NCBI RefSeq assembly: GCF_024741135.1 | Contig: NZ_JANSUY010000003.1 | Location: 1-64,000, forward strand | Length of the DNA stretch: 64,000 bases | Direction: 5' to 3' | Source: Aquiflexum gelatinilyticum | GTDB taxonomy: Bacteria > Bacteroidota > Bacteroidia > Cytophagales > Cyclobacteriaceae | Shown here: piece after piece, positions 1 to 64,000 of the stretch | How the letters are laid out: each line of letters opens with the position of its first letter | Numbering within the stretch: position 1 is the first letter of the stretch | Made by a program: the position numbers and the translations under genes | Notes under the pieces: model-generated | What the model was told of the DNA's origin: nothing | Database searches by the model: none | Seen by the model: the letters and a program-made list of their open reading frames with translations, nothing else

Positions 1-170
1 CCGTTGGTAGGGTAGTTTTGGTTGGATTGGAGCCGGTATGTAGTACCATTGGTAGTCCCATTGAACCTGAATTCAATTTTTCCGTTGGTTTGGTTCATCA
101 AGAAAAACCCATCCGGAGAACCTTTGGAAATAATGGCCTTTTTAGCCAATGAAGAAGGTTTGATCCATGC
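1..170. repeat. Direct repeat copy A (LamG-coding, identical to 3190-3359)
   Basis: By eye, bases 1-170 match 3190-3359 without a difference, then diverge at base 171. Similarity resumes more loosely through the rest of the LamG and Big2 coding sequence. The copy may begin before the window. Confidence 0.85.
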
Positions 171-2348
171 GGCAATGGTAATTTCATTGTTGAAATCAAG
201 ACTTGGATTGTGGGGAACAGTACCGAAGCTGTTGGAACCGCCACTGAGCCTGAGTGCAAGACCTTCCTGACCGCTTACCCACGACATTCCGGAGGTGTTT
301 CCCACTGTGGCATTATTGCCATTGCCCGAGTGGTCAATGAGTATGTTTCCGCTGTTTTCCTCCAGTTTCCAATAGCCTACAAGGTTAAGATCAGAATGAG
401 TGTCTAGAACTGAAACAGACGAAGAGGAAGTAAAATCCCCATCTTCGGACCTTGCTGTAATGATAGCATCCCCAACAGATAAACCTGTTACCAATCCTGT
501 AGAGTTAACTGTGGCAACCAATGGATTGGAAGAGGACCAAATTACATTTTTATTCGAGGCATTAGAAGGAATGATTGTGGCTGTTATTTGTTGGCTATCA
601 CCTACATTAACTGAAGTTGCCGTAGGAGAAGTACTTATTCCGGAAACTGGAACTACAACAGACTCAATTATGGAAAATACAATCGTTGTGGTAGGTCCCT
701 CAGTTCCACTTCTGTTAGACCCTGAATACGGAATTGCAGATAAAGTATAAGTCCCTGCTGGTAAATTTCTACCGCTGTAATTTCCATTGCTATCACCAAA
801 TAAAGAATATGGAGCTCCGTTTTCTGTCCTTGATGCCGTGATTGGTCCTGTCAAAGAAATAAACACACTTCCGATTAACGAAGGTAGGGTATTTACTCTA
901 AAATTAAGACTTAAGTTTTGTAGTTGTTCTAAATTTAGAATACTGCTATTTTCTAAGATGATGACATCATCATTTGTACCGGCGTTGACCAAAGTAAAGC
1001 TTTCAATACTGATAGAGGAGGTGTTTGGATTAACGGTTATTGAAGTACTTGCCGAAAAATCACCATCCTGAGTCCGTGCGGTAATCAAAGCTGAACCAAC
1101 GGAAATTCCTGTCACCAAGCCAGTCGAATTTACACTTGCAACAGAAGAATTGGATGAAGTCCAGTTTATAGACTTATTGGTGGCATTTGTAGGTACAACA
1201 GTCGCAAAAATCTGTTGCGAACTACCTACCAAAACCAATGCTGTGCTAGGATTGACAGAAATACCCGTGACTCCGATTATTGAAGTGTTTGGTGAAACGG
1301 TAATAGTAGAAGTACCTGTGAAATTACCATCTTGAGTTCTTGCTGTAATGTTGGTTGTTCCTTCCGAAACTGCAGAGACCAATCCATTAGAACTAACAGT
1401 TGCAATAGCCGGGTTTGAGGAAGACCAAATAACAGTTTTGTTGGTTGCATTTGCAGGTGATACACTCGCAGCGATTTGTTGAGAATTACCAACTAACAAA
1501 TTGGAATTGCTTGGAGTAACTGTTATACCCGAAACATTTATAATAGGGGGTTGTATTGAACAAGTAGTTTCGAGCTTATTCAAATCTCTTGGGCTTGATG
1601 CATTTTGATGAAGAATAATCCTATCTATTAAATGGTAGGAAGACCTTGCGGACAATTCCATCGTATACTCACCCGGTTTATCAAATTGGACAAATATAGG
1701 GTAGCCATTTCCATCGTTAGTTTGGGTTGTAAATGACCAGTTTAAATTGCTTGCAAAAGCTTTAAACCAACCTCCTGAACCTGCACCACTGACTGTTGGG
1801 CTTTTTCCACTGCCTCTTGGATATAGTTTTATACCATCTTTCTCAGCAAAAAAATCGTCGGCATCAGGAAACCTAACCCAAGCATCGTTATGTTCAGATT
1901 TTAAATCACCTCTTCCTACAGCGCTTCGAAATTGAAATTGATAGACTCCAGGTGTATTAATAAATATTGTAGTTGTGATTAGACCATTTCCTGGAACAGA
2001 GGTATATTGAGGACCTGTCCAAACTAGATATCCTGACCCGGTAAATCCTGTAACCGAGCTTTGGACAACCCAATTTGGTGAATAAGCCAGGTTTTCAGCT
2101 TCCATCACCACTAGACCATTGATTTCCTGAAATTGTGATTCACAATTAAATTCAGGAATTGAAGAATTATACCTTAAAAAATGGTCAAAAATAAGATCTG
2201 GATTCCTATTTGAAAACTCCTTATTCAGCAAGGAGTTGGTTTTATAGAGTGTATTAGGAATAAAAGAACTAGATAAAATAAAAACAAACAGGAGCTGGAA
2301 AATTGTTTTAATTTTTAGCTGATTCAAAGAGTTGATATAATAATTCAT
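1..2348 (-). CDS. Partial giant secreted protein: carbohydrate-binding-like N terminus, Big2 repeats, LamG
   Basis: The reading frame opens at the ATG complementary to 2346-2348 and runs off the window edge without a stop (about 782 codons visible). A hydrophobic signal-like stretch (about residues 14-34) is followed by a beta-rich region at about 60-245 resembling a CBM6/35-type carbohydrate-binding module (it contains VVMEAENL). Next come two Big2 Ig-like repeats (signature WSSSNPxxATVxSxGLV), a beta domain also present in the neighbouring 2238-residue protein, a third Big2 repeat, and the start of a LamG/concanavalin-like domain. The LamG DNA is identical over 170 bp to that of the neighbour. 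The missing C terminus probably carries a T9SS sorting domain (inference). Likely a surface or secreted glycan-binding protein; substrate unknown. Confidence 0.85.
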   Translation of the reverse strand, partial: MNYYINSLNQLKIKTIFQLLFVFILSSSFIPNTLYKTNSLLNKEFSNRNPDLIFDHFLRYNSSIPEFNCESQFQEINGLVVMEAENLAYSPNWVVQSSVTGFTGSGYLVWTGPQYTSVPGNGLITTTIFINTPGVYQFQFRSAVGRGDLKSEHNDAWVRFPDADDFFAEKDGIKLYPRGSGKSPTVSGAGSGGWFKAFASNLNWSFTTQTNDGNGYPIFVQFDKPGEYTMELSARSSYHLIDRIILHQNASSPRDLNKLETTCSIQPPIINVSGITVTPSNSNLLVGNSQQIAASVSPANATNKTVIWSSSNPAIATVSSNGLVSAVSEGTTNITARTQDGNFTGTSTITVSPNTSIIGVTGISVNPSTALVLVGSSQQIFATVVPTNATNKSINWTSSNSSVASVNSTGLVTGISVGSALITARTQDGDFSASTSITVNPNTSSISIESFTLVNAGTNDDVIILENSSILNLEQLQNLSLNFRVNTLPSLIGSVFISLTGPITASRTENGAPYSLFGDSNGNYSGRNLPAGTYTLSAIPYSGSNRSGTEGPTTTIVFSIIESVVVPVSGISTSPTATSVNVGDSQQITATIIPSNASNKNVIWSSSNPLVATVNSTGLVTGLSVGDAIITARSEDGDFTSSSSVSVLDTHSDLNLVGYWKLEENSGNILIDHSGNGNNATVGNTSGMSWVSGQEGLALRLSGGSNSFGTVPHNPSLDFNNEITIAAWIKPSSLAKKAIISKGSPDGFFLMNQTNGKIEFRFNGTTNGTTYRLQSNQNYPTN

Positions 2349-2532
2349 TTTATACTTTTTTATGTAAAAATTTTATTTTAAATAAATGCTTTTTTGATGA
2401 TCAACAAATAATACTCTAAGAAAAACATGATTTCAATTGGAATTAACAGTCGACTTTAATCTATTTCTCCAAACTGGATTGATTTTTTTTAAAGTTCAAT
2501 AACGCTGATTTCCAATCTTATAACACCCAATT

Positions 2533-2585
2533 TTTCCATTACATGATTGGCCTGATTTATATTCAGGCCAATCATGTAATGGAAA
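2533..2585. terminator. Long perfect hairpin between two giant genes
   Basis: A 23-bp perfect inverted repeat (arms 2533-2555 and 2563-2585) with a 7-nt loop starts about 10 bp beyond the stop codon of the 2238-codon gene. It lacks a clear U-tract on the minus strand, so it may act as a terminator or as an RNA-stabilising hairpin. Confidence 0.6.
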
Positions 2586-2594
2586 GTTCAACTT

Positions 2595-5500
2595 TTATTT
2601 CTTGATAAATTTGACTTGAGTAAATCTGCCATTACCCATATCTAACATGAGCAGATAAGTTCCTGCTGCCATTCTTGATTGTTTAAGATCAAGCAAAATC
2701 TCCCCATTTTCTGTAATAGTGGACTGATTGACATACATTCTACCCATCATGTCATATACTAAAATCCCAACTTTTACATCATCTAAGACATTCATTTTTA
2801 TGGAAAGGACATCTTCCACAGGATTAGGATAAACTTTAAGGCCAAATTTGGAATTTTCAACTCTTTCCTGGGTATTTTTTTCGAGTGCTGAATTATTTTC
2901 TTGAGAGTTTGCTGATCCTCCTTTTATGACCGGATTCTCATTGGTTCTAAAGGATCCCCCTGAATTTGCCAAATTTAATATTTCGGTACTGTTTAGTGCT
3001 CTTCCGTACAGCCTGACTTCATCAAGGTCACCGGTCCACCTGTTGATACCGTCCCAAGCGCCAATTTGCAGATTGGTGGTATTAGGTCTGATGGTCACAG
3101 GAGCGTATGTTGCCGAATTGTCTTCTACACCGTTGATATAGATCACGGATTTTGTACCGTTGAATGTGACGGCGACATGCATCCAAGTTCCGTTGGTAGG
3201 GTAGTTTTGGTTGGATTGGAGCCGGTATGTAGTACCATTGGTAGTCCCATTGAACCTGAATTCAATTTTTCCGTTGGTTTGGTTCATCAAGAAAAACCCA
3301 TCCGGAGAACCTTTGGAAATAATGGCCTTTTTAGCCAATGAAGAAGGTTTGATCCATGCAGCAACAGTAATCTCATTTGTGAATTCGAGGCTTGGATTGT
3401 GGGGAACAGAACCAAAACTGCCGGAATTTCCGGTGGGTTTGAGTGCAAGACCTTCCTGCCCGCTTACCCATGATATTCCTGTAATATTTACTACTGTTGC
3501 GTTGTTTTCATTGCCTGAGTGGTCAAAGAGTATGTTTCCTCCGTTTTCCTCCATCTTCCAATGGCCTACAAGGTTAAGATCAGAATGAGTGTCTATAACT
3601 GAAACAGACGCGGAAGAGGTATAATCCCCATCTTCGGACATTGCGGAAATGATAGCATCCCCAACAGATATGCCAATTACCAATCCTGTGGAATTTACTG
3701 TAGCCACATTTTCGTTAGAGCTAATCCAAATAATGTTTTGGTTTGTAGCATTGGTAGGAGAAATGGTAGAGACAAGCTGTAATGTACCTCCAACCTCTAT
3801 GGATGGGTTAGTTGGACTAATAGATATTCCGGTAACAGGAATGTTGGGAATAACATCATCGACGATGGAAAATTGTATAGAAAGGGGTTTACCTGCTATG
3901 CCTGTACCGCCGGCTCCTGTGTATGGAGTAGCAACTATTGAATAATCGCCTAAGGGCAAACTGATGCCTTCATCACCCAGAAGGGAATAAGGTGCCTCAT
4001 CATCAAATCTTGATAAGGTTACAGGCCCGGTTAAAGATAAGAATACGCTTCCAACTGAAGTTGGATTAGAAATTGCCTTTAAGTTTAATTCTAAGCCATT
4101 TATTTGACCCAATTGAACCTGTGAGCCGTCAGCCAGTTCTACCAAATCCACATTGTTTTCATTATTTATCAATGTAAAACCATCAACTTTTAATAAGGAA
4201 TTAATTATGGGTATTTCTAACTCAAGGCCCATATCATATTTAATAAGCAAATTTGCCTCTGGATTGTCTTTTTCTCCAATATATTCAATTCTTAAAGTGT
4301 GGCTTGAATACGGCAATAACATTGAATTTGTAATACCACCTAGCACAACTGTGAAATCCCCTGCATCTATCCCTGTAAATGTGATTTCTTTTAAAATGAT
4401 ACCTTGATTTCCTTCAGAAATATCGATTTCAAAATCTTCTGAAATTCCATTGACCATATTGATAGCATTTGGACCAACGAGAAGGCTCTTTGATATAGAA
4501 TTTCCAAACGGTTCATTCAATCCGTAAAATTCCATGTTTCTTTGACTTCCGCTTCCTCTGTTAGGTGAACCACCAGCAACGAATAATCCTTTACCCGAAA
4601 CAATTCCCTGCGTACCATGTCTTCTGAAATTTAGATTGGGTCCTGTTGACCAGGTCTGAGTTTGTGGATCGAATATTTCTGTGATGTTTAGTGCTAATTC
4701 ATTCCCAACTCCAGGAATTTCACCTCCGGCTATAAGCAATTTATTTTCAAAATTAGCAACGACAGCACCGGCCCTTGGTGTAGGAATATCTAAGCTACTT
4801 GGGAGTGTACTCCAAGTTTCTGTTTCAAAATCATAAACATCGACCTCTTTAATCACAGGTCCAAAAGTACCACCCGGTCCACCTGATAACCTCCCTGACG
4901 CGACATATATTTTATTCCCAATCGTTACTGCATGAAAATGATCTCTAGGTCGGGGTGCATCGCCCAAAACAGTCCAAATTCCTGTGGAAGGATCAAATTC
5001 ATCAAAATAAGGCACATATTGACCGTTATGACCTAATTTATTACCTGCAATCACATAGAATTTATCATTATGAACAACAAGACCCGCTGATCCTCTTCTT
5101 CTATCTTCGGGGATTTCCGGTCCTTGAAAATATTGCTCTAAAACAGGATCAAAAATCCATACATGGGTCGCTGGTTTTTCATTCGGGAAAGCATTGTCTT
5201 CGAAAGCACCGATCACCCAAATATATCCTTTATACTCAGTCGCTTGGAAGTGGTTGAAACTTACTGGGGCTACTCCGCTAAGTGCTCTCCAGCTATCTTG
5301 ATGGTAATCATAAACATCAATGGTTTTAGAATTTTCTCGGCCACCCATCACATAGAAATTTTCACCCGCCTGTACAAATGAAGCTTCGTGTCTCTCAGAG
5401 TAATTTTGATTTTCATTGACAATATTCCAATTTTCGAAAGGAAGAATAGTCCAAGAAAACGTAGTAAATTCTTGATTTGGTACAGGACTATTCGAATCAG

Positions 5501-8500
5501 TTGCCCAAATGGTTACATTATAGGTTTGGTTGGTTTGTGCAGTAGGGCTGACAGTTCCATATAGTCTTCCATTAACCGGTTCTATGTCAATCCCCGGAGG
5601 TAGGTTTAAAGCACTGTAAAGAATTGTACCTATACCTCCTGTGGCGGAACACAATAAATTACCATCAAGTACTTGATTAATAGTATTGATTTGATCCGGG
5701 ATTGGATTTGTAAAAGATATAGGTGTTGAAAGAGTAGTTCCAATGACCTCTATGGCATTGATTATTGGATTACCTGTTTTTTTGACAAATTCAATATTCA
5801 ATTGTCCGTCTGATACAATGACCTCAAATTGTTCTACAGCTGCAACACCCTTTCCATATTTCTGTACCAGATCCAAATTGCTTCTAACGGTGCTTCCTTC
5901 CAATCTGATATCAAACTTTCTTTGATCGATATTTATCGGACCTTCACTATTTTCACCCAAATAAAGATTAATGATATATACACCGTTTGGTAAAGGTATT
6001 GTGTATCGCAAATTACCCGCATCTGTTTTTTCTCTTTGGTTTCCAAAAATTGAATTGAAGGTAGATTCAGAAATATAGCTAGGAATTGATGTATGCTTGT
6101 TGTTAAAGAGCAGAGAACTGCTCGAGGAGGTTCCTCCGTTTACAGAATACCCTATCCCATTATACGTGCCGTTTTGATCGTTTGGAACCCAGTTGGGTGC
6201 ATTATTTTCTCCTATTACCTCTTGTCCACCTGCATTGATTCTGTAAATGATTTGGTTTGCCCTAACGACTGAAATTTCAAAACTTTGTTCTACAAAATAA
6301 CCGAAGGAGTCAGTGGCCCTCACGGTGATCACTCCTGTATAGGGAGAATCAGGAAATGTCAGGGTAAGCATATTGCCTTCAATCTGAACTCCAGTCAGAG
6401 ATAATATGGTAGAACTGTATGAAAATGAAAGGTTTTCTACGCCGAAATTATCTCCAAAAAATTGTGACAAATCTATTTCCCTTGGCGGAGAGGATACCTG
6501 CCTTGTAATATTGGGAATTTGGTTGGTCAAATAAGGCTGTTCTCCATCCACCTTAAAGAAATCATAATTAATTAAAAACTCTTTTGAAGGATTAGCGGAT
6601 GTGCCAAAGATACCAACAGCAAGGGGTTTGCTGATGTCCTGGACAGCCTCCAACACTTTCCCTGTGAGAATCATTGTCCCAAGACTAATAATTTCTCTGC
6701 TTCCGATTTTTATTTGAGGTTCTACAGTTCCAAGAATAGGATCAGCATTGATAATAAAAACAACTGTTTCGGAACCCATAGGGCGATCTTCAACTGACAA
6801 AGGAATAATAATAGGATTTGGATCTTCGATATCGTTAATTTCCAGTGAAGCCTTAATACTGGTTTTGGTTAAAACCAACTTCAAGAAATTACTCTGGGTA
6901 CCATCACCCATTTGAATACCCATTTCACCATCATGGTCTATATCATAAAACCCATTTATTGCCTGAAATCCCAAAAGTCCGGCTGATATTCGAAATTTTC
7001 CTGTTTCATTGCCAACATTGATTCCAAATTGAAAACCTTTTTCTTGGTTATTGGCCAAACCATTTGCTGTACCGCCAGTCATAGCCATCAGCATTGCACC
7101 GGCAGCCCCACCATAAATATCGTTTTCTAGTGGGCCAAAACCGGGTTTGTCCAGCCAGTTTAGCCAATTTGGGTTTGATTCTCCATTATTCATCAACCCC
7201 GTAAGACCCAATCCTCGAAAACCAAAAGGCCTTCCTAATCCATCCGTTTTGTCAGAGAAAAGTTCATTATTTATAGGTAAGTTTAATACATCTCCTAATT
7301 GAAAAGGGTCTAATGCATCAAGTATGCCGTCACCATCATCATCAAGATCATTCAAATCAGAAATAAAATCACCATCAAAATCATTAGGTCTTGAGGCGCC
7401 ATCGCAATAAGCAGTTCCATTATCAATTTCATCTTGGTTGGTGAATCCATCATTGTCATAATCTGCACTGGGATCATAAAAAGGATCACCTGGAGGAGGA
7501 CAAAATGGGACGCTTGAAGGGGTAAGAATACTTATTCGACTATCATAAGTCGCCACCCAAATCGTCCCGGGAAATATGTCCTCATCTCCTTGGGTAGTAA
7601 TGCCAAGAGCATTTCCTCCATTCAAAAACCATTTGTCTTCCTCTAAGGAAAGTAAAGTACCATCAGAATTTAACCTGACCAAATGCAAATAACCATCATT
7701 TCTGCCTGCAATAAGTGACCCTTTCAATACCCCATTAAAGTTTGATGCTTTATATTCATCCATCCCATTAGTATTTTTTTTCCACATTGTGACAAATGTA
7801 GGTTGCGGACCATTTGGATTTTGGTTTAAGGGGTCTCTATAATCAGCTTCATTTGGATTGGCAAGACTCAAAGGAACAGGAGGCCAGTTGACTGGTAGAG
7901 AATTTTGTGCATAAAAATCAAAACCCGGTTGGCCTGGAGCAATGGGTTCTAAAATCTCGGTACGGAATACTTCATTTGGAGTATAGAGTGGTGGTAAATT
8001 TACCCAGCCACCATCATCACCAATTGATTTGGTATACAATCCAGCTCCTCCGGGATTAAATGGAAAAGAGGCACCTAAGGAATAAGGGACTCCAGGGTTT
8101 GCCCGAATTGGTGTTGGATGCCCTCCATAATAACTGCCAAATTGATAATTATCTTTATCTTGCGTTATCAGTTCCAAATGGTCTTGATTCCTGACCCATT
8201 CGCCACTTGGTGATTTCTGGCCACTCGAGTTTCCGGGTTCTAAGCTATTATAATTATTGTTTACTATACTTGGAATCCCTTCATTTTCGGGCAATCCTCC
8301 CCAAGTTCCATTTGGCCCATTATCTGAAATAAATATCTTGCCTTCTTCGGTCACAACAAAATCGTATGCATTTCTATAGCCTGCAGAAAAAATCTGTACA
8401 GGTCCGTTTTCAACTATCATCCCCATATTCAACCCGTCATTTCCACCAAAGGGATCACCTACATCGATGCCATCATACCCCGGTTCATTGGGATTATAAA

Positions 8501-9311
8501 TCCCATTGACATTTGGCCTTGAAGGATCATCTAAGGTAGGGATGTCGTATTTAAACTTTCTGCCTGATCTAGAATCGGTTTTGGTAGGCAGAACCTCAAT
8601 TGCATCTAAATCAATGCTTAGCAAAGCAGCTGATAAAGCATATTCTGTAATCCAGGCAAAGCTTGCACTAGGGGCACCCGCATTGGTAAACCCCCCGCTG
8701 GCTACCAATAAATATGGTTTTCCATTAATAACAGTATATTCCACTGCATTAGGAGAATGATTTTCCTCTGATCTTGGCAAACCCCGTACCAAATCAACAG
8801 CATCCCAATTACTGCCAGTCCAAGTCAATTTTGTAATAATCCCAGAGTTGGTATCCAAGACTTTGTCTCCGGTGGGCCCCCCCCATTTTGGGTCACTGGA
8901 ACTGACATAAATAATAGGATTTGATGCTGTTCCAACCACATCAATCCCAGTTATTTGTCTGGTTTTTCTTGATGATAAGTTCCCATCCCAAGCAGGTGTT
9001 CCAAGGTCATCGTAATTAGGAATGTTTTTGACATTAAAAATAATTTCATGGTTTGAAACAGTGTAACTGTTATTGGCATCTTTAATTATGGTATATACCT
9101 GAATTTCCCCTTTTCTTCGGGTTAAATACAAACGATTATCCGGGCCAAAAATTAAGGCTGTACCTTCGGAAGGTGGAGTAAAACCATTAAAATTTAAAGT
9201 GCTTAGGTCAAATTGCACGCTTTGACCATAAACAGGTATTTGGCCAAATGCCAAATAAAACAAAATTAGAGAATTTAGGAAAAGAATAGGAAACTTTAAA
9301 ATATGACTCAT
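2595..9311 (-). CDS. 2238-residue T9SS-secreted multidomain protein (beta-propeller, malectin, Kelch, Big2, LamG)
   Basis: A signal peptide (1-30) precedes a beta-propeller-like region (about 30-600) of the glucose/sorbosone-dehydrogenase type. Aspartate-rich calcium-binding repeats of thrombospondin-3 type follow (about 610-667, e.g. DFDGDFISDLNDLDDDGDG). Then come a malectin domain (about 1019-1187, IIYRINAGGQEV), a He_PIG/Ig-like domain (about 1197-1290), Kelch repeats (about 1295-1595), a Big2 domain (about 1820-1900), a LamG domain (about 1907-2117) and a T9SS type A sorting domain (last about 80 residues, VYPNPVEDVLSIKMN to VKFIKK). Known family roles are glycan binding and export through the T9SS with anchoring at the cell surface; no catalytic site can be assigned with confidence. 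It may bind or remodel the polysaccharide made by the downstream locus (inference). Its paralogous neighbour lies immediately downstream on the same strand. Confidence 0.92.
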   Translation of the reverse strand: MSHILKFPILFLNSLILFYLAFGQIPVYGQSVQFDLSTLNFNGFTPPSEGTALIFGPDNRLYLTRRKGEIQVYTIIKDANNSYTVSNHEIIFNVKNIPNYDDLGTPAWDGNLSSRKTRQITGIDVVGTASNPIIYVSSSDPKWGGPTGDKVLDTNSGIITKLTWTGSNWDAVDLVRGLPRSEENHSPNAVEYTVINGKPYLLVASGGFTNAGAPSASFAWITEYALSAALLSIDLDAIEVLPTKTDSRSGRKFKYDIPTLDDPSRPNVNGIYNPNEPGYDGIDVGDPFGGNDGLNMGMIVENGPVQIFSAGYRNAYDFVVTEEGKIFISDNGPNGTWGGLPENEGIPSIVNNNYNSLEPGNSSGQKSPSGEWVRNQDHLELITQDKDNYQFGSYYGGHPTPIRANPGVPYSLGASFPFNPGGAGLYTKSIGDDGGWVNLPPLYTPNEVFRTEILEPIAPGQPGFDFYAQNSLPVNWPPVPLSLANPNEADYRDPLNQNPNGPQPTFVTMWKKNTNGMDEYKASNFNGVLKGSLIAGRNDGYLHLVRLNSDGTLLSLEEDKWFLNGGNALGITTQGDEDIFPGTIWVATYDSRISILTPSSVPFCPPPGDPFYDPSADYDNDGFTNQDEIDNGTAYCDGASRPNDFDGDFISDLNDLDDDGDGILDALDPFQLGDVLNLPINNELFSDKTDGLGRPFGFRGLGLTGLMNNGESNPNWLNWLDKPGFGPLENDIYGGAAGAMLMAMTGGTANGLANNQEKGFQFGINVGNETGKFRISAGLLGFQAINGFYDIDHDGEMGIQMGDGTQSNFLKLVLTKTSIKASLEINDIEDPNPIIIPLSVEDRPMGSETVVFIINADPILGTVEPQIKIGSREIISLGTMILTGKVLEAVQDISKPLAVGIFGTSANPSKEFLINYDFFKVDGEQPYLTNQIPNITRQVSSPPREIDLSQFFGDNFGVENLSFSYSSTILSLTGVQIEGNMLTLTFPDSPYTGVITVRATDSFGYFVEQSFEISVVRANQIIYRINAGGQEVIGENNAPNWVPNDQNGTYNGIGYSVNGGTSSSSSLLFNNKHTSIPSYISESTFNSIFGNQREKTDAGNLRYTIPLPNGVYIINLYLGENSEGPINIDQRKFDIRLEGSTVRSNLDLVQKYGKGVAAVEQFEVIVSDGQLNIEFVKKTGNPIINAIEVIGTTLSTPISFTNPIPDQINTINQVLDGNLLCSATGGIGTILYSALNLPPGIDIEPVNGRLYGTVSPTAQTNQTYNVTIWATDSNSPVPNQEFTTFSWTILPFENWNIVNENQNYSERHEASFVQAGENFYVMGGRENSKTIDVYDYHQDSWRALSGVAPVSFNHFQATEYKGYIWVIGAFEDNAFPNEKPATHVWIFDPVLEQYFQGPEIPEDRRRGSAGLVVHNDKFYVIAGNKLGHNGQYVPYFDEFDPSTGIWTVLGDAPRPRDHFHAVTIGNKIYVASGRLSGGPGGTFGPVIKEVDVYDFETETWSTLPSSLDIPTPRAGAVVANFENKLLIAGGEIPGVGNELALNITEIFDPQTQTWSTGPNLNFRRHGTQGIVSGKGLFVAGGSPNRGSGSQRNMEFYGLNEPFGNSISKSLLVGPNAINMVNGISEDFEIDISEGNQGIILKEITFTGIDAGDFTVVLGGITNSMLLPYSSHTLRIEYIGEKDNPEANLLIKYDMGLELEIPIINSLLKVDGFTLINNENNVDLVELADGSQVQLGQINGLELNLKAISNPTSVGSVFLSLTGPVTLSRFDDEAPYSLLGDEGISLPLGDYSIVATPYTGAGGTGIAGKPLSIQFSIVDDVIPNIPVTGISISPTNPSIEVGGTLQLVSTISPTNATNQNIIWISSNENVATVNSTGLVIGISVGDAIISAMSEDGDYTSSASVSVIDTHSDLNLVGHWKMEENGGNILFDHSGNENNATVVNITGISWVSGQEGLALKPTGNSGSFGSVPHNPSLEFTNEITVAAWIKPSSLAKKAIISKGSPDGFFLMNQTNGKIEFRFNGTTNGTTYRLQSNQNYPTNGTWMHVAVTFNGTKSVIYINGVEDNSATYAPVTIRPNTTNLQIGAWDGINRWTGDLDEVRLYGRALNSTEILNLANSGGSFRTNENPVIKGGSANSQENNSALEKNTQERVENSKFGLKVYPNPVEDVLSIKMNVLDDVKVGILVYDMMGRMYVNQSTITENGEILLDLKQSRMAAGTYLLMLDMGNGRFTQVKFIKK
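3190..3359. repeat. Direct repeat copy B (LamG-coding, identical to 1-170)
   Basis: Second copy of the 170-bp identical block, inside the LamG domain of the 2238-residue protein. The two copies are 3189 bp apart in the same orientation. Confidence 0.85.
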
Positions 9312-9667
9312 GAAGATAAAATTTAATTGTTAAAAAAAACCTAATTTTTACGTTTGAGATAAATAAATTTTAAATGAATAATTAAATTTTGATAGAATAA
9401 ATGCTATAAACATGGGTTATTTCTTATATTTTTAAAGTGGTGTAGATATACAAATCCATGCAGAAATTATTCTATAATTGTAAATTAAAATAACATTCAA
9501 ATGTAAAAAAAAAATTTTAAAACGCAATAAACTGAATATGAAATATATTTTTTTGAGTTTAAAACAAATAATTTCTGAGAAACAATTTTTAATGAAGGGT
9601 AAGCTCTGCTTATAAAGCCTACCCTTTTTTCTGTATTTTCAGTTTACCACAAAATACAAATCTTTAC
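9312..9667. other. AT-rich spacer upstream of the giant gene
   Basis: Very AT-rich. It should hold the promoter of the minus-strand giant gene, but I could not place a convincing TAnnTTTG element. The only structure seen is the hairpin at 9595-9630. Confidence 0.5.
9595..9630 (+). terminator. Orphan rho-independent terminator-like hairpin
   Basis: AAGGGTAAGC and GCCTACCCTT arms (one mismatch) are followed by a run of T. No plus-strand gene lies upstream in the window, so it may belong to a lost gene or to the edge of the decayed insertion sequence beside it. Confidence 0.45.
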
Positions 9668-10810
9668 ATGAAAAATATAAATTTCTTCGGAAAGCCAATT
9701 TTTTCTCAGCTTCTTTCTTTCATTGACAGAACGGCTTTATCTCAGGTCCAAGCCATAGTCTAATAGTTGTTACTAGAAATTTTATACCTGGCAACATCTT
9801 GTGACCATGGTTTTCTTTTCTTTTAATTGAGTAACCTCGCTGTCAGAGCTTTCTGTCGGTCTTTTAGATTGGCAGAACAAACCTATATACCTTGGTATAC
9901 CATCTCCGATGGTAACAGTAAAAGGCTCAGCAAATTGTTTATCGACATTTACTTGAGACTATTTGAAAATACTGTAATATTTTAACGGATAGCAGACTCA
10001 GAATGGAAGTTATTCAAAAGCTGTATATAATTATCTACTATTATAAGCTTGTTCAATGACAATCTTAGGGATATTGGAAGCCCCCAAAAGACTGAAAAAG
10101 AAATAAAAATTAAAAAATACGTTAAAATATTTGTTATTCGAGCTTATGGTTAGTGTAGTCAGGTTTACCGAAAGAAGCCGTATTGCCAAACTATCCTTAA
10201 ACATTTCAATATTCCTGACGTCCCTTTTGTTGTCATGGATATGGGGAATACAGATTATCCGCAATACGCAAAGTGAACTGACAGAGGTAAGAGGTATTTA
10301 TTTTATCACCAGAATGAGGGAGAAAGCCCTTTACAAAAGTATAAATGAATCCGATCCTCCTGATGAAAGAAACCTTGATATCCTCAAAGACGGAACTTTC
10401 TCGGTCAACCATACCGGAAATGGGGAATAAGAGGCTTGGAAGCTAATTAAGATTGCAAATTGGAATTATGAAAACTCTAAACTGCTTATCTTTTTTATAA
10501 AAAGCAAAGTTCAGGAAGCCTCCACTATTGCGGGGATATATAAGCACAATTGGCAGATTGAACTGCTGTTCAAAAAGCTCAAACAGAACTTCCCTCTCAT
10601 ATATTTCCTGGGCGATAACCAGAATGAAATTGAAATCTGAACTGGTGCTCCCTAAAATCACTTTTGCTAATGGAAGTTTTCAATAAGACAGTCAAAAGGA
10701 ACTGGGTCTGCTCCAATATGATTGCTTTGGTCAGATTCCTCATGTTAAATTATATCCACCTGATCAATGTTCTGAACAATCCTGAAAAAGTGCTTAAAGA
10801 GGAACTATAG
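9668..10810 (+). pseudogene. Decayed IS4-family transposase
   Basis: Translations in shifting plus-strand frames give recognisable pieces of an IS4-type (DDE) transposase in the correct order. The N terminus (NFFGKPIFSQLLSFIDR) starts at 9668. A middle piece with YFITRMREKALYK lies near 10,295-10,340. The C-terminal helix IYKHNWQIELLFKKLKQN, which carries the conserved Glu region, lies near 10,538-10,595. The final piece ends in a TAG at 10,808. Many in-frame stops and frameshifts separate the pieces, so no active transposase can be made. I could not identify terminal inverted repeats or a target duplication. Recognition rests on family motifs from memory. Confidence 0.72.
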
Positions 10811-10979
10811 AACTCAGGTCAAACATCTTTTTTTTAACGTATAGGCTTGCTTTTCAAAACAAAATTATAAAAAACTACATTTCCCTCGCATTAAAACTCC
10901 TTTCACTATTTTCGATTTCAGTCGACCTTTTGTGGAAAAAAAATGATAGAAAAAAAATTCGGCAAAGTATTTGCTAAGA

Positions 10980-11012
10980 AATTTAAAAATTCACGTAAGT
11001 GATTTTTAAATT
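10980..11012. promoter_or_regulatory. Imperfect palindrome upstream of the pectate-lyase-like gene
   Basis: Arms AATTTAAAAATTCAC and GTGATTTTTAAATT (one extra T) flank a 4-nt centre, ending 36 bp before the start codon. It could be an operator or a 5' UTR hairpin. The AT-rich composition lowers its significance. Confidence 0.35.
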
Positions 11013-11048
11013 AACTATTTATTTGAAAGCCCTAGTAAATCACAAGCC

Positions 11049-14000
11049 ATGTATTTGTTTTATAAAAAGACTCTGTTTCTTGCCTTTATAATTTTTTTCA
11101 ATTCTCCCTTCGTTTTTTCACAAACTTATTCTGTTTCAGATTTTGATCCTAATCTTCAAAAAGTTATTGCTTTCCCCGGGGCCGAGGGTTTTGGCAAATA
11201 TGCCTCAGGAGGAAGGGGAGGTCAAGTTCTCAAGGTGACAAATCTTAATGATTCAGGCCCTGGAAGTCTTCGGGATGCTGTAACAAGCTCTGGTTCAAGA
11301 ATCGTAGTTTTTGAAGTGTCAGGGACAATCTTTTTGCAAAGTCCAATCAACGTGACTAGTCCCGATCTTACGATTGCAGGACAGTCAGCTCCAGGAGATG
11401 GGATCACAATAGCTAATCACCGCTTGAACTTCACCAATGCTAAAAATATAATCGTCAGATATATCAGATTCAGACCAGGAGATACCTCTGGATTGGAATT
11501 GCAAGCCGGTTTTGGCGTATACATAGACAATGCAATTTTTGACCATTGTACTTTTTCATGGGGCACAGATGAGATTGCATCATTTTACGCTGTCCGAAAC
11601 TTTACCATTCAATGGAGCATTATCTCTGAAGCCTTAAACAACAGTGTACATTCGAAAGGCAGACATGGATACGGTGCGATTGTAGGTGGTAAAAACGTGT
11701 CCTGGCACCATAACCTTCTCGCCCATGCCATCGATAGGATGAATATGTTTGATCATATGGGTTTGTACAAAAACTCCCAAGAACTGGTGGAATGGAGGGG
11801 AGTAACTGATTTTAGAAACAACGTAATTTACAATTGGCAGGACCGTGCCTCAACCAACGGAGATGGAGGGAATTTTAACTTGATTAACAATTTTTATAAA
11901 CCGGGTCCTGCAACTACATCATCTGAGGCCCGAAACTTTTTCTTGAATGCAACAGGAACCTTCAATGGAAGTAGCACGATTTATGGCAAGTTTTTTTTGA
12001 ATGGGAACATATTGAATGGCAATTCCTCCGTAAGTACCAATAACTGGACAGGGGTAAAACTGGAAACTTCGGAGTTAACAAAACAATTTTTGGAAAGTAC
12101 AAAGCTCAACTCCGCACTACCTACCAATGTCTATAGCTATATTCCCACTGGTCAAGAATCGTATTTTAGGGTGTTAGATTACTCAGGGGCCAGCTTAGTA
12201 AGAGACCCCGTGGATACAAGAGTCGTCCAAGAAACAAGAAATGGTACTTTCACCTTTTCGGGTTCAAAAGGGTCTCGATTTGGCATTATTGATAGCCAAA
12301 ATGATGTCGGCGGCTGGCCAACACTAAGAAGTCTTCCAACGCCTTTGGATACTGACCGAGATGGTATACCGGACGCTTGGGAATCGGCCAATAACCTAAA
12401 TCCAATACGTTCCAATGACCGAGAATATAATTTAAGTCCCTACTATACGGATATTGAGATGTACATCAATTCATTGGTGGATATTTTGGTTAAAAACCAA
12501 TATCCTAACACGCCGCTTACAGTGGTACCTATTTTGCCAGCAGCTAATGCAAACAATATTTCACCAATGGATATTAGTTTTGCTTGGGAACTGGTACCCA
12601 ACGCAGATACCTATCAAATTCAAATCTCAAAGTCCTCAACTTTCGCCAGTGGCAACATAATACTCAGCAATTTGAGAAACCTCAGTATTGTATACCCGAA
12701 ATTAGATGCCAACAGCACCTATTTTTGGCGAGTAAGAGGGGTACGTAATGGGGTATCAGGATCCTATTCAAATACAAGGAGTTTTCAAACCAATTCGGTG
12801 AGTAATACTCCAGGCCAACCTTTGCTTCTTGAGCCCGATTCTGGAAAGGAAGGCGTTTCTTTAAACCCTGCAGTCAGCTGGTCCAAAGTGCCTAATGCCC
12901 TTAGTTATGACTTGCAGATTTCAACGGTTTCCAACTTTTCATCCACTATATTTAGCCAAATAGGAATCACTCCCACTAGTTACCAAAGTCCCAAATTGTT
13001 GGAAAACACAACCTATTTTTGGAGGGTTCGAGCCCGAAACTCGAACGGAATAGGATCATATTCGGCCACAGGAAGCTTCAAAACGGTTTCAATGAGTAGT
13101 GTTCCTGGATGGGTTATTCCTATTCGTCCGACAAATGGGGTTATCATCAATCCTGTTAATGTGGTTTTGGAATGGGAAAACCTCCCTGAGGCAGACACTT
13201 ACAGATTAGTAATATCAACTAATAGTAATCTAAGTTCGCCATTTTTAGACAAGTCCGGTCTCACAGATAATTCTTTTACCATTTCCAATCTGGATCCAAA
13301 TAAAACCTATTATTGGCGAATTGTGGGCGTAAATCGGACTGGGACTGGCTGGTATTCACAAAATTTTTCCGTTTTTAAAACCGGTTCTTTCACACAGGTC
13401 CCCGCTGTAATTCAATTGGCCAGTCCAGAACATGACTCAAATATTTTTTCCACTTCGATTACGTTTTCTTGGACGGAAAATCCAATTGCACAAAGCTATA
13501 CCCTTCAGGTTTCAAATCGGGAGGATTTTGGAACCATGGTGGCCAATATTAACAACATTACTGGAACTTCGAGAACTATTAGCAACCTTCAAGTGAATAC
13601 GCAATACTTTTGGCGGGTATGGGGAAGCAACGAGGCGGGGAACGGACCCGTGGGAGAGGTAAGGAAAGTGAGATCCGCCTCAGCTTCAACCGTTCCTTCT
13701 ATTGCAATTCTCTCAAGCCCAAAGAACAGTGCTGTAGTGGGTGCCCAAAACGTGGAGTTCGTTTGGCAAAATCAGCCAAGTGCAGAGTTTTACCGTCTTG
13801 AGGTTTCTGAGTCTATAAACTTCAATTCCCTCACTTTTTCCCGTAGCTCGATCAGGGGAACCACCTGGATTGTTCCCCAACTTACAGCCAACAGAACTTA
13901 CTATTGGAGGGTACGGACTTACAATCCCATAGGGACTGGACCATACTCAGCAATATCTATGTTTAGTACAACAAATGGGGATATAATTCTAGATCAACCA

Positions 14001-15926
14001 ATTTTGGTGTCACCAACTAACGCAGCTTTAAACCAATCTAGGAATCTTACTCTTTTATGGAATCCCGTCCAAAATGCAACGGCTTACGAAGTCCAAGTCT
14101 CTGAAAACAGTACATTTTCAACAATTGCATTTTCCCAGACAGGCCTTTCTTCAAACAGTGCAAATTTCCAGAGTCTAATAGAGGGCAAGACTTATTTCTG
14201 GCGAATTAGAGCAAAAGCAGGAAGTATCGATTCCAATTGGTCGGCAGTCTGGAATTTTTCAACACAAGGGCAATCCGGAACCAATCCCTTGAATGTAGGC
14301 TTAATTGGATATTGGACCATGGAAGAAGGTAGCGGAATGACCCTCATGGATCAATCCGGGAAGAACAACCATCTTAGTATACAAAACACAACAGGTGCGA
14401 CATGGGTACAAGGAGTAAAAGGAAATGCCCTAGCTTTGGCTGGCAGAAATTTTGCAAGTATTCCACATAACTCTAGCTTGGAAATCACCAGTGCCTTGAG
14501 TATGACTGCCTGGGTCAAGGCAACAAGTGTTCATCGAGGTACTATTCTGTACAAATCAGCTGGCAAGGGTTTTGAGTTGTGGTTCACTATTGATGGTAAA
14601 ATTGAGTTTCGATTGAACAGAGCCTCAAACGGAACAACATACCGAATTCTTTCCAATTTTAGTTATAACAATTCACTTAACCAATGGATACACGTAGCCG
14701 CCTCATTTGATGGAAGGACCATGAAAATTTATGTCAACGGTGAAGAAGATGCATCCAAAACATTTACCACCTTCAACATTGGCACCACTTCTGGTAATTT
14801 GGTATTGGGATCAATGGATGGAATTCAACGCTGGCAAGGATCATTAGACGAAATTCGTTTGTTTAATCGGTCCCTTAGTCTAGAGGAGATCCTTTTAGCG
14901 ATGAATAGTAGTTCAATACAAGAAAAACCTCTTTCAGATTTGATTGGCCATTGGCAAATGGAAGAAGGGTCAGGTAATTCACTTAAAGACGAAACTATAA
15001 ATGGGCTCCATGCCACTTTTGTCGATAATTCAGGCATCACCTGGTCCTCCGGTAAGATAGGACAAGCTATATATTTGACCGGGAAATCCGACCGATTCGC
15101 TCTAGTGCCTCATCAGGAAGTCCTTTCAATTCCAAAGGAAATCAGCATTGCAGCTTGGGTAAAACCTAACATTCTTCATAGAGGTACTCTTGTTAGCAAA
15201 TCGTCAGGAAATGGTTTTGAACTATGGTTGACAATGGAAGGAAAAGTAGAGTTTCGTCTGAATAGGACTAATAACGGAAGTACCTATCGAATAGTTACCC
15301 CATACAGCTATGCCGGTGATTTGGGGAAATGGATACATATAGCGGCAACATTTGACGGACGGACAAGCAAAATCTACATCAACGGTGAAGAGAATGTTAG
15401 TAAAACCTACGGTACAACGATTGGAATAAGTACTAGTGCTGGAGACCTTGTTATTGGTGCAATGGGGGATATCCAAAGGCTTAATGGTGGTTTTGATGAC
15501 CTGCGTATCTACGGCAAAGCACTTACTGCTGATGAAGTTTTGGCTTTGGCAAAACCTGCGCAACAGGCCATGCGATTAATGGAGGAAACGAATGAGAAAG
15601 GTCAAATCAACAATCCCTCTAAAGCTGTAAATGATGAATTATTGCAAGATCATATAGTCGACGAACAAAAAGGGTTAAAGAAGGTCATTTTGTTTCCAAA
15701 CCCGGTCGACAGTCAAATCAATTTGCGGAATCTATGGCTTGAAAATGATAAAATTTGGATAACCATCTACGACATTAACGGTCGCTTAATTCTGAATTCA
15801 TATAGTCAGGTAGTTAATAGTACATTGTATTTGGATATCAATGATTTGGCTCTAAATAATGGTATTTATGTTCTCTTACTGCAGGATAATTCACACAGGG
15901 AAGTTTTGCGGTTTTTTAAGAAGTAG
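11049..15926 (+). CDS. Pectate-lyase-like T9SS protein with six FN3 and two LamG domains
   Basis: A signal peptide (1-25) precedes a parallel beta-helix region (about 35-450) of the PL1 pectate-lyase type: it opens with AFPGAEGFGKYASGGRGG, followed by NLNDSGPGSLRDAV and a core with CTFSWGTDE and HSKGRHGYG. A calcium-type DTDRDGIPDAWE segment follows, then six fibronectin type III repeats (about 489-1068, signature TYFWRVR), two LamG domains (about 1080-1295 and 1295-1505, each opening with a GxWxMEEGSG motif) and a T9SS sorting domain (about 1545-1625, LFPNPVDSQINLRN to REVLRFFKK). The family cleaves acidic polysaccharides by beta-elimination. Its position beside a locus making GDP-mannuronate suggests an acidic-glycan substrate, but the substrate cannot be read from sequence. 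At 1625 residues it is far longer than a simple PL1 enzyme. Confidence 0.9.
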   Translation: MYLFYKKTLFLAFIIFFNSPFVFSQTYSVSDFDPNLQKVIAFPGAEGFGKYASGGRGGQVLKVTNLNDSGPGSLRDAVTSSGSRIVVFEVSGTIFLQSPINVTSPDLTIAGQSAPGDGITIANHRLNFTNAKNIIVRYIRFRPGDTSGLELQAGFGVYIDNAIFDHCTFSWGTDEIASFYAVRNFTIQWSIISEALNNSVHSKGRHGYGAIVGGKNVSWHHNLLAHAIDRMNMFDHMGLYKNSQELVEWRGVTDFRNNVIYNWQDRASTNGDGGNFNLINNFYKPGPATTSSEARNFFLNATGTFNGSSTIYGKFFLNGNILNGNSSVSTNNWTGVKLETSELTKQFLESTKLNSALPTNVYSYIPTGQESYFRVLDYSGASLVRDPVDTRVVQETRNGTFTFSGSKGSRFGIIDSQNDVGGWPTLRSLPTPLDTDRDGIPDAWESANNLNPIRSNDREYNLSPYYTDIEMYINSLVDILVKNQYPNTPLTVVPILPAANANNISPMDISFAWELVPNADTYQIQISKSSTFASGNIILSNLRNLSIVYPKLDANSTYFWRVRGVRNGVSGSYSNTRSFQTNSVSNTPGQPLLLEPDSGKEGVSLNPAVSWSKVPNALSYDLQISTVSNFSSTIFSQIGITPTSYQSPKLLENTTYFWRVRARNSNGIGSYSATGSFKTVSMSSVPGWVIPIRPTNGVIINPVNVVLEWENLPEADTYRLVISTNSNLSSPFLDKSGLTDNSFTISNLDPNKTYYWRIVGVNRTGTGWYSQNFSVFKTGSFTQVPAVIQLASPEHDSNIFSTSITFSWTENPIAQSYTLQVSNREDFGTMVANINNITGTSRTISNLQVNTQYFWRVWGSNEAGNGPVGEVRKVRSASASTVPSIAILSSPKNSAVVGAQNVEFVWQNQPSAEFYRLEVSESINFNSLTFSRSSIRGTTWIVPQLTANRTYYWRVRTYNPIGTGPYSAISMFSTTNGDIILDQPILVSPTNAALNQSRNLTLLWNPVQNATAYEVQVSENSTFSTIAFSQTGLSSNSANFQSLIEGKTYFWRIRAKAGSIDSNWSAVWNFSTQGQSGTNPLNVGLIGYWTMEEGSGMTLMDQSGKNNHLSIQNTTGATWVQGVKGNALALAGRNFASIPHNSSLEITSALSMTAWVKATSVHRGTILYKSAGKGFELWFTIDGKIEFRLNRASNGTTYRILSNFSYNNSLNQWIHVAASFDGRTMKIYVNGEEDASKTFTTFNIGTTSGNLVLGSMDGIQRWQGSLDEIRLFNRSLSLEEILLAMNSSSIQEKPLSDLIGHWQMEEGSGNSLKDETINGLHATFVDNSGITWSSGKIGQAIYLTGKSDRFALVPHQEVLSIPKEISIAAWVKPNILHRGTLVSKSSGNGFELWLTMEGKVEFRLNRTNNGSTYRIVTPYSYAGDLGKWIHIAATFDGRTSKIYINGEENVSKTYGTTIGISTSAGDLVIGAMGDIQRLNGGFDDLRIYGKALTADEVLALAKPAQQAMRLMEETNEKGQINNPSKAVNDELLQDHIVDEQKGLKKVILFPNPVDSQINLRNLWLENDKIWITIYDINGRLILNSYSQVVNSTLYLDINDLALNNGIYVLLLQDNSHREVLRFFKK

Positions 15927-16955
15927 ATAACTAGAGAGAGGCTATGCGAATTGACTTGGAAAATAAATTTCACAAATTAATGCATAAGTTATATTTGCAG
16001 TTAAAGTTGAATTGGTTGTTATATGGAATCTGTTGTCAAGATTCAAAGAAGATTTTTTGAAAAGTGCTGCTAGAAAGTCACTTTTTCTTGTTCTAAAAAC
16101 TGTCTGAAATAGAAAAAAGTCCTTTTTTAGATTGTAAGACATAAAATTGTCTTTTAAGAGCTCGATAAAGAAGGTACTTCATTTTATCCAATGCTGAACA
16201 ACTGTATCCATTTGATAAATCCCATATTTCCATATAATTGGCTATATCGCAAGGTTGTAAAATGGAAAAAATAATCAAAAACGATTATTATGTCCTGTTT
16301 AGCAGGTACTAGGTTTTTGGATAGAGCAAAGTTCCTTTCTCAAAGGAAAAGGGTGTTTCAAGGACAGCATTTTATTATTTGTGTAAGAAGTTCAGAATGA
16401 AGGAAACTTCTAAAATTTGACAACCATCATTTTCTGTTTTCACCCCTGATCTTGGTTTCTAAAGAAAACTGGTCGTCAGAATTAGTTGTCCATCGAGAGT
16501 AAGCAGTTAATTTTTCGAAAATGTGGATATCGAATTAATCAAAAAGCTTCTTTGTTGCTTGCTCTGCCGAGCTAGACCAAGAATATACAGCCTACCTATA
16601 TTCGCTTTTGTATTAATTCACCCGCATGCCCGGTATTTAACAAAATACTTTTGATCTGATCGACATAGATGTTTTTGTATTTTTAAGCAAACGGTCCAAT
16701 CAGATTCGGGTCCTGCATTAAAATAAGGTCGTTTTCTCCCTGTATATCAAATAGCTTGTGTAGGGGACTTTTTAACTCTCGGTAATGGTAATTTATCGGG
16801 TTTAAAAATGGCCAGATCAGCCAATTTTATGGAAAAAGACTTGAAAAGCAGTAAACTATAAAACCTGCATGAGAACAAAACAGCTTTGGGATGACGTTAA
16901 TTGCCCATGGTCGATTTCTACAACCCTATTTCTAAATTGAAATTAATTTAAATAA
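15927..16955. other. Gene-free 1-kb spacer
   Basis: Only short overlapping frames broken by stops are present on both strands, and none has a recognisable domain. Base composition is less AT-rich than the flanking spacers, so this could be decayed coding DNA, but I could not identify a parent gene. Confidence 0.5.
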
Positions 16956-18089
16956 TTACAAGTAATCAGTTTGTTTGAAAATGTTAAGTGAGTCAATAAA
17001 TTTTTTGATTTCAGAAACGGAATTTTCCCAGGTGTACTGTTCTTTCACTTTTTTATATGAAGTTTCACCCATTTCTTTGGCAAGAGTCGGTTGGTCCAAT
17101 AATTGAATTAACCTATCAGCCATGATTTTGATTTCTCTATGATTTACTAAAAATCCTGTTTTTCCTTCTTCTACAAAATCAGGTAATGCCCCGATTTTGA
17201 GTGCAACTATTGGAAGTTTATAGGCCATGGCTTCCAAATAGACGATCCCAAAAGGTTCTCTTTTGGAAGGCATACAAAAAATTGAAGCCGATTCGTAAAT
17301 TTTTTTAACTTCTTTGATAGGAAGTTTGCCCCAAATTTTAACATTTGGAACATCAATCTTGGGATTACATCCTACAATATCCAATTGTGCTTCAGGATGT
17401 GCTTTCAGGACTAATTTGAACGCTTCTATCAATTCTGGTCCTCCTTTTCTTTCCCAATCCACACCTACAAACAATATTTTTTTTCGCTGATACCTACCTA
17501 AAGGATAAATAATATCTGTTTGAGTGATATTGGCGCCAGCAAAAACGCATTTAACTTTTTTTGGATCAATTTGGTATTGGTTAAGGAGAGAGTTTTTAAC
17601 ATGGTTGCTCATGGTAAATATTCCTTGAGATCTTTTATAAAAATCCTTTTCTTTTCGCTGCCAAGATTTAACATTCAAATTTTCCTCTAAATATTCAGGG
17701 TATTCCAGATTAACCAAATGGGTATGGTCTGTATAGATAAAATGAGGAAAAGGACCTATTTTCCCATCAAAATTGGATTGGGTTTGAAATGTGAACAAGT
17801 AATCCTGACTTTTTGCGGCATTTTTGATCAACCTATTGGTGAGTTCCCAAAAGTAGCCACTTTTTTTTTCGTTTTCCTTGAGGCCTTTCCGAGTCAAATT
17901 TTTTGTAATTGGAATAGCATTAAGGGTCAATAAAAGCTTGTTTTTTAAGGACATCCTTTTCAGAAGTAATTCCAAATCAATTATTTCAATTTCATAGGAA
18001 TGAAATATTGATTTAAATTCCTGGATTACAGCATTGTTTATGTGAGAAAATGATCCCAAATGGACAAACAATATTTTTCTTTTTTCCAT
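16956..18089 (-). CDS. Glycosyltransferase, GT4 family
   Basis: A 377-residue GT-B glycosyltransferase. The C-terminal nucleotide-sugar domain shows the GT4 retaining-enzyme EX7E motif (E278 and E286 within REPFGIVYLEAM), preceded by ILFVGVDWERKGG (about 205-217), which is usual in this family. The N-terminal acceptor domain starts directly at the initiator without a signal peptide, so the enzyme is cytoplasmic or peripheral at the inner membrane. It stands alone, with 658 bp to the divergent UDP-xylose synthase gene. Donor and acceptor sugars cannot be predicted. It probably adds one residue to the exopolysaccharide repeat unit (inference). Confidence 0.88.
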   Translation of the reverse strand: MEKRKILFVHLGSFSHINNAVIQEFKSIFHSYEIEIIDLELLLKRMSLKNKLLLTLNAIPITKNLTRKGLKENEKKSGYFWELTNRLIKNAAKSQDYLFTFQTQSNFDGKIGPFPHFIYTDHTHLVNLEYPEYLEENLNVKSWQRKEKDFYKRSQGIFTMSNHVKNSLLNQYQIDPKKVKCVFAGANITQTDIIYPLGRYQRKKILFVGVDWERKGGPELIEAFKLVLKAHPEAQLDIVGCNPKIDVPNVKIWGKLPIKEVKKIYESASIFCMPSKREPFGIVYLEAMAYKLPIVALKIGALPDFVEEGKTGFLVNHREIKIMADRLIQLLDQPTLAKEMGETSYKKVKEQYTWENSVSEIKKFIDSLNIFKQTDYL

Positions 18090-18747
18090 TACCGTATTAA
18101 AATAAAATTGAAATATTCCTCTAAATTAATAGAATTTATTGCCCCTTAAGATAGCAAACACTAAAAATATTTCTTTCTTTAAAAACTGATTTTCTTAGGT
18201 TCTTTTTGTAAATAATGATTAGGATTTTCCTCAACTTTATATTCAGGAAAGAAGAATTGAAAAAGGAATATCACTCGGTATGTAGCTTTAATTTTCTATG
18301 TAAACTAATTATAACAATGTCTAAATTGAAGCAATTTCAAGAAACTATTCAGGCATTTTTTCTTAAATGAAGCTTAATTTTTTTACATTGATGTATATTA
18401 TTTTATGAATAGCGATCATACACAAACTTAATCCAGAAAAATAAAATGTTATAATATTTTTGTTTTTTTTCTGATGTCAAATCAAGATATCATGTTTAAT
18501 CGCGTAAAAAAAAATCATAGATAAAATCGACTTAAATTTTTGTATTTCCCCAACCCGAATCAAGCACAATAAATAATGTAATTTTATGAAAATCAAAACC
18601 ATTATTGATTTTTACAGGTTTAGGTCATTAAAATAATTCTTTATTTATTATGTTTCTACCTGTTAGTTTTAATTTACTTTAAAAAAATAGATTAAGCTCC
18701 CATTTTTTAACGAGAATTTTATTTTCTTTGAGTTTAAATTAAAACTT
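18090..18747. other. Divergent AT-rich intergenic region
   Basis: Separates the minus-strand GT4 gene from the plus-strand UDP-xylose synthase gene. It must carry promoters for both. No ORF or strong hairpin was seen. Confidence 0.55.
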
Positions 18748-19683
18748 ATGAAAAGAATTTTGATTTCTGGGGGAGCAGGTTTTTTGGGTTCCCATTTATG
18801 TGATAGACTTTTAAAAGAAGGCAATGAAGTGCTATGTGTTGACAATCTTTTTACAGGAAGAAAAGTAAATATCCACCATTTGTTGGACAATAAAAATTTT
18901 GAATTTTTGCGACATGATGTCACTTTTCCATTGTTTGTTGAAGTTGACCAAATTTATAATTTAGCTTGCCCTGCAAGTCCTGTACACTATCAGTTTGACC
19001 CCGTTCAAACCACCAAAACAAGTGTTATTGGTGCGATCAATATGTTGGGATTGGCAAAACGTTTGAAAATCAAGATTCTTCAAGCTTCTACATCGGAGGT
19101 TTATGGAGATCCTGAAATCCATCCCCAACCTGAATCATATAAAGGATCAGTAAATACAATAGGAATTCGTGCTTGCTACGATGAAGGAAAAAGATGTGCA
19201 GAAACTTTGTTTTTCGATTACCATAGGCAACATAAAGTGGATATAAAAGTCATGCGGATTTTCAATACCTATGGGCCAAGAATGCATCCAAATGATGGTA
19301 GGGTGGTTAGTAATTTCATTGTCCAGGCCTTGAAGGGGGAAGATATTACTGTTTTCGGAGATGGAATGCAAACAAGGAGTTTCTGTTATGTAGATGATTT
19401 GATAGAAGGAATGTATCGCCTTATGAATTCAAGGGACGGATTTACAGGCCCTGTTAATATCGGAAACCCCGGAGAATTCACTATGTTGGAATTGGCCCAA
19501 AAGGTCATAGAACTTACTGAAAGTAAAAGTAAATTGAAATTCTTACCTCTACCTCAAGATGATCCGATGCAAAGACAGCCAATCATTGATTTGGCTAGAA
19601 AGGAATTGGATTGGGAACCAAAAGTACAATTGAAAGAAGGTTTATCAAAAACGATCGAATATTTTAAGAAAGTTATAAATTAG
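18748..19683 (+). CDS. UDP-glucuronate decarboxylase (UDP-xylose synthase), extended SDR
   Basis: A 311-residue protein of the usual length for bacterial UXS. The Rossmann motif GGAGFLG lies at 8-14, the STSEVYGDP segment at 114-122, and the catalytic YxxxK at Y144/K148 (YDEGKR). UXS hallmarks seen include [12 protein letters not shown] and [10 protein letters not shown], and [14 protein letters not shown] in the substrate-binding half. The enzyme converts UDP-glucuronate to UDP-xylose with bound NAD in the cytoplasm. The UDP-glucose dehydrogenase that would supply UDP-glucuronate is not in this window. UDP-xylose is a likely donor for one of the nearby glycosyltransferases (inference). Other extended SDRs, such as dTDP-glucose dehydratases, are less likely given the PASPxHYQ motif. 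Confidence 0.93.
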
Positions 19684-20242
19684 GTTTTATTCTCTTTTTC
19701 ATAATCCATATTTCCTAGTTGTTATTCGAAAATAAAATTCTAAAGGGAGCTATCTATAAAATTGGATACAAGTGGGTTATTTTATTCGGGTATATTTTAT
19801 TTCCATTGAAATAAAATAAGGTTTGAATTCGATTTGACTTAATTGATACTTGCTGAATTTAAACGATTCTCCTAAAATAATTATGGCTGAATCAAGTTTT
19901 AGAGAAATTCTTGAATAATGCTTTTCTAGATATTTAATGAGTTTGGTAATTAAACCAACGCAATTACTTAAAATCACCCTGAAAAAGAAGATACAACCTG
20001 GAGGCATGTCGAAATAAGATAAAAATCGGTTGTCTTGTTTTGTTAATGAAAATTAGTGCGTTAAAAGAAAAAATAAACCTAATCTTTAGTAGTATTTATC
20101 GGATCGATGTTAAGTAAAAAATGTTGAAATGATAATATTCCAATTAATTAAAGGAGGTTATTGAAAGTGAAAGTCTTTGAGCCATTGAGGTTGCATTCAA
20201 TCCATTTATTTTCATGAGTAAAAATAAAAATTATGAAATCGA
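19684..20242. other. AT-rich spacer between convergent genes
   Basis: The two flanking genes converge here. No gene and no clear terminator hairpin were recognised; a short minus-strand frame near 19.8-20.0 kb has no family features. Confidence 0.5.
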
Positions 20243-21334
20243 CTAAATTGTTTCCTTCAATATATCCTCAAGCCTTTTAGCAACCTCCTTGGCATAAAAA
20301 TTTTCTTTGGCAAACTGAAAGTTATAATCACTGATTTCTTGAATTGCATCTAAGTTAGATAGAAGGTCCTGAATTTTTCCAACTGTTTCTGTAGACAATG
20401 CTTCGAAGGGATTAATTGAAATCCCCATTTTTCCCTCAATAAAAAAATCTTTTACTCCTCCAACAATTGAGGTAACCAAAGGTAAACCAAATGCCATTGC
20501 TTCCAAAAGGCAAATAGGCATTCCCTCGCCATGCATACTTGGAAATAGAAATACATGGGAGGATAAAAAAGCATCCTTCTTTTCCTTGCCCGAAATATGT
20601 CCCAAAAATTCAATATTTGTGATCATTTCAGATTGGACATAATCTTTCAAAGAATCTAATGCTGAACCACTCCCTGCAATTTTGAATTGAAGTTGTTTAT
20701 TTGGGAGTTGGTTTTGAAGTTCCCTGAATAAATTTACAGCTTCAAAAATTCCTTTTTCCTTTTCTATTCTTGCCATAAATAAGAATACAATAGGAAAATT
20801 AGTATGTTCATTCCATATTTTCCTCGAAATTAGGCCATCGGTAAGGAAAGAATCAACTACAGTCGTTTCAATATATATTTTTTGATTAAAACCCCATGAA
20901 ACCAATTTCTCCTTAAACTCGGAGGCTAAGACTACCATAGAGTCTACTTTTTTGAATGATTTTAGAGGATATGCATTTGATTGCTTGTATTTGTCTGTTT
21001 TTATTTCATATTCTTTATCCCAACCATGAAAAAAAACTACCATTTTTTTGTCTAAAAGTTTGAGAATATTGATATACACTTGATCTCTTTTACACCCTGT
21101 GGCTGCAAAGGAGGTGTTTATCAAAAAAACATCATATTGGTTATTGATTAAATGAATCAAAAATTTGGAATAATCTAAAATGTATTGAAAAATAACTTTA
21201 GGACTTCTGATTGTACTCTTATTCCCCCTGAAAAAAAATTCATAATTATTTCCCATTACTTTTTTGAGGGAGGAAAAATAAACCGCAACCCCTCCGGGTT
21301 TGTCAAAATATGGAGTAAGTATCAATACTTTCAT
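20243..21334 (-). CDS. Glycosyltransferase, GT4 family (paralogue of the gene at 31,936)
   Basis: A 363-residue GT-B enzyme. It opens with LILTPYFDKPGGVAVYF, a GGVA glycine loop typical of GT4 N domains, and has the EX7E motif at E270/E278 (HGEGMPICLLEAM). It is clearly paralogous to the plus-strand GT4 at 31,936-33,057: both share FFRGN, YxLINTS, FFHGW-K-YE and AMAFGxP segments at matching positions. It is separated from the upstream mannose operon by 383 bp containing a 10-bp tandem repeat, so it may have its own promoter. Donor unknown. Confidence 0.88.
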   Translation of the reverse strand: MKVLILTPYFDKPGGVAVYFSSLKKVMGNNYEFFFRGNKSTIRSPKVIFQYILDYSKFLIHLINNQYDVFLINTSFAATGCKRDQVYINILKLLDKKMVVFFHGWDKEYEIKTDKYKQSNAYPLKSFKKVDSMVVLASEFKEKLVSWGFNQKIYIETTVVDSFLTDGLISRKIWNEHTNFPIVFLFMARIEKEKGIFEAVNLFRELQNQLPNKQLQFKIAGSGSALDSLKDYVQSEMITNIEFLGHISGKEKKDAFLSSHVFLFPSMHGEGMPICLLEAMAFGLPLVTSIVGGVKDFFIEGKMGISINPFEALSTETVGKIQDLLSNLDAIQEISDYNFQFAKENFYAKEVAKRLEDILKETI

Positions 21335-21717
21335 AAATCAGTGTGGTGAAAGTAATTCTTAGCAAATCAAATGCTTTAAATTACAAATGCAAAAACTTTC
21401 AATAACTTTCAATAACTTTCAATAACTTTCAATTATTCATTTTAAATGTGTAAATATAACAGATAGCAAAATTTCCTTTCAAATTGAAACAATTTTTGTT
21501 TTCCATTATTTAAAAACCCAATATTTACTTCCATCCCAATGAAATTGGAATTAGGCTTAAAAAACCTCTTTTTAGTAGTCTATATCCATCAGTGTTTTCA
21601 ATTACAAACAAATGGGACTATCCAAATTAGAATACTGGATTGAAATAATATTTTGGTTATTGAGGGTTAAGATTTTACTTTCTGGGCATCTTTGTTTTTT
21701 TAAACATTTATGTGCTT
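21335..21717. other. Spacer with tandem repeat, upstream of a GT4 gene
   Basis: Holds the 10-bp tandem repeat at 21,391-21,434 and otherwise AT-rich sequence with no supported gene. Confidence 0.55.
21391..21434. repeat. 10-bp tandem repeat (AATAACTTTC)
   Basis: Three perfect units (21,401-21,430), preceded by a one-mismatch unit (AAAAACTTTC) and followed by a partial one. It lies 57 bp upstream of the GT4 start codon. The 10-bp period is close to one helical turn. Confidence 0.9.
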
Positions 21718-22296
21718 TCAGTGAAAGTATCTTTTGTAGTTTCTATGATAACTTAAATGATCGATTCTTCTGTTCCTTATTTTTTTTGCAGGATTTCCTG
21801 CATAAATAGACCATGGTTCAGTATCCTTAGTTATGACAGAGTCAAGGGCAACAGCCGTACCTTCTGCAATTGTTCTTCCGGGAAGCACGGAGACACCCAA
21901 AAAAAGGCTTGCATTATCCTGAATAACCACCGAAGCACCTACGGTAGGGTATTCAGGATCATCCAAATCGTGTCCTAAAGTCATAATTTTGATGTGCCCT
22001 GCTAAATCAACATTGTCTCCTATTCGAATTCCTCTCCTTCCATCCAATAGTGAATCGTGTCCAATGGAACAATTCGACCCAATAACAATATTCCAAGGGG
22101 AATATACCCTCAAGCCCATTTGGATATTGGTGTCCTTACCAATTTTCATTCCATAAATGTATTTATAAATTAATCTTCTCAGAAAATAACTTGGAATCCT
22201 TGATACAATATGGTTGGCAAAGCTTAAATAAAAAAAATGAAAATATTTGATGACTTCACCTTTAAATCCGCTTTTTTTGAACCTATTTGTTTTCAT
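21718..22296 (-). CDS. Left-handed beta-helix acyltransferase (WcaF/CysE-like)
   Basis: A 192-residue hexapeptide-repeat O-acetyltransferase. After an amphipathic N terminus, repeats of the [LIV]-G-x4 type run from about residue 55 to 155 (MKIGKDTNIQMG, IVIGSNCSIGHDS, IRIGDNVDLAGH), ending with the usual SIYAGNPAKKIRNR loop. LGHD supplies the likely catalytic His. The family transfers acetyl from acetyl-CoA to sugar hydroxyls. Its start overlaps the end of the upstream gene by 14 bp, which supports translational coupling as the last gene of the mannose operon. It probably acetylates the exopolysaccharide or a precursor (inference). Confidence 0.88.
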   Translation of the reverse strand: MKTNRFKKSGFKGEVIKYFHFFYLSFANHIVSRIPSYFLRRLIYKYIYGMKIGKDTNIQMGLRVYSPWNIVIGSNCSIGHDSLLDGRRGIRIGDNVDLAGHIKIMTLGHDLDDPEYPTVGASVVIQDNASLFLGVSVLPGRTIAEGTAVALDSVITKDTEPWSIYAGNPAKKIRNRRIDHLSYHRNYKRYFH

Positions 22297-23449
22297 ATTC
22301 TTTATTATGATTTTGATATAGGTAATAACTTAAACCTGCAAACATCCATGCATTGTTCCAACGCATGAAAATAGTTTTATCCTTGTAATGCTTATGTATC
22401 CTAAAATAAAAACCACCGTTTTTATCTTGCATGTTATTGCACATCCATAATCCTACTTTCTTGGCCAAGTCCAACTTTCCAAATCGACTTAAGGATAAGA
22501 GAGACTGCGCAGCGGCAGTGCTGTCTATGGGGAAAATTTTGTTGTCATAAAATTTTGGAATCTCTTCATTTTCAAAAAAATTTGTGATATAAAATTGAAG
22601 GCCCTTTTCAAATTCATTCTTAAACTCTTGATCCTTACACAAATTCATGTAAGCGTCAATGCAATCCAAATTATAACCGGTATGGTAGTTGTCTGCCCAA
22701 GATCTTGCATCATGCATGGCATAAGGCCAAGAACCATTTTCTTTCTGAACCCTTGTCACATATTGGACAGCTGTTTTGGCTATCTTTTTCAATTCAGGGT
22801 CTGAATTGAAAAAATAAGCTTGTGAAAGTAATCTCGCTGCTTTTAAAGATGCATTCAATACAAATTGTTTGTCAACCGGCGAATATGAAAAGCAAAAGAG
22901 ATCACCTTCATAAGAGCGGTTGAGGTCTTTTAATACGAAATTAACAGCATCCAAAATAATTTCTTTGATCTTTTCATTTGGGAAAATCAAATAACTTTCG
23001 AAAAGTGAGTTAGTGATGATGCCAGTGGCAACGCTTGTAGGTACATAAGCATTGATTTTTGTATACCTCGCCTCCCAATCAAAATCATAACCCCAACATA
23101 TACCGCTATAACCAACTGACTTGTTTTTGACCAAAAGTTCGAGAAGAAATCCAATTTCTTTTTTATAAAACGCCTCATCTGAAGGGATTGCTTTTGCCAA
23201 ATACGAATAAGCTTGAATACAAAGACCGATTGTAACAGGGTTTAGTCCCTTTTTTACACCAAGAACCTTCCTCAGATTGATGGGTATCCTTTTACAAACT
23301 TGTTGGGCCCCAAACCTTATCAACCTAGATCTAAGTAGAGGGAGTTTGAAGTAGGGAGACAAAAGAGTATCATAAGGATCGTAGCCTTTATATTTATTGT
23401 TTATTATATGCTCCTGAAGTCTAAGTGTGCCTGAAAGAATATCATTCAT
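22283..23449 (-). CDS. Alpha-toroid protein of polysaccharide loci (VpsJ-like), function unknown
   Basis: A 388-residue soluble protein without signal peptide. Helical repeats carry aromatic and glycine motifs (YSGICWGYDFDWEAR, ENGSWPYAMHDARSWADNYHTG split by charged loops, DKNGGFYFRIHKHYKDK, FMRWNNAWMFAGLSYY), as in (alpha/alpha)-toroid proteins of the VpsJ / N-acylglucosamine epimerase-like type. Homologues in Bacteroidota polysaccharide clusters are often annotated as hypothetical or misnamed delta-aminolevulinic acid dehydratase. It lies 40 bp after the GDP-mannose dehydrogenase and overlaps the acetyltransferase, so it is in the same operon. A role in uronic-acid processing is possible but unproven. 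Confidence 0.75.
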   Translation of the reverse strand: MNDILSGTLRLQEHIINNKYKGYDPYDTLLSPYFKLPLLRSRLIRFGAQQVCKRIPINLRKVLGVKKGLNPVTIGLCIQAYSYLAKAIPSDEAFYKKEIGFLLELLVKNKSVGYSGICWGYDFDWEARYTKINAYVPTSVATGIITNSLFESYLIFPNEKIKEIILDAVNFVLKDLNRSYEGDLFCFSYSPVDKQFVLNASLKAARLLSQAYFFNSDPELKKIAKTAVQYVTRVQKENGSWPYAMHDARSWADNYHTGYNLDCIDAYMNLCKDQEFKNEFEKGLQFYITNFFENEEIPKFYDNKIFPIDSTAAAQSLLSLSRFGKLDLAKKVGLWMCNNMQDKNGGFYFRIHKHYKDKTIFMRWNNAWMFAGLSYYLYQNHNKEYENK

Positions 23450-23489
23450 TTGAAGAATATTATATTTTTTTAAATAAAATGCAACTTAT

Positions 23490-24797
23490 TTACCAACACA
23501 AACCATGATAATTGGCTAAATCCTCTAATTCTTCTATTCTAACAAGATCGATTACAGCCGATTTTTTTGAAAGTTCAGATTTAAATTTTTTACCTTCAAA
23601 GTTTTTATGGTTGATTAAAATGATATCCGCACTGTCAATGGCTTCCACCGGATCATTGGTGATGAGATCCGATAAATGGGGCAAATGTTCATCTATAAAT
23701 TGTTTATTTGCGCCAACTAATTTTGAAAGGTGTACGTTTTTATCATATATTGACAAAGAATATCCCTTTCCAATCATTTTTTCTGCCAAATCTACAGATG
23801 GACTATACCTCAAGTCATCTGTACCCTCCTTGAAACTTAAACCCATCAAAGCTATCTTTTTCTTTCCTGTTCTTTGTATTATCTCAAATGCAAGTCTTTT
23901 TTGGTTTTCGTTAGAATCATGTATCGCATTGAGAACCGGAGAAAGTAAGTAATGGTCATGTGCTAAGGTGACCATACCCTTCAGATCTTTAGGAAGACAA
24001 GATCCCCCATATGCAAAACCGGGTTTGAAATAAGCAGGTGAAATATTGAGATGGGTATCTTTGCAGAATATTTGCATCACTTGATGTGAATCTATTTCAA
24101 GTGCCTTACAAATATTTCCAACTTCGTTGGCAAAGGTGATTTTTAGGGCGTGGAACGAATTGTTCACATATTTTATGATTTCTGCAACTTCTATTTCAGT
24201 TATCTCAATAGGAGCATCAAGTTCTTCATAAATTGAAGCTACCTTTTTTAAGGCAAGTTCATGATCACCCCCAATTACAGTAACTGCAGGGTTATAGTAA
24301 TCTTTTACAGCCGAACCTTCTCGAAGAAATTCAGGATTAGATACAACGGAAAAGGCAACCCCTCTTTTTTTGCAGGAACTATTTTCTATAATTTCGCCGA
24401 TTTTTTTATTGGTGCCCGGCATTACTGTACTCCTGATGATGACAACATGGAAGCTATCTTTCTTAGCGAGAGCTTCCCCAATTTGTTCAGCTGTTTTATA
24501 AATATAACTCAAATTTAAATGGCCCTGAGGAGAAGAAGGAGTACCTACACAAAGAATACTTACTTCTGAATTCAAAACGGCTTCCTCAGCAAAAACAGTT
24601 GCAGTTATTTTGCCTCTTTTAAACTCCTCTAAAATAATTGAATCTATATCTTTTTCTACAATAGTAGGCAATCCCTGATTAATCAGGTCTACTTTGAATT
24701 GATTTACATCAACTCCGATGACGTTGTGTCCATTTTTTGCGAGACAACCCAGGCTTACGCATCCAACGTAACCAAGTCCAAAAATTGAGATTTCCAT
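23490..24797 (-). CDS. algD: GDP-mannose 6-dehydrogenase (AlgD-like)
   Basis: A 435-residue UDP-glucose/GDP-mannose dehydrogenase family enzyme. The NAD-binding GLGYVG lies at 7-12. The central domain has IIKYVNNSFHALKITFANE (about 207-225) and the catalytic Cys is C267 in GGSCLPKD. Start, spacing and segments such as ISIFGLGYVG, NPEFLREGSA, ELDAPI, GTDDLRYSP and IGKGY match the AlgD subfamily better than UDP-glucose dehydrogenase. The reaction is a two-step NAD-dependent oxidation of GDP-mannose to GDP-mannuronate. Its gene follows the DUF354 gene by 6 bp and lies in the same operon as GDP-mannose pyrophosphorylase, which makes its substrate. Assignment to GDP-mannose rather than another sugar rests on this similarity and context. 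Confidence 0.87.
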   Translation of the reverse strand: MEISIFGLGYVGCVSLGCLAKNGHNVIGVDVNQFKVDLINQGLPTIVEKDIDSIILEEFKRGKITATVFAEEAVLNSEVSILCVGTPSSPQGHLNLSYIYKTAEQIGEALAKKDSFHVVIIRSTVMPGTNKKIGEIIENSSCKKRGVAFSVVSNPEFLREGSAVKDYYNPAVTVIGGDHELALKKVASIYEELDAPIEITEIEVAEIIKYVNNSFHALKITFANEVGNICKALEIDSHQVMQIFCKDTHLNISPAYFKPGFAYGGSCLPKDLKGMVTLAHDHYLLSPVLNAIHDSNENQKRLAFEIIQRTGKKKIALMGLSFKEGTDDLRYSPSVDLAEKMIGKGYSLSIYDKNVHLSKLVGANKQFIDEHLPHLSDLITNDPVEAIDSADIILINHKNFEGKKFKSELSKKSAVIDLVRIEELEDLANYHGLCW

Positions 24798-24803
24798 TTT
24801 TTT

Positions 24804-25826
24804 TTATTTAATATATTGTTTGATTTTATTTTCCATAAATGTGTTCATATCATCCCATTCGAGCAATAAATCTTCCCGTATTTTATCTTGAAGGTGGGCT
24901 TTAGTTTCAGATTGGAGTGATGAATTAATTGGTGCTATCGCATTTTCCAAAGGGTAATGTTCTAAAATACCACGATCAATCAGCAGCTGATTGGCTTTCA
25001 TTTCTCTGATACCGCAATAAATGCTAGGGACACCGAGCATAGAACCTTCCCTCGCCATGCTGTCACCCGAAGAAACAGTGAGTTTCGAATAGTAAATGAG
25101 AGAATGTATATCCTCTATAGGCTCCTCCAATAGGATCCAATTTGAAGGAAATTTATCTTTGATAGTTTTGTCTTCTAGTGAAAGTAAAAAAGGAAAGTTT
25201 TGATCGAGTTGGCTTGAAATACTGCAAACAATGGCATCCATCTGATTATAATAATTAAATGATTTATTGCTTACCTCTCTTACAAAAACGTAACCATAAG
25301 GCTTTAATCCAAATTTATCTAAGACAGCGGGGTTTGCTTTGAAGTAGGATGGGCTCAAGTAACTCCATTCCTTTAAACAGTTGAACCACTCAATTTTTGA
25401 TGATTTCTTTATGATGGGTGGGAAAAATAATTTTGTAGATAGAATTTCGTTTACTTTGTTGATGCCTTTTCTCTCTGGATCATCATAAAACTGTAATAAA
25501 GGTACCTTGCAATATAAACATGCCAAGGCCAATGGCGCACTGCTTGCAGCAAGGCAAAGGTCAATTTTTTTTTCCTTAATTATTTTGATAAAATCAGCGG
25601 TTCTGACAACATTTCCATCCCAAAAAATTGACCATTTTGTTCCTCTACTACTTCCAACTTTAATGCATTCAAAACTTGGGTATTCCTTTTGTATGATTTT
25701 TGGCAATTTTCCCCGATCAAGGTAACAGATAATTACATTCCAACCCTGTCCTTGAAGATTTTTTGAAATGTTTTTAAATAGATTTAATTGAGCTGGATGT
25801 TTTATATCGATTAAAATATTTTTCAT
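24804..25826 (-). CDS. DUF354 family protein (putative GT-B glycosyltransferase)
   Basis: 340 residues. It begins with the DUF354 hallmark ILIDIKHPAQLNLFKN and has a nucleotide-sugar-like C-terminal half containing SSGDSMAREGSMLGVPSIYCG (split as SSGDSMAREG and MLGVPSIYCG, about 256-276). The family has a UDP-GlcNAc epimerase/GT-B-like fold and is common in archaeal and bacterial surface-polysaccharide loci, where it is inferred to be a glycosyltransferase. It is the second gene of the operon: 50 bp after the GDP-mannose pyrophosphorylase gene and 6 bp before the dehydrogenase gene. Substrate unknown. Confidence 0.82.
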   Translation of the reverse strand: MKNILIDIKHPAQLNLFKNISKNLQGQGWNVIICYLDRGKLPKIIQKEYPSFECIKVGSSRGTKWSIFWDGNVVRTADFIKIIKEKKIDLCLAASSAPLALACLYCKVPLLQFYDDPERKGINKVNEILSTKLFFPPIIKKSSKIEWFNCLKEWSYLSPSYFKANPAVLDKFGLKPYGYVFVREVSNKSFNYYNQMDAIVCSISSQLDQNFPFLLSLEDKTIKDKFPSNWILLEEPIEDIHSLIYYSKLTVSSGDSMAREGSMLGVPSIYCGIREMKANQLLIDRGILEHYPLENAIAPINSSLQSETKAHLQDKIREDLLLEWDDMNTFMENKIKQYIK

Positions 25827-25876
25827 AATACAAGAAAGCAGAGATTAACTTATTTTAAAATAAATAAAAAAAAAAA

Positions 25877-26875
25877 TCAAGATACAAGACTGGGGCTTTC
25901 CTTTTCAAGTTTTTCAAAAACCTGTTTTATTTTTTGAGATTCGTTTTTGTTAAGAATTAAAAATGCATCTTTAGTATAAACAAAGATGGTGTCTCTTAGA
26001 CCTACAAATTCTAAGTGAATATCTATTCCTATTCCCATATTGCCATTTTCATCGGTCGGATGTCCTTTTGATTTCAGATATTGATAAATCGATTCAAATG
26101 AACCCATGTCAGACCATTCAAATGAGGACGGAATCACTTTTATTTTTCTCGTTTTTTCCATAACTGCGTAATCAACCGATATCGAAGGGATTTCCATCGT
26201 CTCAATTTCTGGTAAGAAGTTATTTACCTTTTTTCTGAAGGCGTTAAAGGAGGTTTCGAACACTTGAGGAGCATGAAGTTTAAGTTCTTCCAAATAAGCA
26301 GAGGCTTTGAAGCAAAACATGCCGGAATTCCATAGAAAGTTTCCTGATTTCACAAAATCAGAGGCAATTTCCAAATCAGGTTTTTCCCGGAAACTGATTA
26401 CATGTTCCCCTTGGTATTCAATATAACCATACCCTGTCTCTACCCTTGATGGTAAAATTCCAAAAGTAACTAAATATCCATCTTTTGCCAGTTTTATTGC
26501 CTTCAATACATTATTTAAATATACGTCCCGGTTTTCAATCAAATGATCTGATGGAGTGACAAATAAAATATCGTCAGGCTCTGAGGAAAATGCTGCGAAT
26601 GCGATGGCAGCTGCAGTATTTCTTGGACATGATTCAATTATTTCATCATAATCTTGAATCCCCAATGAAAGTAAATCAGCATTTGATAATGAATAATTAT
26701 CTTTATTTCCAACTACCATAATTTGATCGCAAAATCCTTCATTTCTAAAAACGGTCTTCTGAAAGAGGCTTTGGTTGTCAAAAATCGGTATATATTGTTT
26801 TGGCCTAGACTTCCTGGAAAGCGGCCATAACCTGCTTCCAACCCCTCCCGACAAAATTACATTTATGATTTTCAT
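25877..26875 (-). CDS. manC: Mannose-1-phosphate guanylyltransferase
   Basis: A 332-residue nucleotidyltransferase with the signature VILSGGVGSRLWPLSRKSRPKQ (at about 7-28, here split: SGGVGSRLWPLSR and RPKQ), SCPRNTAAA (about 83-91), TPSDHLI, and the sugar-binding FREKPD and WNSGMF motifs. It transfers GMP from GTP to mannose-1-phosphate, giving GDP-mannose, the substrate of the dehydrogenase two genes downstream. It is the monofunctional length, without the C-terminal phosphomannose-isomerase domain of about 470-residue ManC/AlgA proteins. It is the first gene of a five-gene minus-strand operon and is divergent from a GT4 gene 328 bp away. Confidence 0.95.
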   Translation of the reverse strand: MKIINVILSGGVGSRLWPLSRKSRPKQYIPIFDNQSLFQKTVFRNEGFCDQIMVVGNKDNYSLSNADLLSLGIQDYDEIIESCPRNTAAAIAFAAFSSEPDDILFVTPSDHLIENRDVYLNNVLKAIKLAKDGYLVTFGILPSRVETGYGYIEYQGEHVISFREKPDLEIASDFVKSGNFLWNSGMFCFKASAYLEELKLHAPQVFETSFNAFRKKVNNFLPEIETMEIPSISVDYAVMEKTRKIKVIPSSFEWSDMGSFESIYQYLKSKGHPTDENGNMGIGIDIHLEFVGLRDTIFVYTKDAFLILNKNESQKIKQVFEKLEKESPSLVS

Positions 26876-27203
26876 GAGATAGATAGTTTATTAAATTAGA
26901 TTGAAATTGATGTAAAAATAACACAAAAAACAAAAAACAAAATATAAAATACAAAAATATATATTTAAATTGGTTTTTAATCAAAAGTATCTTCTACAAA
27001 TTTCTCCCAAAATGCTACATACTTTTCAAAAATAAAATAATTCTTTGAAATTGCACACCTGTTTTGAAAACAAACATTTGAAGAATGTATCTGATTGCCA
27101 TCAAATTAAGAAACAATGCAGGATTTTTTTTTGAAGGATATATTGGTTAGGAATGCTAAAATTAATTAGTATTGGAATTTATTTGATCGAAAATTTATCT
27201 TAA
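26876..27203. other. Divergent promoter region
   Basis: An AT-rich 328-bp region between manC (minus) and a GT4 gene (plus). It must carry both promoters; no exact TAnnTTTG element was fixed and no hairpin was seen. Confidence 0.5.
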
Positions 27204-28325
27204 ATGGATTCCAGAAAAATGACAATTTTATTTTTTATCGGTTCCTTAACCTCAGGAGGTAAGGAAAGAAGATTGCTTGAACTCATTACTTTCTTGGGAA
27301 GGAATGATAAATACCGGCTTGTTTTGGTAACTAAAAAGACTGAAATTTATTTCGAAAATTTCAAATTTCTAAATATCGAATGGGTGCAAATGGAAAGTGA
27401 AAAAATTGGTTTAAAGACTTTTTCTGGCTTTTTTCAAATTGCAAAAAGAGTAAAACCCGACATCATACACACATGGGGTAATATTCAAACCTTAGTAACT
27501 ATACCTTTTTTGGTAAAATTCCATAAGACAAAACTGGTAAATAGTCAAATTACTTCGGCCCCACCGAAAATTTTTTTAAAAGAGAAAATTGTTTCAAACA
27601 TTAACTTCTTCTTTTCGGATGTAATCCTTTCTAACTCTTTTGCGGGCTTGGAAGCCTACAACCCACCAAAATTAAAAAGCAAAGTGATTTACAATGGGGT
27701 TAATTTTAATCGATTCCAAAAATTGTTACCCATAAATGAAATAAAAGAAAGATATGACTTAAACAAGAAATTTACCTTTGTTATGGTTGCCTCTTTTTCA
27801 GCAAATAAAGATTACCTAAGATTTTTTAAAATTGGAATTGAAATTGGAAAAATAAGGGATGACGTCAAATTTATTGGGATAGGATTTTTTAAGGGTGGTG
27901 GAGAGGGCCTTTTTCAGGAATGCGAAAAATTGACAAGTGGACATCCTAATCTTGTGCCAATGGCAGGAACCACCCATGTTGAATCCCTCATCAATGCAGC
28001 TGACATTGGGGTGCTATTTTCGAACAAAAAAGTACACGGGGAAGGAATTTCCAATGCATTGATTGAGTATATGGCTTTAGGTAAGCCTGTAATAGCAAAT
28101 GATGCCGGAGGAACCAAAGAAATTGTAGAGAATGAAATTAACGGATATTTGGTCAATGACGAACCAGAGGTGGTTATTGCTAATTTGATAAATGATTTAT
28201 TAAATGATCCTGAAAAAATGGAAACTATGGGGAAAAAATCCAAAGAACGGATATTCAAGGATTTTTCTTTAGACAGGATGGGTAAATCTTTTGAGGAAGT
28301 TTACAATGGTTTGATTTTGGAATAG
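27204..28325 (+). CDS. Glycosyltransferase, GT4 family
   Basis: A 373-residue GT-B glycosyltransferase. The N domain starts ILFFIGSLTSGGKERR, with the GG[KA] phosphate-binding loop. DIIHTWGNIQ lies near 88-97. The C domain has the EX7E motif (GEGISNALIEYMALGKPVIANDAGG). Unlike the paralogous GT4 pair at 20,243 and 31,936, this one resembles the WecG/TagE-like GT4 enzymes using UDP-sugars, but donor assignment is not reliable. It is monocistronic as far as can be seen, with long spacers on both sides. Confidence 0.88.
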   Translation: MDSRKMTILFFIGSLTSGGKERRLLELITFLGRNDKYRLVLVTKKTEIYFENFKFLNIEWVQMESEKIGLKTFSGFFQIAKRVKPDIIHTWGNIQTLVTIPFLVKFHKTKLVNSQITSAPPKIFLKEKIVSNINFFFSDVILSNSFAGLEAYNPPKLKSKVIYNGVNFNRFQKLLPINEIKERYDLNKKFTFVMVASFSANKDYLRFFKIGIEIGKIRDDVKFIGIGFFKGGGEGLFQECEKLTSGHPNLVPMAGTTHVESLINAADIGVLFSNKKVHGEGISNALIEYMALGKPVIANDAGGTKEIVENEINGYLVNDEPEVVIANLINDLLNDPEKMETMGKKSKERIFKDFSLDRMGKSFEEVYNGLILE

Positions 28326-28977
28326 GTCAATTCTTTTTCCTTCAAATCATTGTTTGCGTAAAATTTAGGATTATCTCATTAGAAAATTTAAATAAATAAA
28401 ATGAATAGTTTAGGTATAATTTACCTGTCCTGATTGAAGCAACGAAGCATGACCCTGAGTGAGGTAACAAATTATAGGCCATTGACCAATTAAATTGAAA
28501 GTCATATGTCCTAACTAGAGAAATGGCTTTAAATCAAATAATGTTAAAAATACCTCGATTGAGGATGGTAACATTCCATTTAATTACTGATAAATATTTT
28601 TTTGAAGGAAATTTGTGGAAGGTATTCTCGATTTGATTTGAAATATTGACTATCCTTAAAATTATTGTACCTGTGAAATCTTCTTGCAACTTTCATTTCT
28701 GATAATAATATTTGTTTTATTGATATGATGGTCTTACCCCATAAAGCCTTATCTATTGAAGAAAATAAAAATTGAATTTATCTCTGCAGACTTCCAAAAG
28801 GGTTTAATAAATAGGTTAATTGGTGAACTTGCTTAAATTTAATTGATCGAATTACCTATGGTAAGTATGAATTATAAAATAATTCACACATTTGTAAAAG
28901 AATAGAAAATATCCAAAGTTGTATTCATTCCTTATCTCGTTAATCACCAAATTATTTTTCAATTAATTACTACCAAA
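28326..28977. other. AT-rich gene-free spacer
   Basis: 652 bp, with many stops in all frames. No terminator, repeat or gene was recognised. Confidence 0.5.
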
Positions 28978-30510
28978 ATGCTCGATATTGAGTCCCACAA
29001 AAACACAAAAATACGGTTTCTAGAGGGTGATGTTTGTCTGAAAGAATTAAAGGAAACTGAATTATTGAAACAATGGAAAGATCTGATTGATAAGTCAAAG
29101 TCATCTTCAGTTTTTCAAACTCCTGATTTTGTGGTTCCTTGGATAAAAGAAAATAAGAATGAATTTTCACCTTTATTTGTTTTACTGTATTCCGAAAGTG
29201 AATTGGTAGGCCTTTTGGCCCTAGCCAGAAAAATAGACCCCAAAACAGGAAGATTATCCAAGCATTTAGTCGGTGCAGGACATTTTTATGCACTTTACCA
29301 GAATTGGGTACTTCTCGAAGGCTATGAGACTGTTTTTTGGGAGAAAGGGCTTTTAGGTTTAATTAAACATATTCCGGGTTGTGAAATCAACCTGAAATCA
29401 TTGCCAAATTTAACTGCATACCAAGGAATAACTTCTAAAAATAGCGTTCTGAAATACAGTGCTATTGAAAAATATCATAATCCCATCCTTGACTTTGAAT
29501 CTGAGGATTTTCAAAAAATAATCAATAAAAGGCATTTTAAGGCAAAATATAATAGAGTTAACAAATCAGGTAACCTTCACTTCGAAAATTTGACTTCCAT
29601 GGAAAGGCTTTTGTTAGCTTTGGATCAAATTGAAGTATTTCATAATCTAAGGCAGGGTGCAGCTTTCAATAAAACACCATTTCCTTTGGATAAAGATGAA
29701 AGAAATATATTTATTGAATGGTTTAAAAAGGGATTGCTTCATGCAACAGCTCTTTGGTTGGATGACAAATTAATTGGAGCCATCATTATGATCAGAGATG
29801 GTAACCATACTGTCCATTTGGCCGGATTGATAACTTATTCTCCATTTCATGGAAGATATTCTCCTGGTTTGGTTCATTTATATTTGCTTGTTTTAAGATT
29901 AAAAGAGGAAGGGTTTCATTTCTTGAAGCTATCACCCGGATATGATTCTTACAAAGAAAGGTTTTCTAATGATAATGAAGAGATATACGAATTGTTAATT
30001 TCCGGGAATAGAATTGCTTTAATGAAAAGAAACCTCAGGGTTTTTTTTAGAAGAATAATACTAAAAAAGGGAATCCGACCCATGGAGTTAAGTGTTTGGA
30101 TAGATAAAAACCGTGCAGCTTTCAAAAATAAATTGTTCAGATTCAAAAAAGGAAATGCACATAAAAACGTAAATTGGAGTCACATTTTAGGGAAAATTAA
30201 TCCGGAAAAAGAAGTAAAAATATTAGATGATTTTGAATTCAAAGTATTAGACCTCACCCAATTGCTTCTTGTAAACGATTGTACTTTTGAGATATGCAGA
30301 TGGGAATTCCTTCAGGATGCTTTAAAAAGATTGGAAGAAAACCAACTTTTTTTTACACTTACTGACAAAAAGAGATTGATTTTGTGTGTTTGGTATAATA
30401 ATCCCGATGTTGTATCAAAAAAAATTAACAAATCGGAATTTCCTTATAATTCTAATGATATTTTTGCAGCCTTGGATGTTGATTTTAATCAATTAAAATT
30501 CTTGAAATAA
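28978..30510 (+). CDS. CelD/BcsL-like GNAT acetyltransferase family protein
   Basis: 510 residues. An N-terminal half (about 25-350) has the features of the GNAT/FemAB-like proteins labelled CelD or Acetyltransf_6: FQTPDFVVPWIKENK, GLLALARKI, FHNLRQGAAFNKTPF, SPFHGRYSPGLVHLYLL and FLKLSPGYDSYKERFSND. A C-terminal tail of about 150 residues has no recognised domain and recurs in the paralogue at 33,318. Members in polysaccharide loci are presumed to acylate glycan precursors. No signal peptide, so it is cytoplasmic. The exact acyl donor and acceptor are unknown. Confidence 0.78.
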   Translation: MLDIESHKNTKIRFLEGDVCLKELKETELLKQWKDLIDKSKSSSVFQTPDFVVPWIKENKNEFSPLFVLLYSESELVGLLALARKIDPKTGRLSKHLVGAGHFYALYQNWVLLEGYETVFWEKGLLGLIKHIPGCEINLKSLPNLTAYQGITSKNSVLKYSAIEKYHNPILDFESEDFQKIINKRHFKAKYNRVNKSGNLHFENLTSMERLLLALDQIEVFHNLRQGAAFNKTPFPLDKDERNIFIEWFKKGLLHATALWLDDKLIGAIIMIRDGNHTVHLAGLITYSPFHGRYSPGLVHLYLLVLRLKEEGFHFLKLSPGYDSYKERFSNDNEEIYELLISGNRIALMKRNLRVFFRRIILKKGIRPMELSVWIDKNRAAFKNKLFRFKKGNAHKNVNWSHILGKINPEKEVKILDDFEFKVLDLTQLLLVNDCTFEICRWEFLQDALKRLEENQLFFTLTDKKRLILCVWYNNPDVVSKKINKSEFPYNSNDIFAALDVDFNQLKFLK

Positions 30511-31000
30511 AGTACAAAATTTAATTTGATAGTAAACACAAAAGTTTTTGATCAATGGAATTTTTATTTGATTTTTATAAATATTTTTGATCGAATTTCA
30601 CTCACTTAAATTATTGAGAATATATAGTAATATTCCCTTGTTGAAATCATTAAAATGGCAATTAAATCGAATTCTTGGATGATGACCCAAAAATCCTATC
30701 CAAAGGCCTTCATATATCTTGTTTCTTATAAATTATTGAGAAACCGGTAAAAAATAGTTGGTTATCTCTATTTTTTCTACCCTATTTATAGCTGCCAATT
30801 AAATGACACTAAGGATTAAAATCTAGTTCTAAAGATTATAGGTTGTGCTCTATTTACAGTAAAAGAATATTTGAAAACCTGAGTCCTACATTAACCTATT
30901 TGTTGAAATTGCTTTAATTCTTATAACTTTATTTTCGCATCTTGGTCAACATATATTTAGGAATTAGTAATTTAATTGAAGAATCCCTTCGGCTATTGAT
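30511..31000. other. AT-rich gene-free spacer
   Basis: 490 bp of AT-rich sequence, probably including the promoter of the deacetylase-GT4 pair. No gene or hairpin was recognised. Confidence 0.5.
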
Positions 31001-31936
31001 ATGAAATTTAAAAACACTGTCATAAACTTCCATGTAATTAAAAATTCAGATTGGATGGAGCGTATTTTTATTTTACTTAAAAAACATTATAATTTCGTTT
31101 CACTTTCTCAGCTTGAGAATTTCTACTTTAGAGGTTTAGAACTTAAGAATGCCTGCCATATTACGGTAGATGATGGAGATTTAAGCGTTTATACCCATTT
31201 GTTTCCCCTAGTAAAAAAATATAAGATTCCTATTTCAATTTATGTTTCGCCCCTGTGTGTCAAAACAGATAGCAATTTTTGGTTTCAAGAAATAGTTGGT
31301 TATGATTTTCAAAAGTTATTTGAGTTTTATTCAAAGATTTATGGCAGTACATTACGATTCGAAGGAAGGCACCAACTTTATGCAGTTTTGAAACAATTAC
31401 CTATAAAAGATTTGATAAATCTTATTGATGCTTTTAGGTTGTCACAAGGTATTGAACCAAAACCTCGAATGGGGCTAAATTTAGAACAGTTATTAGAATT
31501 GAAAGCATCAGGACTTGTGGAAATAGGTGCACATACTTACAATCACCCAATTTTGGCCAATGAGGATATGAATACAGTTGTGTTTGAAATTAAGGATTGT
31601 ATTTTGGAGTTAGAGGATATGATTGGTGAAAAAGTAAAATGGTTTGCATATCCTAATGGTGTACCTACCCTAGACTTTTCCAATCGCGAAATGGAATTAC
31701 TGAAAGAATGTGGAATCAGATTGGCCTTTTCAACAGAAAACAAAAGGTTTTCGATGGAAGATAATCCCTTAAGTATTCCTAGGACAGGAATTTCTAAAGG
31801 AAACCTATCTTTTATTTATCTAAAATTGCTTTTTGGTAGCGGTTGGGATATATTGAAAGAATTATTTAATTCAAATAAAGAAATTAAGATTAGAAAAAAA
31901 TATTTTCAGAAAGGAAAAAGGCTTAATCTTTCATAA
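31001..31936 (+). CDS. Polysaccharide deacetylase family protein (NodB homology)
   Basis: 311 residues. The first NodB motif is HITVDDGD (DDG at 57-59; most members read TFDDGY) and the metal-binding motif is GAHTYNHPILA (H178/H182, the HxxxH pattern). WFAYPNG near 210-216 is the third conserved segment. The family removes N- or O-acetyl groups from glycans using a metal bound by Asp-His-His. No signal peptide is visible, so it would act on cytoplasmic or lipid-linked intermediates. Its stop codon overlaps the next start codon in TAATG, so it is translationally coupled to the GT4 gene. Confidence 0.88.
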   Translation: MKFKNTVINFHVIKNSDWMERIFILLKKHYNFVSLSQLENFYFRGLELKNACHITVDDGDLSVYTHLFPLVKKYKIPISIYVSPLCVKTDSNFWFQEIVGYDFQKLFEFYSKIYGSTLRFEGRHQLYAVLKQLPIKDLINLIDAFRLSQGIEPKPRMGLNLEQLLELKASGLVEIGAHTYNHPILANEDMNTVVFEIKDCILELEDMIGEKVKWFAYPNGVPTLDFSNREMELLKECGIRLAFSTENKRFSMEDNPLSIPRTGISKGNLSFIYLKLLFGSGWDILKELFNSNKEIKIRKKYFQKGKRLNLS

Positions 31937-33057
31937 TGAAATCAAATGGACTAAAAGTACTTGTTTTCGTTCCCCATTTTTTCAAACAGGGGGGGGTTGC
32001 CTTGTTTTATAAATCATTACGGCCATTTTTCGGATCAAACTTCAAATATTTTTTCAGGGGGAATAGATCCTCACACAATGAAAATTGGGCAATTTTCAAT
32101 TATTTCATTGATTATATAAAGTTTTTAATTCATTTATTATTTCACAAAACTGATTTTATTTTGATCAACACTTCCTTAGCCAAGTCCGGATGCAGTAGAG
32201 ATGCTGTTTTTATTTACATACTTAAGCTTTTTCATAAAGATTTTATGGTTTTTTTTCATGGTTGGAATAAGGACTATGAGCAAAGGATTGAAACAAACAA
32301 AGGGTTTAATAAATTTCCGTTAAACCAGTTTAAAAAAGCCTCAACTGTGGTTGTATTGGCAAAAGATTTTAAATCAAAATTGGAGTCTTGGGGGTTTGAT
32401 CAAAAAATATACTTGGGGAAAACAGTTGTGGAAAATAACTTGATAGAAGGATATGTTAACCCTACCAAAAAATTTCTGGATGAATCTATTTTCACTTTTA
32501 TTTTTTTAGCGAGAGTAGAAAAGGCAAAAGGTATTATTGAAGCACTTCAGATTTATAGGCAAATTCAACTTATTAATCCGAGCAAGAAAATGCAATTTAA
32601 GATAGGGGGAGAGGGTAGTTTTCTCAAATCTGCCAAGGATTTCGTGACGATGAATAATATTCAAGATGTTCATTTTTTAGGTCATGTAGAGGGTCTTGAA
32701 AAGAGACTTCTTTTGGAAGAAGGTCATTTTCTCCTTTTTCCGTCCTATTCTGAGGGAATGCCATTGTCAGTTTTAGAGGCAATGGCATTTGGGATTCCTT
32801 GTATGGTTACAGCTGTTGGAGGCTTAAAAGATTTTTTTGTTGACAAAGAAATGGGTGTATTACTTGAAGACCTGGATATGATAAAGGCCGCAGAAAATGT
32901 GAATGCGATCATTAACGATCAAAATTGGTTAATCCAAATTTCAGAAATGAATTACCATTTTGCCCAAAAAAATTTTCTTGCTTCCCATGTCGCAGAATCA
33001 TTAAAGGAACTTATTGTTGACGTTTATAAAAAGAAAAGTCATGCTCAGAAATTTTAA
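31936..33057 (+). CDS. Glycosyltransferase, GT4 family (paralogue of the gene at 20,243)
   Basis: 373 residues. It begins LVFVPHFFKQGGVALFY (GGVA loop), with the EX7E region SYSEGMPLSVLEAMAFGIP. Alignable along its full length with the minus-strand GT4 at 20,243-21,334 (FFRGNRSS, LINTSLAKSGC, FFHGWNKDYE, AVGGLKDFF). Overlaps the deacetylase stop by one base. The coupling suggests that deacetylation and glycosyl transfer act on the same intermediate (inference). Donor unknown. Confidence 0.88.
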   Translation: MKSNGLKVLVFVPHFFKQGGVALFYKSLRPFFGSNFKYFFRGNRSSHNENWAIFNYFIDYIKFLIHLLFHKTDFILINTSLAKSGCSRDAVFIYILKLFHKDFMVFFHGWNKDYEQRIETNKGFNKFPLNQFKKASTVVVLAKDFKSKLESWGFDQKIYLGKTVVENNLIEGYVNPTKKFLDESIFTFIFLARVEKAKGIIEALQIYRQIQLINPSKKMQFKIGGEGSFLKSAKDFVTMNNIQDVHFLGHVEGLEKRLLLEEGHFLLFPSYSEGMPLSVLEAMAFGIPCMVTAVGGLKDFFVDKEMGVLLEDLDMIKAAENVNAIINDQNWLIQISEMNYHFAQKNFLASHVAESLKELIVDVYKKKSHAQKF

Positions 33058-33317
33058 TGGGCGATCTTTTGTGAAACCAATTATTTTAAAAAAATTCTAT
33101 TCAATGAATTGGCATACACTCAAAATTTCAACCTAAATTAATTTTGGTGTAAAGACCTGAAATTTAGAAAAATTAAATAATCACACAATTAACACCTTTA
33201 TTTTTAGGTTAACATAGTATGCCAGTTTTTAAATTTAAAATACCTATTATTTTTCTACCTTAATTTTGGGAATCCATGTTTGTGGGTATATAAATTAAAA
33301 TTAACCATCAAAATCCG

Positions 33318-34991
33318 ATGAACAATTACAGTTTACATTTGCCATTGCAGTCTCGAGCTTTAATTATAAATGAGGATTTCTTGAGGGCATGGGATGAATT
33401 ACATTCTTTCTGCCCTTGGGCTACAATTTTTCAATCAAAAGATTTTGTTTTGACATGGTTTCAATGTTTTACAAGCCATGAACCTACCATAATTTGTGAT
33501 TGGGATGGTAAATCCATATCAGGACTATGGGTTTTGACTGAGTCAAATGGAAGATTTACGGGTCCGGGATTTGATTTAGCAGAATACCAAGTATGGTTAT
33601 CCACGCCTCAAAGGCAAAATGATTTTGTGGAATCCGCTTTGAAAGAATTTCAAAAGACTTTTCCTTCTAAATCCATTTACATGAAATATGTCCCTGGAAC
33701 TACACCTCTTGATGTCTTCAAAACAAGCAGCTTTCTTAAACATCATTCATTTTTTAGACATTACATTCATCCAATCATGCAAACGGATAAAGAAAGCCTT
33801 CAACTTGAACTTAAAAAGAAAAATAGAAAAGAGAAAATTAATCGTTTAAATAGGATAGGAGAATTGCGCTTTTCAAGAATAACTGATTTTAAGCAATTTG
33901 AATTATTGATCGATGAAATGGCATTGCAAAGTGATTTTCGGAAGGGTGCCCTTTACAACAAAACTTTCTTTTTTAATGAACCTCATAGGAAGGACTTTTT
34001 ACTTCGATTATTTGATTTGGGGCATGTTCATGTAACTTCCCTGTCAGTTGACAATATACTTATCGCATCCAATGTTGGGATAATGGGTACAGATATTGTC
34101 CACCTTCAAGGAATAAACTGCCATTCCCCTTTCTATTCAAAATATTCACCTGGAATCTTACATTTTTTAATGTTAGGAATAGAATTAAGTGATACAAACA
34201 TCCCCTATTTCGACTTGACTCCAGGAGGGGCGGATGGGTATAAATCCATTTTAGCCAACAAACAAGGAGATGCGTTTGAATGGTGGTTTGGCCCCAAAAC
34301 CTTTGCATGGGGGGTGAAATTCAAGGAAAATTTAAAGCAAAAAGTAAAAAAAGGATTGGAGAAACAAACTAATACGGCTTTCAATTGGAAAGAAATCTTT
34401 GATGCTTATCTTATTTGGAAAAATTATTTAATGGGTTTTAAAAATAAAATATTGAATGCCCAAATACCATTCACCACCTATTTCTTAGGTTCAAAATCCA
34501 CATGTATAAGACTTAATGTCTTAGATATTTTAAGGCCATATCACGGTGAAAGTTTAACTGAAAATGAAACATTGAGTAATCCTATACTTCGCAACAACAA
34601 AATTTCGGACCTTTTCTTTTGGGACGAAAAAAAAGCAGGAATACCTAGATCATCTTTGTTTTTGGATTGTCTTAGCAGAATTGAATTTGGGCAACAAATG
34701 TTTACGTTAACGCAAGACAATGAACTATTTGGAGTTGTTTGGATAATCCCAATTGATGCCAAAAGAAATAATGAAGAAGAAAGGAACATTTCTGGAGAAA
34801 AACAATACGTTTTATTATGTTCCTGCTATGAATTAGGCAGAGAAGAGGAATTATTAAAAATGTTATCCAATATTCATAGAAAATCAGTTCCAGAAGATTT
34901 TCATTCAAACTGTATTTTTGAATTAGCAGATAATCAAAAAAAACTATTGAATTATATAAAAAATAAAAAAACCCAATTTTCTAAGGTATAA
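33318..34991 (+). CDS. CelD/BcsL-like GNAT acetyltransferase family protein (second copy)
   Basis: 557 residues. Paralogue of the protein at 28,978: shared features include FQSKDFVLTWFQCF (versus FQTPDFVVPWIKEN), DFRKGALYNKTFFF, CHSPFYSKYSPGILHFLMLG and YFDLTPGGADGYKS. A C-terminal region after about residue 360 again lacks a known domain. It probably acylates an exopolysaccharide precursor in the cytoplasm (inference). Two copies in one locus would fit two acylated positions or two glycan variants. Confidence 0.78.
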   Translation: MNNYSLHLPLQSRALIINEDFLRAWDELHSFCPWATIFQSKDFVLTWFQCFTSHEPTIICDWDGKSISGLWVLTESNGRFTGPGFDLAEYQVWLSTPQRQNDFVESALKEFQKTFPSKSIYMKYVPGTTPLDVFKTSSFLKHHSFFRHYIHPIMQTDKESLQLELKKKNRKEKINRLNRIGELRFSRITDFKQFELLIDEMALQSDFRKGALYNKTFFFNEPHRKDFLLRLFDLGHVHVTSLSVDNILIASNVGIMGTDIVHLQGINCHSPFYSKYSPGILHFLMLGIELSDTNIPYFDLTPGGADGYKSILANKQGDAFEWWFGPKTFAWGVKFKENLKQKVKKGLEKQTNTAFNWKEIFDAYLIWKNYLMGFKNKILNAQIPFTTYFLGSKSTCIRLNVLDILRPYHGESLTENETLSNPILRNNKISDLFFWDEKKAGIPRSSLFLDCLSRIEFGQQMFTLTQDNELFGVVWIIPIDAKRNNEEERNISGEKQYVLLCSCYELGREEELLKMLSNIHRKSVPEDFHSNCIFELADNQKKLLNYIKNKKTQFSKV

Positions 34992-35169
34992 AGTAGAAAT
35001 TCATGTTGAGGTAGTTTTATACCGCCTTTCTGACCAAAATATAAGTTTTCAGGTTTTAAGATTAATTCAAAGTTTTTGAATCCGGCATAAAGGAATTGAT
35101 TGTTTATTTCAATGTATAATGCTTTACCCGATTTTTAGATCCAATTCAAAAGTAGCAAGATAAACCGAC

Positions 35170-35205
35170 AACAATTATGACTATTAGAACAATTACAACT
35201 TTTCA
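35170..35205. repeat. 9-bp tandem repeat cluster A
   Basis: Units AACAATTAT, GACTATTAG, AACAATTAC, AACTTTTCA in register. Confidence 0.75.
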
Positions 35206-35313
35206 AATTCGGCAACCTGAAAATCCGAGAGGACCTAATTACTTACTTTTATGAACGGTTTGAAGGAAATGCACAGTTTAATGAACACTCCCCTGACAAC
35301 CCGAAAACTCGAC

Positions 35314-35376
35314 AACCATTATAATAATTATAACAATTATAAAAATAATAACCATTATAACAATTACAACTCCCAA
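35314..35376. repeat. 9-bp tandem repeat cluster B
   Basis: Seven units in register, including AACCATTAT (twice), AACAATTAT and AACAATTAC. Preceded by GACAACCCGAAAACTCGAC and followed by ATCTTCCA, as in cluster C. Confidence 0.85.
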
Positions 35377-35555
35377 TCTTCCACCCTTCCAAAAATCCTT
35401 TATCCGTCTTCCAACCTTAGTTCTTCCCAGCGCCATTTTTTCATTCTTAATTCATCAATCTTCATCTCCACAAGAAAATTTCCCTTCTTCCCTCCTGAAA
35501 ACCTGATACTAGAAAATCGGACTTCCCTAGAACCTGACAACCTCGAAAACTCCAG

Positions 35556-35591
35556 AACCATTACAACAATTATAACCATTACAACTCCCCA
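35556..35591. repeat. 9-bp tandem repeat cluster C
   Basis: Units AACCATTAC, AACAATTAT, AACCATTAC, AACTCCCCA, preceded by GACAACCTCGAAAACTC and followed by TCTTCCA. Confidence 0.8.
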
Positions 35592-35622
35592 TCTTCCATT
35601 CCTCCGAGTAGGAGCAAAGCCC

Positions 35623-35666
35623 TACCAAAGTAGTACCAAAGTAGTAGCAGAGTAGTACCAAAGTAA
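35623..35666. repeat. 11-bp tandem repeat (TACCAAAGTAG)
   Basis: Four consecutive units: two perfect, TAGCAGAGTAG, and TACCAAAGTAA. Confidence 0.9.
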
Positions 35667-35753
35667 GGGATAGTGCGAGCTTACCCCCCTAGATACATAC
35701 TTTCTTAAAATTCTCCGACTTCACCACCCCAACTCGATAACCGGACTCCCGAC

Positions 35754-35780
35754 AACCATCACAACAACTACAACCCTTCC
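35754..35780. repeat. 9-bp tandem repeat cluster D
   Basis: Units AACCATCAC, AACAACTAC, AACCCTTCC; the most degenerate of the four clusters. Confidence 0.65.
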
Positions 35781-35938
35781 AACCCCAAAAAAATAAGCCG
35801 AATAACCCTTAAACAAATAACCTCCAATCCTTCCTCATTTTCCTAACTTTCCTTTTTTTCCGTATAGTACACTTTCGTTATGATTTGAGCAGACTTAGTT
35901 TCAATTTTGAGTATGTTTCACATAAACCATAACAAAAA

Positions 35939-36637
35939 ATGGCAAGACAATCCAGTTTCTTAAAGTTAGAAGGCACCATTGGAGATGTTACCTTTTACAA
36001 AGGAGCAAACGGTTCCTTTGCAAGACAAAAAGGAGGAATCAGCAAATCTAGGATCCTCAATGATCCTAATTTCCAGAGGACTCGGGAAAACCTCGCAGAA
36101 TTTGCAAAGGCAGCTGCAGCCTCACAGCTTTTGAAAAATGCTTTCAGGGAAATCACACTCAGGTCAAAGGACCTCAGAACCCACAACAGGCTCTATGCCC
36201 TGGCAATGAAAGTAATCAAATCCGATCTCGTAAGCCCAAGAGGAGAAAGGAACTTCGCTTTGGGTGACCATAACCTGATCAATGGCTTCCACTTCAATGT
36301 CAACTCCCTTTGGGGTACAGCAGTGTTTGTCCAGCATACCATGGAGACTACGCCCACTGACCTGAACGTGGCATTTCCTGAGTTTATTCCTGGTACCAAA
36401 CTAGCAAGGCCAATGGGAGCTTCACACGCGAGGATGTTTTTGGTGGCTACTGCCCTAAACCTCGCAGAGGGTACTTATGAGACCAACTTGGTTTCATCTG
36501 TGGATATTGAAATCAACCAGCAGCCTTTAACAGGGTTTCAGGTTTCCATCCCCAAGATTGCTACTGCCGGGACCATACAGGTCTATGCGATTGGGGTGGA
36601 GTATATGCAGGAGGTCAATGGGGGAATGTACCCATGA
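35939..36637 (+). CDS. Conserved Bacteroidota protein of unknown function (DUF6266-like opening)
   Basis: 232 residues, no signal peptide. The N terminus GTIGDVTFYKGANGSFARQKGG resembles (in style, from memory) the DUF6266-type opening in which a short beta hairpin precedes a basic KGG segment (split here: GTIGDVTFYK and FARQKGG, about 11-33). A helical stretch at about 45-90 is followed by a beta-rich C-terminal half. The start codon follows the repeat-rich spacer. Codon choice is less AT-rich than in the polysaccharide genes. It is the first gene of a cassette with a DUF5675 relic and a small membrane-anchored coiled coil. I do not recognise a function; a structural or mobile-element-associated role is possible. 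Confidence 0.78.
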   Translation: MARQSSFLKLEGTIGDVTFYKGANGSFARQKGGISKSRILNDPNFQRTRENLAEFAKAAAASQLLKNAFREITLRSKDLRTHNRLYALAMKVIKSDLVSPRGERNFALGDHNLINGFHFNVNSLWGTAVFVQHTMETTPTDLNVAFPEFIPGTKLARPMGASHARMFLVATALNLAEGTYETNLVSSVDIEINQQPLTGFQVSIPKIATAGTIQVYAIGVEYMQEVNGGMYP

Positions 36638-36685
36638 ATGACAAAACCCACAATTCGGCAAAAATCATCTTTATCGAATAGGACC

Positions 36686-37124
36686 ATGCTGATACACCTC
36701 GAACGCGAATATTGGCCCGGTGGTACCAATGGCACCATCAGGTTCGACGGATACAAAATCTGCCATACCGTTATCCACATGGCGGAGAAACAACCCCGAT
36801 TCTTGTATTCCTGAAGGGGCATACCCTTTGGAAAGGGAATATTCTGAGGAACACGGTTGGCACCTTATTATCAGGGATGTATCTGGAAGGGGATTGGTCA
36901 GAATCCTGCCGCAGGCTCCGAAAATTGGAGCTGCCACCTCAATCACTCCTGTTTCTAAAATCATTGGAGAAGGACGGGGGTCACAATCACGCCATGCTTT
37001 TGAAAAGTTCAAAGAATTGGTTTACTCCATCATGGACCAGAATGAGGATGTCATCCTTGAAATCAGAAGTTTTCCAGATGCGGCTTTAAACCTTGTGCAG
37101 TTTGAACTCTCATGGATGGATTAG
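36686..37124 (+). pseudogene. Frameshifted DUF5675 family gene
   Basis: The opening frame from ATG 36,686 gives the DUF5675 N terminus (LEREYWPGGTNGTIRFDGYKICHTV) in one frame (about 27 residues, split here: LEREYWPGGTNG and FDGYKICHT). The rest (NNPDSCIPEGAYPLEREYS, GWHLIIRDV, IIGEGRGSQSRHAFEKFK) continues in the next frame to TAG 37,124. The break lies around 36,765-36,780, and the total length is not a multiple of three. The usual IHPAN...GCIAPV segment is also diverged (ILPQAPKIGAATSITPV). It is either a pseudogene, a sequencing error, or programmed frameshifting; the diverged core favours decay. The 3' part could still be translated from an internal GTG at 36,720. Confidence 0.7.
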
Positions 37125-37339
37125 AGATACAGCCGATGATGGAAGGGATCATCTCCCTTTTACTCACCATCATCACCTACCACCTGAGTTCCATTTCCCG
37201 GGAAATGAAGCAGTTCAAAAAGGATTACAGCGAACTGAGAAACACCTGTAACGGGCTGATTTCTGAGCAGGTATCCATCCGGACCAAATTGGATGGGTTG
37301 ATGAAAAAAACCAAAAGGAAACCGGAATTACCGGATTGA
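37112..37339 (+). CDS. Small membrane-anchored coiled-coil protein
   Basis: 75 residues. A single hydrophobic segment (about 10-25, EGIISLLLTIITYHL) is followed by a charged heptad-rich helix (about 28-70) ending in a basic tail (KKTKRKPELPD). It overlaps the end of the DUF5675 reading frame by 13 bp, so the genes were translated as a unit. The design resembles small holin-like or spanin-like accessory proteins, but no family is recognised. A terminator follows at 37,358. Confidence 0.7.
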   Translation: MDGLEIQPMMEGIISLLLTIITYHLSSISREMKQFKKDYSELRNTCNGLISEQVSIRTKLDGLMKKTKRKPELPD

Positions 37340-37357
37340 ATAATTTAATTTAAAATT

Positions 37358-37384
37358 AATCAGGGGTCAAAGTGATCCCTGATT
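37358..37384 (+). terminator. Hairpin ending the DUF5675 cassette
   Basis: Arms AATCAGGGGTCA and TGATCCCTGATT (one G-U pair) with a 3-nt loop and T-rich 3' flank, 18 bp after the stop codon of the coiled-coil gene. Confidence 0.75.
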
Positions 37385-37592
37385 TCTTAGACAATCAACT
37401 ATAGATGTCTAAATTTATTTTGAAAAACATTTGTGATAAATTGAAATTAAACTTATGTTAACATTAGTTTACGTGAAAAACAACATGGAGTGACCTATTC
37501 ACCCACAGATTTTATGGTCATTGACCTTTTGCTACCGGAAGGGCCTATCAGACTTCCCTTCCCCGGTTTTTATAACTTATGTCTGACCCAAC

Positions 37593-37793
37593 ATGAGTAT
37601 GGCAAAAAGAGAACGAAGTGTCATTTATGCAAAGGACATCATGAAAATTACAGGAAGAAGCAAAACATACGCTTATGGTTTGCTCAAGAAGATTAAGGCT
37701 TTTTTCAGTAAAGATAACCACCAGTTGGTCACTATTGATGAATACGCCCGATTTCATGGTATACCGGTTGAAAAGGTGATGGAATACCTCTAA
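37593..37793 (+). CDS. Small helix-turn-helix-like protein
   Basis: 66 residues (MSMAKRERS...). The segment YAKDIMKITGRSKTYAYGLL (about 12-31) looks like an excisionase/MerR-like DNA-recognition helix, followed by FFSKDNHQLVTIDEYARFHG, a typical second half of this compact winged-helix type. Similar small proteins are common in Bacteroidota next to mobile or phage-like genes (from memory). A start at the second ATG (37,599) is equally possible. It is probably a regulator or recombination directionality factor for the adjacent cassette (inference). Confidence 0.65.
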   Translation: MSMAKRERSVIYAKDIMKITGRSKTYAYGLLKKIKAFFSKDNHQLVTIDEYARFHGIPVEKVMEYL

Positions 37794-38680
37794 ACAAAAA
37801 TGGTGGGCAAATTGTCTCTACACCTTTGGTTTAGGTTTCCTACACCCTATAGGATCGAGAACTGGTATTCTTCCGGCCATTAGCCGCTTGAGGTTTTTTG
37901 TGTTTCTTTATTCAGGTCTTTTGAATTCCCTGAACACGGATCGTACAAAATTATTTGGGTTCTGACTTCCAGGAGTAAAAAAGTGGTGATGGTAGGACAG
38001 CGTTCACTAAGGTATTTTTATCGAAGATTTGCTTCTCGGCAGGACAATTTATATGTCCGTGGTGCGGTTTCAATTAAAATTGCTTTGAATTCTAATCACT
38101 TCCTGTTTCATTTATTTAAGAAAATTCAAGAAACAAACAGAATTCAAAAACAAAATAATGTCTCTAAGGAAAGGAGGAGGGATCAACAAAAAAATATTGA
38201 GGCAATCCTGCGAAAACCAACGTCTCACCTTTTGTCTTGAGGCACATTGTTGTTCCTAGACTTCCTGCTGTTTTCTTGGATGTAACTGCTTAAGAAGGTA
38301 TTGCTCCGAAGTACAACAAACTTTTCATTCTTGGTTATTTTCACCTACGTATCTATTCAGCTTTAGTTTTAGTGGCAAAATTTTGCTGTTAATTTTACCA
38401 AACATACATATCTTAATATGAAAGGGATGATTTTTCTATGGTAGAACAAGATAAAACTTCAACTTCGTTTTTTTATTACTATTGAATCCAATTTTTTGCA
38501 TGCACACATTTTTTATAAAAATTCCTGAATGAAAGTGAAACGGATAATTTAAAGACCCGGTAGAAGGTCGATAATTCCAAACATAGGGAAATCAGGATAC
38601 AGTCTTTTGTTAAATTAAGGAATTAAATATTGGATTTTATTTCACAAAAAGTAATATGGCTTTTAAGAAAGAAAATATCT
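37794..38680. other. Gene-free stretch ending at a strong terminator
   Basis: No supported gene. A frame at 37,983-38,240 has no recognisable features. The stretch ends at an intrinsic terminator on the plus strand, so an untranslated transcript may cross it. Confidence 0.5.
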
Positions 38681-38707
38681 CCTGCCTTTTAGAAGGCAGG
38701 TTTTTTT
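38681..38707 (+). terminator. Strong rho-independent terminator without an adjacent gene
   Basis: CCTGCCTT-TTAG-AAGGCAGG stem-loop (8 bp, perfect), followed immediately by seven T. The nearest upstream plus-strand gene ends about 890 bp away. Confidence 0.9.
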
Positions 38708-38823
38708 CTAACCCAGTCCAATAATGAAAAGGAAAAAAGTAATCAGCTAATTTTATCTTAGAAATCTCTCAAATTTAAATTTTGGATGTGATACTTAACT
38801 TGTGCCTTTAATATTTAAAACCA

Positions 38824-38854
38824 AAAAGGTTACCCTATGCTTGGGTAACCTTTT
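38824..38854 (-). terminator. Terminator of the sugar-phosphate transferase gene
   Basis: A perfect 12-bp stem (AAAAGGTTACCC / GGGTAACCTTTT, 7-nt loop) about 27 bp beyond the stop codon of the minus-strand gene. T-rich on both strands, so it could act bidirectionally. Confidence 0.85.
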
Positions 38855-38881
38855 GGATTTTATTAATGGATTATGAAGGAC

Positions 38882-40276
38882 TTAAAATGCTTCCTCATGC
38901 GTCTTCTTACCAAAAACTGTCAACCAGATAATTTTGATATCGAAGAGTAAAGTCCATTTTTTCAAATATTCCAAATCATGGGAAGTTCTTTGTTTCTTTT
39001 GTTCTTCTGTCTCCATGGGACCTCTCCATCCATTTACTTGTGCCCAGCCTGTAATTCCCGGCTTGTAATAATGCCTGACCATATATTTATCTTCAGTTTC
39101 CTGCATCACTTGATTGAGGAATATCCTATGTGGACGAGGACCTACTACACTCATCTCACCCGTCAATACATTGATAAACTGAGGCAATTCATCCAAACTG
39201 TATTTTCTTAGAAATTTACCGATTTTGGTTATTCTTGGATCGTCCTTAACTGTCGATTGAGTCCCTCCAACTACACTGTCATTGGTTTTCATCGACCGGA
39301 ATTTAAATACCTTGAATTGTTTCCCACCTTTTCCTACCCGAATAGGGGTATAGAATACCGGACCTGGAGAATCCATTTTTATCATTATACCGATAACCAC
39401 AAATATTGGAGAAAGAAAAAGCAATACTGTGGATGCAAAAACAATATCAAAAATATTCTTTAAAAGGTTTGGAAACCAATTATCCAAGGGCAACTGTCTT
39501 ATATTGACCAACTGTAGATCTCCAAATTGGTAAGTTTTAAAATTCTCACCAAATATTCCCTGATAATCGGGAACAAAACGAATTCTCGTCCCATGATAGT
39601 CAGCAATTTCCACAATTGATTTAATTTTATCCATTTCATTGTAAGGCAATGCAATGATGATCTCGTCAGCAAAATTATATTTTAAATATTCCTTTAAGCT
39701 ATCAAGGGTAGCGACGGTCCTTTCATGCTTGCTTTTTCCATTTACCTCAGGGTTGCAATCAATAAAACCCTGAACTGCAAACCTCGCGTAAGAACTTGAT
39801 TCTAAAAACCCTGCTACTTTATTTGCCAATTGACCAGAGCCTGCAATTAAAGTTGTACTCATTTTGGTTCGCCTTTCCTTGATTGGTGCGGCCAACCTGA
39901 TTACCAAAGAATTTGTGATGATTCCCAAAGAAGGTATGCCTGCCAGGATTGCAATCAATAAATTCCTAACATCTTTTGGGAAAGAAAATACCAAATAAAG
40001 TATTCCGATGATTCCTGCCAGAATAAAGTAAGTTTTGAAATACTTACTTAATCTTGATTTTACAAATGAACTCCCAGTCCATTCTACATATAATTTATTA
40101 GAATAACCTATGATTAGCCAAAGTGAGATTAATCCAAGCAAAAAGACAATTTCCATTTTTTGGAAATTGAGGTCATTGATTCTGTAAAAATACAGTGAAA
40201 TAAAGAATGCAATTGTCAAGCTGATTACGTCCCAGAAAACCAGAATTGGAACGTTTGATTTTTGATGATTTGTCAT
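38882..40276 (-). CDS. Undecaprenyl-phosphate sugar phosphotransferase (WcaJ-type initiating transferase)
   Basis: A 464-residue polyisoprenyl-phosphate hexose-1-phosphate transferase. Four predicted N-terminal membrane helices (about 10-120) precede a Rossmann-like domain (STTLIAGSGQLANKVAGFL, about 140-158). A fifth hydrophobic segment (about 272-297) precedes the catalytic bacterial sugar-transferase domain with FKFRSMKTN, DELPQFINVLTGEMSVVGPRP and GITGWAQVNGWRG motifs. It transfers a hexose-1-phosphate from a nucleotide sugar to undecaprenyl phosphate at the inner membrane, the first step of repeat-unit assembly. It is monocistronic with its own terminator. It is the only initiating transferase in the window and presumably primes the polysaccharide made by genes at 17-34 kb. 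Confidence 0.95.
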   Translation of the reverse strand: MTNHQKSNVPILVFWDVISLTIAFFISLYFYRINDLNFQKMEIVFLLGLISLWLIIGYSNKLYVEWTGSSFVKSRLSKYFKTYFILAGIIGILYLVFSFPKDVRNLLIAILAGIPSLGIITNSLVIRLAAPIKERRTKMSTTLIAGSGQLANKVAGFLESSSYARFAVQGFIDCNPEVNGKSKHERTVATLDSLKEYLKYNFADEIIIALPYNEMDKIKSIVEIADYHGTRIRFVPDYQGIFGENFKTYQFGDLQLVNIRQLPLDNWFPNLLKNIFDIVFASTVLLFLSPIFVVIGIMIKMDSPGPVFYTPIRVGKGGKQFKVFKFRSMKTNDSVVGGTQSTVKDDPRITKIGKFLRKYSLDELPQFINVLTGEMSVVGPRPHRIFLNQVMQETEDKYMVRHYYKPGITGWAQVNGWRGPMETEEQKKQRTSHDLEYLKKWTLLFDIKIIWLTVFGKKTHEEAF

Positions 40277-41231
40277 AGCCTTTAAAAATTTAATTGTAAG
40301 ATAGATTATCGAGCGTTTTACCGTTTAAATAATTAACTGAAAGATGAAATGTCATTTTAGGCTTTAGAACGGTTGCAAATATACATAAAATTGTATTTCA
40401 ATTCCGTTAATAAGCTTTTAAATAATCATGTCCACCAGGTTAATTTTCTCCGTTTGATGCTCCAAATATAGAAGCATAAAATTTAAATAAAAATAAAATG
40501 CATAAAAAATTATTCAAAAAGCAAAAAATATGATTTAAAAACTAAAATAAGATGAAATGATTTTTTAAAAAAAATGAAAAATAAATTCATATGTTTTTTA
40601 AAATTTCGAATTTTGGAGGTCAAAAGCTATTAAAATTTAATTTTCCAACAATTATTTACATTTTTTTGATACTTACATTTGGCAATAAATACCAATAATG
40701 TGTTTTTTTTATTTTTTGTGAATAATTTATGTTCCGATAAAATCAAAAGGACTTTAATCTCAGAAATTTGAATTACAATGTATATGCCAAATCAAGGATT
40801 CTATACTTTCCTAAGTTAGAAAAACGTAAAAGTTGGATTTGGAAGTTTGTTTTTCTATAAATATTTAGAAACTTAAATTCAGTTTATACAATTTCAGAAA
40901 AATTGATGAAAAGCGTTCCTCAAATACTGTCATTTAAACCTTGGAAAACTTGAACAGGATAATGTGAAATTAAGGGTATGTCACATAGGATGGTTTGATT
41001 TGGGTCTTTTTTATTAATTGGGTAAGTAAGGGTATTCTTTTATTATGATCCGCAATTAACATTTAATAATTACTCCTAAAAGTCATTTACTATGAAATTG
41101 CAAACACCTTATTCAAAAGAAATGTCAGCCAAATTTTTATTTCCTTATTTAGTGACAACTATTTAAGATAGAAAAATATGTCAATAAAAACTGCCAACTT
41201 TAAAATCGATTATTTACAATAATTAAACTAC
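40277..41231. other. Very AT-rich divergent intergenic region
   Basis: About 950 bp between divergently oriented membrane-enzyme genes. No gene, repeat or strong hairpin was recognised. Confidence 0.55.
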
Positions 41232-42563
41232 TTGGATTTGAAATTTTCAATTTCCTTCTTTTTATACCTTATTTCCATTTTCTTTTTGGGTTATTGGATT
41301 CCAAGGGAAGAATTTTGGCTGACTTTGTTTTTTTATACCACCTGCTTTTTATCTTATTTCATAATTTATTCTGAAATAAGTGAAAAGGGTTTTTCTTTTA
41401 AATTTGGAATGCTTTGGGCATTGGTATTAAGGATTACATTAATCTTAGCAATTCCAGAACTTTCAGATGATTTTTACAGATATATTTTTGATGGACACTT
41501 GCTGAAATTAGGCCTTAATCCATATTTGACGTCACCATCTGAAATACTACCAATGTTGGAAAAAACTTCAGATTCCTATTTAGGTTTTCTGTTTGAAAAC
41601 TTAAATTCTCCTAATTACTTTTCGATTTATCCTCCTTTACACCAAGCATTTTTTTACTTAGCATCTCTTGCAGGTGAATCTTTGTTGAAGAACATTATAA
41701 TCCTTAGAATTTTCATAATTCTTTTTGATTTTTTGAATATTTACCTGCTTTACAAAATCATGAACCTGTTAAATAAACCAATTTCAGGAATTTGGTTATA
41801 TGCTTTTAACCCGCTTGTGATCATCGAGCTCACAGGGAATCTTCATTTCGAGGGTTTGGTTTTGACGGGTATTTTAGGCTTGGTTTATTTTTGGATCAAA
41901 AAAAGAAAAGGGTTTGCAGCCTTGGGTTGGTCCTTTGCCATAGGAATCAAATTAACACCCTTAATTCTTGGACCAATACTGTTACTTGGTTTGAAAAGAA
42001 ATAAAGTATTTTCTTTTTTTCTATTTTCTTCAGTTTTTATTTCAACCTTTTTATTTCCTTTGATTTTCTCAAATGGATTTCAAAAATTTTGGCAAAGCTT
42101 TCGCCTTTTTCAAAGCACATTTGAATTCAATGCCTCTTTGTACTATTTGACAATTTGGATTTCAAGGTTTTTCATTGACTATAACCCCATTGCCTACGTC
42201 GGACCTATATTAAGTTTTGTGGCTTTCGTCTCCATCATTTTTTTTAGTTTAGTATACAAGGCAAGGGATAATGAAAAATTATGTTTAGGGATCATATATG
42301 TCTACCTTATTTATCTACTTTTCCAAAATGTTGTCCATCCATGGTATATCATACCGGCTTTTGGAATCAGTGTTTTGACTGGGAGTAGGATTTTTTTGGT
42401 TTGGACAGGGTTGGTTTTTTTGTCCTATTATACTTATTCAAATGAGAATTTTGATGAAAGTGGTGTTTTACTGCTGGTAGAATATGGGATTTTATTTGTC
42501 TTTATTTTAAAGGAAATTTATTTTAAACCTCTATCGCCTAAAAACAAACCGGGGATTGAATAA
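41232..42563 (+). CDS. Polytopic membrane glycosyltransferase (GT87/DUF2029-like)
   Basis: 443 residues with about ten to twelve hydrophobic segments over the whole length and an Asp-containing loop SDDFYRYIFDGHLLKLGLNPY (split: SDDFYRYIFDG and LGLNPY, about 77-98) after the second to third helix. This is the pattern of GT-C enzymes using polyprenyl-phosphate sugars, including GT87 mannosyltransferases. Translation begins at a TTG (41,232), since no in-frame ATG precedes the first helix. A terminator overlaps the stop codon. It probably adds a sugar from a lipid-phosphate donor outside the membrane; the acceptor is unknown. Confidence 0.8.
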   Translation: MDLKFSISFFLYLISIFFLGYWIPREEFWLTLFFYTTCFLSYFIIYSEISEKGFSFKFGMLWALVLRITLILAIPELSDDFYRYIFDGHLLKLGLNPYLTSPSEILPMLEKTSDSYLGFLFENLNSPNYFSIYPPLHQAFFYLASLAGESLLKNIIILRIFIILFDFLNIYLLYKIMNLLNKPISGIWLYAFNPLVIIELTGNLHFEGLVLTGILGLVYFWIKKRKGFAALGWSFAIGIKLTPLILGPILLLGLKRNKVFSFFLFSSVFISTFLFPLIFSNGFQKFWQSFRLFQSTFEFNASLYYLTIWISRFFIDYNPIAYVGPILSFVAFVSIIFFSLVYKARDNEKLCLGIIYVYLIYLLFQNVVHPWYIIPAFGISVLTGSRIFLVWTGLVFLSYYTYSNENFDESGVLLLVEYGILFVFILKEIYFKPLSPKNKPGIE

Positions 42564-42583
42564 TTTTTCAATTGCCGGTTTTT
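42546..42583 (+). terminator. Terminator overlapping the stop of the GT87-like gene
   Basis: The stem AAACCGG..ATTGAA / TTCAAT..CCGGTTT, with a small internal mismatch and a T-run at the end, begins inside the last codons of the gene. Confidence 0.8.
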
Positions 42584-42922
42584 AGCGTATTTGATGTTTC
42601 TTCATGATAATTAATTGCATATCAGACCCTTATTTTTTTGAAAGACGCCATGATAAAATTCTGTTTTTTTAAATCCCTTTAAAATTTTCTATTATCATTT
42701 CGTTCTTAAAAAATCCGATTGTTTTTAAAAGATTTTATTTTGTTATTTGTTTGAATACAAGAGCTTAAGTTCAGTAGGTATTGTACTTTACTTTAAGTAG
42801 TCGGATCAAAAGACGAAGCCCAAATTTTGTGTTTTGATTTCCAGTAGTAAATGATTGTAGCCCGGTAATTAATTAATCAAAATCATTTCAATTGTAAATT
42901 CCTCCACTTTCTCTTTCATAGA
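42564..42922. other. AT-rich spacer
   Basis: Starts with the terminator arm; otherwise no gene or repeat was seen. Probably includes the promoter of the first lipoprotein gene. Confidence 0.5.
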
Positions 42923-42964
42923 ATGCTGGCTGATATTATTGAAAATCTGAGAAATTTAATTCAC

Positions 42965-44599
42965 ATGGGAAAAGTGACCTTTAAAATTGAGTTTTTAAAC
43001 TATTTGGGCTATACACAAAAGATCTGCATACTGTTTGTTTTTTTTATTGGGTTGAGTTCATGTGCAGGCAATCTTTTTGAGGATGAGGATTTCATTGATG
43101 ATATAAGCATACAGTACCAGTCCCTTTCTTCCAAATATGGTAAAATCGGTATTTCTGATGCCGCCAATGATGGCATAGAGGAGTTTTACTTTCTTGCTCA
43201 AACTGTTGAAAAGCAACCAAAATTTAATGGAAAATTCAATCCGGATTTATCCCCAATTGTGGAAATAAGTGATGATTTTGATTTCAAAGTGATTCATCAA
43301 AGATTCACTTTAAATGAAAATGGGGAAAGTAAAGTTAAGATTGACAGGCAAGGGGAATTCTATTTTGTGAATTGGAACACACTTCAATCAAAACCTACAA
43401 AAGGAAAAATTTATAGAATCAGGGTTAGGGTAAATGACAATATCCTCGGTTTCGCAGATTTTGCGATCATATCAAACAATGCCAGAGAACCAAACAGTAA
43501 CATCCAAACCCTGAGGCTAAATGAAAATTTGAAGTTAGCCTTCAGGATTGAGCAAAAAATATGTCCTGCAAAAATTGAATTGTCACCCAATGAAGCGACT
43601 GTAATGGTCTCCGGTAAGCAGCAGTATGTGGCTAGGGTCTACAATTATTATGGAGAAGTCCTGGAAAATCAAAAAATTAACTGGTCCGTTTCGGATGAGG
43701 AAATTGCTTCAACAGATCAAAATGGACTTGTGGTTGGGAAGAAATTTGGATTTTCAGCTGTTAAAGCTACTGCAAATGATGTTTCGGCAACCGCCTTTAT
43801 TTTTGTTCAAGAAAATGATGATTCCCCCCGTCCTGGCAAGGATGTCGTTGTATTCAATGATGTCAATCCTTTTTTTGACGAAGGCATAGAGAATCCCAAT
43901 AACCAATTGATGGTCAAGAATCTTGTCAATTTTTCTACACCCGGGATCAGGAATCTCGGTACCAAAATCTGGTTTGATTGCGGCAGATCCTCCGCCCATC
44001 TGAAAGAAAACCCCATTCCTTGCGGTTCCTCATCACGTTATGATCCTCTAAGGAATTTGATCAGAAATGAAGGATTTGTATTGGAGGATATTTCCTCTTC
44101 AGCTGGTACATTGATTGACATTCCGATTGATGTCAAAGTAATTTTTTTATGGCTTCCAACTGTTCATTTCCAAATCGAAGAAATCAATACACTAAAGAAA
44201 TTTGCAGAAGAAGGAGGAAGGATCATTTTCATTGGGGAGTGGGATGCATTCTATGGAAATCAGGGATTGGATGTAGAAAATAAATTTTTGATCAACATGG
44301 GAGCATTCATGAGAAACATAGGAAAGGCAGTGGACTGTGGTTACAACACTCTCCCAAGCGCGTCTTTGAGAGCCCATCCAATAACAAGGGGAATTGAAAA
44401 CCTAACCATTGCCTGTGCTTCGGCAATTGAATTGGGACCGAACGATTTTGCATTGTTTTATGATAAATCCAACCGCTCGGTACTGGCAGGCGTCGCCCAA
44501 ATCGAGACTCAGCCTATTTCTGAATTGGTTTCTATGGGAAATCTTGAAGGGTTAAATCTTAAAATCAAATCAAATTCAAAAAATACTGCTGGCTATTGA
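42965..44599 (+). CDS. Big2-containing lipoprotein with GATase1-like C-terminal domain (copy 1)
   Basis: The ATG at 42,965 is preferred to an upstream in-frame ATG at 42,923. It gives a signal peptide of normal length with the lipobox cysteine at residue 33 (FIGLSSC), matching C34 in the paralogue. After an acidic linker, an N-terminal beta domain runs to about 195, a Big2 domain follows (about 200-280, ending VQEND), then an alpha/beta domain (about 285-510) with DVVVFNDVN, EEGGRIIFIGEWD and HPITRGIENLTIACAS, resembling GATase1/BPL_N-like folds. It is exported and anchored in the outer or inner membrane. It forms a pair with the lipoprotein at 45,611, with an opposed LytTR regulator between. 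Function unknown. Confidence 0.85.
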   Translation: MGKVTFKIEFLNYLGYTQKICILFVFFIGLSSCAGNLFEDEDFIDDISIQYQSLSSKYGKIGISDAANDGIEEFYFLAQTVEKQPKFNGKFNPDLSPIVEISDDFDFKVIHQRFTLNENGESKVKIDRQGEFYFVNWNTLQSKPTKGKIYRIRVRVNDNILGFADFAIISNNAREPNSNIQTLRLNENLKLAFRIEQKICPAKIELSPNEATVMVSGKQQYVARVYNYYGEVLENQKINWSVSDEEIASTDQNGLVVGKKFGFSAVKATANDVSATAFIFVQENDDSPRPGKDVVVFNDVNPFFDEGIENPNNQLMVKNLVNFSTPGIRNLGTKIWFDCGRSSAHLKENPIPCGSSSRYDPLRNLIRNEGFVLEDISSSAGTLIDIPIDVKVIFLWLPTVHFQIEEINTLKKFAEEGGRIIFIGEWDAFYGNQGLDVENKFLINMGAFMRNIGKAVDCGYNTLPSASLRAHPITRGIENLTIACASAIELGPNDFALFYDKSNRSVLAGVAQIETQPISELVSMGNLEGLNLKIKSNSKNTAGY

Positions 44600-44762
44600 T
44601 AATGGGAATTGAAAAAAATGATTGAATCATGATAAATCCTGTGGTTATCTTTGGTGATTTTCCAACAGTGATTAAATGCTACCTTTCACTACCAAAGGCC
44701 TTTTAAATTGAGTTTTATTAATGTTTTTTGGATTTTGAGAGGTAATTATATTTTTAGAATTT

Positions 44763-45140
44763 TCAGATTTTTGGAACGTTGTCGAAAATTTCATTTAAAA
44801 TCGTTTCTTTATTCTGGGTAATCCTAATCTTAATCCCGTCAACCATTTCTATCGTTCCTCCTTCAGATTTCAATATTTTTTTTATATAAATAGGATTGAT
44901 TAAATGGGAATGGTGTATCCTGATGAAACCTTTTTTTGAAAAATAACTACATATTTCCTTAAGATTTCTGGACACTATTCTAACTTCAGTTTGTTTGGCA
45001 TCATGAATATTGGGTGAGATTATTTTACAATAATTCCCATTTGCTTCACACCTTATTATTTCATAGATATTTAGGATTTCAAAACCATTCAATATAGGGA
45101 TGGCAATTTTTGATATCATCATATTTTTTATCCTTTCCAT
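44763..45140 (-). CDS. Stand-alone LytTR DNA-binding regulator
   Basis: A 125-residue protein that is essentially one LytTR domain (about 12-118): EIIRCEANGNYCKI, RIVSRNLKEICSYFSKKGFIRIHHSHLINPIYI and KILKSEGGTIEMVDG are its conserved strands. There is no receiver domain, so it is not a classical response regulator. LytTR proteins bind direct repeats upstream of target promoters. It lies between two paralogous lipoprotein genes on the opposite strand, which makes those genes its likely targets (inference). Confidence 0.88.
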   Translation of the reverse strand: MERIKNMMISKIAIPILNGFEILNIYEIIRCEANGNYCKIISPNIHDAKQTEVRIVSRNLKEICSYFSKKGFIRIHHSHLINPIYIKKILKSEGGTIEMVDGIKIRITQNKETILNEIFDNVPKI

Positions 45141-45610
45141 GGTTTTATTAGGGTATGGATAGTATACAAAGTGGATTATTTAGAGGGCAATAACCCATTT
45201 AAAATCAAATAATTTATAATCAAAACATTACAGATTCAAAACAGAGGTACTTTTTAATACTCAAGCAGACATATTTTATTTAACCAATCATCTTGGAAAA
45301 AAGTAATTCCCACTTTGATTAATAATAAATATATGAAATTAAAATGCTGAAAAAACTATTTGTATAACATTTTTTTAGGGTTAAATAAATATTAAATATT
45401 TAAAAATAACTATTTTGAAGATTTTTTACACATTCAAAATAGGCAATGGTACCAAAAATGAAGGCAACTGTACATTGATCTCTCCCAATAAGAATTGTTT
45501 TAACCTTTAATGGATTGGAATTTCTAATTTTATCATTCCCAGCAGGTTAAAAAACGATTTTACTTCATTCAATAACTATATCAAATTCTAACCTTTAATT
45601 TTTAAAAAAA
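45141..45610. other. AT-rich intergenic region between regulator and lipoprotein
   Basis: 470 bp, presumably with the divergent promoters of the LytTR gene and of lipoprotein copy 2. I could not identify a clear LytTR direct-repeat site by eye. Confidence 0.5.
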
Positions 45611-47245
45611 ATGAAAACCTATTTTAATTACTTCAAGTCTATTCCAAAATTTAATCTTTGGAAAATTCAGTTTTGGCTGTTTTTATCAGTTGTTTTGGTA
45701 GCATGGTCATGTTCAGAAAGCATTTTTGACGATGAGGATATCAATAACGACATCGCCATTTTATCTCAATCATTATCCTCCACTTTCGGGAAAATGGGTG
45801 TTTCCGATGCTGCAAATGGTGGCAATGTGGATGAATTTTATTTTTTGGCACCTACCATAGGCCAAGAGCCAAAATTCAATGGAAAGTTTAACCCAAATCT
45901 ATCGCCAATAGTGGAAATCAGTGATGATTTCGAATTCAAGACTGTACTTCATTCATTTTCAAGGGAAGGATCAGGTTCAAATAAAATCATTTTAAATTCT
46001 GTAGAAGAGTTTTATGAAGCTCAATGGGATACTTCAAAATCAAGGGCGGAAAAAGGGAAAATATACCGGGTTAGGGTTCGAATTGGGGAAAAGGTTTTGG
46101 GATTTGTTGATGTGGCGATCGTTTCCAAAGAAACCAAAAAATTGGATAACAATATCGTACCATTGGTCGAAAAACAAACTCTAAGAGTTGTATATAGGCT
46201 TGAAGATAAAACATGCCCTGCCCGAATTGAAATTACACCAAAAGAAGCGACAATACTGGTAGATGGCGAGCAAAAATTTGAAGCAAAAGTGTATAATTTT
46301 TATGGAGAGTTATTGGAGAATTTGAAAGTTGAGTGGTTTGTTTCAGAAGAAGAAGTTGCATCAGTAGACCAAAACGGTTTGGCAAAAGGTAAGAAATTTG
46401 GTTTGACCAAAGTCAGTGCAAAATCATTTGATGTGGAAGGTTCTGCTGATTTGTTTGTGCAGGAATCTGTAGCACCTCGTCCAGGTAGAGATGTGGTGGT
46501 GTTCAATGATGTTAACCATATTGATAATACTTCATTGAATAATCCCAACAATCTTTTATTGGTTAGGAATTTGATTAATTATACTACGGTTGGTGATAGG
46601 GCAAATGGTACCCGCGTATGGTTTGATTGCGGAAGAAACTCTGGCTATCCTGAATCTTGCAATACCTCTGGAACCCATTCGAGACTACATAATGAAATCA
46701 GGAATTATGGCTTTGACCTGGATTTTATCAATTCATCCAATACACCATTGACCTCAATTCCTGATGATGTCAAAATCCTTTTCTTGTGGCTTCCAAAAGT
46801 TCAGTTTTCTGTTGCGGAAATTAATGAGATGAAATCATTCGCTGAAGAAGGCGGAAGAATTATTTTTATCGGAGAATGGGATGGCTTTTATACCAGTGTA
46901 GGTTTGGCCGTGGAAAATCAGTTCCTAATTAATATGGGTGCTTTCATGAGAAATGTAGGAAATGCGGTTGATTGTGGATACAACATTCTTCCTGGCACAT
47001 CCTTAAGGCCCCATCCAATCATGAGAGATATGACGAATGTGACCATTGCCTGTGCATCTGTAATCGAACTAGGACCAAATGATTTTGCCCTTTATTATAA
47101 TTCGAGAAACAACCTCGTTTTGGCAGGCGTGGCTCAAATTGATACTGCACCAATAACCGAATTAAAAAGCAGCAGGCTTGATCCTGGGTTCCTTAATGCC
47201 CGTAGAAATGCCGAACTTGATCCTGAAAAATCTACAGGGTACTAA
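45611..47245 (+). CDS. Big2-containing lipoprotein with GATase1-like C-terminal domain (copy 2)
   Basis: 544 residues. Lipobox cysteine at residue 34 (VLVAWSC). Collinear with the lipoprotein at 42,965: shared KFNGKFNP, LSPIVEISDDF, CPAxIExxPxEAT (Big2 start), RPGxDVVVFNDV, FAEEGGRIIFIGEWD, LINMGAFMRNxGxAVDCGYN and a C-terminal TGY. Secreted and lipid-anchored. The paralogues differ most in the linkers and the extreme C terminus. Followed by a terminator at 47,271. Function unknown; possibly a ligand-binding surface pair controlled by the LytTR protein. Confidence 0.87.
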   Translation: MKTYFNYFKSIPKFNLWKIQFWLFLSVVLVAWSCSESIFDDEDINNDIAILSQSLSSTFGKMGVSDAANGGNVDEFYFLAPTIGQEPKFNGKFNPNLSPIVEISDDFEFKTVLHSFSREGSGSNKIILNSVEEFYEAQWDTSKSRAEKGKIYRVRVRIGEKVLGFVDVAIVSKETKKLDNNIVPLVEKQTLRVVYRLEDKTCPARIEITPKEATILVDGEQKFEAKVYNFYGELLENLKVEWFVSEEEVASVDQNGLAKGKKFGLTKVSAKSFDVEGSADLFVQESVAPRPGRDVVVFNDVNHIDNTSLNNPNNLLLVRNLINYTTVGDRANGTRVWFDCGRNSGYPESCNTSGTHSRLHNEIRNYGFDLDFINSSNTPLTSIPDDVKILFLWLPKVQFSVAEINEMKSFAEEGGRIIFIGEWDGFYTSVGLAVENQFLINMGAFMRNVGNAVDCGYNILPGTSLRPHPIMRDMTNVTIACASVIELGPNDFALYYNSRNNLVLAGVAQIDTAPITELKSSRLDPGFLNARRNAELDPEKSTGY

Positions 47246-47270
47246 AAAGAACTTAAAACTTAATCAAATC

Positions 47271-47305
47271 AACCTGAGGGAAATCAAATTTCCTCAGGTT
47301 TTTTT
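47271..47305 (+). terminator. Terminator after lipoprotein copy 2
   Basis: AACCTGAGG / CCTCAGGTT stem with an AAATTT-type inner extension, then seven T; 25 bp after the stop codon. Confidence 0.9.
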
Positions 47306-47378
47306 ATTTTAGGGGAAAAGATTTTTATGGAGTAATTGACTTGTTACATTTGAAACCATATAAATTCAAAAAGAGTCT

Positions 47379-48116
47379 ATGAAATTCCGACCCGTCTGTA
47401 TCATTGCCATTTTGATTGGTTTGTTTACCTGTTGCACCCCATCTGCTGAAAAAAAAGCAAAAGCAATCATCGAAAAGTCAATTATTGCTCATGGGGGTGG
47501 AGAAACTTGGAAATCTTTAAATTCCTTTTCATTGGAAAAAGAATCTTGGCTATTTCTTGAAAATGGAGAGGTTGAAACACATTCGGTCCAAAACCTTGAA
47601 TTTAGGCATCAGCCTTTTTTTGAAGCTAAAATTACCTGGAAAAAAGACAGCCTTGTCCACAAAGTGATTTTTGACGGAGTTAAGACAAGGTATTGGATGG
47701 GGGAAAATGAAATCCAAAATGAGGGCTTTTTGGATAGTAAAAAAAAGGATATTGATGCTGCTTACTATGTATTGACAAAACCTTTTGACCTATTTGAGCA
47801 AACCAAAAAATTAGAGTATCAAGGGGTTCATAAATTGGAAGATGGGAGGGAAGTAGAGACTGTTCAGGTGATTGACGGCGATCCAAATGATCCTGCTGTG
47901 GATATTTGGTGGTATTATTTTGATAAAGAATCTTTTCAGATCATTGGCTACAAAGTCAAAACCAGCGATCATTTCAGTATGGTATATAACTTAGATTGGG
48001 ATAATTCAACCGGATTACTTTTTCCCAAAAAGAGAGAAAGCTATCGGGTGGATAGCTTGGGAAATCATTTTTACCTGAGGGCGAAATATGACTTTAGAAA
48101 CTATTCAAAAGAATAG
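47379..48116 (+). CDS. LolA-like lipoprotein (DUF6503-type)
   Basis: 245 residues. The signal peptide ends at a lipobox (LIGLFTCC, cysteine 18 or 19). The mature part starts AKAIIEKSIIAHGGGETWKSL (split: AKAIIEKSIIAHGG and ETWKSL), a helix-strand opening typical of LolA-like proteins annotated DUF6503 in Bacteroidota, followed by antiparallel strands that would form the half-barrel (FFEAKITWKKDSLVHKVIFD, YYFDKESFQIIGYKVK). It probably binds a hydrophobic ligand or lipid in the periplasm; no partner is visible. It converges on the arginine deiminase gene with 3 bp between stops. Confidence 0.78.
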   Translation: MKFRPVCIIAILIGLFTCCTPSAEKKAKAIIEKSIIAHGGGETWKSLNSFSLEKESWLFLENGEVETHSVQNLEFRHQPFFEAKITWKKDSLVHKVIFDGVKTRYWMGENEIQNEGFLDSKKKDIDAAYYVLTKPFDLFEQTKKLEYQGVHKLEDGREVETVQVIDGDPNDPAVDIWWYYFDKESFQIIGYKVKTSDHFSMVYNLDWDNSTGLLFPKKRESYRVDSLGNHFYLRAKYDFRNYSKE

Positions 48117-48119
48117 CTA

Positions 48120-49334
48120 CTAGATTTTTGCCCTACTCAGTGGCATAGTCATACATCTAGGTCCGCCAAGTCCCCTTGATAGTTCTGATGATGGGATTTC
48201 AAGAACTTCTACACCCATATTTCTCAAAGCACGGTTGGTGTGGATATTTCTGTTGTAGGAAATCACCCTTCTTGGCCCTATTGCAAATACATTGGCACCG
48301 TCAAACCATTGCTCTCTCATAGAATAATCAGGTTTTCCGTCAGCTGTCGAAAGGATTTCAAGATGAGGAATTTCTTTTTCCAAAACTGTTAAAAGGGATT
48401 CATTCAAAACCTGTCTTTTGATATTTACTTTGTCGTCATGTATATCTTTCAAAGTGTAAAGTGAAGTCTGAAGGACAGAGTTTAATGCATCAGGATAGGT
48501 CAACACAAGGTTTTCATCCAAGATCGTAAAAACAGTATCGAGATGCATGTATTGTCTTTTTTTAGGCAAATGAACTTCATAGACTCTTTCGACGCTTCCC
48601 TCAGCCAATAAGGCTTTGGCTACATGGTAAATTGCTTTTTCATCTGTCCTTTCAGAATTTCCGATGGCCACAGCATGTTTGGATAAAACAATTACATCCC
48701 CTCCTTCAATACTTGGCGGGGAATCATGACCGTTGATAGGATAGAGACGGTTTACATGATCTTTGAAATCAACATGGTTTTCAAATATTGCCCTAAGAAT
48801 ATTGGCTTCCCTTTGTCTCCCTTCTTTTTTCATACTTGAGAAAATGATTCCTCCGGGGGTAATGGCCATGGGATCCCTTTGAAAATACAGGTTGGGACTT
48901 GGAGGAATGACAAATGCATAATCCAACAACTCGCCTGAAGACAGGTTTGGGATTTTCCGTTTGAGTTCATGGACTTTTACTCCTGCAGTCAGGGCCGTTG
49001 CGCATTCAGCTGTGGACAATCGGTCAAGAATATGTTCCTTAAAATGGGTCAGACCGGATTTAGTCAAAGCGTCATGCATGAGTTTTTCCAATATTCCCCT
49101 GTTAGAGAGAACCTGAATCAACAATTCATGAAGCCTATATACCTGTGCTCCGGTGGTTTGTTTGATTAGGTCAGTAAAAAAATCATGCTCCTTTTGCATC
49201 GCCTCAAGATAAGGAACATCCTCAAATAGAAGTAATTCCTTGTTGTAAGGAGTAAGCCGGTCAATTTCTTTTCCGGGGCGGTGCATCAAAACCGCTTTCA
49301 AAGTTCCAAATTCTGAGTTGAGACGTAGGTTCAT
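48120..49334 (-). CDS. arcA: Arginine deiminase
   Basis: A 404-residue guanidino-modifying enzyme. It has LKAVLMHRPGKE (13-24), FQRDPMAITPGG (about 150-161), the IEGGDV acidic motif, HLDTVF containing the catalytic His, and the nucleophile cysteine C394 in GGPRCMTMPL at the C terminus. It hydrolyses arginine to citrulline and ammonia. No carbamate kinase or ornithine carbamoyltransferase is adjacent, so a full ADI operon is not encoded here. A plausible promoter lies 40-75 bp upstream. The adjacent genes lysS and proline dehydrogenase are also amino-acid related. Confidence 0.96.
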   Translation of the reverse strand: MNLRLNSEFGTLKAVLMHRPGKEIDRLTPYNKELLLFEDVPYLEAMQKEHDFFTDLIKQTTGAQVYRLHELLIQVLSNRGILEKLMHDALTKSGLTHFKEHILDRLSTAECATALTAGVKVHELKRKIPNLSSGELLDYAFVIPPSPNLYFQRDPMAITPGGIIFSSMKKEGRQREANILRAIFENHVDFKDHVNRLYPINGHDSPPSIEGGDVIVLSKHAVAIGNSERTDEKAIYHVAKALLAEGSVERVYEVHLPKKRQYMHLDTVFTILDENLVLTYPDALNSVLQTSLYTLKDIHDDKVNIKRQVLNESLLTVLEKEIPHLEILSTADGKPDYSMREQWFDGANVFAIGPRRVISYNRNIHTNRALRNMGVEVLEIPSSELSRGLGGPRCMTMPLSRAKI

Positions 49335-49374
49335 ATACTTTAAAGAATGGTCTGTTTAATTGATAAATAATTAA

Positions 49375-49409
49375 CAATTATATTTAATCATTGTAAAATT
49401 ATCAAAAAA
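49375..49409 (-). promoter_or_regulatory. Candidate promoter of arcA
   Basis: On the minus strand TTTTTTG, 20 nt spacer, TATAATTG (one mismatch to the Bacteroidota -7 box TAnnTTTG), about 40 bp before the start codon. Confidence 0.35.
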
Positions 49410-49487
49410 TAGTGTAAAAATTTAATAATATAAAAAACTGAAATCAAATTTTATTGATGGGATTGGATGTTCAATTCATAAAAGAAA

Positions 49488-49515
49488 AAAGACCGAAAAC
49501 ATGTTTTCGGTCTTT
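49488..49515 (-). terminator. Palindromic terminator after lysS
   Basis: A perfect 28-bp palindrome (AAAGACCGAAAACA and its complement) with a T-run on the minus-strand side, about 20 bp beyond the lysS stop. Confidence 0.88.
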
Positions 49516-49534
49516 ATTTAGAATTATTCCTATA

Positions 49535-51253
49535 TCAAGAAAGCCATTTCTCTACATCCTCTTTTGTAGGATTGGAAACTTCTAGTTTCAGTTTCTTTCT
49601 CCTTCCGCAAACATCATTAAAGAGCTTGTTTGGATCCATTTCTTTCAACTGCTCGATGGTTTGGATATTCATGTCTCTGATTACAGGCAGCAATCCGATA
49701 GGGATGCCCAATTCCATAAAATCCTCATCTGAAGCGATTTTCAATTTCTTTTCAGGCCTCATTTGCGGGAAGAATAGGACTTCCTGTATGGTGGTTTTGT
49801 TTGTCAGCAACATCGTGAGTCTGTCTATTCCGATTCCCAATCCTGAGGTTGGAGGCATGCCGTATTCCAAAGCACGGAGAAAATCCTCATCCATGGCCAT
49901 GGCCTCATCATCTCCACGAGCAGCCAATTTCAACTGATCTTCAAACCTTTCCCGCTGAACGATCGGGTCATTCAATTCCGAATAAGCATTGGCGATTTCT
50001 TTTCCATTGACAAATAGCTCAAATCGTTCCACCAATCCTTCTTTGGATCTATGTTTTTTGGCTAAGGGTGTCATTTCTACAGGATAGTCGGTGATGTACG
50101 TTGGTTGGATCAGATTGGCTTCCACTTTCTCGCCAAAAATTTCATCAATCAATTTGCCTTTACCCATGCTGTTGTCCACCTGAATGCCCAGATCTAGACA
50201 TACCTGTCTAAGACCTGCTTCATCCATTTCGCTAACATCAATTCCCGCATATTCCTTGATGGAATCAAACATCGTTAACCTTCTATATGGCCCGGCAAAA
50301 TCAATCTCTTTGTCAGCAACTTTCACTACAGTATTACCATGGATAGAAAGGGTGACTTTTTCGATCAAATCCTCGACCATTTCCATCATCCAGATGTAGT
50401 CCTTATAGGCTACATAGATTTCCATACTTGTGAATTCGGGGTTGTGGGTTCGGTCCATTCCCTCATTCCGGAACATTTTACCAAATTCATATACGCCTTC
50501 AAAACCACCGACAATCAATCTTTTGAGGTACAATTCATTGGCAATCCTCAGGTAAAGAGGCATATCCAGGGTATTGTGGTAAGTATTGAACGGACGTGCT
50601 GCTGCTCCTCCATGAACCTGCTGCAGGATGGGAGTTTCCACTTCCAGCCATCCGTGGTCATCAAAGTAACGGCGCATATTGGTAATGACCTTTGACCTTG
50701 TTACAAAAACCTCTTTCACTTCAGGATTGACCGTAAGGTCCACATACCGCTGTCTATATCTCATCTCAGGATCCGTAAACCCATCATAGATATTCCCTTC
50801 TTCATCTCTTTTTACGACAGGAAGGGGTTTGATAGATTTTGAAAGAATCTTCAAATCTGTGACATGGAGAGATATCTCACCCGTTTGGGTAGTAAAAATA
50901 TAGCCCTTCAAACCAATGAAATCACCGATTCCCAAAAGTTTCTTGAATACTGTATTGTAGAAAGTCTTGTCTTCATCAGGGCACAAATCATCCCTTCTGA
51001 GGTAGATCTGAAGTCTTCCCGTAGAATCTTGGATTTCAGCAAAGGACGCAGAACCCATGATTCTTTTGGTCATCAATCTCCCTGCAATTGAAATATCCTT
51101 ATAGTCAGTTTTTCTATTTTCGTAATTTTTATGGATATCTTCTGCTGTCACGTTGACAAAGAATGATTCAGCAGGGTAGGGGTTAATTCCCAACTTCATC
51201 AATTCTTCCCGGTCTTTTCTTCTTTCTAATTCCTGTTCGCTTAATACCTGCAT
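49535..51253 (-). CDS. lysS: Lysyl-tRNA synthetase, class II
   Basis: 572 residues: an OB-fold anticodon-binding domain (about 55-150; [17 protein letters not shown]) and a class II catalytic core with motif 2 ([20 protein letters not shown]) and motif 3 ([13 protein letters not shown], about 470-482). A C-terminal extension of about 75 residues beyond motif 3 contains [16 protein letters not shown], a feature of Bacteroidota LysS. It charges tRNA-Lys with lysine. It lies 70 bp downstream of proline dehydrogenase on the same strand, with a 7-bp tandem repeat between, so it may be co-transcribed. Confidence 0.97.
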
Positions 51254-51283
51254 TTCTCTATATGTTCAGTTCAAATAATTTTT

Positions 51284-51322
51284 AACCAATAACCAATAAC
51301 CAATAACCAATAACCAATAACC
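51284..51322. repeat. 7-bp tandem repeat (AACCAAT)
   Basis: Five perfect units plus four bases of a sixth. It starts 1 bp after the stop codon of proline dehydrogenase (minus strand) and fills the spacer to lysS. Confidence 0.95.
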
Positions 51323-51323
51323 T

Positions 51324-52511
51324 CTATTTCTTAGCCACTTTTCGCCTTGCGATTTCTCTTTTTACCAAGTCAAATTCCCTGCTGCTTTGGCCGGCAACCG
51401 AGGTGTTTTCTTCTGCCCTTCGGGATAGGTAAGGCATTACTTTTTCTACCGGTCCATAGGGGACGTATTTTACCACATTGTAACCGGCTTTTGCAAGGTT
51501 GAAGGAAATGTTGTCACTCATTCCATATAGCTGAGCAAAATATACACTTTCCTCTGAAGGGTTGATTCCATATTTTGAGATCAATTCCGTCAAAAGGTAG
51601 TTGCTTTTTTCGTTATGGGAACCGGAGACCAAGCCCATCGATTTGATGTTTTCAACACAAAATTCAAGGGCGGCATTATAATCCTTGTCTGAAGATTCTT
51701 TGGTTGGTTGGATGGGGCTAGGATATCCTTTTTCTGCGGCACGGTCTCTTTCCTTCTCCATATATGCTCCCCTGACTAATTTAGCGCCCAGCAAATATCC
51801 TTTTTCCAAGGCAACCTTATGGTCTCTTTTCAATTTTGCAAGTGAATCATGCCGGTACATCTGATAAGTATTGTACACAATGCAGGATTGCTTATTGTAT
51901 TTTTCCATCGCATCATAGGCCATTCCATCGATCACATCCTGGAACCAAGATTCCTCCGCATCTATCAATATTTTGGTATTTGCTTTATAGGCTGCTTTAC
52001 AAAGCTCATCAATCCTGATTTTGAGTTTATCGAATGAAGTCTTTTCCTTATCATTTAAAGTTTTACCATCTTGGATTTTGGTCATGATCTCAAAATCACC
52101 AAGTCCTGTGACTTTAAATACGGCAAAAGGAATATTTTCATCACCGGCGGATCTTTCTATAGTCCTTAGGATCTCATTTTTTGTAACTTCATAACTCGCT
52201 TCATCGCCTTCTCCTTCTACAGAATAGTCGAGGATGGTATGGATATGATATTTGGCCAATTCTTCTAATGCATGCTGACAATCATTGATGTCTTCTCCTC
52301 CGCAGAAATGTCCAAACATTGTTTTTTTCATGATTCCCTTGATGGGGAGGCCAAGGGCAAAAGACCAGTTGGCAAGCTTGGTTCCAACACTTACAGCTAG
52401 ATTGTTGTTGACTGTAGCGAAAATCAGGTACATTTTTTTTAGCTCGGCATTGGATTTTGAAGCAAAGGCAACTTCAAGATTTTCAAAAGAAATATTGGGT
52501 TTGACAGGCAT
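51324..52511 (-). CDS. Proline dehydrogenase
   Basis: FAD-dependent PRODH TIM-barrel protein (395 residues from the preferred ATG at 52,511). Family motifs: HTILDYSVEGEGD, FAVFKVTGLGD, KILIDAEESWFQD, YLLGAKLVRGAYMEKERDRA, and the C-terminal FAQLYGMSDNISFNL and YVPYGPVEKVMPYLSRRAEEN. It oxidises proline to 1-pyrroline-5-carboxylate; monofunctional, without the PutA P5C dehydrogenase domain. A TTG start seven codons upstream (52,532) is less likely because a TATATTTG promoter-like box lies over it. Followed by the 7-bp repeat and lysS. Confidence 0.94.
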   Translation of the reverse strand: MPVKPNISFENLEVAFASKSNAELKKMYLIFATVNNNLAVSVGTKLANWSFALGLPIKGIMKKTMFGHFCGGEDINDCQHALEELAKYHIHTILDYSVEGEGDEASYEVTKNEILRTIERSAGDENIPFAVFKVTGLGDFEIMTKIQDGKTLNDKEKTSFDKLKIRIDELCKAAYKANTKILIDAEESWFQDVIDGMAYDAMEKYNKQSCIVYNTYQMYRHDSLAKLKRDHKVALEKGYLLGAKLVRGAYMEKERDRAAEKGYPSPIQPTKESSDKDYNAALEFCVENIKSMGLVSGSHNEKSNYLLTELISKYGINPSEESVYFAQLYGMSDNISFNLAKAGYNVVKYVPYGPVEKVMPYLSRRAEENTSVAGQSSREFDLVKREIARRKVAKK

Positions 52512-52532
52512 ATAACTCAAATTACGGGGCAA

Positions 52533-52796
52533 ATATATTAAAAAAACCTCATGGGGTAGGGGAATGTTTTGTTATTTGATGCCATATATAATGGAGTAAA
52601 TTACAAAAACCTGATTATGAATGTTTGGATATATGAATATCCAATAATCAGCGAAAAAGCCAATTTGATTTCATCTTTTTCAAACCCCAATGCAAAATTA
52701 TATTTTGAAATATACTTATTTTCTGATTGTACTTATTGAATTCTTAATGGTTCGTCTGATTTTTGAATAAAGAGTAAGAAATTATTTATAAATTAA
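52533..52796. other. Intergenic region between proline dehydrogenase and the aromatic operon leader
   Basis: AT-rich and divergent. A TATATTTG box (minus strand, 52,530-52,537) may serve proline dehydrogenase. No gene was seen before the leader peptide at 52,832. Confidence 0.5.
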
Positions 52797-52827
52797 TTTG
52801 TTTTTAAAAAAGAGGCTCTTACTTTTG
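52797..52827 (+). promoter_or_regulatory. Candidate promoter of the aromatic operon
   Basis: TTTG (52,797-52,800), 19-nt spacer, TACTTTTG (52,820-52,827), which matches the Bacteroidota consensus TAnnTTTG exactly. Transcription would start at or within a few bases of the leader ATG at 52,832, implying a leaderless message if this is the real promoter. Confidence 0.5.
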
Positions 52828-52831
52828 AAAC

Positions 52832-52927
52832 ATGTTAATCGCAGCATTCGCCTTCTTTAGCTTTTATTACTTTTACTTTCGTCTTCAAAGCCGAATCGGA
52901 GCTGCTTATTGTCTAGAAAAAATCTAA
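52832..52927 (+). CDS. Phe/Tyr-rich leader peptide of the aromatic operon
   Basis: A 31-codon ORF (ATG to TAA at 52,925). Residues 6-16 read FAFFSFYYFYF: nine of eleven are Phe or Tyr (six Phe and three Tyr in the tract, with a fourth Tyr later). It is followed by the terminator at 52,941-52,976 and by the Phe/Tyr biosynthetic genes. Segment 52,892-52,903 inside its 3' half can pair with the 5' arm of that terminator. The peptide itself probably has no function; its translation would sense charged tRNA-Phe and tRNA-Tyr. Confidence 0.82.
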   Translation: MLIAAFAFFSFYYFYFRLQSRIGAAYCLEKI

Positions 52928-52976
52928 AAAATCATAAAGCAAAAAAAGCCCGGTTCGAAAGAGTCGGGCTTTTTTT
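52892..52976 (+). promoter_or_regulatory. Attenuator: antiterminator and terminator
   Basis: Terminator: stem 52,941-52,952 with 52,965-52,976 (seven A-U then GCCCG/CGGGC, perfect), extendable by two G-U and two Watson-Crick pairs to a GAAA tetraloop, with a T-run. Antiterminator: CGAATCGGAGCT (52,892-52,903) pairs with AGCCCGGTTCG (52,947-52,957) with one G-U pair and one bulged A. The two structures are mutually exclusive. A ribosome stalled on the Phe/Tyr codons (ending 52,879) would leave 52,892 onward free; one at the stop codon would cover it. Confidence 0.8.
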
Positions 52977-52993
52977 ATTAAACCTATCAAATC

Positions 52994-54091
52994 ATGAAAG
53001 ACCATTTACAAATCAAAGACTGGGGATTCGGAATAGAAGGCCATGTCATCATCGCAGGACCTTGTAGTGCTGAAACTCCTGAGCAGATCGAAAAAGTCTG
53101 CCTGGACATGAAAAAAGAAAACATGGTTCCTGATATGTTCCGCGCAGGAATCTGGAAACCTAGAACGAGACCGGGAAGCTTTGAAGGAATAGGTGAAGAA
53201 GGTTTGAAATGGATGGAAATTGTGAGGCATCACCTCAATATCCCCATCACAACCGAGGTTGGTAATGCTGCTCACGTGGAATTGGCATTGAAACACAAAG
53301 TCGATGTACTTTGGGTAGGAGCCAGAACTACTGTCAATCCATTTGCAGTACAGGAAATCGCCGATGCGCTCAAAGGAGTGGACATTCCTGTGATGATCAA
53401 AAACCCAATGAATCCAGACTTGCAGCTTTGGATCGGTGCTTTGGAAAGAATGCATGCAGTCGGAATCAATAAATTGGCGGCAATCCACAGAGGATTTTCT
53501 GATTCTTATGACAAAAGATTCAGAAACAAACCAAATTGGTCTATGCCGATCCACTTGAAAAGAGAGTGGAAAGGAATGGAAGTGATCAACGACCCGAGTC
53601 ATATTGTTGGAAACAGAGAAGGAATTCTCGAAACCGCGCAGAGGGCAATCAATTTTGGTCTTGATGGTTTGATGATTGAGACTCACCATGATCCGGATAA
53701 CGCCTGGTCTGATGCCAAGCAGCAGGTTACGCCAAAAAGATTGAAAGAAATCCTTTCTTTAATTGATTTCAAAGATACCCTAGGAAGTGAAAACCCTGGA
53801 GAAAGATTGAATGATTTGAGATCTGCAGTTGATCATTTGGACGATCAATTGTTGGATATTTTACAGGAGAGATTTTCCTTGATCGATCAAATCGGTGCCT
53901 ATAAAAGAGAACATCACCTTACTGTATTCCAATCTGACAGGTGGAAATTTGTCATGGAATCCAGGACCCAAAAAGGAGTGCAGAAAAACCTTTCAGAGAA
54001 ATTCATGAAAGAATTGCTTTACTGTATCCACGAAGAATCTGTGAAAAGGCAGGAAAAGCAATTGAGAGAAGCTGATCCCGTGAAAAAATGA
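52994..54091 (+). CDS. DAHP synthase / chorismate mutase (bifunctional, type I DAHPS with AroQ domain)
   Basis: 365 residues. The DAHP synthase barrel (1 to about 260) has IIAGPCSAETPEQ, FRAGIWKPRTRPGSFEGIG, TEVGNAAHVE, VGARTTVNPF and IHRGFSD segments; KxxxxRTRPGSF is the PEP-binding loop. A short linker leads to a C-terminal AroQ chorismate mutase domain (about 273-355; LNDLRSAVDHLDDQLLDIL, RFSLIDQIGAYKREH). It makes DAHP from PEP and erythrose-4-phosphate and converts chorismate to prephenate, so one protein covers the entry and the branch point. First gene of the operon, starting 17 bp after the attenuator, with a 102-bp repeat-containing spacer to aroB. Confidence 0.96.
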   Translation: MKDHLQIKDWGFGIEGHVIIAGPCSAETPEQIEKVCLDMKKENMVPDMFRAGIWKPRTRPGSFEGIGEEGLKWMEIVRHHLNIPITTEVGNAAHVELALKHKVDVLWVGARTTVNPFAVQEIADALKGVDIPVMIKNPMNPDLQLWIGALERMHAVGINKLAAIHRGFSDSYDKRFRNKPNWSMPIHLKREWKGMEVINDPSHIVGNREGILETAQRAINFGLDGLMIETHHDPDNAWSDAKQQVTPKRLKEILSLIDFKDTLGSENPGERLNDLRSAVDHLDDQLLDILQERFSLIDQIGAYKREHHLTVFQSDRWKFVMESRTQKGVQKNLSEKFMKELLYCIHEESVKRQEKQLREADPVKK

Positions 54092-54154
54092 AGGTAAGAA
54101 GTAAAAGGTAAGAGGTATCTGTCCTCACCTCTTACCTCTCACTTCTTACCTCCC
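54092..54154. repeat. Inverted 7-bp-unit repeat between DAHP synthase and aroB
   Basis: Nine heptamers start immediately after the stop codon: AGGTAAG, AAGTAAA, AGGTAAG, AGGTATC, then TGTCCTC, ACCTCTT, ACCTCTC, ACTTCTT, ACCTCCC. The two halves form a hairpin of 21 bp (54,093-54,102 with 54,141-54,150 and 54,106-54,116 with 54,127-54,137). Confidence 0.9.
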
Positions 54155-54193
54155 AAAATAGATTTTCTATTTATACCTTAAATCCCCAATATT

Positions 54194-55252
54194 TTGGAGT
54201 CAGTAATATTTTCAAATAATATCTCTTTTGATTTGAGTAAATACCTGAATCAATTGGGCTATTCCCAATTGGGAGTGATCTCAGATTCAAATACTTCAAA
54301 ATTCTGCTATCCGATTATCGAGAAGCTTTTGCCGGAAGGCCATAAACATTTTTCTTTTCCTGCCGGCGAAGCCAACAAAAACCTCAACACCTGTTCCCAA
54401 ATCTGGCAATGGATGACAGATGAAGGCTTTGACAGAAAAGCTTTGATCATCAATCTTGGTGGGGGAGTAACAGGCGACATGGGAGGTTTCTGTGCGGCAA
54501 CTTACAAAAGGGGAATCCGATTTATCAATATTCCGACAACTCTGCTCTCTCAGGTGGATGCCAGTGTCGGTGGAAAATTGGGGATTGATTTCAATGGTTT
54601 CAAAAACCACATCGGCGTATTTACCCAACCTGAACTTGTTTTGATTTCTGAAATTTTCCTTCAAACCCTTCCTTTGGAGGAAATGCGTTCGGGTTACGCT
54701 GAGGTTTTGAAGCACGGCTTGATCCAAAATGCCAATTACTTTTCTTGTCTCAAAATCGCAGATTGGGAAAAGCAAAATTGGAGGGAGATCATCGAAAAGT
54801 CTGTTCAGATCAAAAGGGAAGTGGTAGAAAAAGATCCTAAGGAAGCTGGATTGCGAAAAATTCTGAATTTTGGACATACGATCGGCCATGCTTTCGAATC
54901 TTTTTATCTCAATACCGATAAACATTTGCTCCATGGTGAAGCCATTGCGGTAGGGATGGTTTGCGAGGCTTTTCTTTCCCATAAAAAATCAGGATTGCCA
55001 AAAGAAGATCTCCAAATCATTACTGATGCCTTGACTGAAATTTACGGGTTTTTTCAGTTTTTCGAAGCTGATATCGATGATATCATCAAATTGTGCAGTC
55101 AGGATAAAAAGAATGAAGGATCAACGGTAAACTTTTCACTTTTGAGAAGAATAGGCAATTGTGATTACAACATCAAAGGAACAGCCGAAGAAATCAAAGA
55201 AGCCATCTCATTTTACCAATCATTAACTTCACAAGTTCAATTAAACCAATGA
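54194..55252 (+). CDS. aroB: 3-dehydroquinate synthase
   Basis: 352 residues starting at a TTG (MESVIFSNN). The NAD-binding glycine loop lies at 89-98 (GGGVTGDMGG), the IPTTLLSQVDASVGGKLGID loop at about 113-132, and the metal ligand segments are SGYAEVLKHG and the FGHTIGHAFES/HGEAIAVGM helices. It converts DAHP to 3-dehydroquinate, the second shikimate step. It overlaps aroA by 4 bp (ATGA). The gene order DAHP synthase, aroB, aroA puts three shikimate genes before the Phe/Tyr branch. Confidence 0.97.
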   Translation: MESVIFSNNISFDLSKYLNQLGYSQLGVISDSNTSKFCYPIIEKLLPEGHKHFSFPAGEANKNLNTCSQIWQWMTDEGFDRKALIINLGGGVTGDMGGFCAATYKRGIRFINIPTTLLSQVDASVGGKLGIDFNGFKNHIGVFTQPELVLISEIFLQTLPLEEMRSGYAEVLKHGLIQNANYFSCLKIADWEKQNWREIIEKSVQIKREVVEKDPKEAGLRKILNFGHTIGHAFESFYLNTDKHLLHGEAIAVGMVCEAFLSHKKSGLPKEDLQIITDALTEIYGFFQFFEADIDDIIKLCSQDKKNEGSTVNFSLLRRIGNCDYNIKGTAEEIKEAISFYQSLTSQVQLNQ

Positions 55253-56475
55253 ATCCAACCTTGGAAACTTTATTTCTAAGCCAGATTAGTGCTTTTCAAC
55301 CTACAGTCATCCCGCTTCCATCGTCCAAAAGTGAAAGCAACAGGGCATTGGTCATCGATGCGCTTACCGAAGGTGAGAACAAATTAAGCAACCTTGCCGA
55401 AGCGCGTGATACCCAGACCATGATCAGGTTGCTAGGAGAAAATCCTGCAATATTTGATGTCTTGGATGCCGGTACGACAATGCGGTTTTTAACTGCTTTT
55501 GTTGCTGCAACCAATCAAAATAAGGTCATGACCGGAACGCCCCGTATGTGTGAAAGGCCAATCGGGATTTTGGTGGATGCATTGAGAGAAATAGGTGCGG
55601 AAATCCATTACATGAATAAGGAAGGTTTTCCACCTTTGGCCATTCATGGCCTGAAAGAACAAAAAACAAATAAAATCACAATCCGGGGAAACGTCAGTTC
55701 CCAATACATTTCAGCACTGTTGATGATTGCGCCGGTGCTTCCTATGGGACTCGAATTGGAACTGACAGGAAAAATCGGATCGAGGACATATATCGAAATG
55801 ACCCTTGAACTCATGGCTGCTTTTGGTATAAAGTATGCTTGGGAAGGAAATTTCATCAAAGTTTCCCATCAAGCTTATCAACCTACCCAATTCAATGTCG
55901 AAAGTGATTGGTCGGGAGCAAGTTATTGGTTCAGCTTATTGGCATGTTCAGATGAAGGAGAATTGTTTTTGGAAGGCCTGAAAGAAAACAGCCTGCAGGG
56001 TGACTCCAAAATCGTGGACATCATGGACAGGCTTGGTGTCAAAAGTGAATTTCAAAATGGTGGGGTCAAACTCACCAAACAACCTGTCAAAGGACTTGAT
56101 TCCTGGGATTTTACACATTGCCCGGATCTTGCACAGACAGTGGCTGTGACTTGTGCGATCATTGGTCAAAAGACAAAATTTACAGGATTGGAAAGTTTGA
56201 GGATCAAGGAAACTGATAGGATTTATGCTTTGCAGCAAGAATTGGGGAAGTTCAATGCCCAACTCAAAGAAGGAGAAAATGAAGTTTTTACCTTGATTCC
56301 TTCCGTGACAATGCCTAATGAGGTCCATATTCACACCTATGATGACCACAGGATGGCCATGGCATTTATGCCGCTGATGACCAAAACGAAGGTGATTATC
56401 GAAGATCCTTCAGTGGTTAATAAATCGTATCCGAGTTTTTGGAAACACGTTTCCTTAATAGACATTAGACATTAG
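55249..56475 (+). CDS. aroA: 3-phosphoshikimate 1-carboxyvinyltransferase (EPSP synthase)
   Basis: 408 residues. Motifs: LPSSKSESNRALVI (shikimate-phosphate-binding, about 23-36), LDAGTTMRFLTAF (about 72-84), GRxYIEMT-type segments, ESLRIKETDR and the catalytic YDDHRMAMAF. It transfers the enolpyruvyl group from PEP to shikimate-3-phosphate. Start overlaps aroB. Its last codons and stop (IDIRH then TAG) lie inside an AGACATT-type heptamer repeat, so the exact C terminus depends on the repeat register. Slightly shorter than the common length of about 425-430 residues. Confidence 0.95.
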   Translation: MNPTLETLFLSQISAFQPTVIPLPSSKSESNRALVIDALTEGENKLSNLAEARDTQTMIRLLGENPAIFDVLDAGTTMRFLTAFVAATNQNKVMTGTPRMCERPIGILVDALREIGAEIHYMNKEGFPPLAIHGLKEQKTNKITIRGNVSSQYISALLMIAPVLPMGLELELTGKIGSRTYIEMTLELMAAFGIKYAWEGNFIKVSHQAYQPTQFNVESDWSGASYWFSLLACSDEGELFLEGLKENSLQGDSKIVDIMDRLGVKSEFQNGGVKLTKQPVKGLDSWDFTHCPDLAQTVAVTCAIIGQKTKFTGLESLRIKETDRIYALQQELGKFNAQLKEGENEVFTLIPSVTMPNEVHIHTYDDHRMAMAFMPLMTKTKVIIEDPSVVNKSYPSFWKHVSLIDIRH

Positions 56476-56542
56476 ACATTAGACAAAAGACACAAGACTT
56501 TGGGTCTTTCCTCTCACATCTCAAATCTCCCGTCTCACATCT
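56459..56542. repeat. 84-bp array of twelve degenerate 7-bp units at the end of aroA
   Basis: TAGACAT three times, TAGACAA, AAGACAC, AAGACTT, TGGGTCT, TTCCTCT, CACATCT, CAAATCT, CCCGTCT, CACATCT. It overlaps the aroA stop and ends four bases before the next start codon. The first half is AGAC-rich and the second TCT-rich, so the halves are partly complementary. Confidence 0.88.
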
Positions 56543-56546
56543 AGAA

Positions 56547-56915
56547 ATGAAAGGCACCTACACAATCCTTCTTCTGATCCTTTCCAATACCTTTATGACC
56601 ATGGCCTGGTACGGGCATTTGAAATTCAAAGACTTGAAGTGGTTTGAAAATCTCGGTTTGATCTCGATCGTTTTGATCAGTTGGGGAATCGCTTTCTTTG
56701 AATACATATTTCAGGTTCCTGCCAATAGGATAGGGTTCAGAGAAAACGGCGGGCCTTTTTCTTTGGTAGAATTGAAAGTGCTTCAGGAGGTAATCACTTT
56801 GGTTGTATTCATGATTTTCACTTTGGTGTTTTTCAAGAATGAAACCATCAAACTAAACCATATCATCGGCTTTGGATTTCTGGTTTTGGCAGTTTATTTT
56901 ATTTTCAAAAAATAA
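56547..56915 (+). CDS. DUF486 / DMT-family small membrane protein
   Basis: 122 residues, four hydrophobic helices (about 5-18, 36-55, 75-95, 103-118). FMTMAWYGHLKF, SWGIAFFEYIFQVPANRIG and FSLVELKVLQEVITLVVF match the DUF486 family, related to four-TM small drug/metabolite transporters. It lies inside the aromatic operon, 1 bp before pheA. A role in exporting or importing an aromatic compound is conceivable from the position only; the family is uncharacterised. Confidence 0.88.
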   Translation: MKGTYTILLLILSNTFMTMAWYGHLKFKDLKWFENLGLISIVLISWGIAFFEYIFQVPANRIGFRENGGPFSLVELKVLQEVITLVVFMIFTLVFFKNETIKLNHIIGFGFLVLAVYFIFKK

Positions 56916-56916
56916 T

Positions 56917-57732
56917 ATGAAAGTCGCCATTCAGGGAATTCCGGGATCTTTTCACCATCAGGTTGCGCTAAATTATTTTGGGGCAGAAACTGAAATCGAG
57001 GGTTTCAGGACTTTTGAGGAAGTCGCCAAGGCAGTTCAAAGAAGGGAGGTTCCTTACGGAGTCATGGCGATCGAGAACTCCATTGCTGGAGCCATTCTCC
57101 CAAATTATGACCTTATCGACAGGCACGGTTTACATATTTTTGAAGAATACTACCTGCCGATTTCCCACAACCTTATGGTTTTGCCTGGGCAAAAAATCAC
57201 GGATATCAAAGAGGTAAAATCCCATCCTATGGCATTGCTTCAGTGCAAGCGATTTTTTGAGGATTATCCTGATATAAAATTGATCGATGATGTGGATACG
57301 GCTACTGTTGCAAGGCGGATTTCTGATGAAAAAATCAAAGGATTGGGTGCCATTGCAAGCTCGACAGCCGCAAAAATCTATGGTTTGGAAATCCTAGCCC
57401 ATGACATTCAGACGATCAAAAACAATTTTACCCGTTTCATACTCCTGCAAGAAGACAAACCGCAGCAATCTGAAAAACCCAATAAAGCCTCATTCAAAAT
57501 CACTATCAGAAATGAAAAGGGAAGTCTTGCCAAGCTCCTGACTTTGCTCAGTGAAAATGACCTTGACTTGAGTAAAATCCAATCCATTCCGGTTATTGAA
57601 AATCCCTGGCACTATGCGTTTTTCATAGATGCGCAATTTGACGATTACGCCAAATACCTGAAGGCCATCGACGCCGTCAATCAAAATGGGGGAGAAGTGA
57701 AGATTTTTGGTGAATATGTAAGCAGGAAATAA
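56917..57732 (+). CDS. pheA: Prephenate dehydratase
   Basis: 272 residues from the ATG at 56,917; an upstream in-frame ATG at 56,872 lies inside the preceding gene and is rejected. Prephenate dehydratase domain (1 to about 180): GIPGSFHHQVALNYF, GVMAIENSIAGAI, ISHNLMVLPG, LIDDVDTATVAR, and NNFTRFILLQE in place of the catalytic TRF motif. ACT domain at the C terminus (about 188-265; GSLAKLLTLLSENDLDLSKI). The family converts prephenate to phenylpyruvate with feedback inhibition by Phe through the ACT domain. No chorismate mutase domain here; that function is in the DAHP synthase fusion. Confidence 0.96.
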   Translation: MKVAIQGIPGSFHHQVALNYFGAETEIEGFRTFEEVAKAVQRREVPYGVMAIENSIAGAILPNYDLIDRHGLHIFEEYYLPISHNLMVLPGQKITDIKEVKSHPMALLQCKRFFEDYPDIKLIDDVDTATVARRISDEKIKGLGAIASSTAAKIYGLEILAHDIQTIKNNFTRFILLQEDKPQQSEKPNKASFKITIRNEKGSLAKLLTLLSENDLDLSKIQSIPVIENPWHYAFFIDAQFDDYAKYLKAIDAVNQNGGEVKIFGEYVSRK

Positions 57733-57733
57733 G

Positions 57734-58879
57734 ATGAAGGGATTTTCCAAACGGACAGATAGCATTCAGGAATATTACTTTTCCCAAAAACTCAAAGAGG
57801 TCAACCGACTGCGGGAGGAAGGAAAGCCAATCATCAACATGGGAATTGGAAGTCCGGACCTGCCGCCTCATCCATCTGTTGTAGATGCTTTGCACCAATC
57901 TTCTTCATTGCCAACGAGCCATGGCTACCAAGGCTATCAGGGAATTCCTGCTTTGAGAACCGCCTACGCTGATTTTTACCAAAGTCATTATGGGGTAAAC
58001 TTATTAGCCGATGCGGAAATATTGCCCCTATTGGGTTCAAAGGAAGGTATCATGCACATTTCCATGACTTTTTTAGACGAGGGAGATCAGGTTTTGGTCC
58101 CAAATCCCGGTTACCCAACCTACACTTCTGTGACCAAAATGCTTTTGGCGGAGCCTGTTTATTATGACTTAAAATCAGAAAATGGCTGGTATCCTGATTT
58201 TGATGAACTCGAAAAAAAGGACTTAGGCAAAGTCAAACTGATGTGGGTCAATTATCCGCATATGCCTACAGGCGCTAAGGCTGATTTGAAGGTTTTAGAA
58301 AAGCTGATTGCATTTGGGAGAAAGCATCACATCATAATCGTCAATGACAATCCCTACAGCTTTGTTTTGGAGGATAATCCAAAAAGTATTTTCCAGATTA
58401 CAGGAGCCAAAGAAGTAGCTTTGGAACTCAATTCCCTCAGCAAAACTTCAAATATGGCCGGTTGGCGGGTTGGTTTTGTCGCAGGTAAACCCGAATGGAT
58501 CACTGCCATCACCAAAGTCAAAAGCAATATGGATTCAGGGATGTTTCTCGGAATCCAACAAGGGGCCATCGCAGCCATGTCATTGGGAAGGGATTGGTAT
58601 GGAGGACTGAATGAAATTTATTCCAAAAGAAGAAAACTGATTTGGGAATTGGCAGAAAAATTGGGTTTGGAATTTGAAAAGGACACAGCAGGCATGTTTG
58701 TATGGGCTAAATTGCCTCAGGGAAAAACATCTGATGAATTGTTAGATAACCTACTTTACAACAAATCTATTTTTGTTACACCCGGACATATTTTCGGAAC
58801 ACAAGGGGAAGGTTACATAAGATTTTCACTTTGTGTCAAAGAGGAATCCATCAAAGAAGCAATAAATCGATTATCATAA
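57734..58879 (+). CDS. Pyridoxal-phosphate aminotransferase class I/II
   Basis: 381 residues, fold type I. MGIGSPDLPPHPSV (about 36-49), VPNPGYPTYTS, NDNPYSFV with the PLP-contacting Asp/Tyr, and the Schiff-base lysine K237 in LNSLSKTSNMAGWRVGF. Located one base after pheA and before tyrA, so it most likely transaminates phenylpyruvate and 4-hydroxyphenylpyruvate with glutamate to give Phe and Tyr. LL-diaminopimelate or aspartate aminotransferase activity cannot be excluded by sequence alone. Confidence 0.9.
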   Translation: MKGFSKRTDSIQEYYFSQKLKEVNRLREEGKPIINMGIGSPDLPPHPSVVDALHQSSSLPTSHGYQGYQGIPALRTAYADFYQSHYGVNLLADAEILPLLGSKEGIMHISMTFLDEGDQVLVPNPGYPTYTSVTKMLLAEPVYYDLKSENGWYPDFDELEKKDLGKVKLMWVNYPHMPTGAKADLKVLEKLIAFGRKHHIIIVNDNPYSFVLEDNPKSIFQITGAKEVALELNSLSKTSNMAGWRVGFVAGKPEWITAITKVKSNMDSGMFLGIQQGAIAAMSLGRDWYGGLNEIYSKRRKLIWELAEKLGLEFEKDTAGMFVWAKLPQGKTSDELLDNLLYNKSIFVTPGHIFGTQGEGYIRFSLCVKEESIKEAINRLS

Positions 58880-58906
58880 ACGCATCACCCACATATATTT
58901 TCAACA

Positions 58907-59755
58907 ATGAAAAAAATACACATTATCGGTTTGGGTCTATTAGGAGGATCTTTTTCCCTAGCATTAAAACAAGTTAAGCCGGAAATCCATTTTACCGGAT
59001 TCGATTCCAATCCCCAAAACCTTCAGGATGCACTTACTTTAGGCATCATCGATGAAGCCAAAGAAAAGGCCGATGCGGACACAGATATCATCGTTTTGGC
59101 CACGCCTGCAAATACTTTGTCAGAATTATTAATCCAAACTTTGGATGAAATTGGTTCTGAAACATTAGTGATGGATTTCGGATCGACCAAAGAATTGCTT
59201 TGTCAGGCGGTTGCAGAGCATCCCAAAAGAGATCACTACCTGGCCGGCCACCCGATAGCAGGAACAGAATATTCCGGCCCAAAAGCTGCCAAAGCGGACC
59301 TCTTGGACAGAAAGGTTTTTATCATCTGTGAAATGGAAAAGACGGACATCCACCTGAAAGCCAAAGCATATGAGATATTGGAAGCGCTGAATATGAAACT
59401 GCGGTTTATGGATCCTGAGGAGCATGACAAGCACTTGGCCTTCGTTTCCCATCTGTCGCACATTACTTCGTTTATGTTGGGCAAGACCGTTTTGGATAAA
59501 ATGGAAGATGAAAAAAACATCTTTGACATGGCGGGAAGTGGTTTTGCTTCGACGGTCAGGTTGGCCAAAAGTTCGCCGGGAATGTGGGCTCCGATTATGC
59601 AGGAAAACAAGAAAAATATCCTTGAGGCTATGAGCTTGTACATTTCTAACCTTTCGAAGTTCCGTGATAAAATCATTGCCGATGACTACGAAGGATTGTA
59701 CCACGAAATGGAAAAAACCAACAAAATCAAGGATATCCTGGATTTGGGGAAATAA
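58907..59755 (+). CDS. tyrA: Prephenate dehydrogenase
   Basis: 282 residues. The N-terminal NAD(P) fold has GLGLLGGSF (8-16). HPIAGTEYSGPKAA (about 115-128) contains the conserved His and Gly residues of the active site, and SHLSHITSFML lies in the helical dimerisation domain. It oxidatively decarboxylates prephenate to 4-hydroxyphenylpyruvate. Monofunctional, without ACT or chorismate-mutase domains. Last gene of the aromatic operon, 27 bp after the aminotransferase. Confidence 0.95.
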   Translation: MKKIHIIGLGLLGGSFSLALKQVKPEIHFTGFDSNPQNLQDALTLGIIDEAKEKADADTDIIVLATPANTLSELLIQTLDEIGSETLVMDFGSTKELLCQAVAEHPKRDHYLAGHPIAGTEYSGPKAAKADLLDRKVFIICEMEKTDIHLKAKAYEILEALNMKLRFMDPEEHDKHLAFVSHLSHITSFMLGKTVLDKMEDEKNIFDMAGSGFASTVRLAKSSPGMWAPIMQENKKNILEAMSLYISNLSKFRDKIIADDYEGLYHEMEKTNKIKDILDLGK

Positions 59756-59875
59756 TCAAGTTTGCAGTAATCAGCCTCTGTACAGTATCCACCGGCAACT
59801 TGTTTTTCTGTTTACTGAAAAAAAACTGGCCTAAGTTTTGAATCTTCCGTACAAGACTTAAAAAAAACCAATATT

Positions 59876-60586
59876 ATGAAAAAGCTACTATTTGCATTGC
59901 CGTTTTTATTCCTGTTGGGATCTGTTTTTGCACAGGAAAATATTCCGCTTATTCAGGTCGAGGGAACAAGCGAACTCAGCATCATGCCGGATGAAGCATT
60001 GATGTTTATCAACCTCTCAGAAAAAGCACTGAAAGTTTCCGAGGCTACCAATGCACTGAACAAGAAGACAAAATCAATTGAGGATGCTCTCAAAAAAACC
60101 AGGGTAAGCGGATACACTTTTACCGTGGACAATTATTTTGTCAATGTCAACAGGGTTTATTCCAACAACTCTTCCAAAGACAGTGGCTATGTTGCTGCCC
60201 AAACCATCAAAGTCAGGGTAAAAATTGCAGAACAGAATTTGGTGAAAATCACTGAAGCATTGCATCAGACGACAGATATGACTTACAATGTGCAGTTTCA
60301 GGTTTCGGATGCCTTGAGAAAATCATCTGCTGCCAAATTGCTCGAACTCGCCATTGCTGATGCAAAATCAAAAGCAGAGGTAATTGCAAAATCATTGGGG
60401 TTGTCAAAACTCCAAGTCCATAATGTCACCTATACCTCAGGAAATAACAACTACATGCCCGTCATGCGTAATGCCAAAGCCATGTTGGCCATGGATACGA
60501 GTGAATCATACCAAGAACCGACTTTCAGTCTTGAGGAGCAAAAGCTCAATGACAGGGTGATGGTTTCTTTTTCATTTTCAAAGTAG
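59876..60586 (+). CDS. SIMPL domain (DUF541) secreted protein
   Basis: 236 residues. Signal peptide (1-19, cleavage after VFA). The SIMPL/DUF541 domain begins IQVEGTSELSIMPDEALM and contains a conserved AKSKAEVIAKSLGLSKLQVHNVT segment (split: AKSKAEVIAKSLGL and KLQVHNVT). Exported to the periplasm or beyond. The family (e.g. BP26/OMP28, SIMPL) forms oligomeric channels or rings of unknown function. A terminator follows at 60,617. Confidence 0.9.
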   Translation: MKKLLFALPFLFLLGSVFAQENIPLIQVEGTSELSIMPDEALMFINLSEKALKVSEATNALNKKTKSIEDALKKTRVSGYTFTVDNYFVNVNRVYSNNSSKDSGYVAAQTIKVRVKIAEQNLVKITEALHQTTDMTYNVQFQVSDALRKSSAAKLLELAIADAKSKAEVIAKSLGLSKLQVHNVTYTSGNNNYMPVMRNAKAMLAMDTSESYQEPTFSLEEQKLNDRVMVSFSFSK

Positions 60587-60616
60587 AAATATGAAAAAGT
60601 AAGAATATCAAAATTG

Positions 60617-60662
60617 AAAGCCACTGCTGAAAAGTACCAGCCCTTTTTGGCGGTGGCTTTTC
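60617..60662 (+). terminator. Terminator after the SIMPL gene
   Basis: AAAGCCAC / GGTGGCTTT outer stem with a CT..AAAAG / CTTTTT inner stem, followed by TCTG and T-rich sequence, 30 bp beyond the stop. Confidence 0.8.
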
Positions 60663-60752
60663 TGTTGATGATTTTATAGCAGTTTCTTAACAGCCCCTTC
60701 ATCTCTTTTATTTTTCTTCTGTTTAGTATTGGTAAACAAAAATCCGGTTCCA

Positions 60753-62567
60753 ATGCTGACATTCCTATTCCTTTTTTCCTTCCTGTTTCCAAATATTTCG
60801 ATTCAATCCTCTGATTCAATCTCCAAACCTGCCAAAGAATTCTGGTTTTGGAATCAGTATGACCTTCCAAGAAATGCAGCTACAAAGTCTTCTGATGAAA
60901 CCGTTTATTTGAAAGATTTTAAAAAGTTTGGTTCAGGTTTTTCTGACTCATCAAACAGCCTGAATCAACCGGTTTCTTCTATTTTTCAGCTGTTTGAAAA
61001 CTTTTCTGTCGGTTTTTCCAAACCGTTTACTTTGGAGTTTTTGTTACTCACCCATGTCAATAATCCGGTTGGGATTTCTTGGGAATTTTGGAAAGAAGAT
61101 GATTTGGAATTGGCTATTTCGGTATTTGATAAAAAAGTGACTACCGGCATGATAGAAAAAGGGATTTGGCAGAATTCAGAATTCAATTCCAAATCCTGGA
61201 AAAAATACTGGAATCACTACTTGCTAAACTTTGATGGGAAAAACATCACACTTTTTGAACAAGGCGAAATGGTTTGGCAAAAGGAATTGGACAAAACTTT
61301 GGAAGGAAGTCAGTTGGTCTTAAAATCCTTTTTGGAAAAGGAGCCTTACATGGAAGCCCATGATTTAATAAAGAAAGCGGCGATATTCAACCAAGACCTC
61401 ACAGAACAGGAAATTGCCAGTATTATTTCGAAAGTAGAAAAGCAAATCAGTGCAGGAAAGCTCTATTCTGACAAGTTCCATTTGATGGTAGGTCCATATC
61501 TCAATGATATTGGTGAGAATTCTGCCCAATTGGTTTGGGAAACAGATCGGGCCTCCAAAGCCATCTTGACCTATGGAGAAAAACTTCCCTTGGAAATGTC
61601 TAAGAATTTTGACTCAGGAAACGATCTCATCAGAACCATTACTTTAGAAAATCTGAATCCCGGGACAACCTATTTTTACAGGCTGGATTTGGAATCTGAA
61701 AGCGGAGAGAAATTATCTACTCAGGTTCTTTCTTTCCAAACAGCAAAGCAAAGAGGCAATCCTTTTCTTTTTGGAATCATCAGTGATACAGAAAGCAGAC
61801 CGCAGGTCAATAACCAAGTTGCCCAACGACTTTGGGAAGAAAGACCTGATTTTTTGATTCATCTAGGGGATCTGACGGATGGTGGATGGAAAGATTCCAA
61901 GTTTGAGTGGACAATGGAATATTTTCAGGGAACGGGGGTTTTAACTTCAAGGATTCCCATTGCGACTGTTCCGGGAAATGGGGACGGAGACCTTCATTGG
62001 TACAAACAATACCATCCGCAATCAGGTGAAAAGGGCTTTTACCGTTTCGATTACGGAGACGCTTCCTTTTTTATGCTCAACAGCAATCCCCGAAAAGACC
62101 TTCAGAAAGGAGGAGAACAGTATGTTTGGCTAGAAAATGAAATGGCCAAAAGTGGAGCAAAATGGAAATTTGTCGTGCTTCACCATGCACCTTATTCTGC
62201 AGATGAGGATGATTATGGCAATACCTGGAAGGAACCCGGAAATCAGGGTGATTCACAACTGAAAGACTTGATTTCACTGGTTGAAGCCAATGAAGTTGAT
62301 ATGGTTTTCTTCGGACATCTGCATACTTATATGCGGTCGCATCCTTTGAAAGGGGACAAAGTCGATTCTGAAAAAGGAACAATCTATGTGCAGGCAGGAG
62401 GATCTGGAGGCAACTTGGAGGACAATGCCCCTGCCAGAACCTGGTTTACCGCAAAAAATTACAGAGGACATCATTATTGTACCGTTCAAGTCGTTGGGGA
62501 TTTTTTGGAACTTAGAACTTACAATCTGGAGGGTGGCTTGATTGATTCTTTCCAAATAAAAAAGTAA
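60753..62567 (+). CDS. Secreted purple-acid-phosphatase-like metallophosphatase
   Basis: 604 residues from the ATG at 60,753. A TTG eight codons upstream also opens the frame, but the ATG gives a clean signal peptide (LTFLFLFSFLFPNISIQ). A LamG-like N-terminal region (about 25-220) precedes an FN3-like domain (MVGPYLNDIGENSAQLVWETD, about 245-330) as in purple acid phosphatases, then a calcineurin-type catalytic domain: GIISDTESRP, FLIHLGDLTDGG, PGNGDGDL, LHHAPYS and GHLHTY. The second metal site motif GNGDGD replaces the usual GNHD/E, so activity should be checked. Exported; substrate unknown, probably a phosphoester. Confidence 0.9.
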   Translation: MLTFLFLFSFLFPNISIQSSDSISKPAKEFWFWNQYDLPRNAATKSSDETVYLKDFKKFGSGFSDSSNSLNQPVSSIFQLFENFSVGFSKPFTLEFLLLTHVNNPVGISWEFWKEDDLELAISVFDKKVTTGMIEKGIWQNSEFNSKSWKKYWNHYLLNFDGKNITLFEQGEMVWQKELDKTLEGSQLVLKSFLEKEPYMEAHDLIKKAAIFNQDLTEQEIASIISKVEKQISAGKLYSDKFHLMVGPYLNDIGENSAQLVWETDRASKAILTYGEKLPLEMSKNFDSGNDLIRTITLENLNPGTTYFYRLDLESESGEKLSTQVLSFQTAKQRGNPFLFGIISDTESRPQVNNQVAQRLWEERPDFLIHLGDLTDGGWKDSKFEWTMEYFQGTGVLTSRIPIATVPGNGDGDLHWYKQYHPQSGEKGFYRFDYGDASFFMLNSNPRKDLQKGGEQYVWLENEMAKSGAKWKFVVLHHAPYSADEDDYGNTWKEPGNQGDSQLKDLISLVEANEVDMVFFGHLHTYMRSHPLKGDKVDSEKGTIYVQAGGSGGNLEDNAPARTWFTAKNYRGHHYCTVQVVGDFLELRTYNLEGGLIDSFQIKK

Positions 62568-62577
62568 AATCAAGAGC

Positions 62578-63156
62578 TTATTCCATATTTTCAAAGAAAT
62601 AAACAACGAGCATCCTTACTATTTCCTTTCCTTCATTGACGGGATTGTGCTCCAATCGTCCGTCAAAAAGCATGGAATCTCCTTCAAAAAGTTCGACGGT
62701 CTGATCACGGAAAATGTATTTGACTGTACCCTGAAGGATATATTTGAATTCAAACGCATCGGTGGTTACAAAATTTCTAACTGAACCGGGCAAGATTTCG
62801 AGCAAAACAAAATCGACTGCTCCTGATTTGATTTTTCTTGTGAAGATGCGCTCGTACTGATAGCCTGAAGCAGGTTCTTTTTCGAATTTGCTGTATTCTT
62901 CTTTCCTGAGAACCAAAACTGGAGCTTCCCTACCATCAAGGCTAAGGTCATTGAAAAAGAAGTTCAGATCCACTTCCAGGGCTTTGATGATCTGCATCAG
63001 CACGAGCAGCGATGGGAGTGTCCTCGAGTTTTCAATCTGTGAGATCAAACCCTTCGTGACGCCCGCCCTTTCGGCAATTTCCTGAATGGTAAGGTTTTTA
63101 TCCTTTCTGATGCTTTTGATCTTTTGGCTGATCTGAACCAAGATTTCGTTTTCCAT
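62578..63156 (-). CDS. XRE-cupin transcriptional regulator
   Basis: 192 residues. N-terminal helix-turn-helix of XRE type (about 8-62; KNLTIQEIAERAGVTKGLIS, QIENSRTLPS) and a C-terminal cupin domain (about 110-188; ILPGSVRNF, FELFEGDSMLFDGRLEHNP-like segments). Proteins of this type bind a small ligand through the cupin and regulate neighbouring metabolic genes. It lies 38 bp downstream of the FAD oxidoreductase on the same strand, so the two are likely one transcription unit. Confidence 0.9.
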   Translation of the reverse strand: MENEILVQISQKIKSIRKDKNLTIQEIAERAGVTKGLISQIENSRTLPSLLVLMQIIKALEVDLNFFFNDLSLDGREAPVLVLRKEEYSKFEKEPASGYQYERIFTRKIKSGAVDFVLLEILPGSVRNFVTTDAFEFKYILQGTVKYIFRDQTVELFEGDSMLFDGRLEHNPVNEGKEIVRMLVVYFFENME

Positions 63157-63194
63157 AATGAAAAATAGCAGGATATCTAAATATACCCTAGTCC

Positions 63195-64000
63195 TTAGCT
63201 TATTTTCTCTACCACCTCTTCGCCTAGACCAAATGAAAGCGTCATTCCCGCTCCGCCCATTCCATTGACAATCCAGACTTGTGGACTTGCCTGATGGATA
63301 AACTCCGTCGCTCCATCAGTCATCTTGGGGTAAATCCCATGCCAGGAAGATTCCAAAGTCCAGTCTTTGAAAGCCGCAAAAGTTTTCAAAAAATCAGTGA
63401 TTTTTTTGTTGATATCCTCCCTGTCAAACGGATCCAAATGCCTGCCATACTCGTGGCTGTCACCGATGGTCAGTTGCCCGTTTCCATTTTGGGAAACCAT
63501 CACATGGATACCGAGATCCAATAAATCAGGATATTGTTCCTCATATATAGACTTGAGTTTGGCCAAAGAAGGAGCTACATGAAAACCTTTGTAATGGATA
63601 AAGCTCAGGCCTGCACAAAGCGGCGGTCCGATACGCCAATTCTCCGGTTGCTTGGCAAGGCGCATCATCTGAAGTTTACATTTGGTGATGGGAGTGGCAT
63701 CAAAAATTTCGGGATAGAGCGTTTCAAAATCTGCTCCGCTACAGACAAAAATCTGCTCAGCTTCCCAGGTTTGGTTTCCTGACCTGACTTTGTTTCCGTT
63801 GATTTCAGTGACTGCCTTATTCCATTCGAAGGTTACATTTTCTAGAGATTCAAGGAAAGCAGCTGTTTGCCAGATGGCTTCCCTGGGATCTACGATCATT
63901 TCTTCTTCTGTCCAAAGTGCACCTTTGAGCCCATTTACGATAGCGGCCTTGCTCTTTTCTGCGGTCTGTGCTGGATTTAAATGAAAGGCTGATTTGATGC
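63195..64000 (-). CDS. FAD-dependent oxidoreductase, TIGR03364-like (5' part outside window)
   Basis: The minus-strand frame enters from the window edge without a stop, so only the C-terminal 268 residues are visible; an internal ATG at 63,899 is not the start. D-amino-acid-oxidase-like fold: VCSGADFETLYPE (FAD-binding), FIHYKGFHVAPS, IGDSHEYGRHLDPF, and WIVNGMGGAGMTLSFGLGE at the C terminus, a signature of the TIGR03364 group often found with phosphonate catabolism genes (from memory). It probably oxidises an amine or amino acid. The neighbouring XRE-cupin gene is a likely regulator. Confidence 0.86.
   Translation of the reverse strand, partial: IKSAFHLNPAQTAEKSKAAIVNGLKGALWTEEEMIVDPREAIWQTAAFLESLENVTFEWNKAVTEINGNKVRSGNQTWEAEQIFVCSGADFETLYPEIFDATPITKCKLQMMRLAKQPENWRIGPPLCAGLSFIHYKGFHVAPSLAKLKSIYEEQYPDLLDLGIHVMVSQNGNGQLTIGDSHEYGRHLDPFDREDINKKITDFLKTFAAFKDWTLESSWHGIYPKMTDGATEFIHQASPQVWIVNGMGGAGMTLSFGLGEEVVEKIS

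Follow-up and report, generated by a model that had tools for sequence, protein, structure and literature searches.

Leader-peptide attenuation is a classical regulatory mechanism. In the enterobacterial pheL-pheA system, a Phe-rich leader ORF with an antiterminator/terminator controls prephenate dehydratase. Leaderless leader peptides are known from Actinobacteria, for example trpL in Corynebacterium, and the Bacteroid-trp motif is a Trp leader-peptide attenuator. Studies by Vitreschak in 2004 and Lopatovskaya in 2010 may treat attenuators of Bacteroidota. To our knowledge, Bacteroidota do not use Shine-Dalgarno pairing.

The authors of a 2010 paper knew of no leader peptides demonstrated in phyla other than Proteobacteria and Actinobacteria (PMC2965389). 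Table 1 of another source lists the Bacteroid-trp motif (RF01692) for Bacteroidetes (PMC2864571), and one section of a third describes sORFs of Bacteroides thetaiotaomicron as reminiscent of leader peptides (PMC7366714). Sections of a report on Flavobacterium psychrophilum give strong indications that amino acid operons are preceded by leader-peptide attenuators; they also describe a structured 5' element ahead of pheA, conserved in this species and other Flavobacteriaceae (PMC9723704). In the literature searched, which covered few subscription journals, RNA-based control of amino acid synthesis in Bacteroidota is thinly described, and no prior account of an aroG-led, leaderless attenuator with Phe and Tyr codons was found. 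The original prediction for the DNA studied here had called such attenuation little described in Bacteroidota. This holds for the aroG-led version, but attenuation in the phylum had already been proposed in parts of two of these sources (PMC9723704, PMC2864571).

In this study, we analysed a 64-kb stretch of Aquiflexum gelatinilyticum DNA, referred to as the window. We consider it very probable that the region in front of its aromatic amino acid operon is a ribosome-mediated transcription attenuator, predicted to sense the charging of tRNA-Phe and tRNA-Tyr and to control aroG-aroB-aroA-(DMT_6)-pheA-aminotransferase-tyrA. Codon conservation, covariation between strands 2 and 3, and double changes in the terminator all argue for a Phe/Tyr leader-peptide attenuator, as it had been read from the window sequence before.

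The leader ORF and the aromatic amino acid operon

The genes downstream of the leader had been said to make Phe and Tyr, and profile models matched them from aroG to tyrA. These genes and the leader features described below all lie on the + strand. A DAHP synthase-chorismate mutase fusion of the aroG type (52994..54091; PF00793 and PF01817) is followed by aroB, 3-dehydroquinate synthase (54194..55252; TIGR01357 above cut-off), and aroA, EPSP synthase (55249..56475; TIGR01356 above cut-off). A small membrane protein gene, DMT_6 or DUF486 (56547..56915; PF04342), lies between aroA and pheA, prephenate dehydratase (56917..57732; PF00800). The operon continues with a class I/II aminotransferase, for which the models do not single out a substrate (57734..58879; PF00155), and tyrA, prephenate dehydrogenase (58907..59755; NF006307 above its cut-off). 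The divergent upstream neighbour of the leader is proline dehydrogenase.

For comparison, a search of 118 family genomes gave matches in 104, to which 80 loci from named genomes were added. Among the named loci, aroG, aroB, and aroA were consecutive in 80/80, and pheA, the aminotransferase, and tyrA came next within the fetched stretch in 73/80. The DMT_6 gene was inside the aromatic operon in the window and in 14/80 named relatives. The closest named relatives (98% identity) were Cognataquiflexum species and an Aquiflexum strain, and the lower-ranked loci included titles such as Cyclobacteriaceae bacterium. In several relatives, aroG was preceded at about 340 nt by another DAHP synthase-chorismate mutase gene with 45-48% identity (for example G025:C28:3522-4583, G088:C1:5766689-5767756, and G117:C1:2614017-2615066). 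The leader lies between the two copies in these relatives, at the place where the window has proline dehydrogenase on the upstream side.

The leader ORF starts with ATG, has 31 codons, and spans 52832..52927 (MLIAAFAFFSFYYFYFRLQSRIGAAYCLEKI), with its stop codon at 52925. Nine Phe/Tyr codons occur within codons 6-16 (52847..52879), namely codons 6, 8, 9, and 11-16; in relatives, the aromatic columns at these predicted regulatory codons hold Phe or Tyr, with a single exception. Re-reading of the sequence thus gave the ORF and the nine codons as claimed earlier. Small ATG ORFs with at least 9 Phe/Tyr/Trp per 12 codons arose in 1/3,000 dinucleotide shuffles of 52533-52993 (461 nt), and those with at least 8 in 6/3,000. 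The window contains 1,189 small ATG ORFs of 8-50 aa on both strands (567 + 622), and the leader was the only one with more than 6/12 aromatic codons. A survey of 80 relative loci covered 22,884 small ATG ORFs, nested starts counted; ORFs with at least 7/12 aromatic codons were found 85 times at the leader position vs 42 times elsewhere. Pfam gave no match for the leader peptide.

The close set took in 111 loci whose DAHP synthase identity was 79% or more; the family search supplied 31 of them, and 80 were named. Some came from the same genome, and 90 leader regions were distinct. A leader ORF with at least 7 Phe/Tyr/Trp in 12 codons was present in 108/111 loci and in 88/90 distinct regions. 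Conservation of the aromatic codons, which the original prediction had proposed as a check, was thus found across relatives, with the Phe/Tyr columns kept. The exceptions were Nitritalea halalkaliphila, present twice (L023, L158), and Algoriphagus faecimaris (L163). Small indels shift the frame in N. halalkaliphila, which reads YFFYFLLLL and has five aromatics in 12. Since pheA is also in two pieces in this draft, a sequencing error in the leader is possible. The A. faecimaris contig ends 195 nt upstream of the gene. In A. yeomjeoni, about 90 extra nt separate the terminator from aroG (L170, 7910-8000), so the A. faecimaris leader may lie past the contig end and the locus was counted as non-informative. 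The extra sequence of A. yeomjeoni resembles the contig-edge sequence of A. faecimaris (L163 1-195) and is possibly a shared repeat.

The 88 distinct leaders were compared codon by codon, anchored on the strand 2 codons. Their aromatic columns held only Phe or Tyr, in synonymous codons, apart from one Ser. One column inside the run was Thr/Ser/Ile, and Arg directly followed the run in 86/88. The three codons before strand 2 were free in sequence and constant in number. The four strand 2 codons (RIGA) were nearly fixed at all three positions, and fixation at silent positions too is as expected of an RNA constraint. Further out, 11/11 loci of a mid group (DAHP synthase 55-63% identical) had a Phe/Tyr leader, with 6 to 8 aromatics in 12.

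Alternative pairings of the leader RNA

The leader contains four strands of a predicted attenuator. An intrinsic terminator, 3:4, with a GAAA loop and a U-run, folds at 52941..52976, and its main helix was paired in 97.6% of cells of the alignment. The stem starts 13 nt past the leader stop codon and has 16 pairs. The stem, U-run, GAAA loop, and 13-nt gap agree with the original prediction, but the stem is not the perfect GC/AU helix described there, as two of the 16 pairs are G-U. In the MFE fold, strand 1 (52841..52850) is the 5' arm of a possible protector hairpin, 1:2. Strand 2 (52892..52905) contains the antiterminator arm, 52892-52902; the 3' portion of strand 2, as far as 52905, is in addition a partner of strand 1. 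Strand 3 (52948..52957) lies within the 5' arm of the terminator and is the alternative partner of strand 2. The 2:3 pairing joins 52892-52899 to 52950-52957 in 8 bp, one of them G-U, and 52901-52902 to 52948-52949, with A52900 unpaired. A 12-nt segment at 52,892-52,903 had been claimed to pair with the terminator 5' arm; the pairing exists, but it covers 52892-52902 and includes the G-U pair and the unpaired A52900. The fold of leader and terminator had z = -2.0, with 5/200 shuffles equally good.

Covariation was analysed in an alignment of 42 distinct leaders, selected from that of the window and 76 distinct named ones. The terminator had five pairs with double changes, a number reached by 0/500 shuffles. 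Weaker measures were reached more often, the paired-cell fraction by 28/500 and the pair types by 202/500. The antiterminator 2:3 was paired in 99.7% of cells and near-invariant. Because strand 2 hardly varies, covariation within the close group is uninformative for 2:3, and divergent leaders were used instead. The divergent aroG-led and pheA-led sets gave 55 distinct leaders; 11 others were left out, as the stricter terminator rule found no hairpin in them (L042, L227, L231, L235, L247, L197, L200, L201, L204, L205, and L216).

In these 55 leaders, strand 2 paired with its own terminator arm at -14.8 kcal/mol vs -10.2 kcal/mol with permuted arms (0/5,000), and it beat 95% of its own shuffles in 48/55. 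A non-redundant set of 31 leaders gave -15.5 vs -10.1 (0/10,000). The permutation reached the observed value in 0/10,000 cases for the pheA-led leaders alone and in 30/10,000 for the aroG-led mid group alone. All of these permutations ignore phylogeny. When the ORF start replaced strand 2 as a negative control, the values were -4.62 vs -4.63 (5,087/10,000). In the close group, 7/88 leaders failed the antiterminator shuffle test. Seven leaders had only a 2-pair stem under the perfect-stem rule, and three of them, L010, L140, and L146, are among the test failures; judged from these three, all seven failures are taken as stems shortened by that rule. Compensatory changes in the stems, also proposed as a check at the outset, were found for strands 2 and 3 in divergent leaders and for the terminator, but none were found for strand 2 in the close group.

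These results are consistent with the following mechanism. RNA polymerase would initiate on the A of the leader AUG or beside it, and a ribosome would load on the 5' end. When Phe and Tyr are plentiful, the translating ribosome would pass codons 6-16 and reach the stop codon at 52925. Either this ribosome or strand 1 would then hold strand 2, allowing the terminator 3:4 to form. When either aminoacyl-tRNA is short, the ribosome would stall in the Phe/Tyr run and cover strand 1. Strand 2, left uncovered by such a stall, would pair with strand 3, which would block termination and permit read-through into the operon. In the close group, 12 nt separate the final Phe codon of the run from strand 2, and in 52 divergent leaders the median separation is 10.5 nt. 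With this spacing, a ribosome stalled in the run could be expected to keep clear of strand 2.

Folding of the nascent RNA with strand 1 masked gave a 2:3 probability near 1 in 88/88 leaders. The textbook version, in which 1:2 wins over 2:3 at equilibrium, was also computed and was not confirmed in the 88 leaders or the window. With the leader free, 2:3 still beat 1:2, with a mean probability of 0.96 in the 88 leaders and likewise in the window. The "off" state would therefore need folding order or kinetics, or a ribosome over strand 2. A simpler switch in which 1:2 takes no part would fit this balance: a translating or terminating ribosome on strand 2 would permit the terminator, and an upstream stall would mean antitermination. 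The divergent leaders lend it some support: the stop comes after the end of strand 2 in 36 of the 52 and falls within strand 2 in 13, and a terminating ribosome (assumed to cover ±14 nt) would overlap strand 2 in 47/52. However, in 77/88 leaders of the close group the stop is 22 nt further on than strand 2, which a terminating ribosome would therefore not cover, and this favours a role for 1:2 there. The 1:2 pairing is also largely kept in this group, with 84.5% of cells paired in the 42-leader alignment, and its own energy of -12.1 compares with -11.3 for permuted partners (0/5,000; 74 distinct pairs, phylogeny ignored). On the whole the tests of this hairpin gave mixed results, as it was better than shuffles at 0.05 in only 35/88 leaders. 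Its ten cells with double changes (1/500 shuffles) all fall at one pair, and one such pair is reached by 499/500 shuffles. We regard the switch without 1:2 as rather unlikely.

Other explanations of the locus carry far less weight than a Phe/Tyr attenuator. The small ORF might encode a functional membrane peptide, with the terminator incidental; its hydrophobic aromatic segment followed by basic residues does resemble a short membrane helix, and RIG and the next Tyr are conserved. But RIGA is strand 2 and is near-fixed at silent positions too, the aromatic run recurs in mid-group and pheA-led leaders whereas the remaining sequence does not, and neither the covariation of strands 2 and 3 nor the absence of a Pfam match fits such a peptide, which we hold to be very unlikely. 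A T-box, riboswitch, or protein-binding (TRAP-like) attenuator is slightly less likely still, as we found no point in its favour and Rfam returned no family at gathering score in the 64-kb window or in eight further loci. Least credible is the view that the terminator is a common one, or belongs to a small RNA, with no bearing on the operon, and that the ORF arose by chance in T-rich DNA. Such DNA does at times yield Phe-rich ORFs, as in the 6/3,000 shuffles above, but chance would hardly place such a leader before aroG in 108/111 loci with codons and pairings conserved.

Promoter position and distribution of related leaders

Upstream of the leader ORF, a -7 promoter box, TACTTTTG, lies at 52820..52827 (consensus TAnnTTTG), with a -33 element TTG at 52798..52800. 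The spacing between box and ATG is kept in relatives. Among the distinct close leaders with enough upstream sequence, a TAnnTTT(G/A) box preceded the leader ATG in 89/89, ending at a distance of 4 nt in 84 and of 5 nt in 5, and the last G was replaced by A in 17/89. For L139, L160, and L188, the in-frame ATG beside the box was used for the spacing and not the later ATG of the leader survey. As background, 8/2,298 ATGs of the window have such a box at the same distance. TTG stood at -34 from the leader ATG in 79/88 distinct relatives. A sigma-70 scan, which gave three sites vs 2.2 expected, was dropped for the published Bacteroidota consensus. The box was found at that distance from the ATG in 6/11 mid-group aroG-led leaders, and in 0/50 pheA-led leaders when the exact TAnnTTTG was sought 4-5 nt before the ATG.

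The relevant part of a published Flavobacterium map gives 4-5 nt from the -7 box to the transcription start (PMC6847099). For F. psychrophilum, the section concerned places the box at -12 to -5 and counts 5.5% of mRNAs as leaderless (PMC9723704). From the fixed box-ATG spacing and these published distances, the predicted transcription start falls on the A of the leader ATG (52832). The leader message thus seems to be leaderless, with a predicted start at or next to the A of AUG. A promoter placed on the start codon is absent from the original prediction, and we put it forward as a new point suggested by the sequence.

We also surveyed regions upstream of pheA in other operon types. A Phe/Tyr leader was present in 50/88 such regions and missing from 38/88; among the 87 long enough to shuffle, it was found in 50, compared with 92/8,700 shuffles. 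The terminator was present in 47/50 of these leaders under a simpler rule. In the phylum search, 30 of 94 matched places were taken in. The best places after two of the window type all had the leader (22/22, L195-L216), including those in G134 and G185, which are outside the class of the window; it was found in 0/6 further genomes of other classes (L217-L222). The class sample, in which only 29/99 genomes had a pheA match, gave 8/18 regions. Within the family, the leader occurred in 20/26 genomes with a pheA 38-46% identical and in 0/14 with a pheA 28-37% identical (14 of the 39 listed). In four of the six misses among the 26, the leader is at aroG instead (G056, G012, G078, and G010), and in one more the region was only 61 bases long. 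No pheA leader was found in the two cases where pheA is internal to a window-type operon (0/2). An ATG leader with at least 7/12 aromatics was found within 500 nt of 0/68 places with DAHP synthase homologues at most 52% identical, the 24 lowest-ranked of 134 places being left out of this survey.

The Phe/Tyr leader is thus widespread and not universal. The same logic as at aroG is found before pheA in other Bacteroidota, a further point absent from the original prediction. On balance, we lean towards the view that Phe/Tyr attenuation is old and widespread in Bacteroidia, and that in the aroG-led branch, in Cyclobacteriaceae, the leader gene became strictly leaderless, with one promoter position fixing both the start and the first codon. 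If so, the ribosome would load at the nascent 5' end, and the timing of the switch would be set without a ribosome-binding site.

Other candidate leaders were seen in the same genome. A Trp leader ORF, MKTTQNTYWWWHWTSKIEEPVVVA, lies about 0.2 kb before a trpE match at C1:760726 (L282), and a strong hairpin and T-run follow it before trpE. It had no Rfam match and is likely a second attenuator, judging from these features. Before hisG at C1:215542 (L281), a leader ORF, MSRKTFYSVSFSIPTILCGVHHLHHSS, contains HHLHH, with a promoter box 8 nt upstream of its ATG. A short ORF rich in Ile/Leu/Val, MFQIVTPLSFIILICNKN, precedes an ilvD-family gene at C17:106710-107663 (L283), and a terminator-like hairpin lies ahead of that gene.

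Relation to described attenuators

Below the gathering score, Rfam listed 29 weak matches (E up to 5, 701 bases), which we attribute to chance resemblance to the terminator and the AT-rich flanks. The best of them was Thr_leader, with 28.1 of the 55 bits required and E 0.004; it matched the other strand as well and was likewise taken as chance. Phe_leader (RF01859) reached 19.1 bits (E 1.6), its gathering score being 55. Bacteroid-trp (RF01692) had no match in the leader region, the 64-kb window, or the eight further loci.

The locus offers a concrete, testable attenuator in Bacteroidota, in which both amino acids predicted to be sensed are made by the operon itself and for which about 90 natural variants exist. 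Its predicted leaderless start would provide a test of whether transcription-translation coupling in Bacteroidota is tight enough for attenuation, and of ribosome loading without a Shine-Dalgarno site or 5' UTR.

Among known systems, pheL-pheA appears analogous in its Phe-rich leader ORF and its antiterminator/terminator on the Phe pathway. The Aquiflexum leader differs from it in mixing Phe and Tyr codons, in heading an aroG-led operon, and in its predicted promoter on the ATG. Bacteroid-trp is likewise a cis-regulatory leader motif of Bacteroidetes, but concerns another amino acid and another operon. The leaderless leaders of Actinobacteria may be compared in that the leader ORF begins at the 5' end of the message, whereas the phylum, promoter type, and amino acid are different. 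The F. psychrophilum pheA element belongs to the same pathway, but it is pheA-led and the Aquiflexum leader is aroG-led; the section that reports the element gives no codon or pairing analysis (PMC9723704).
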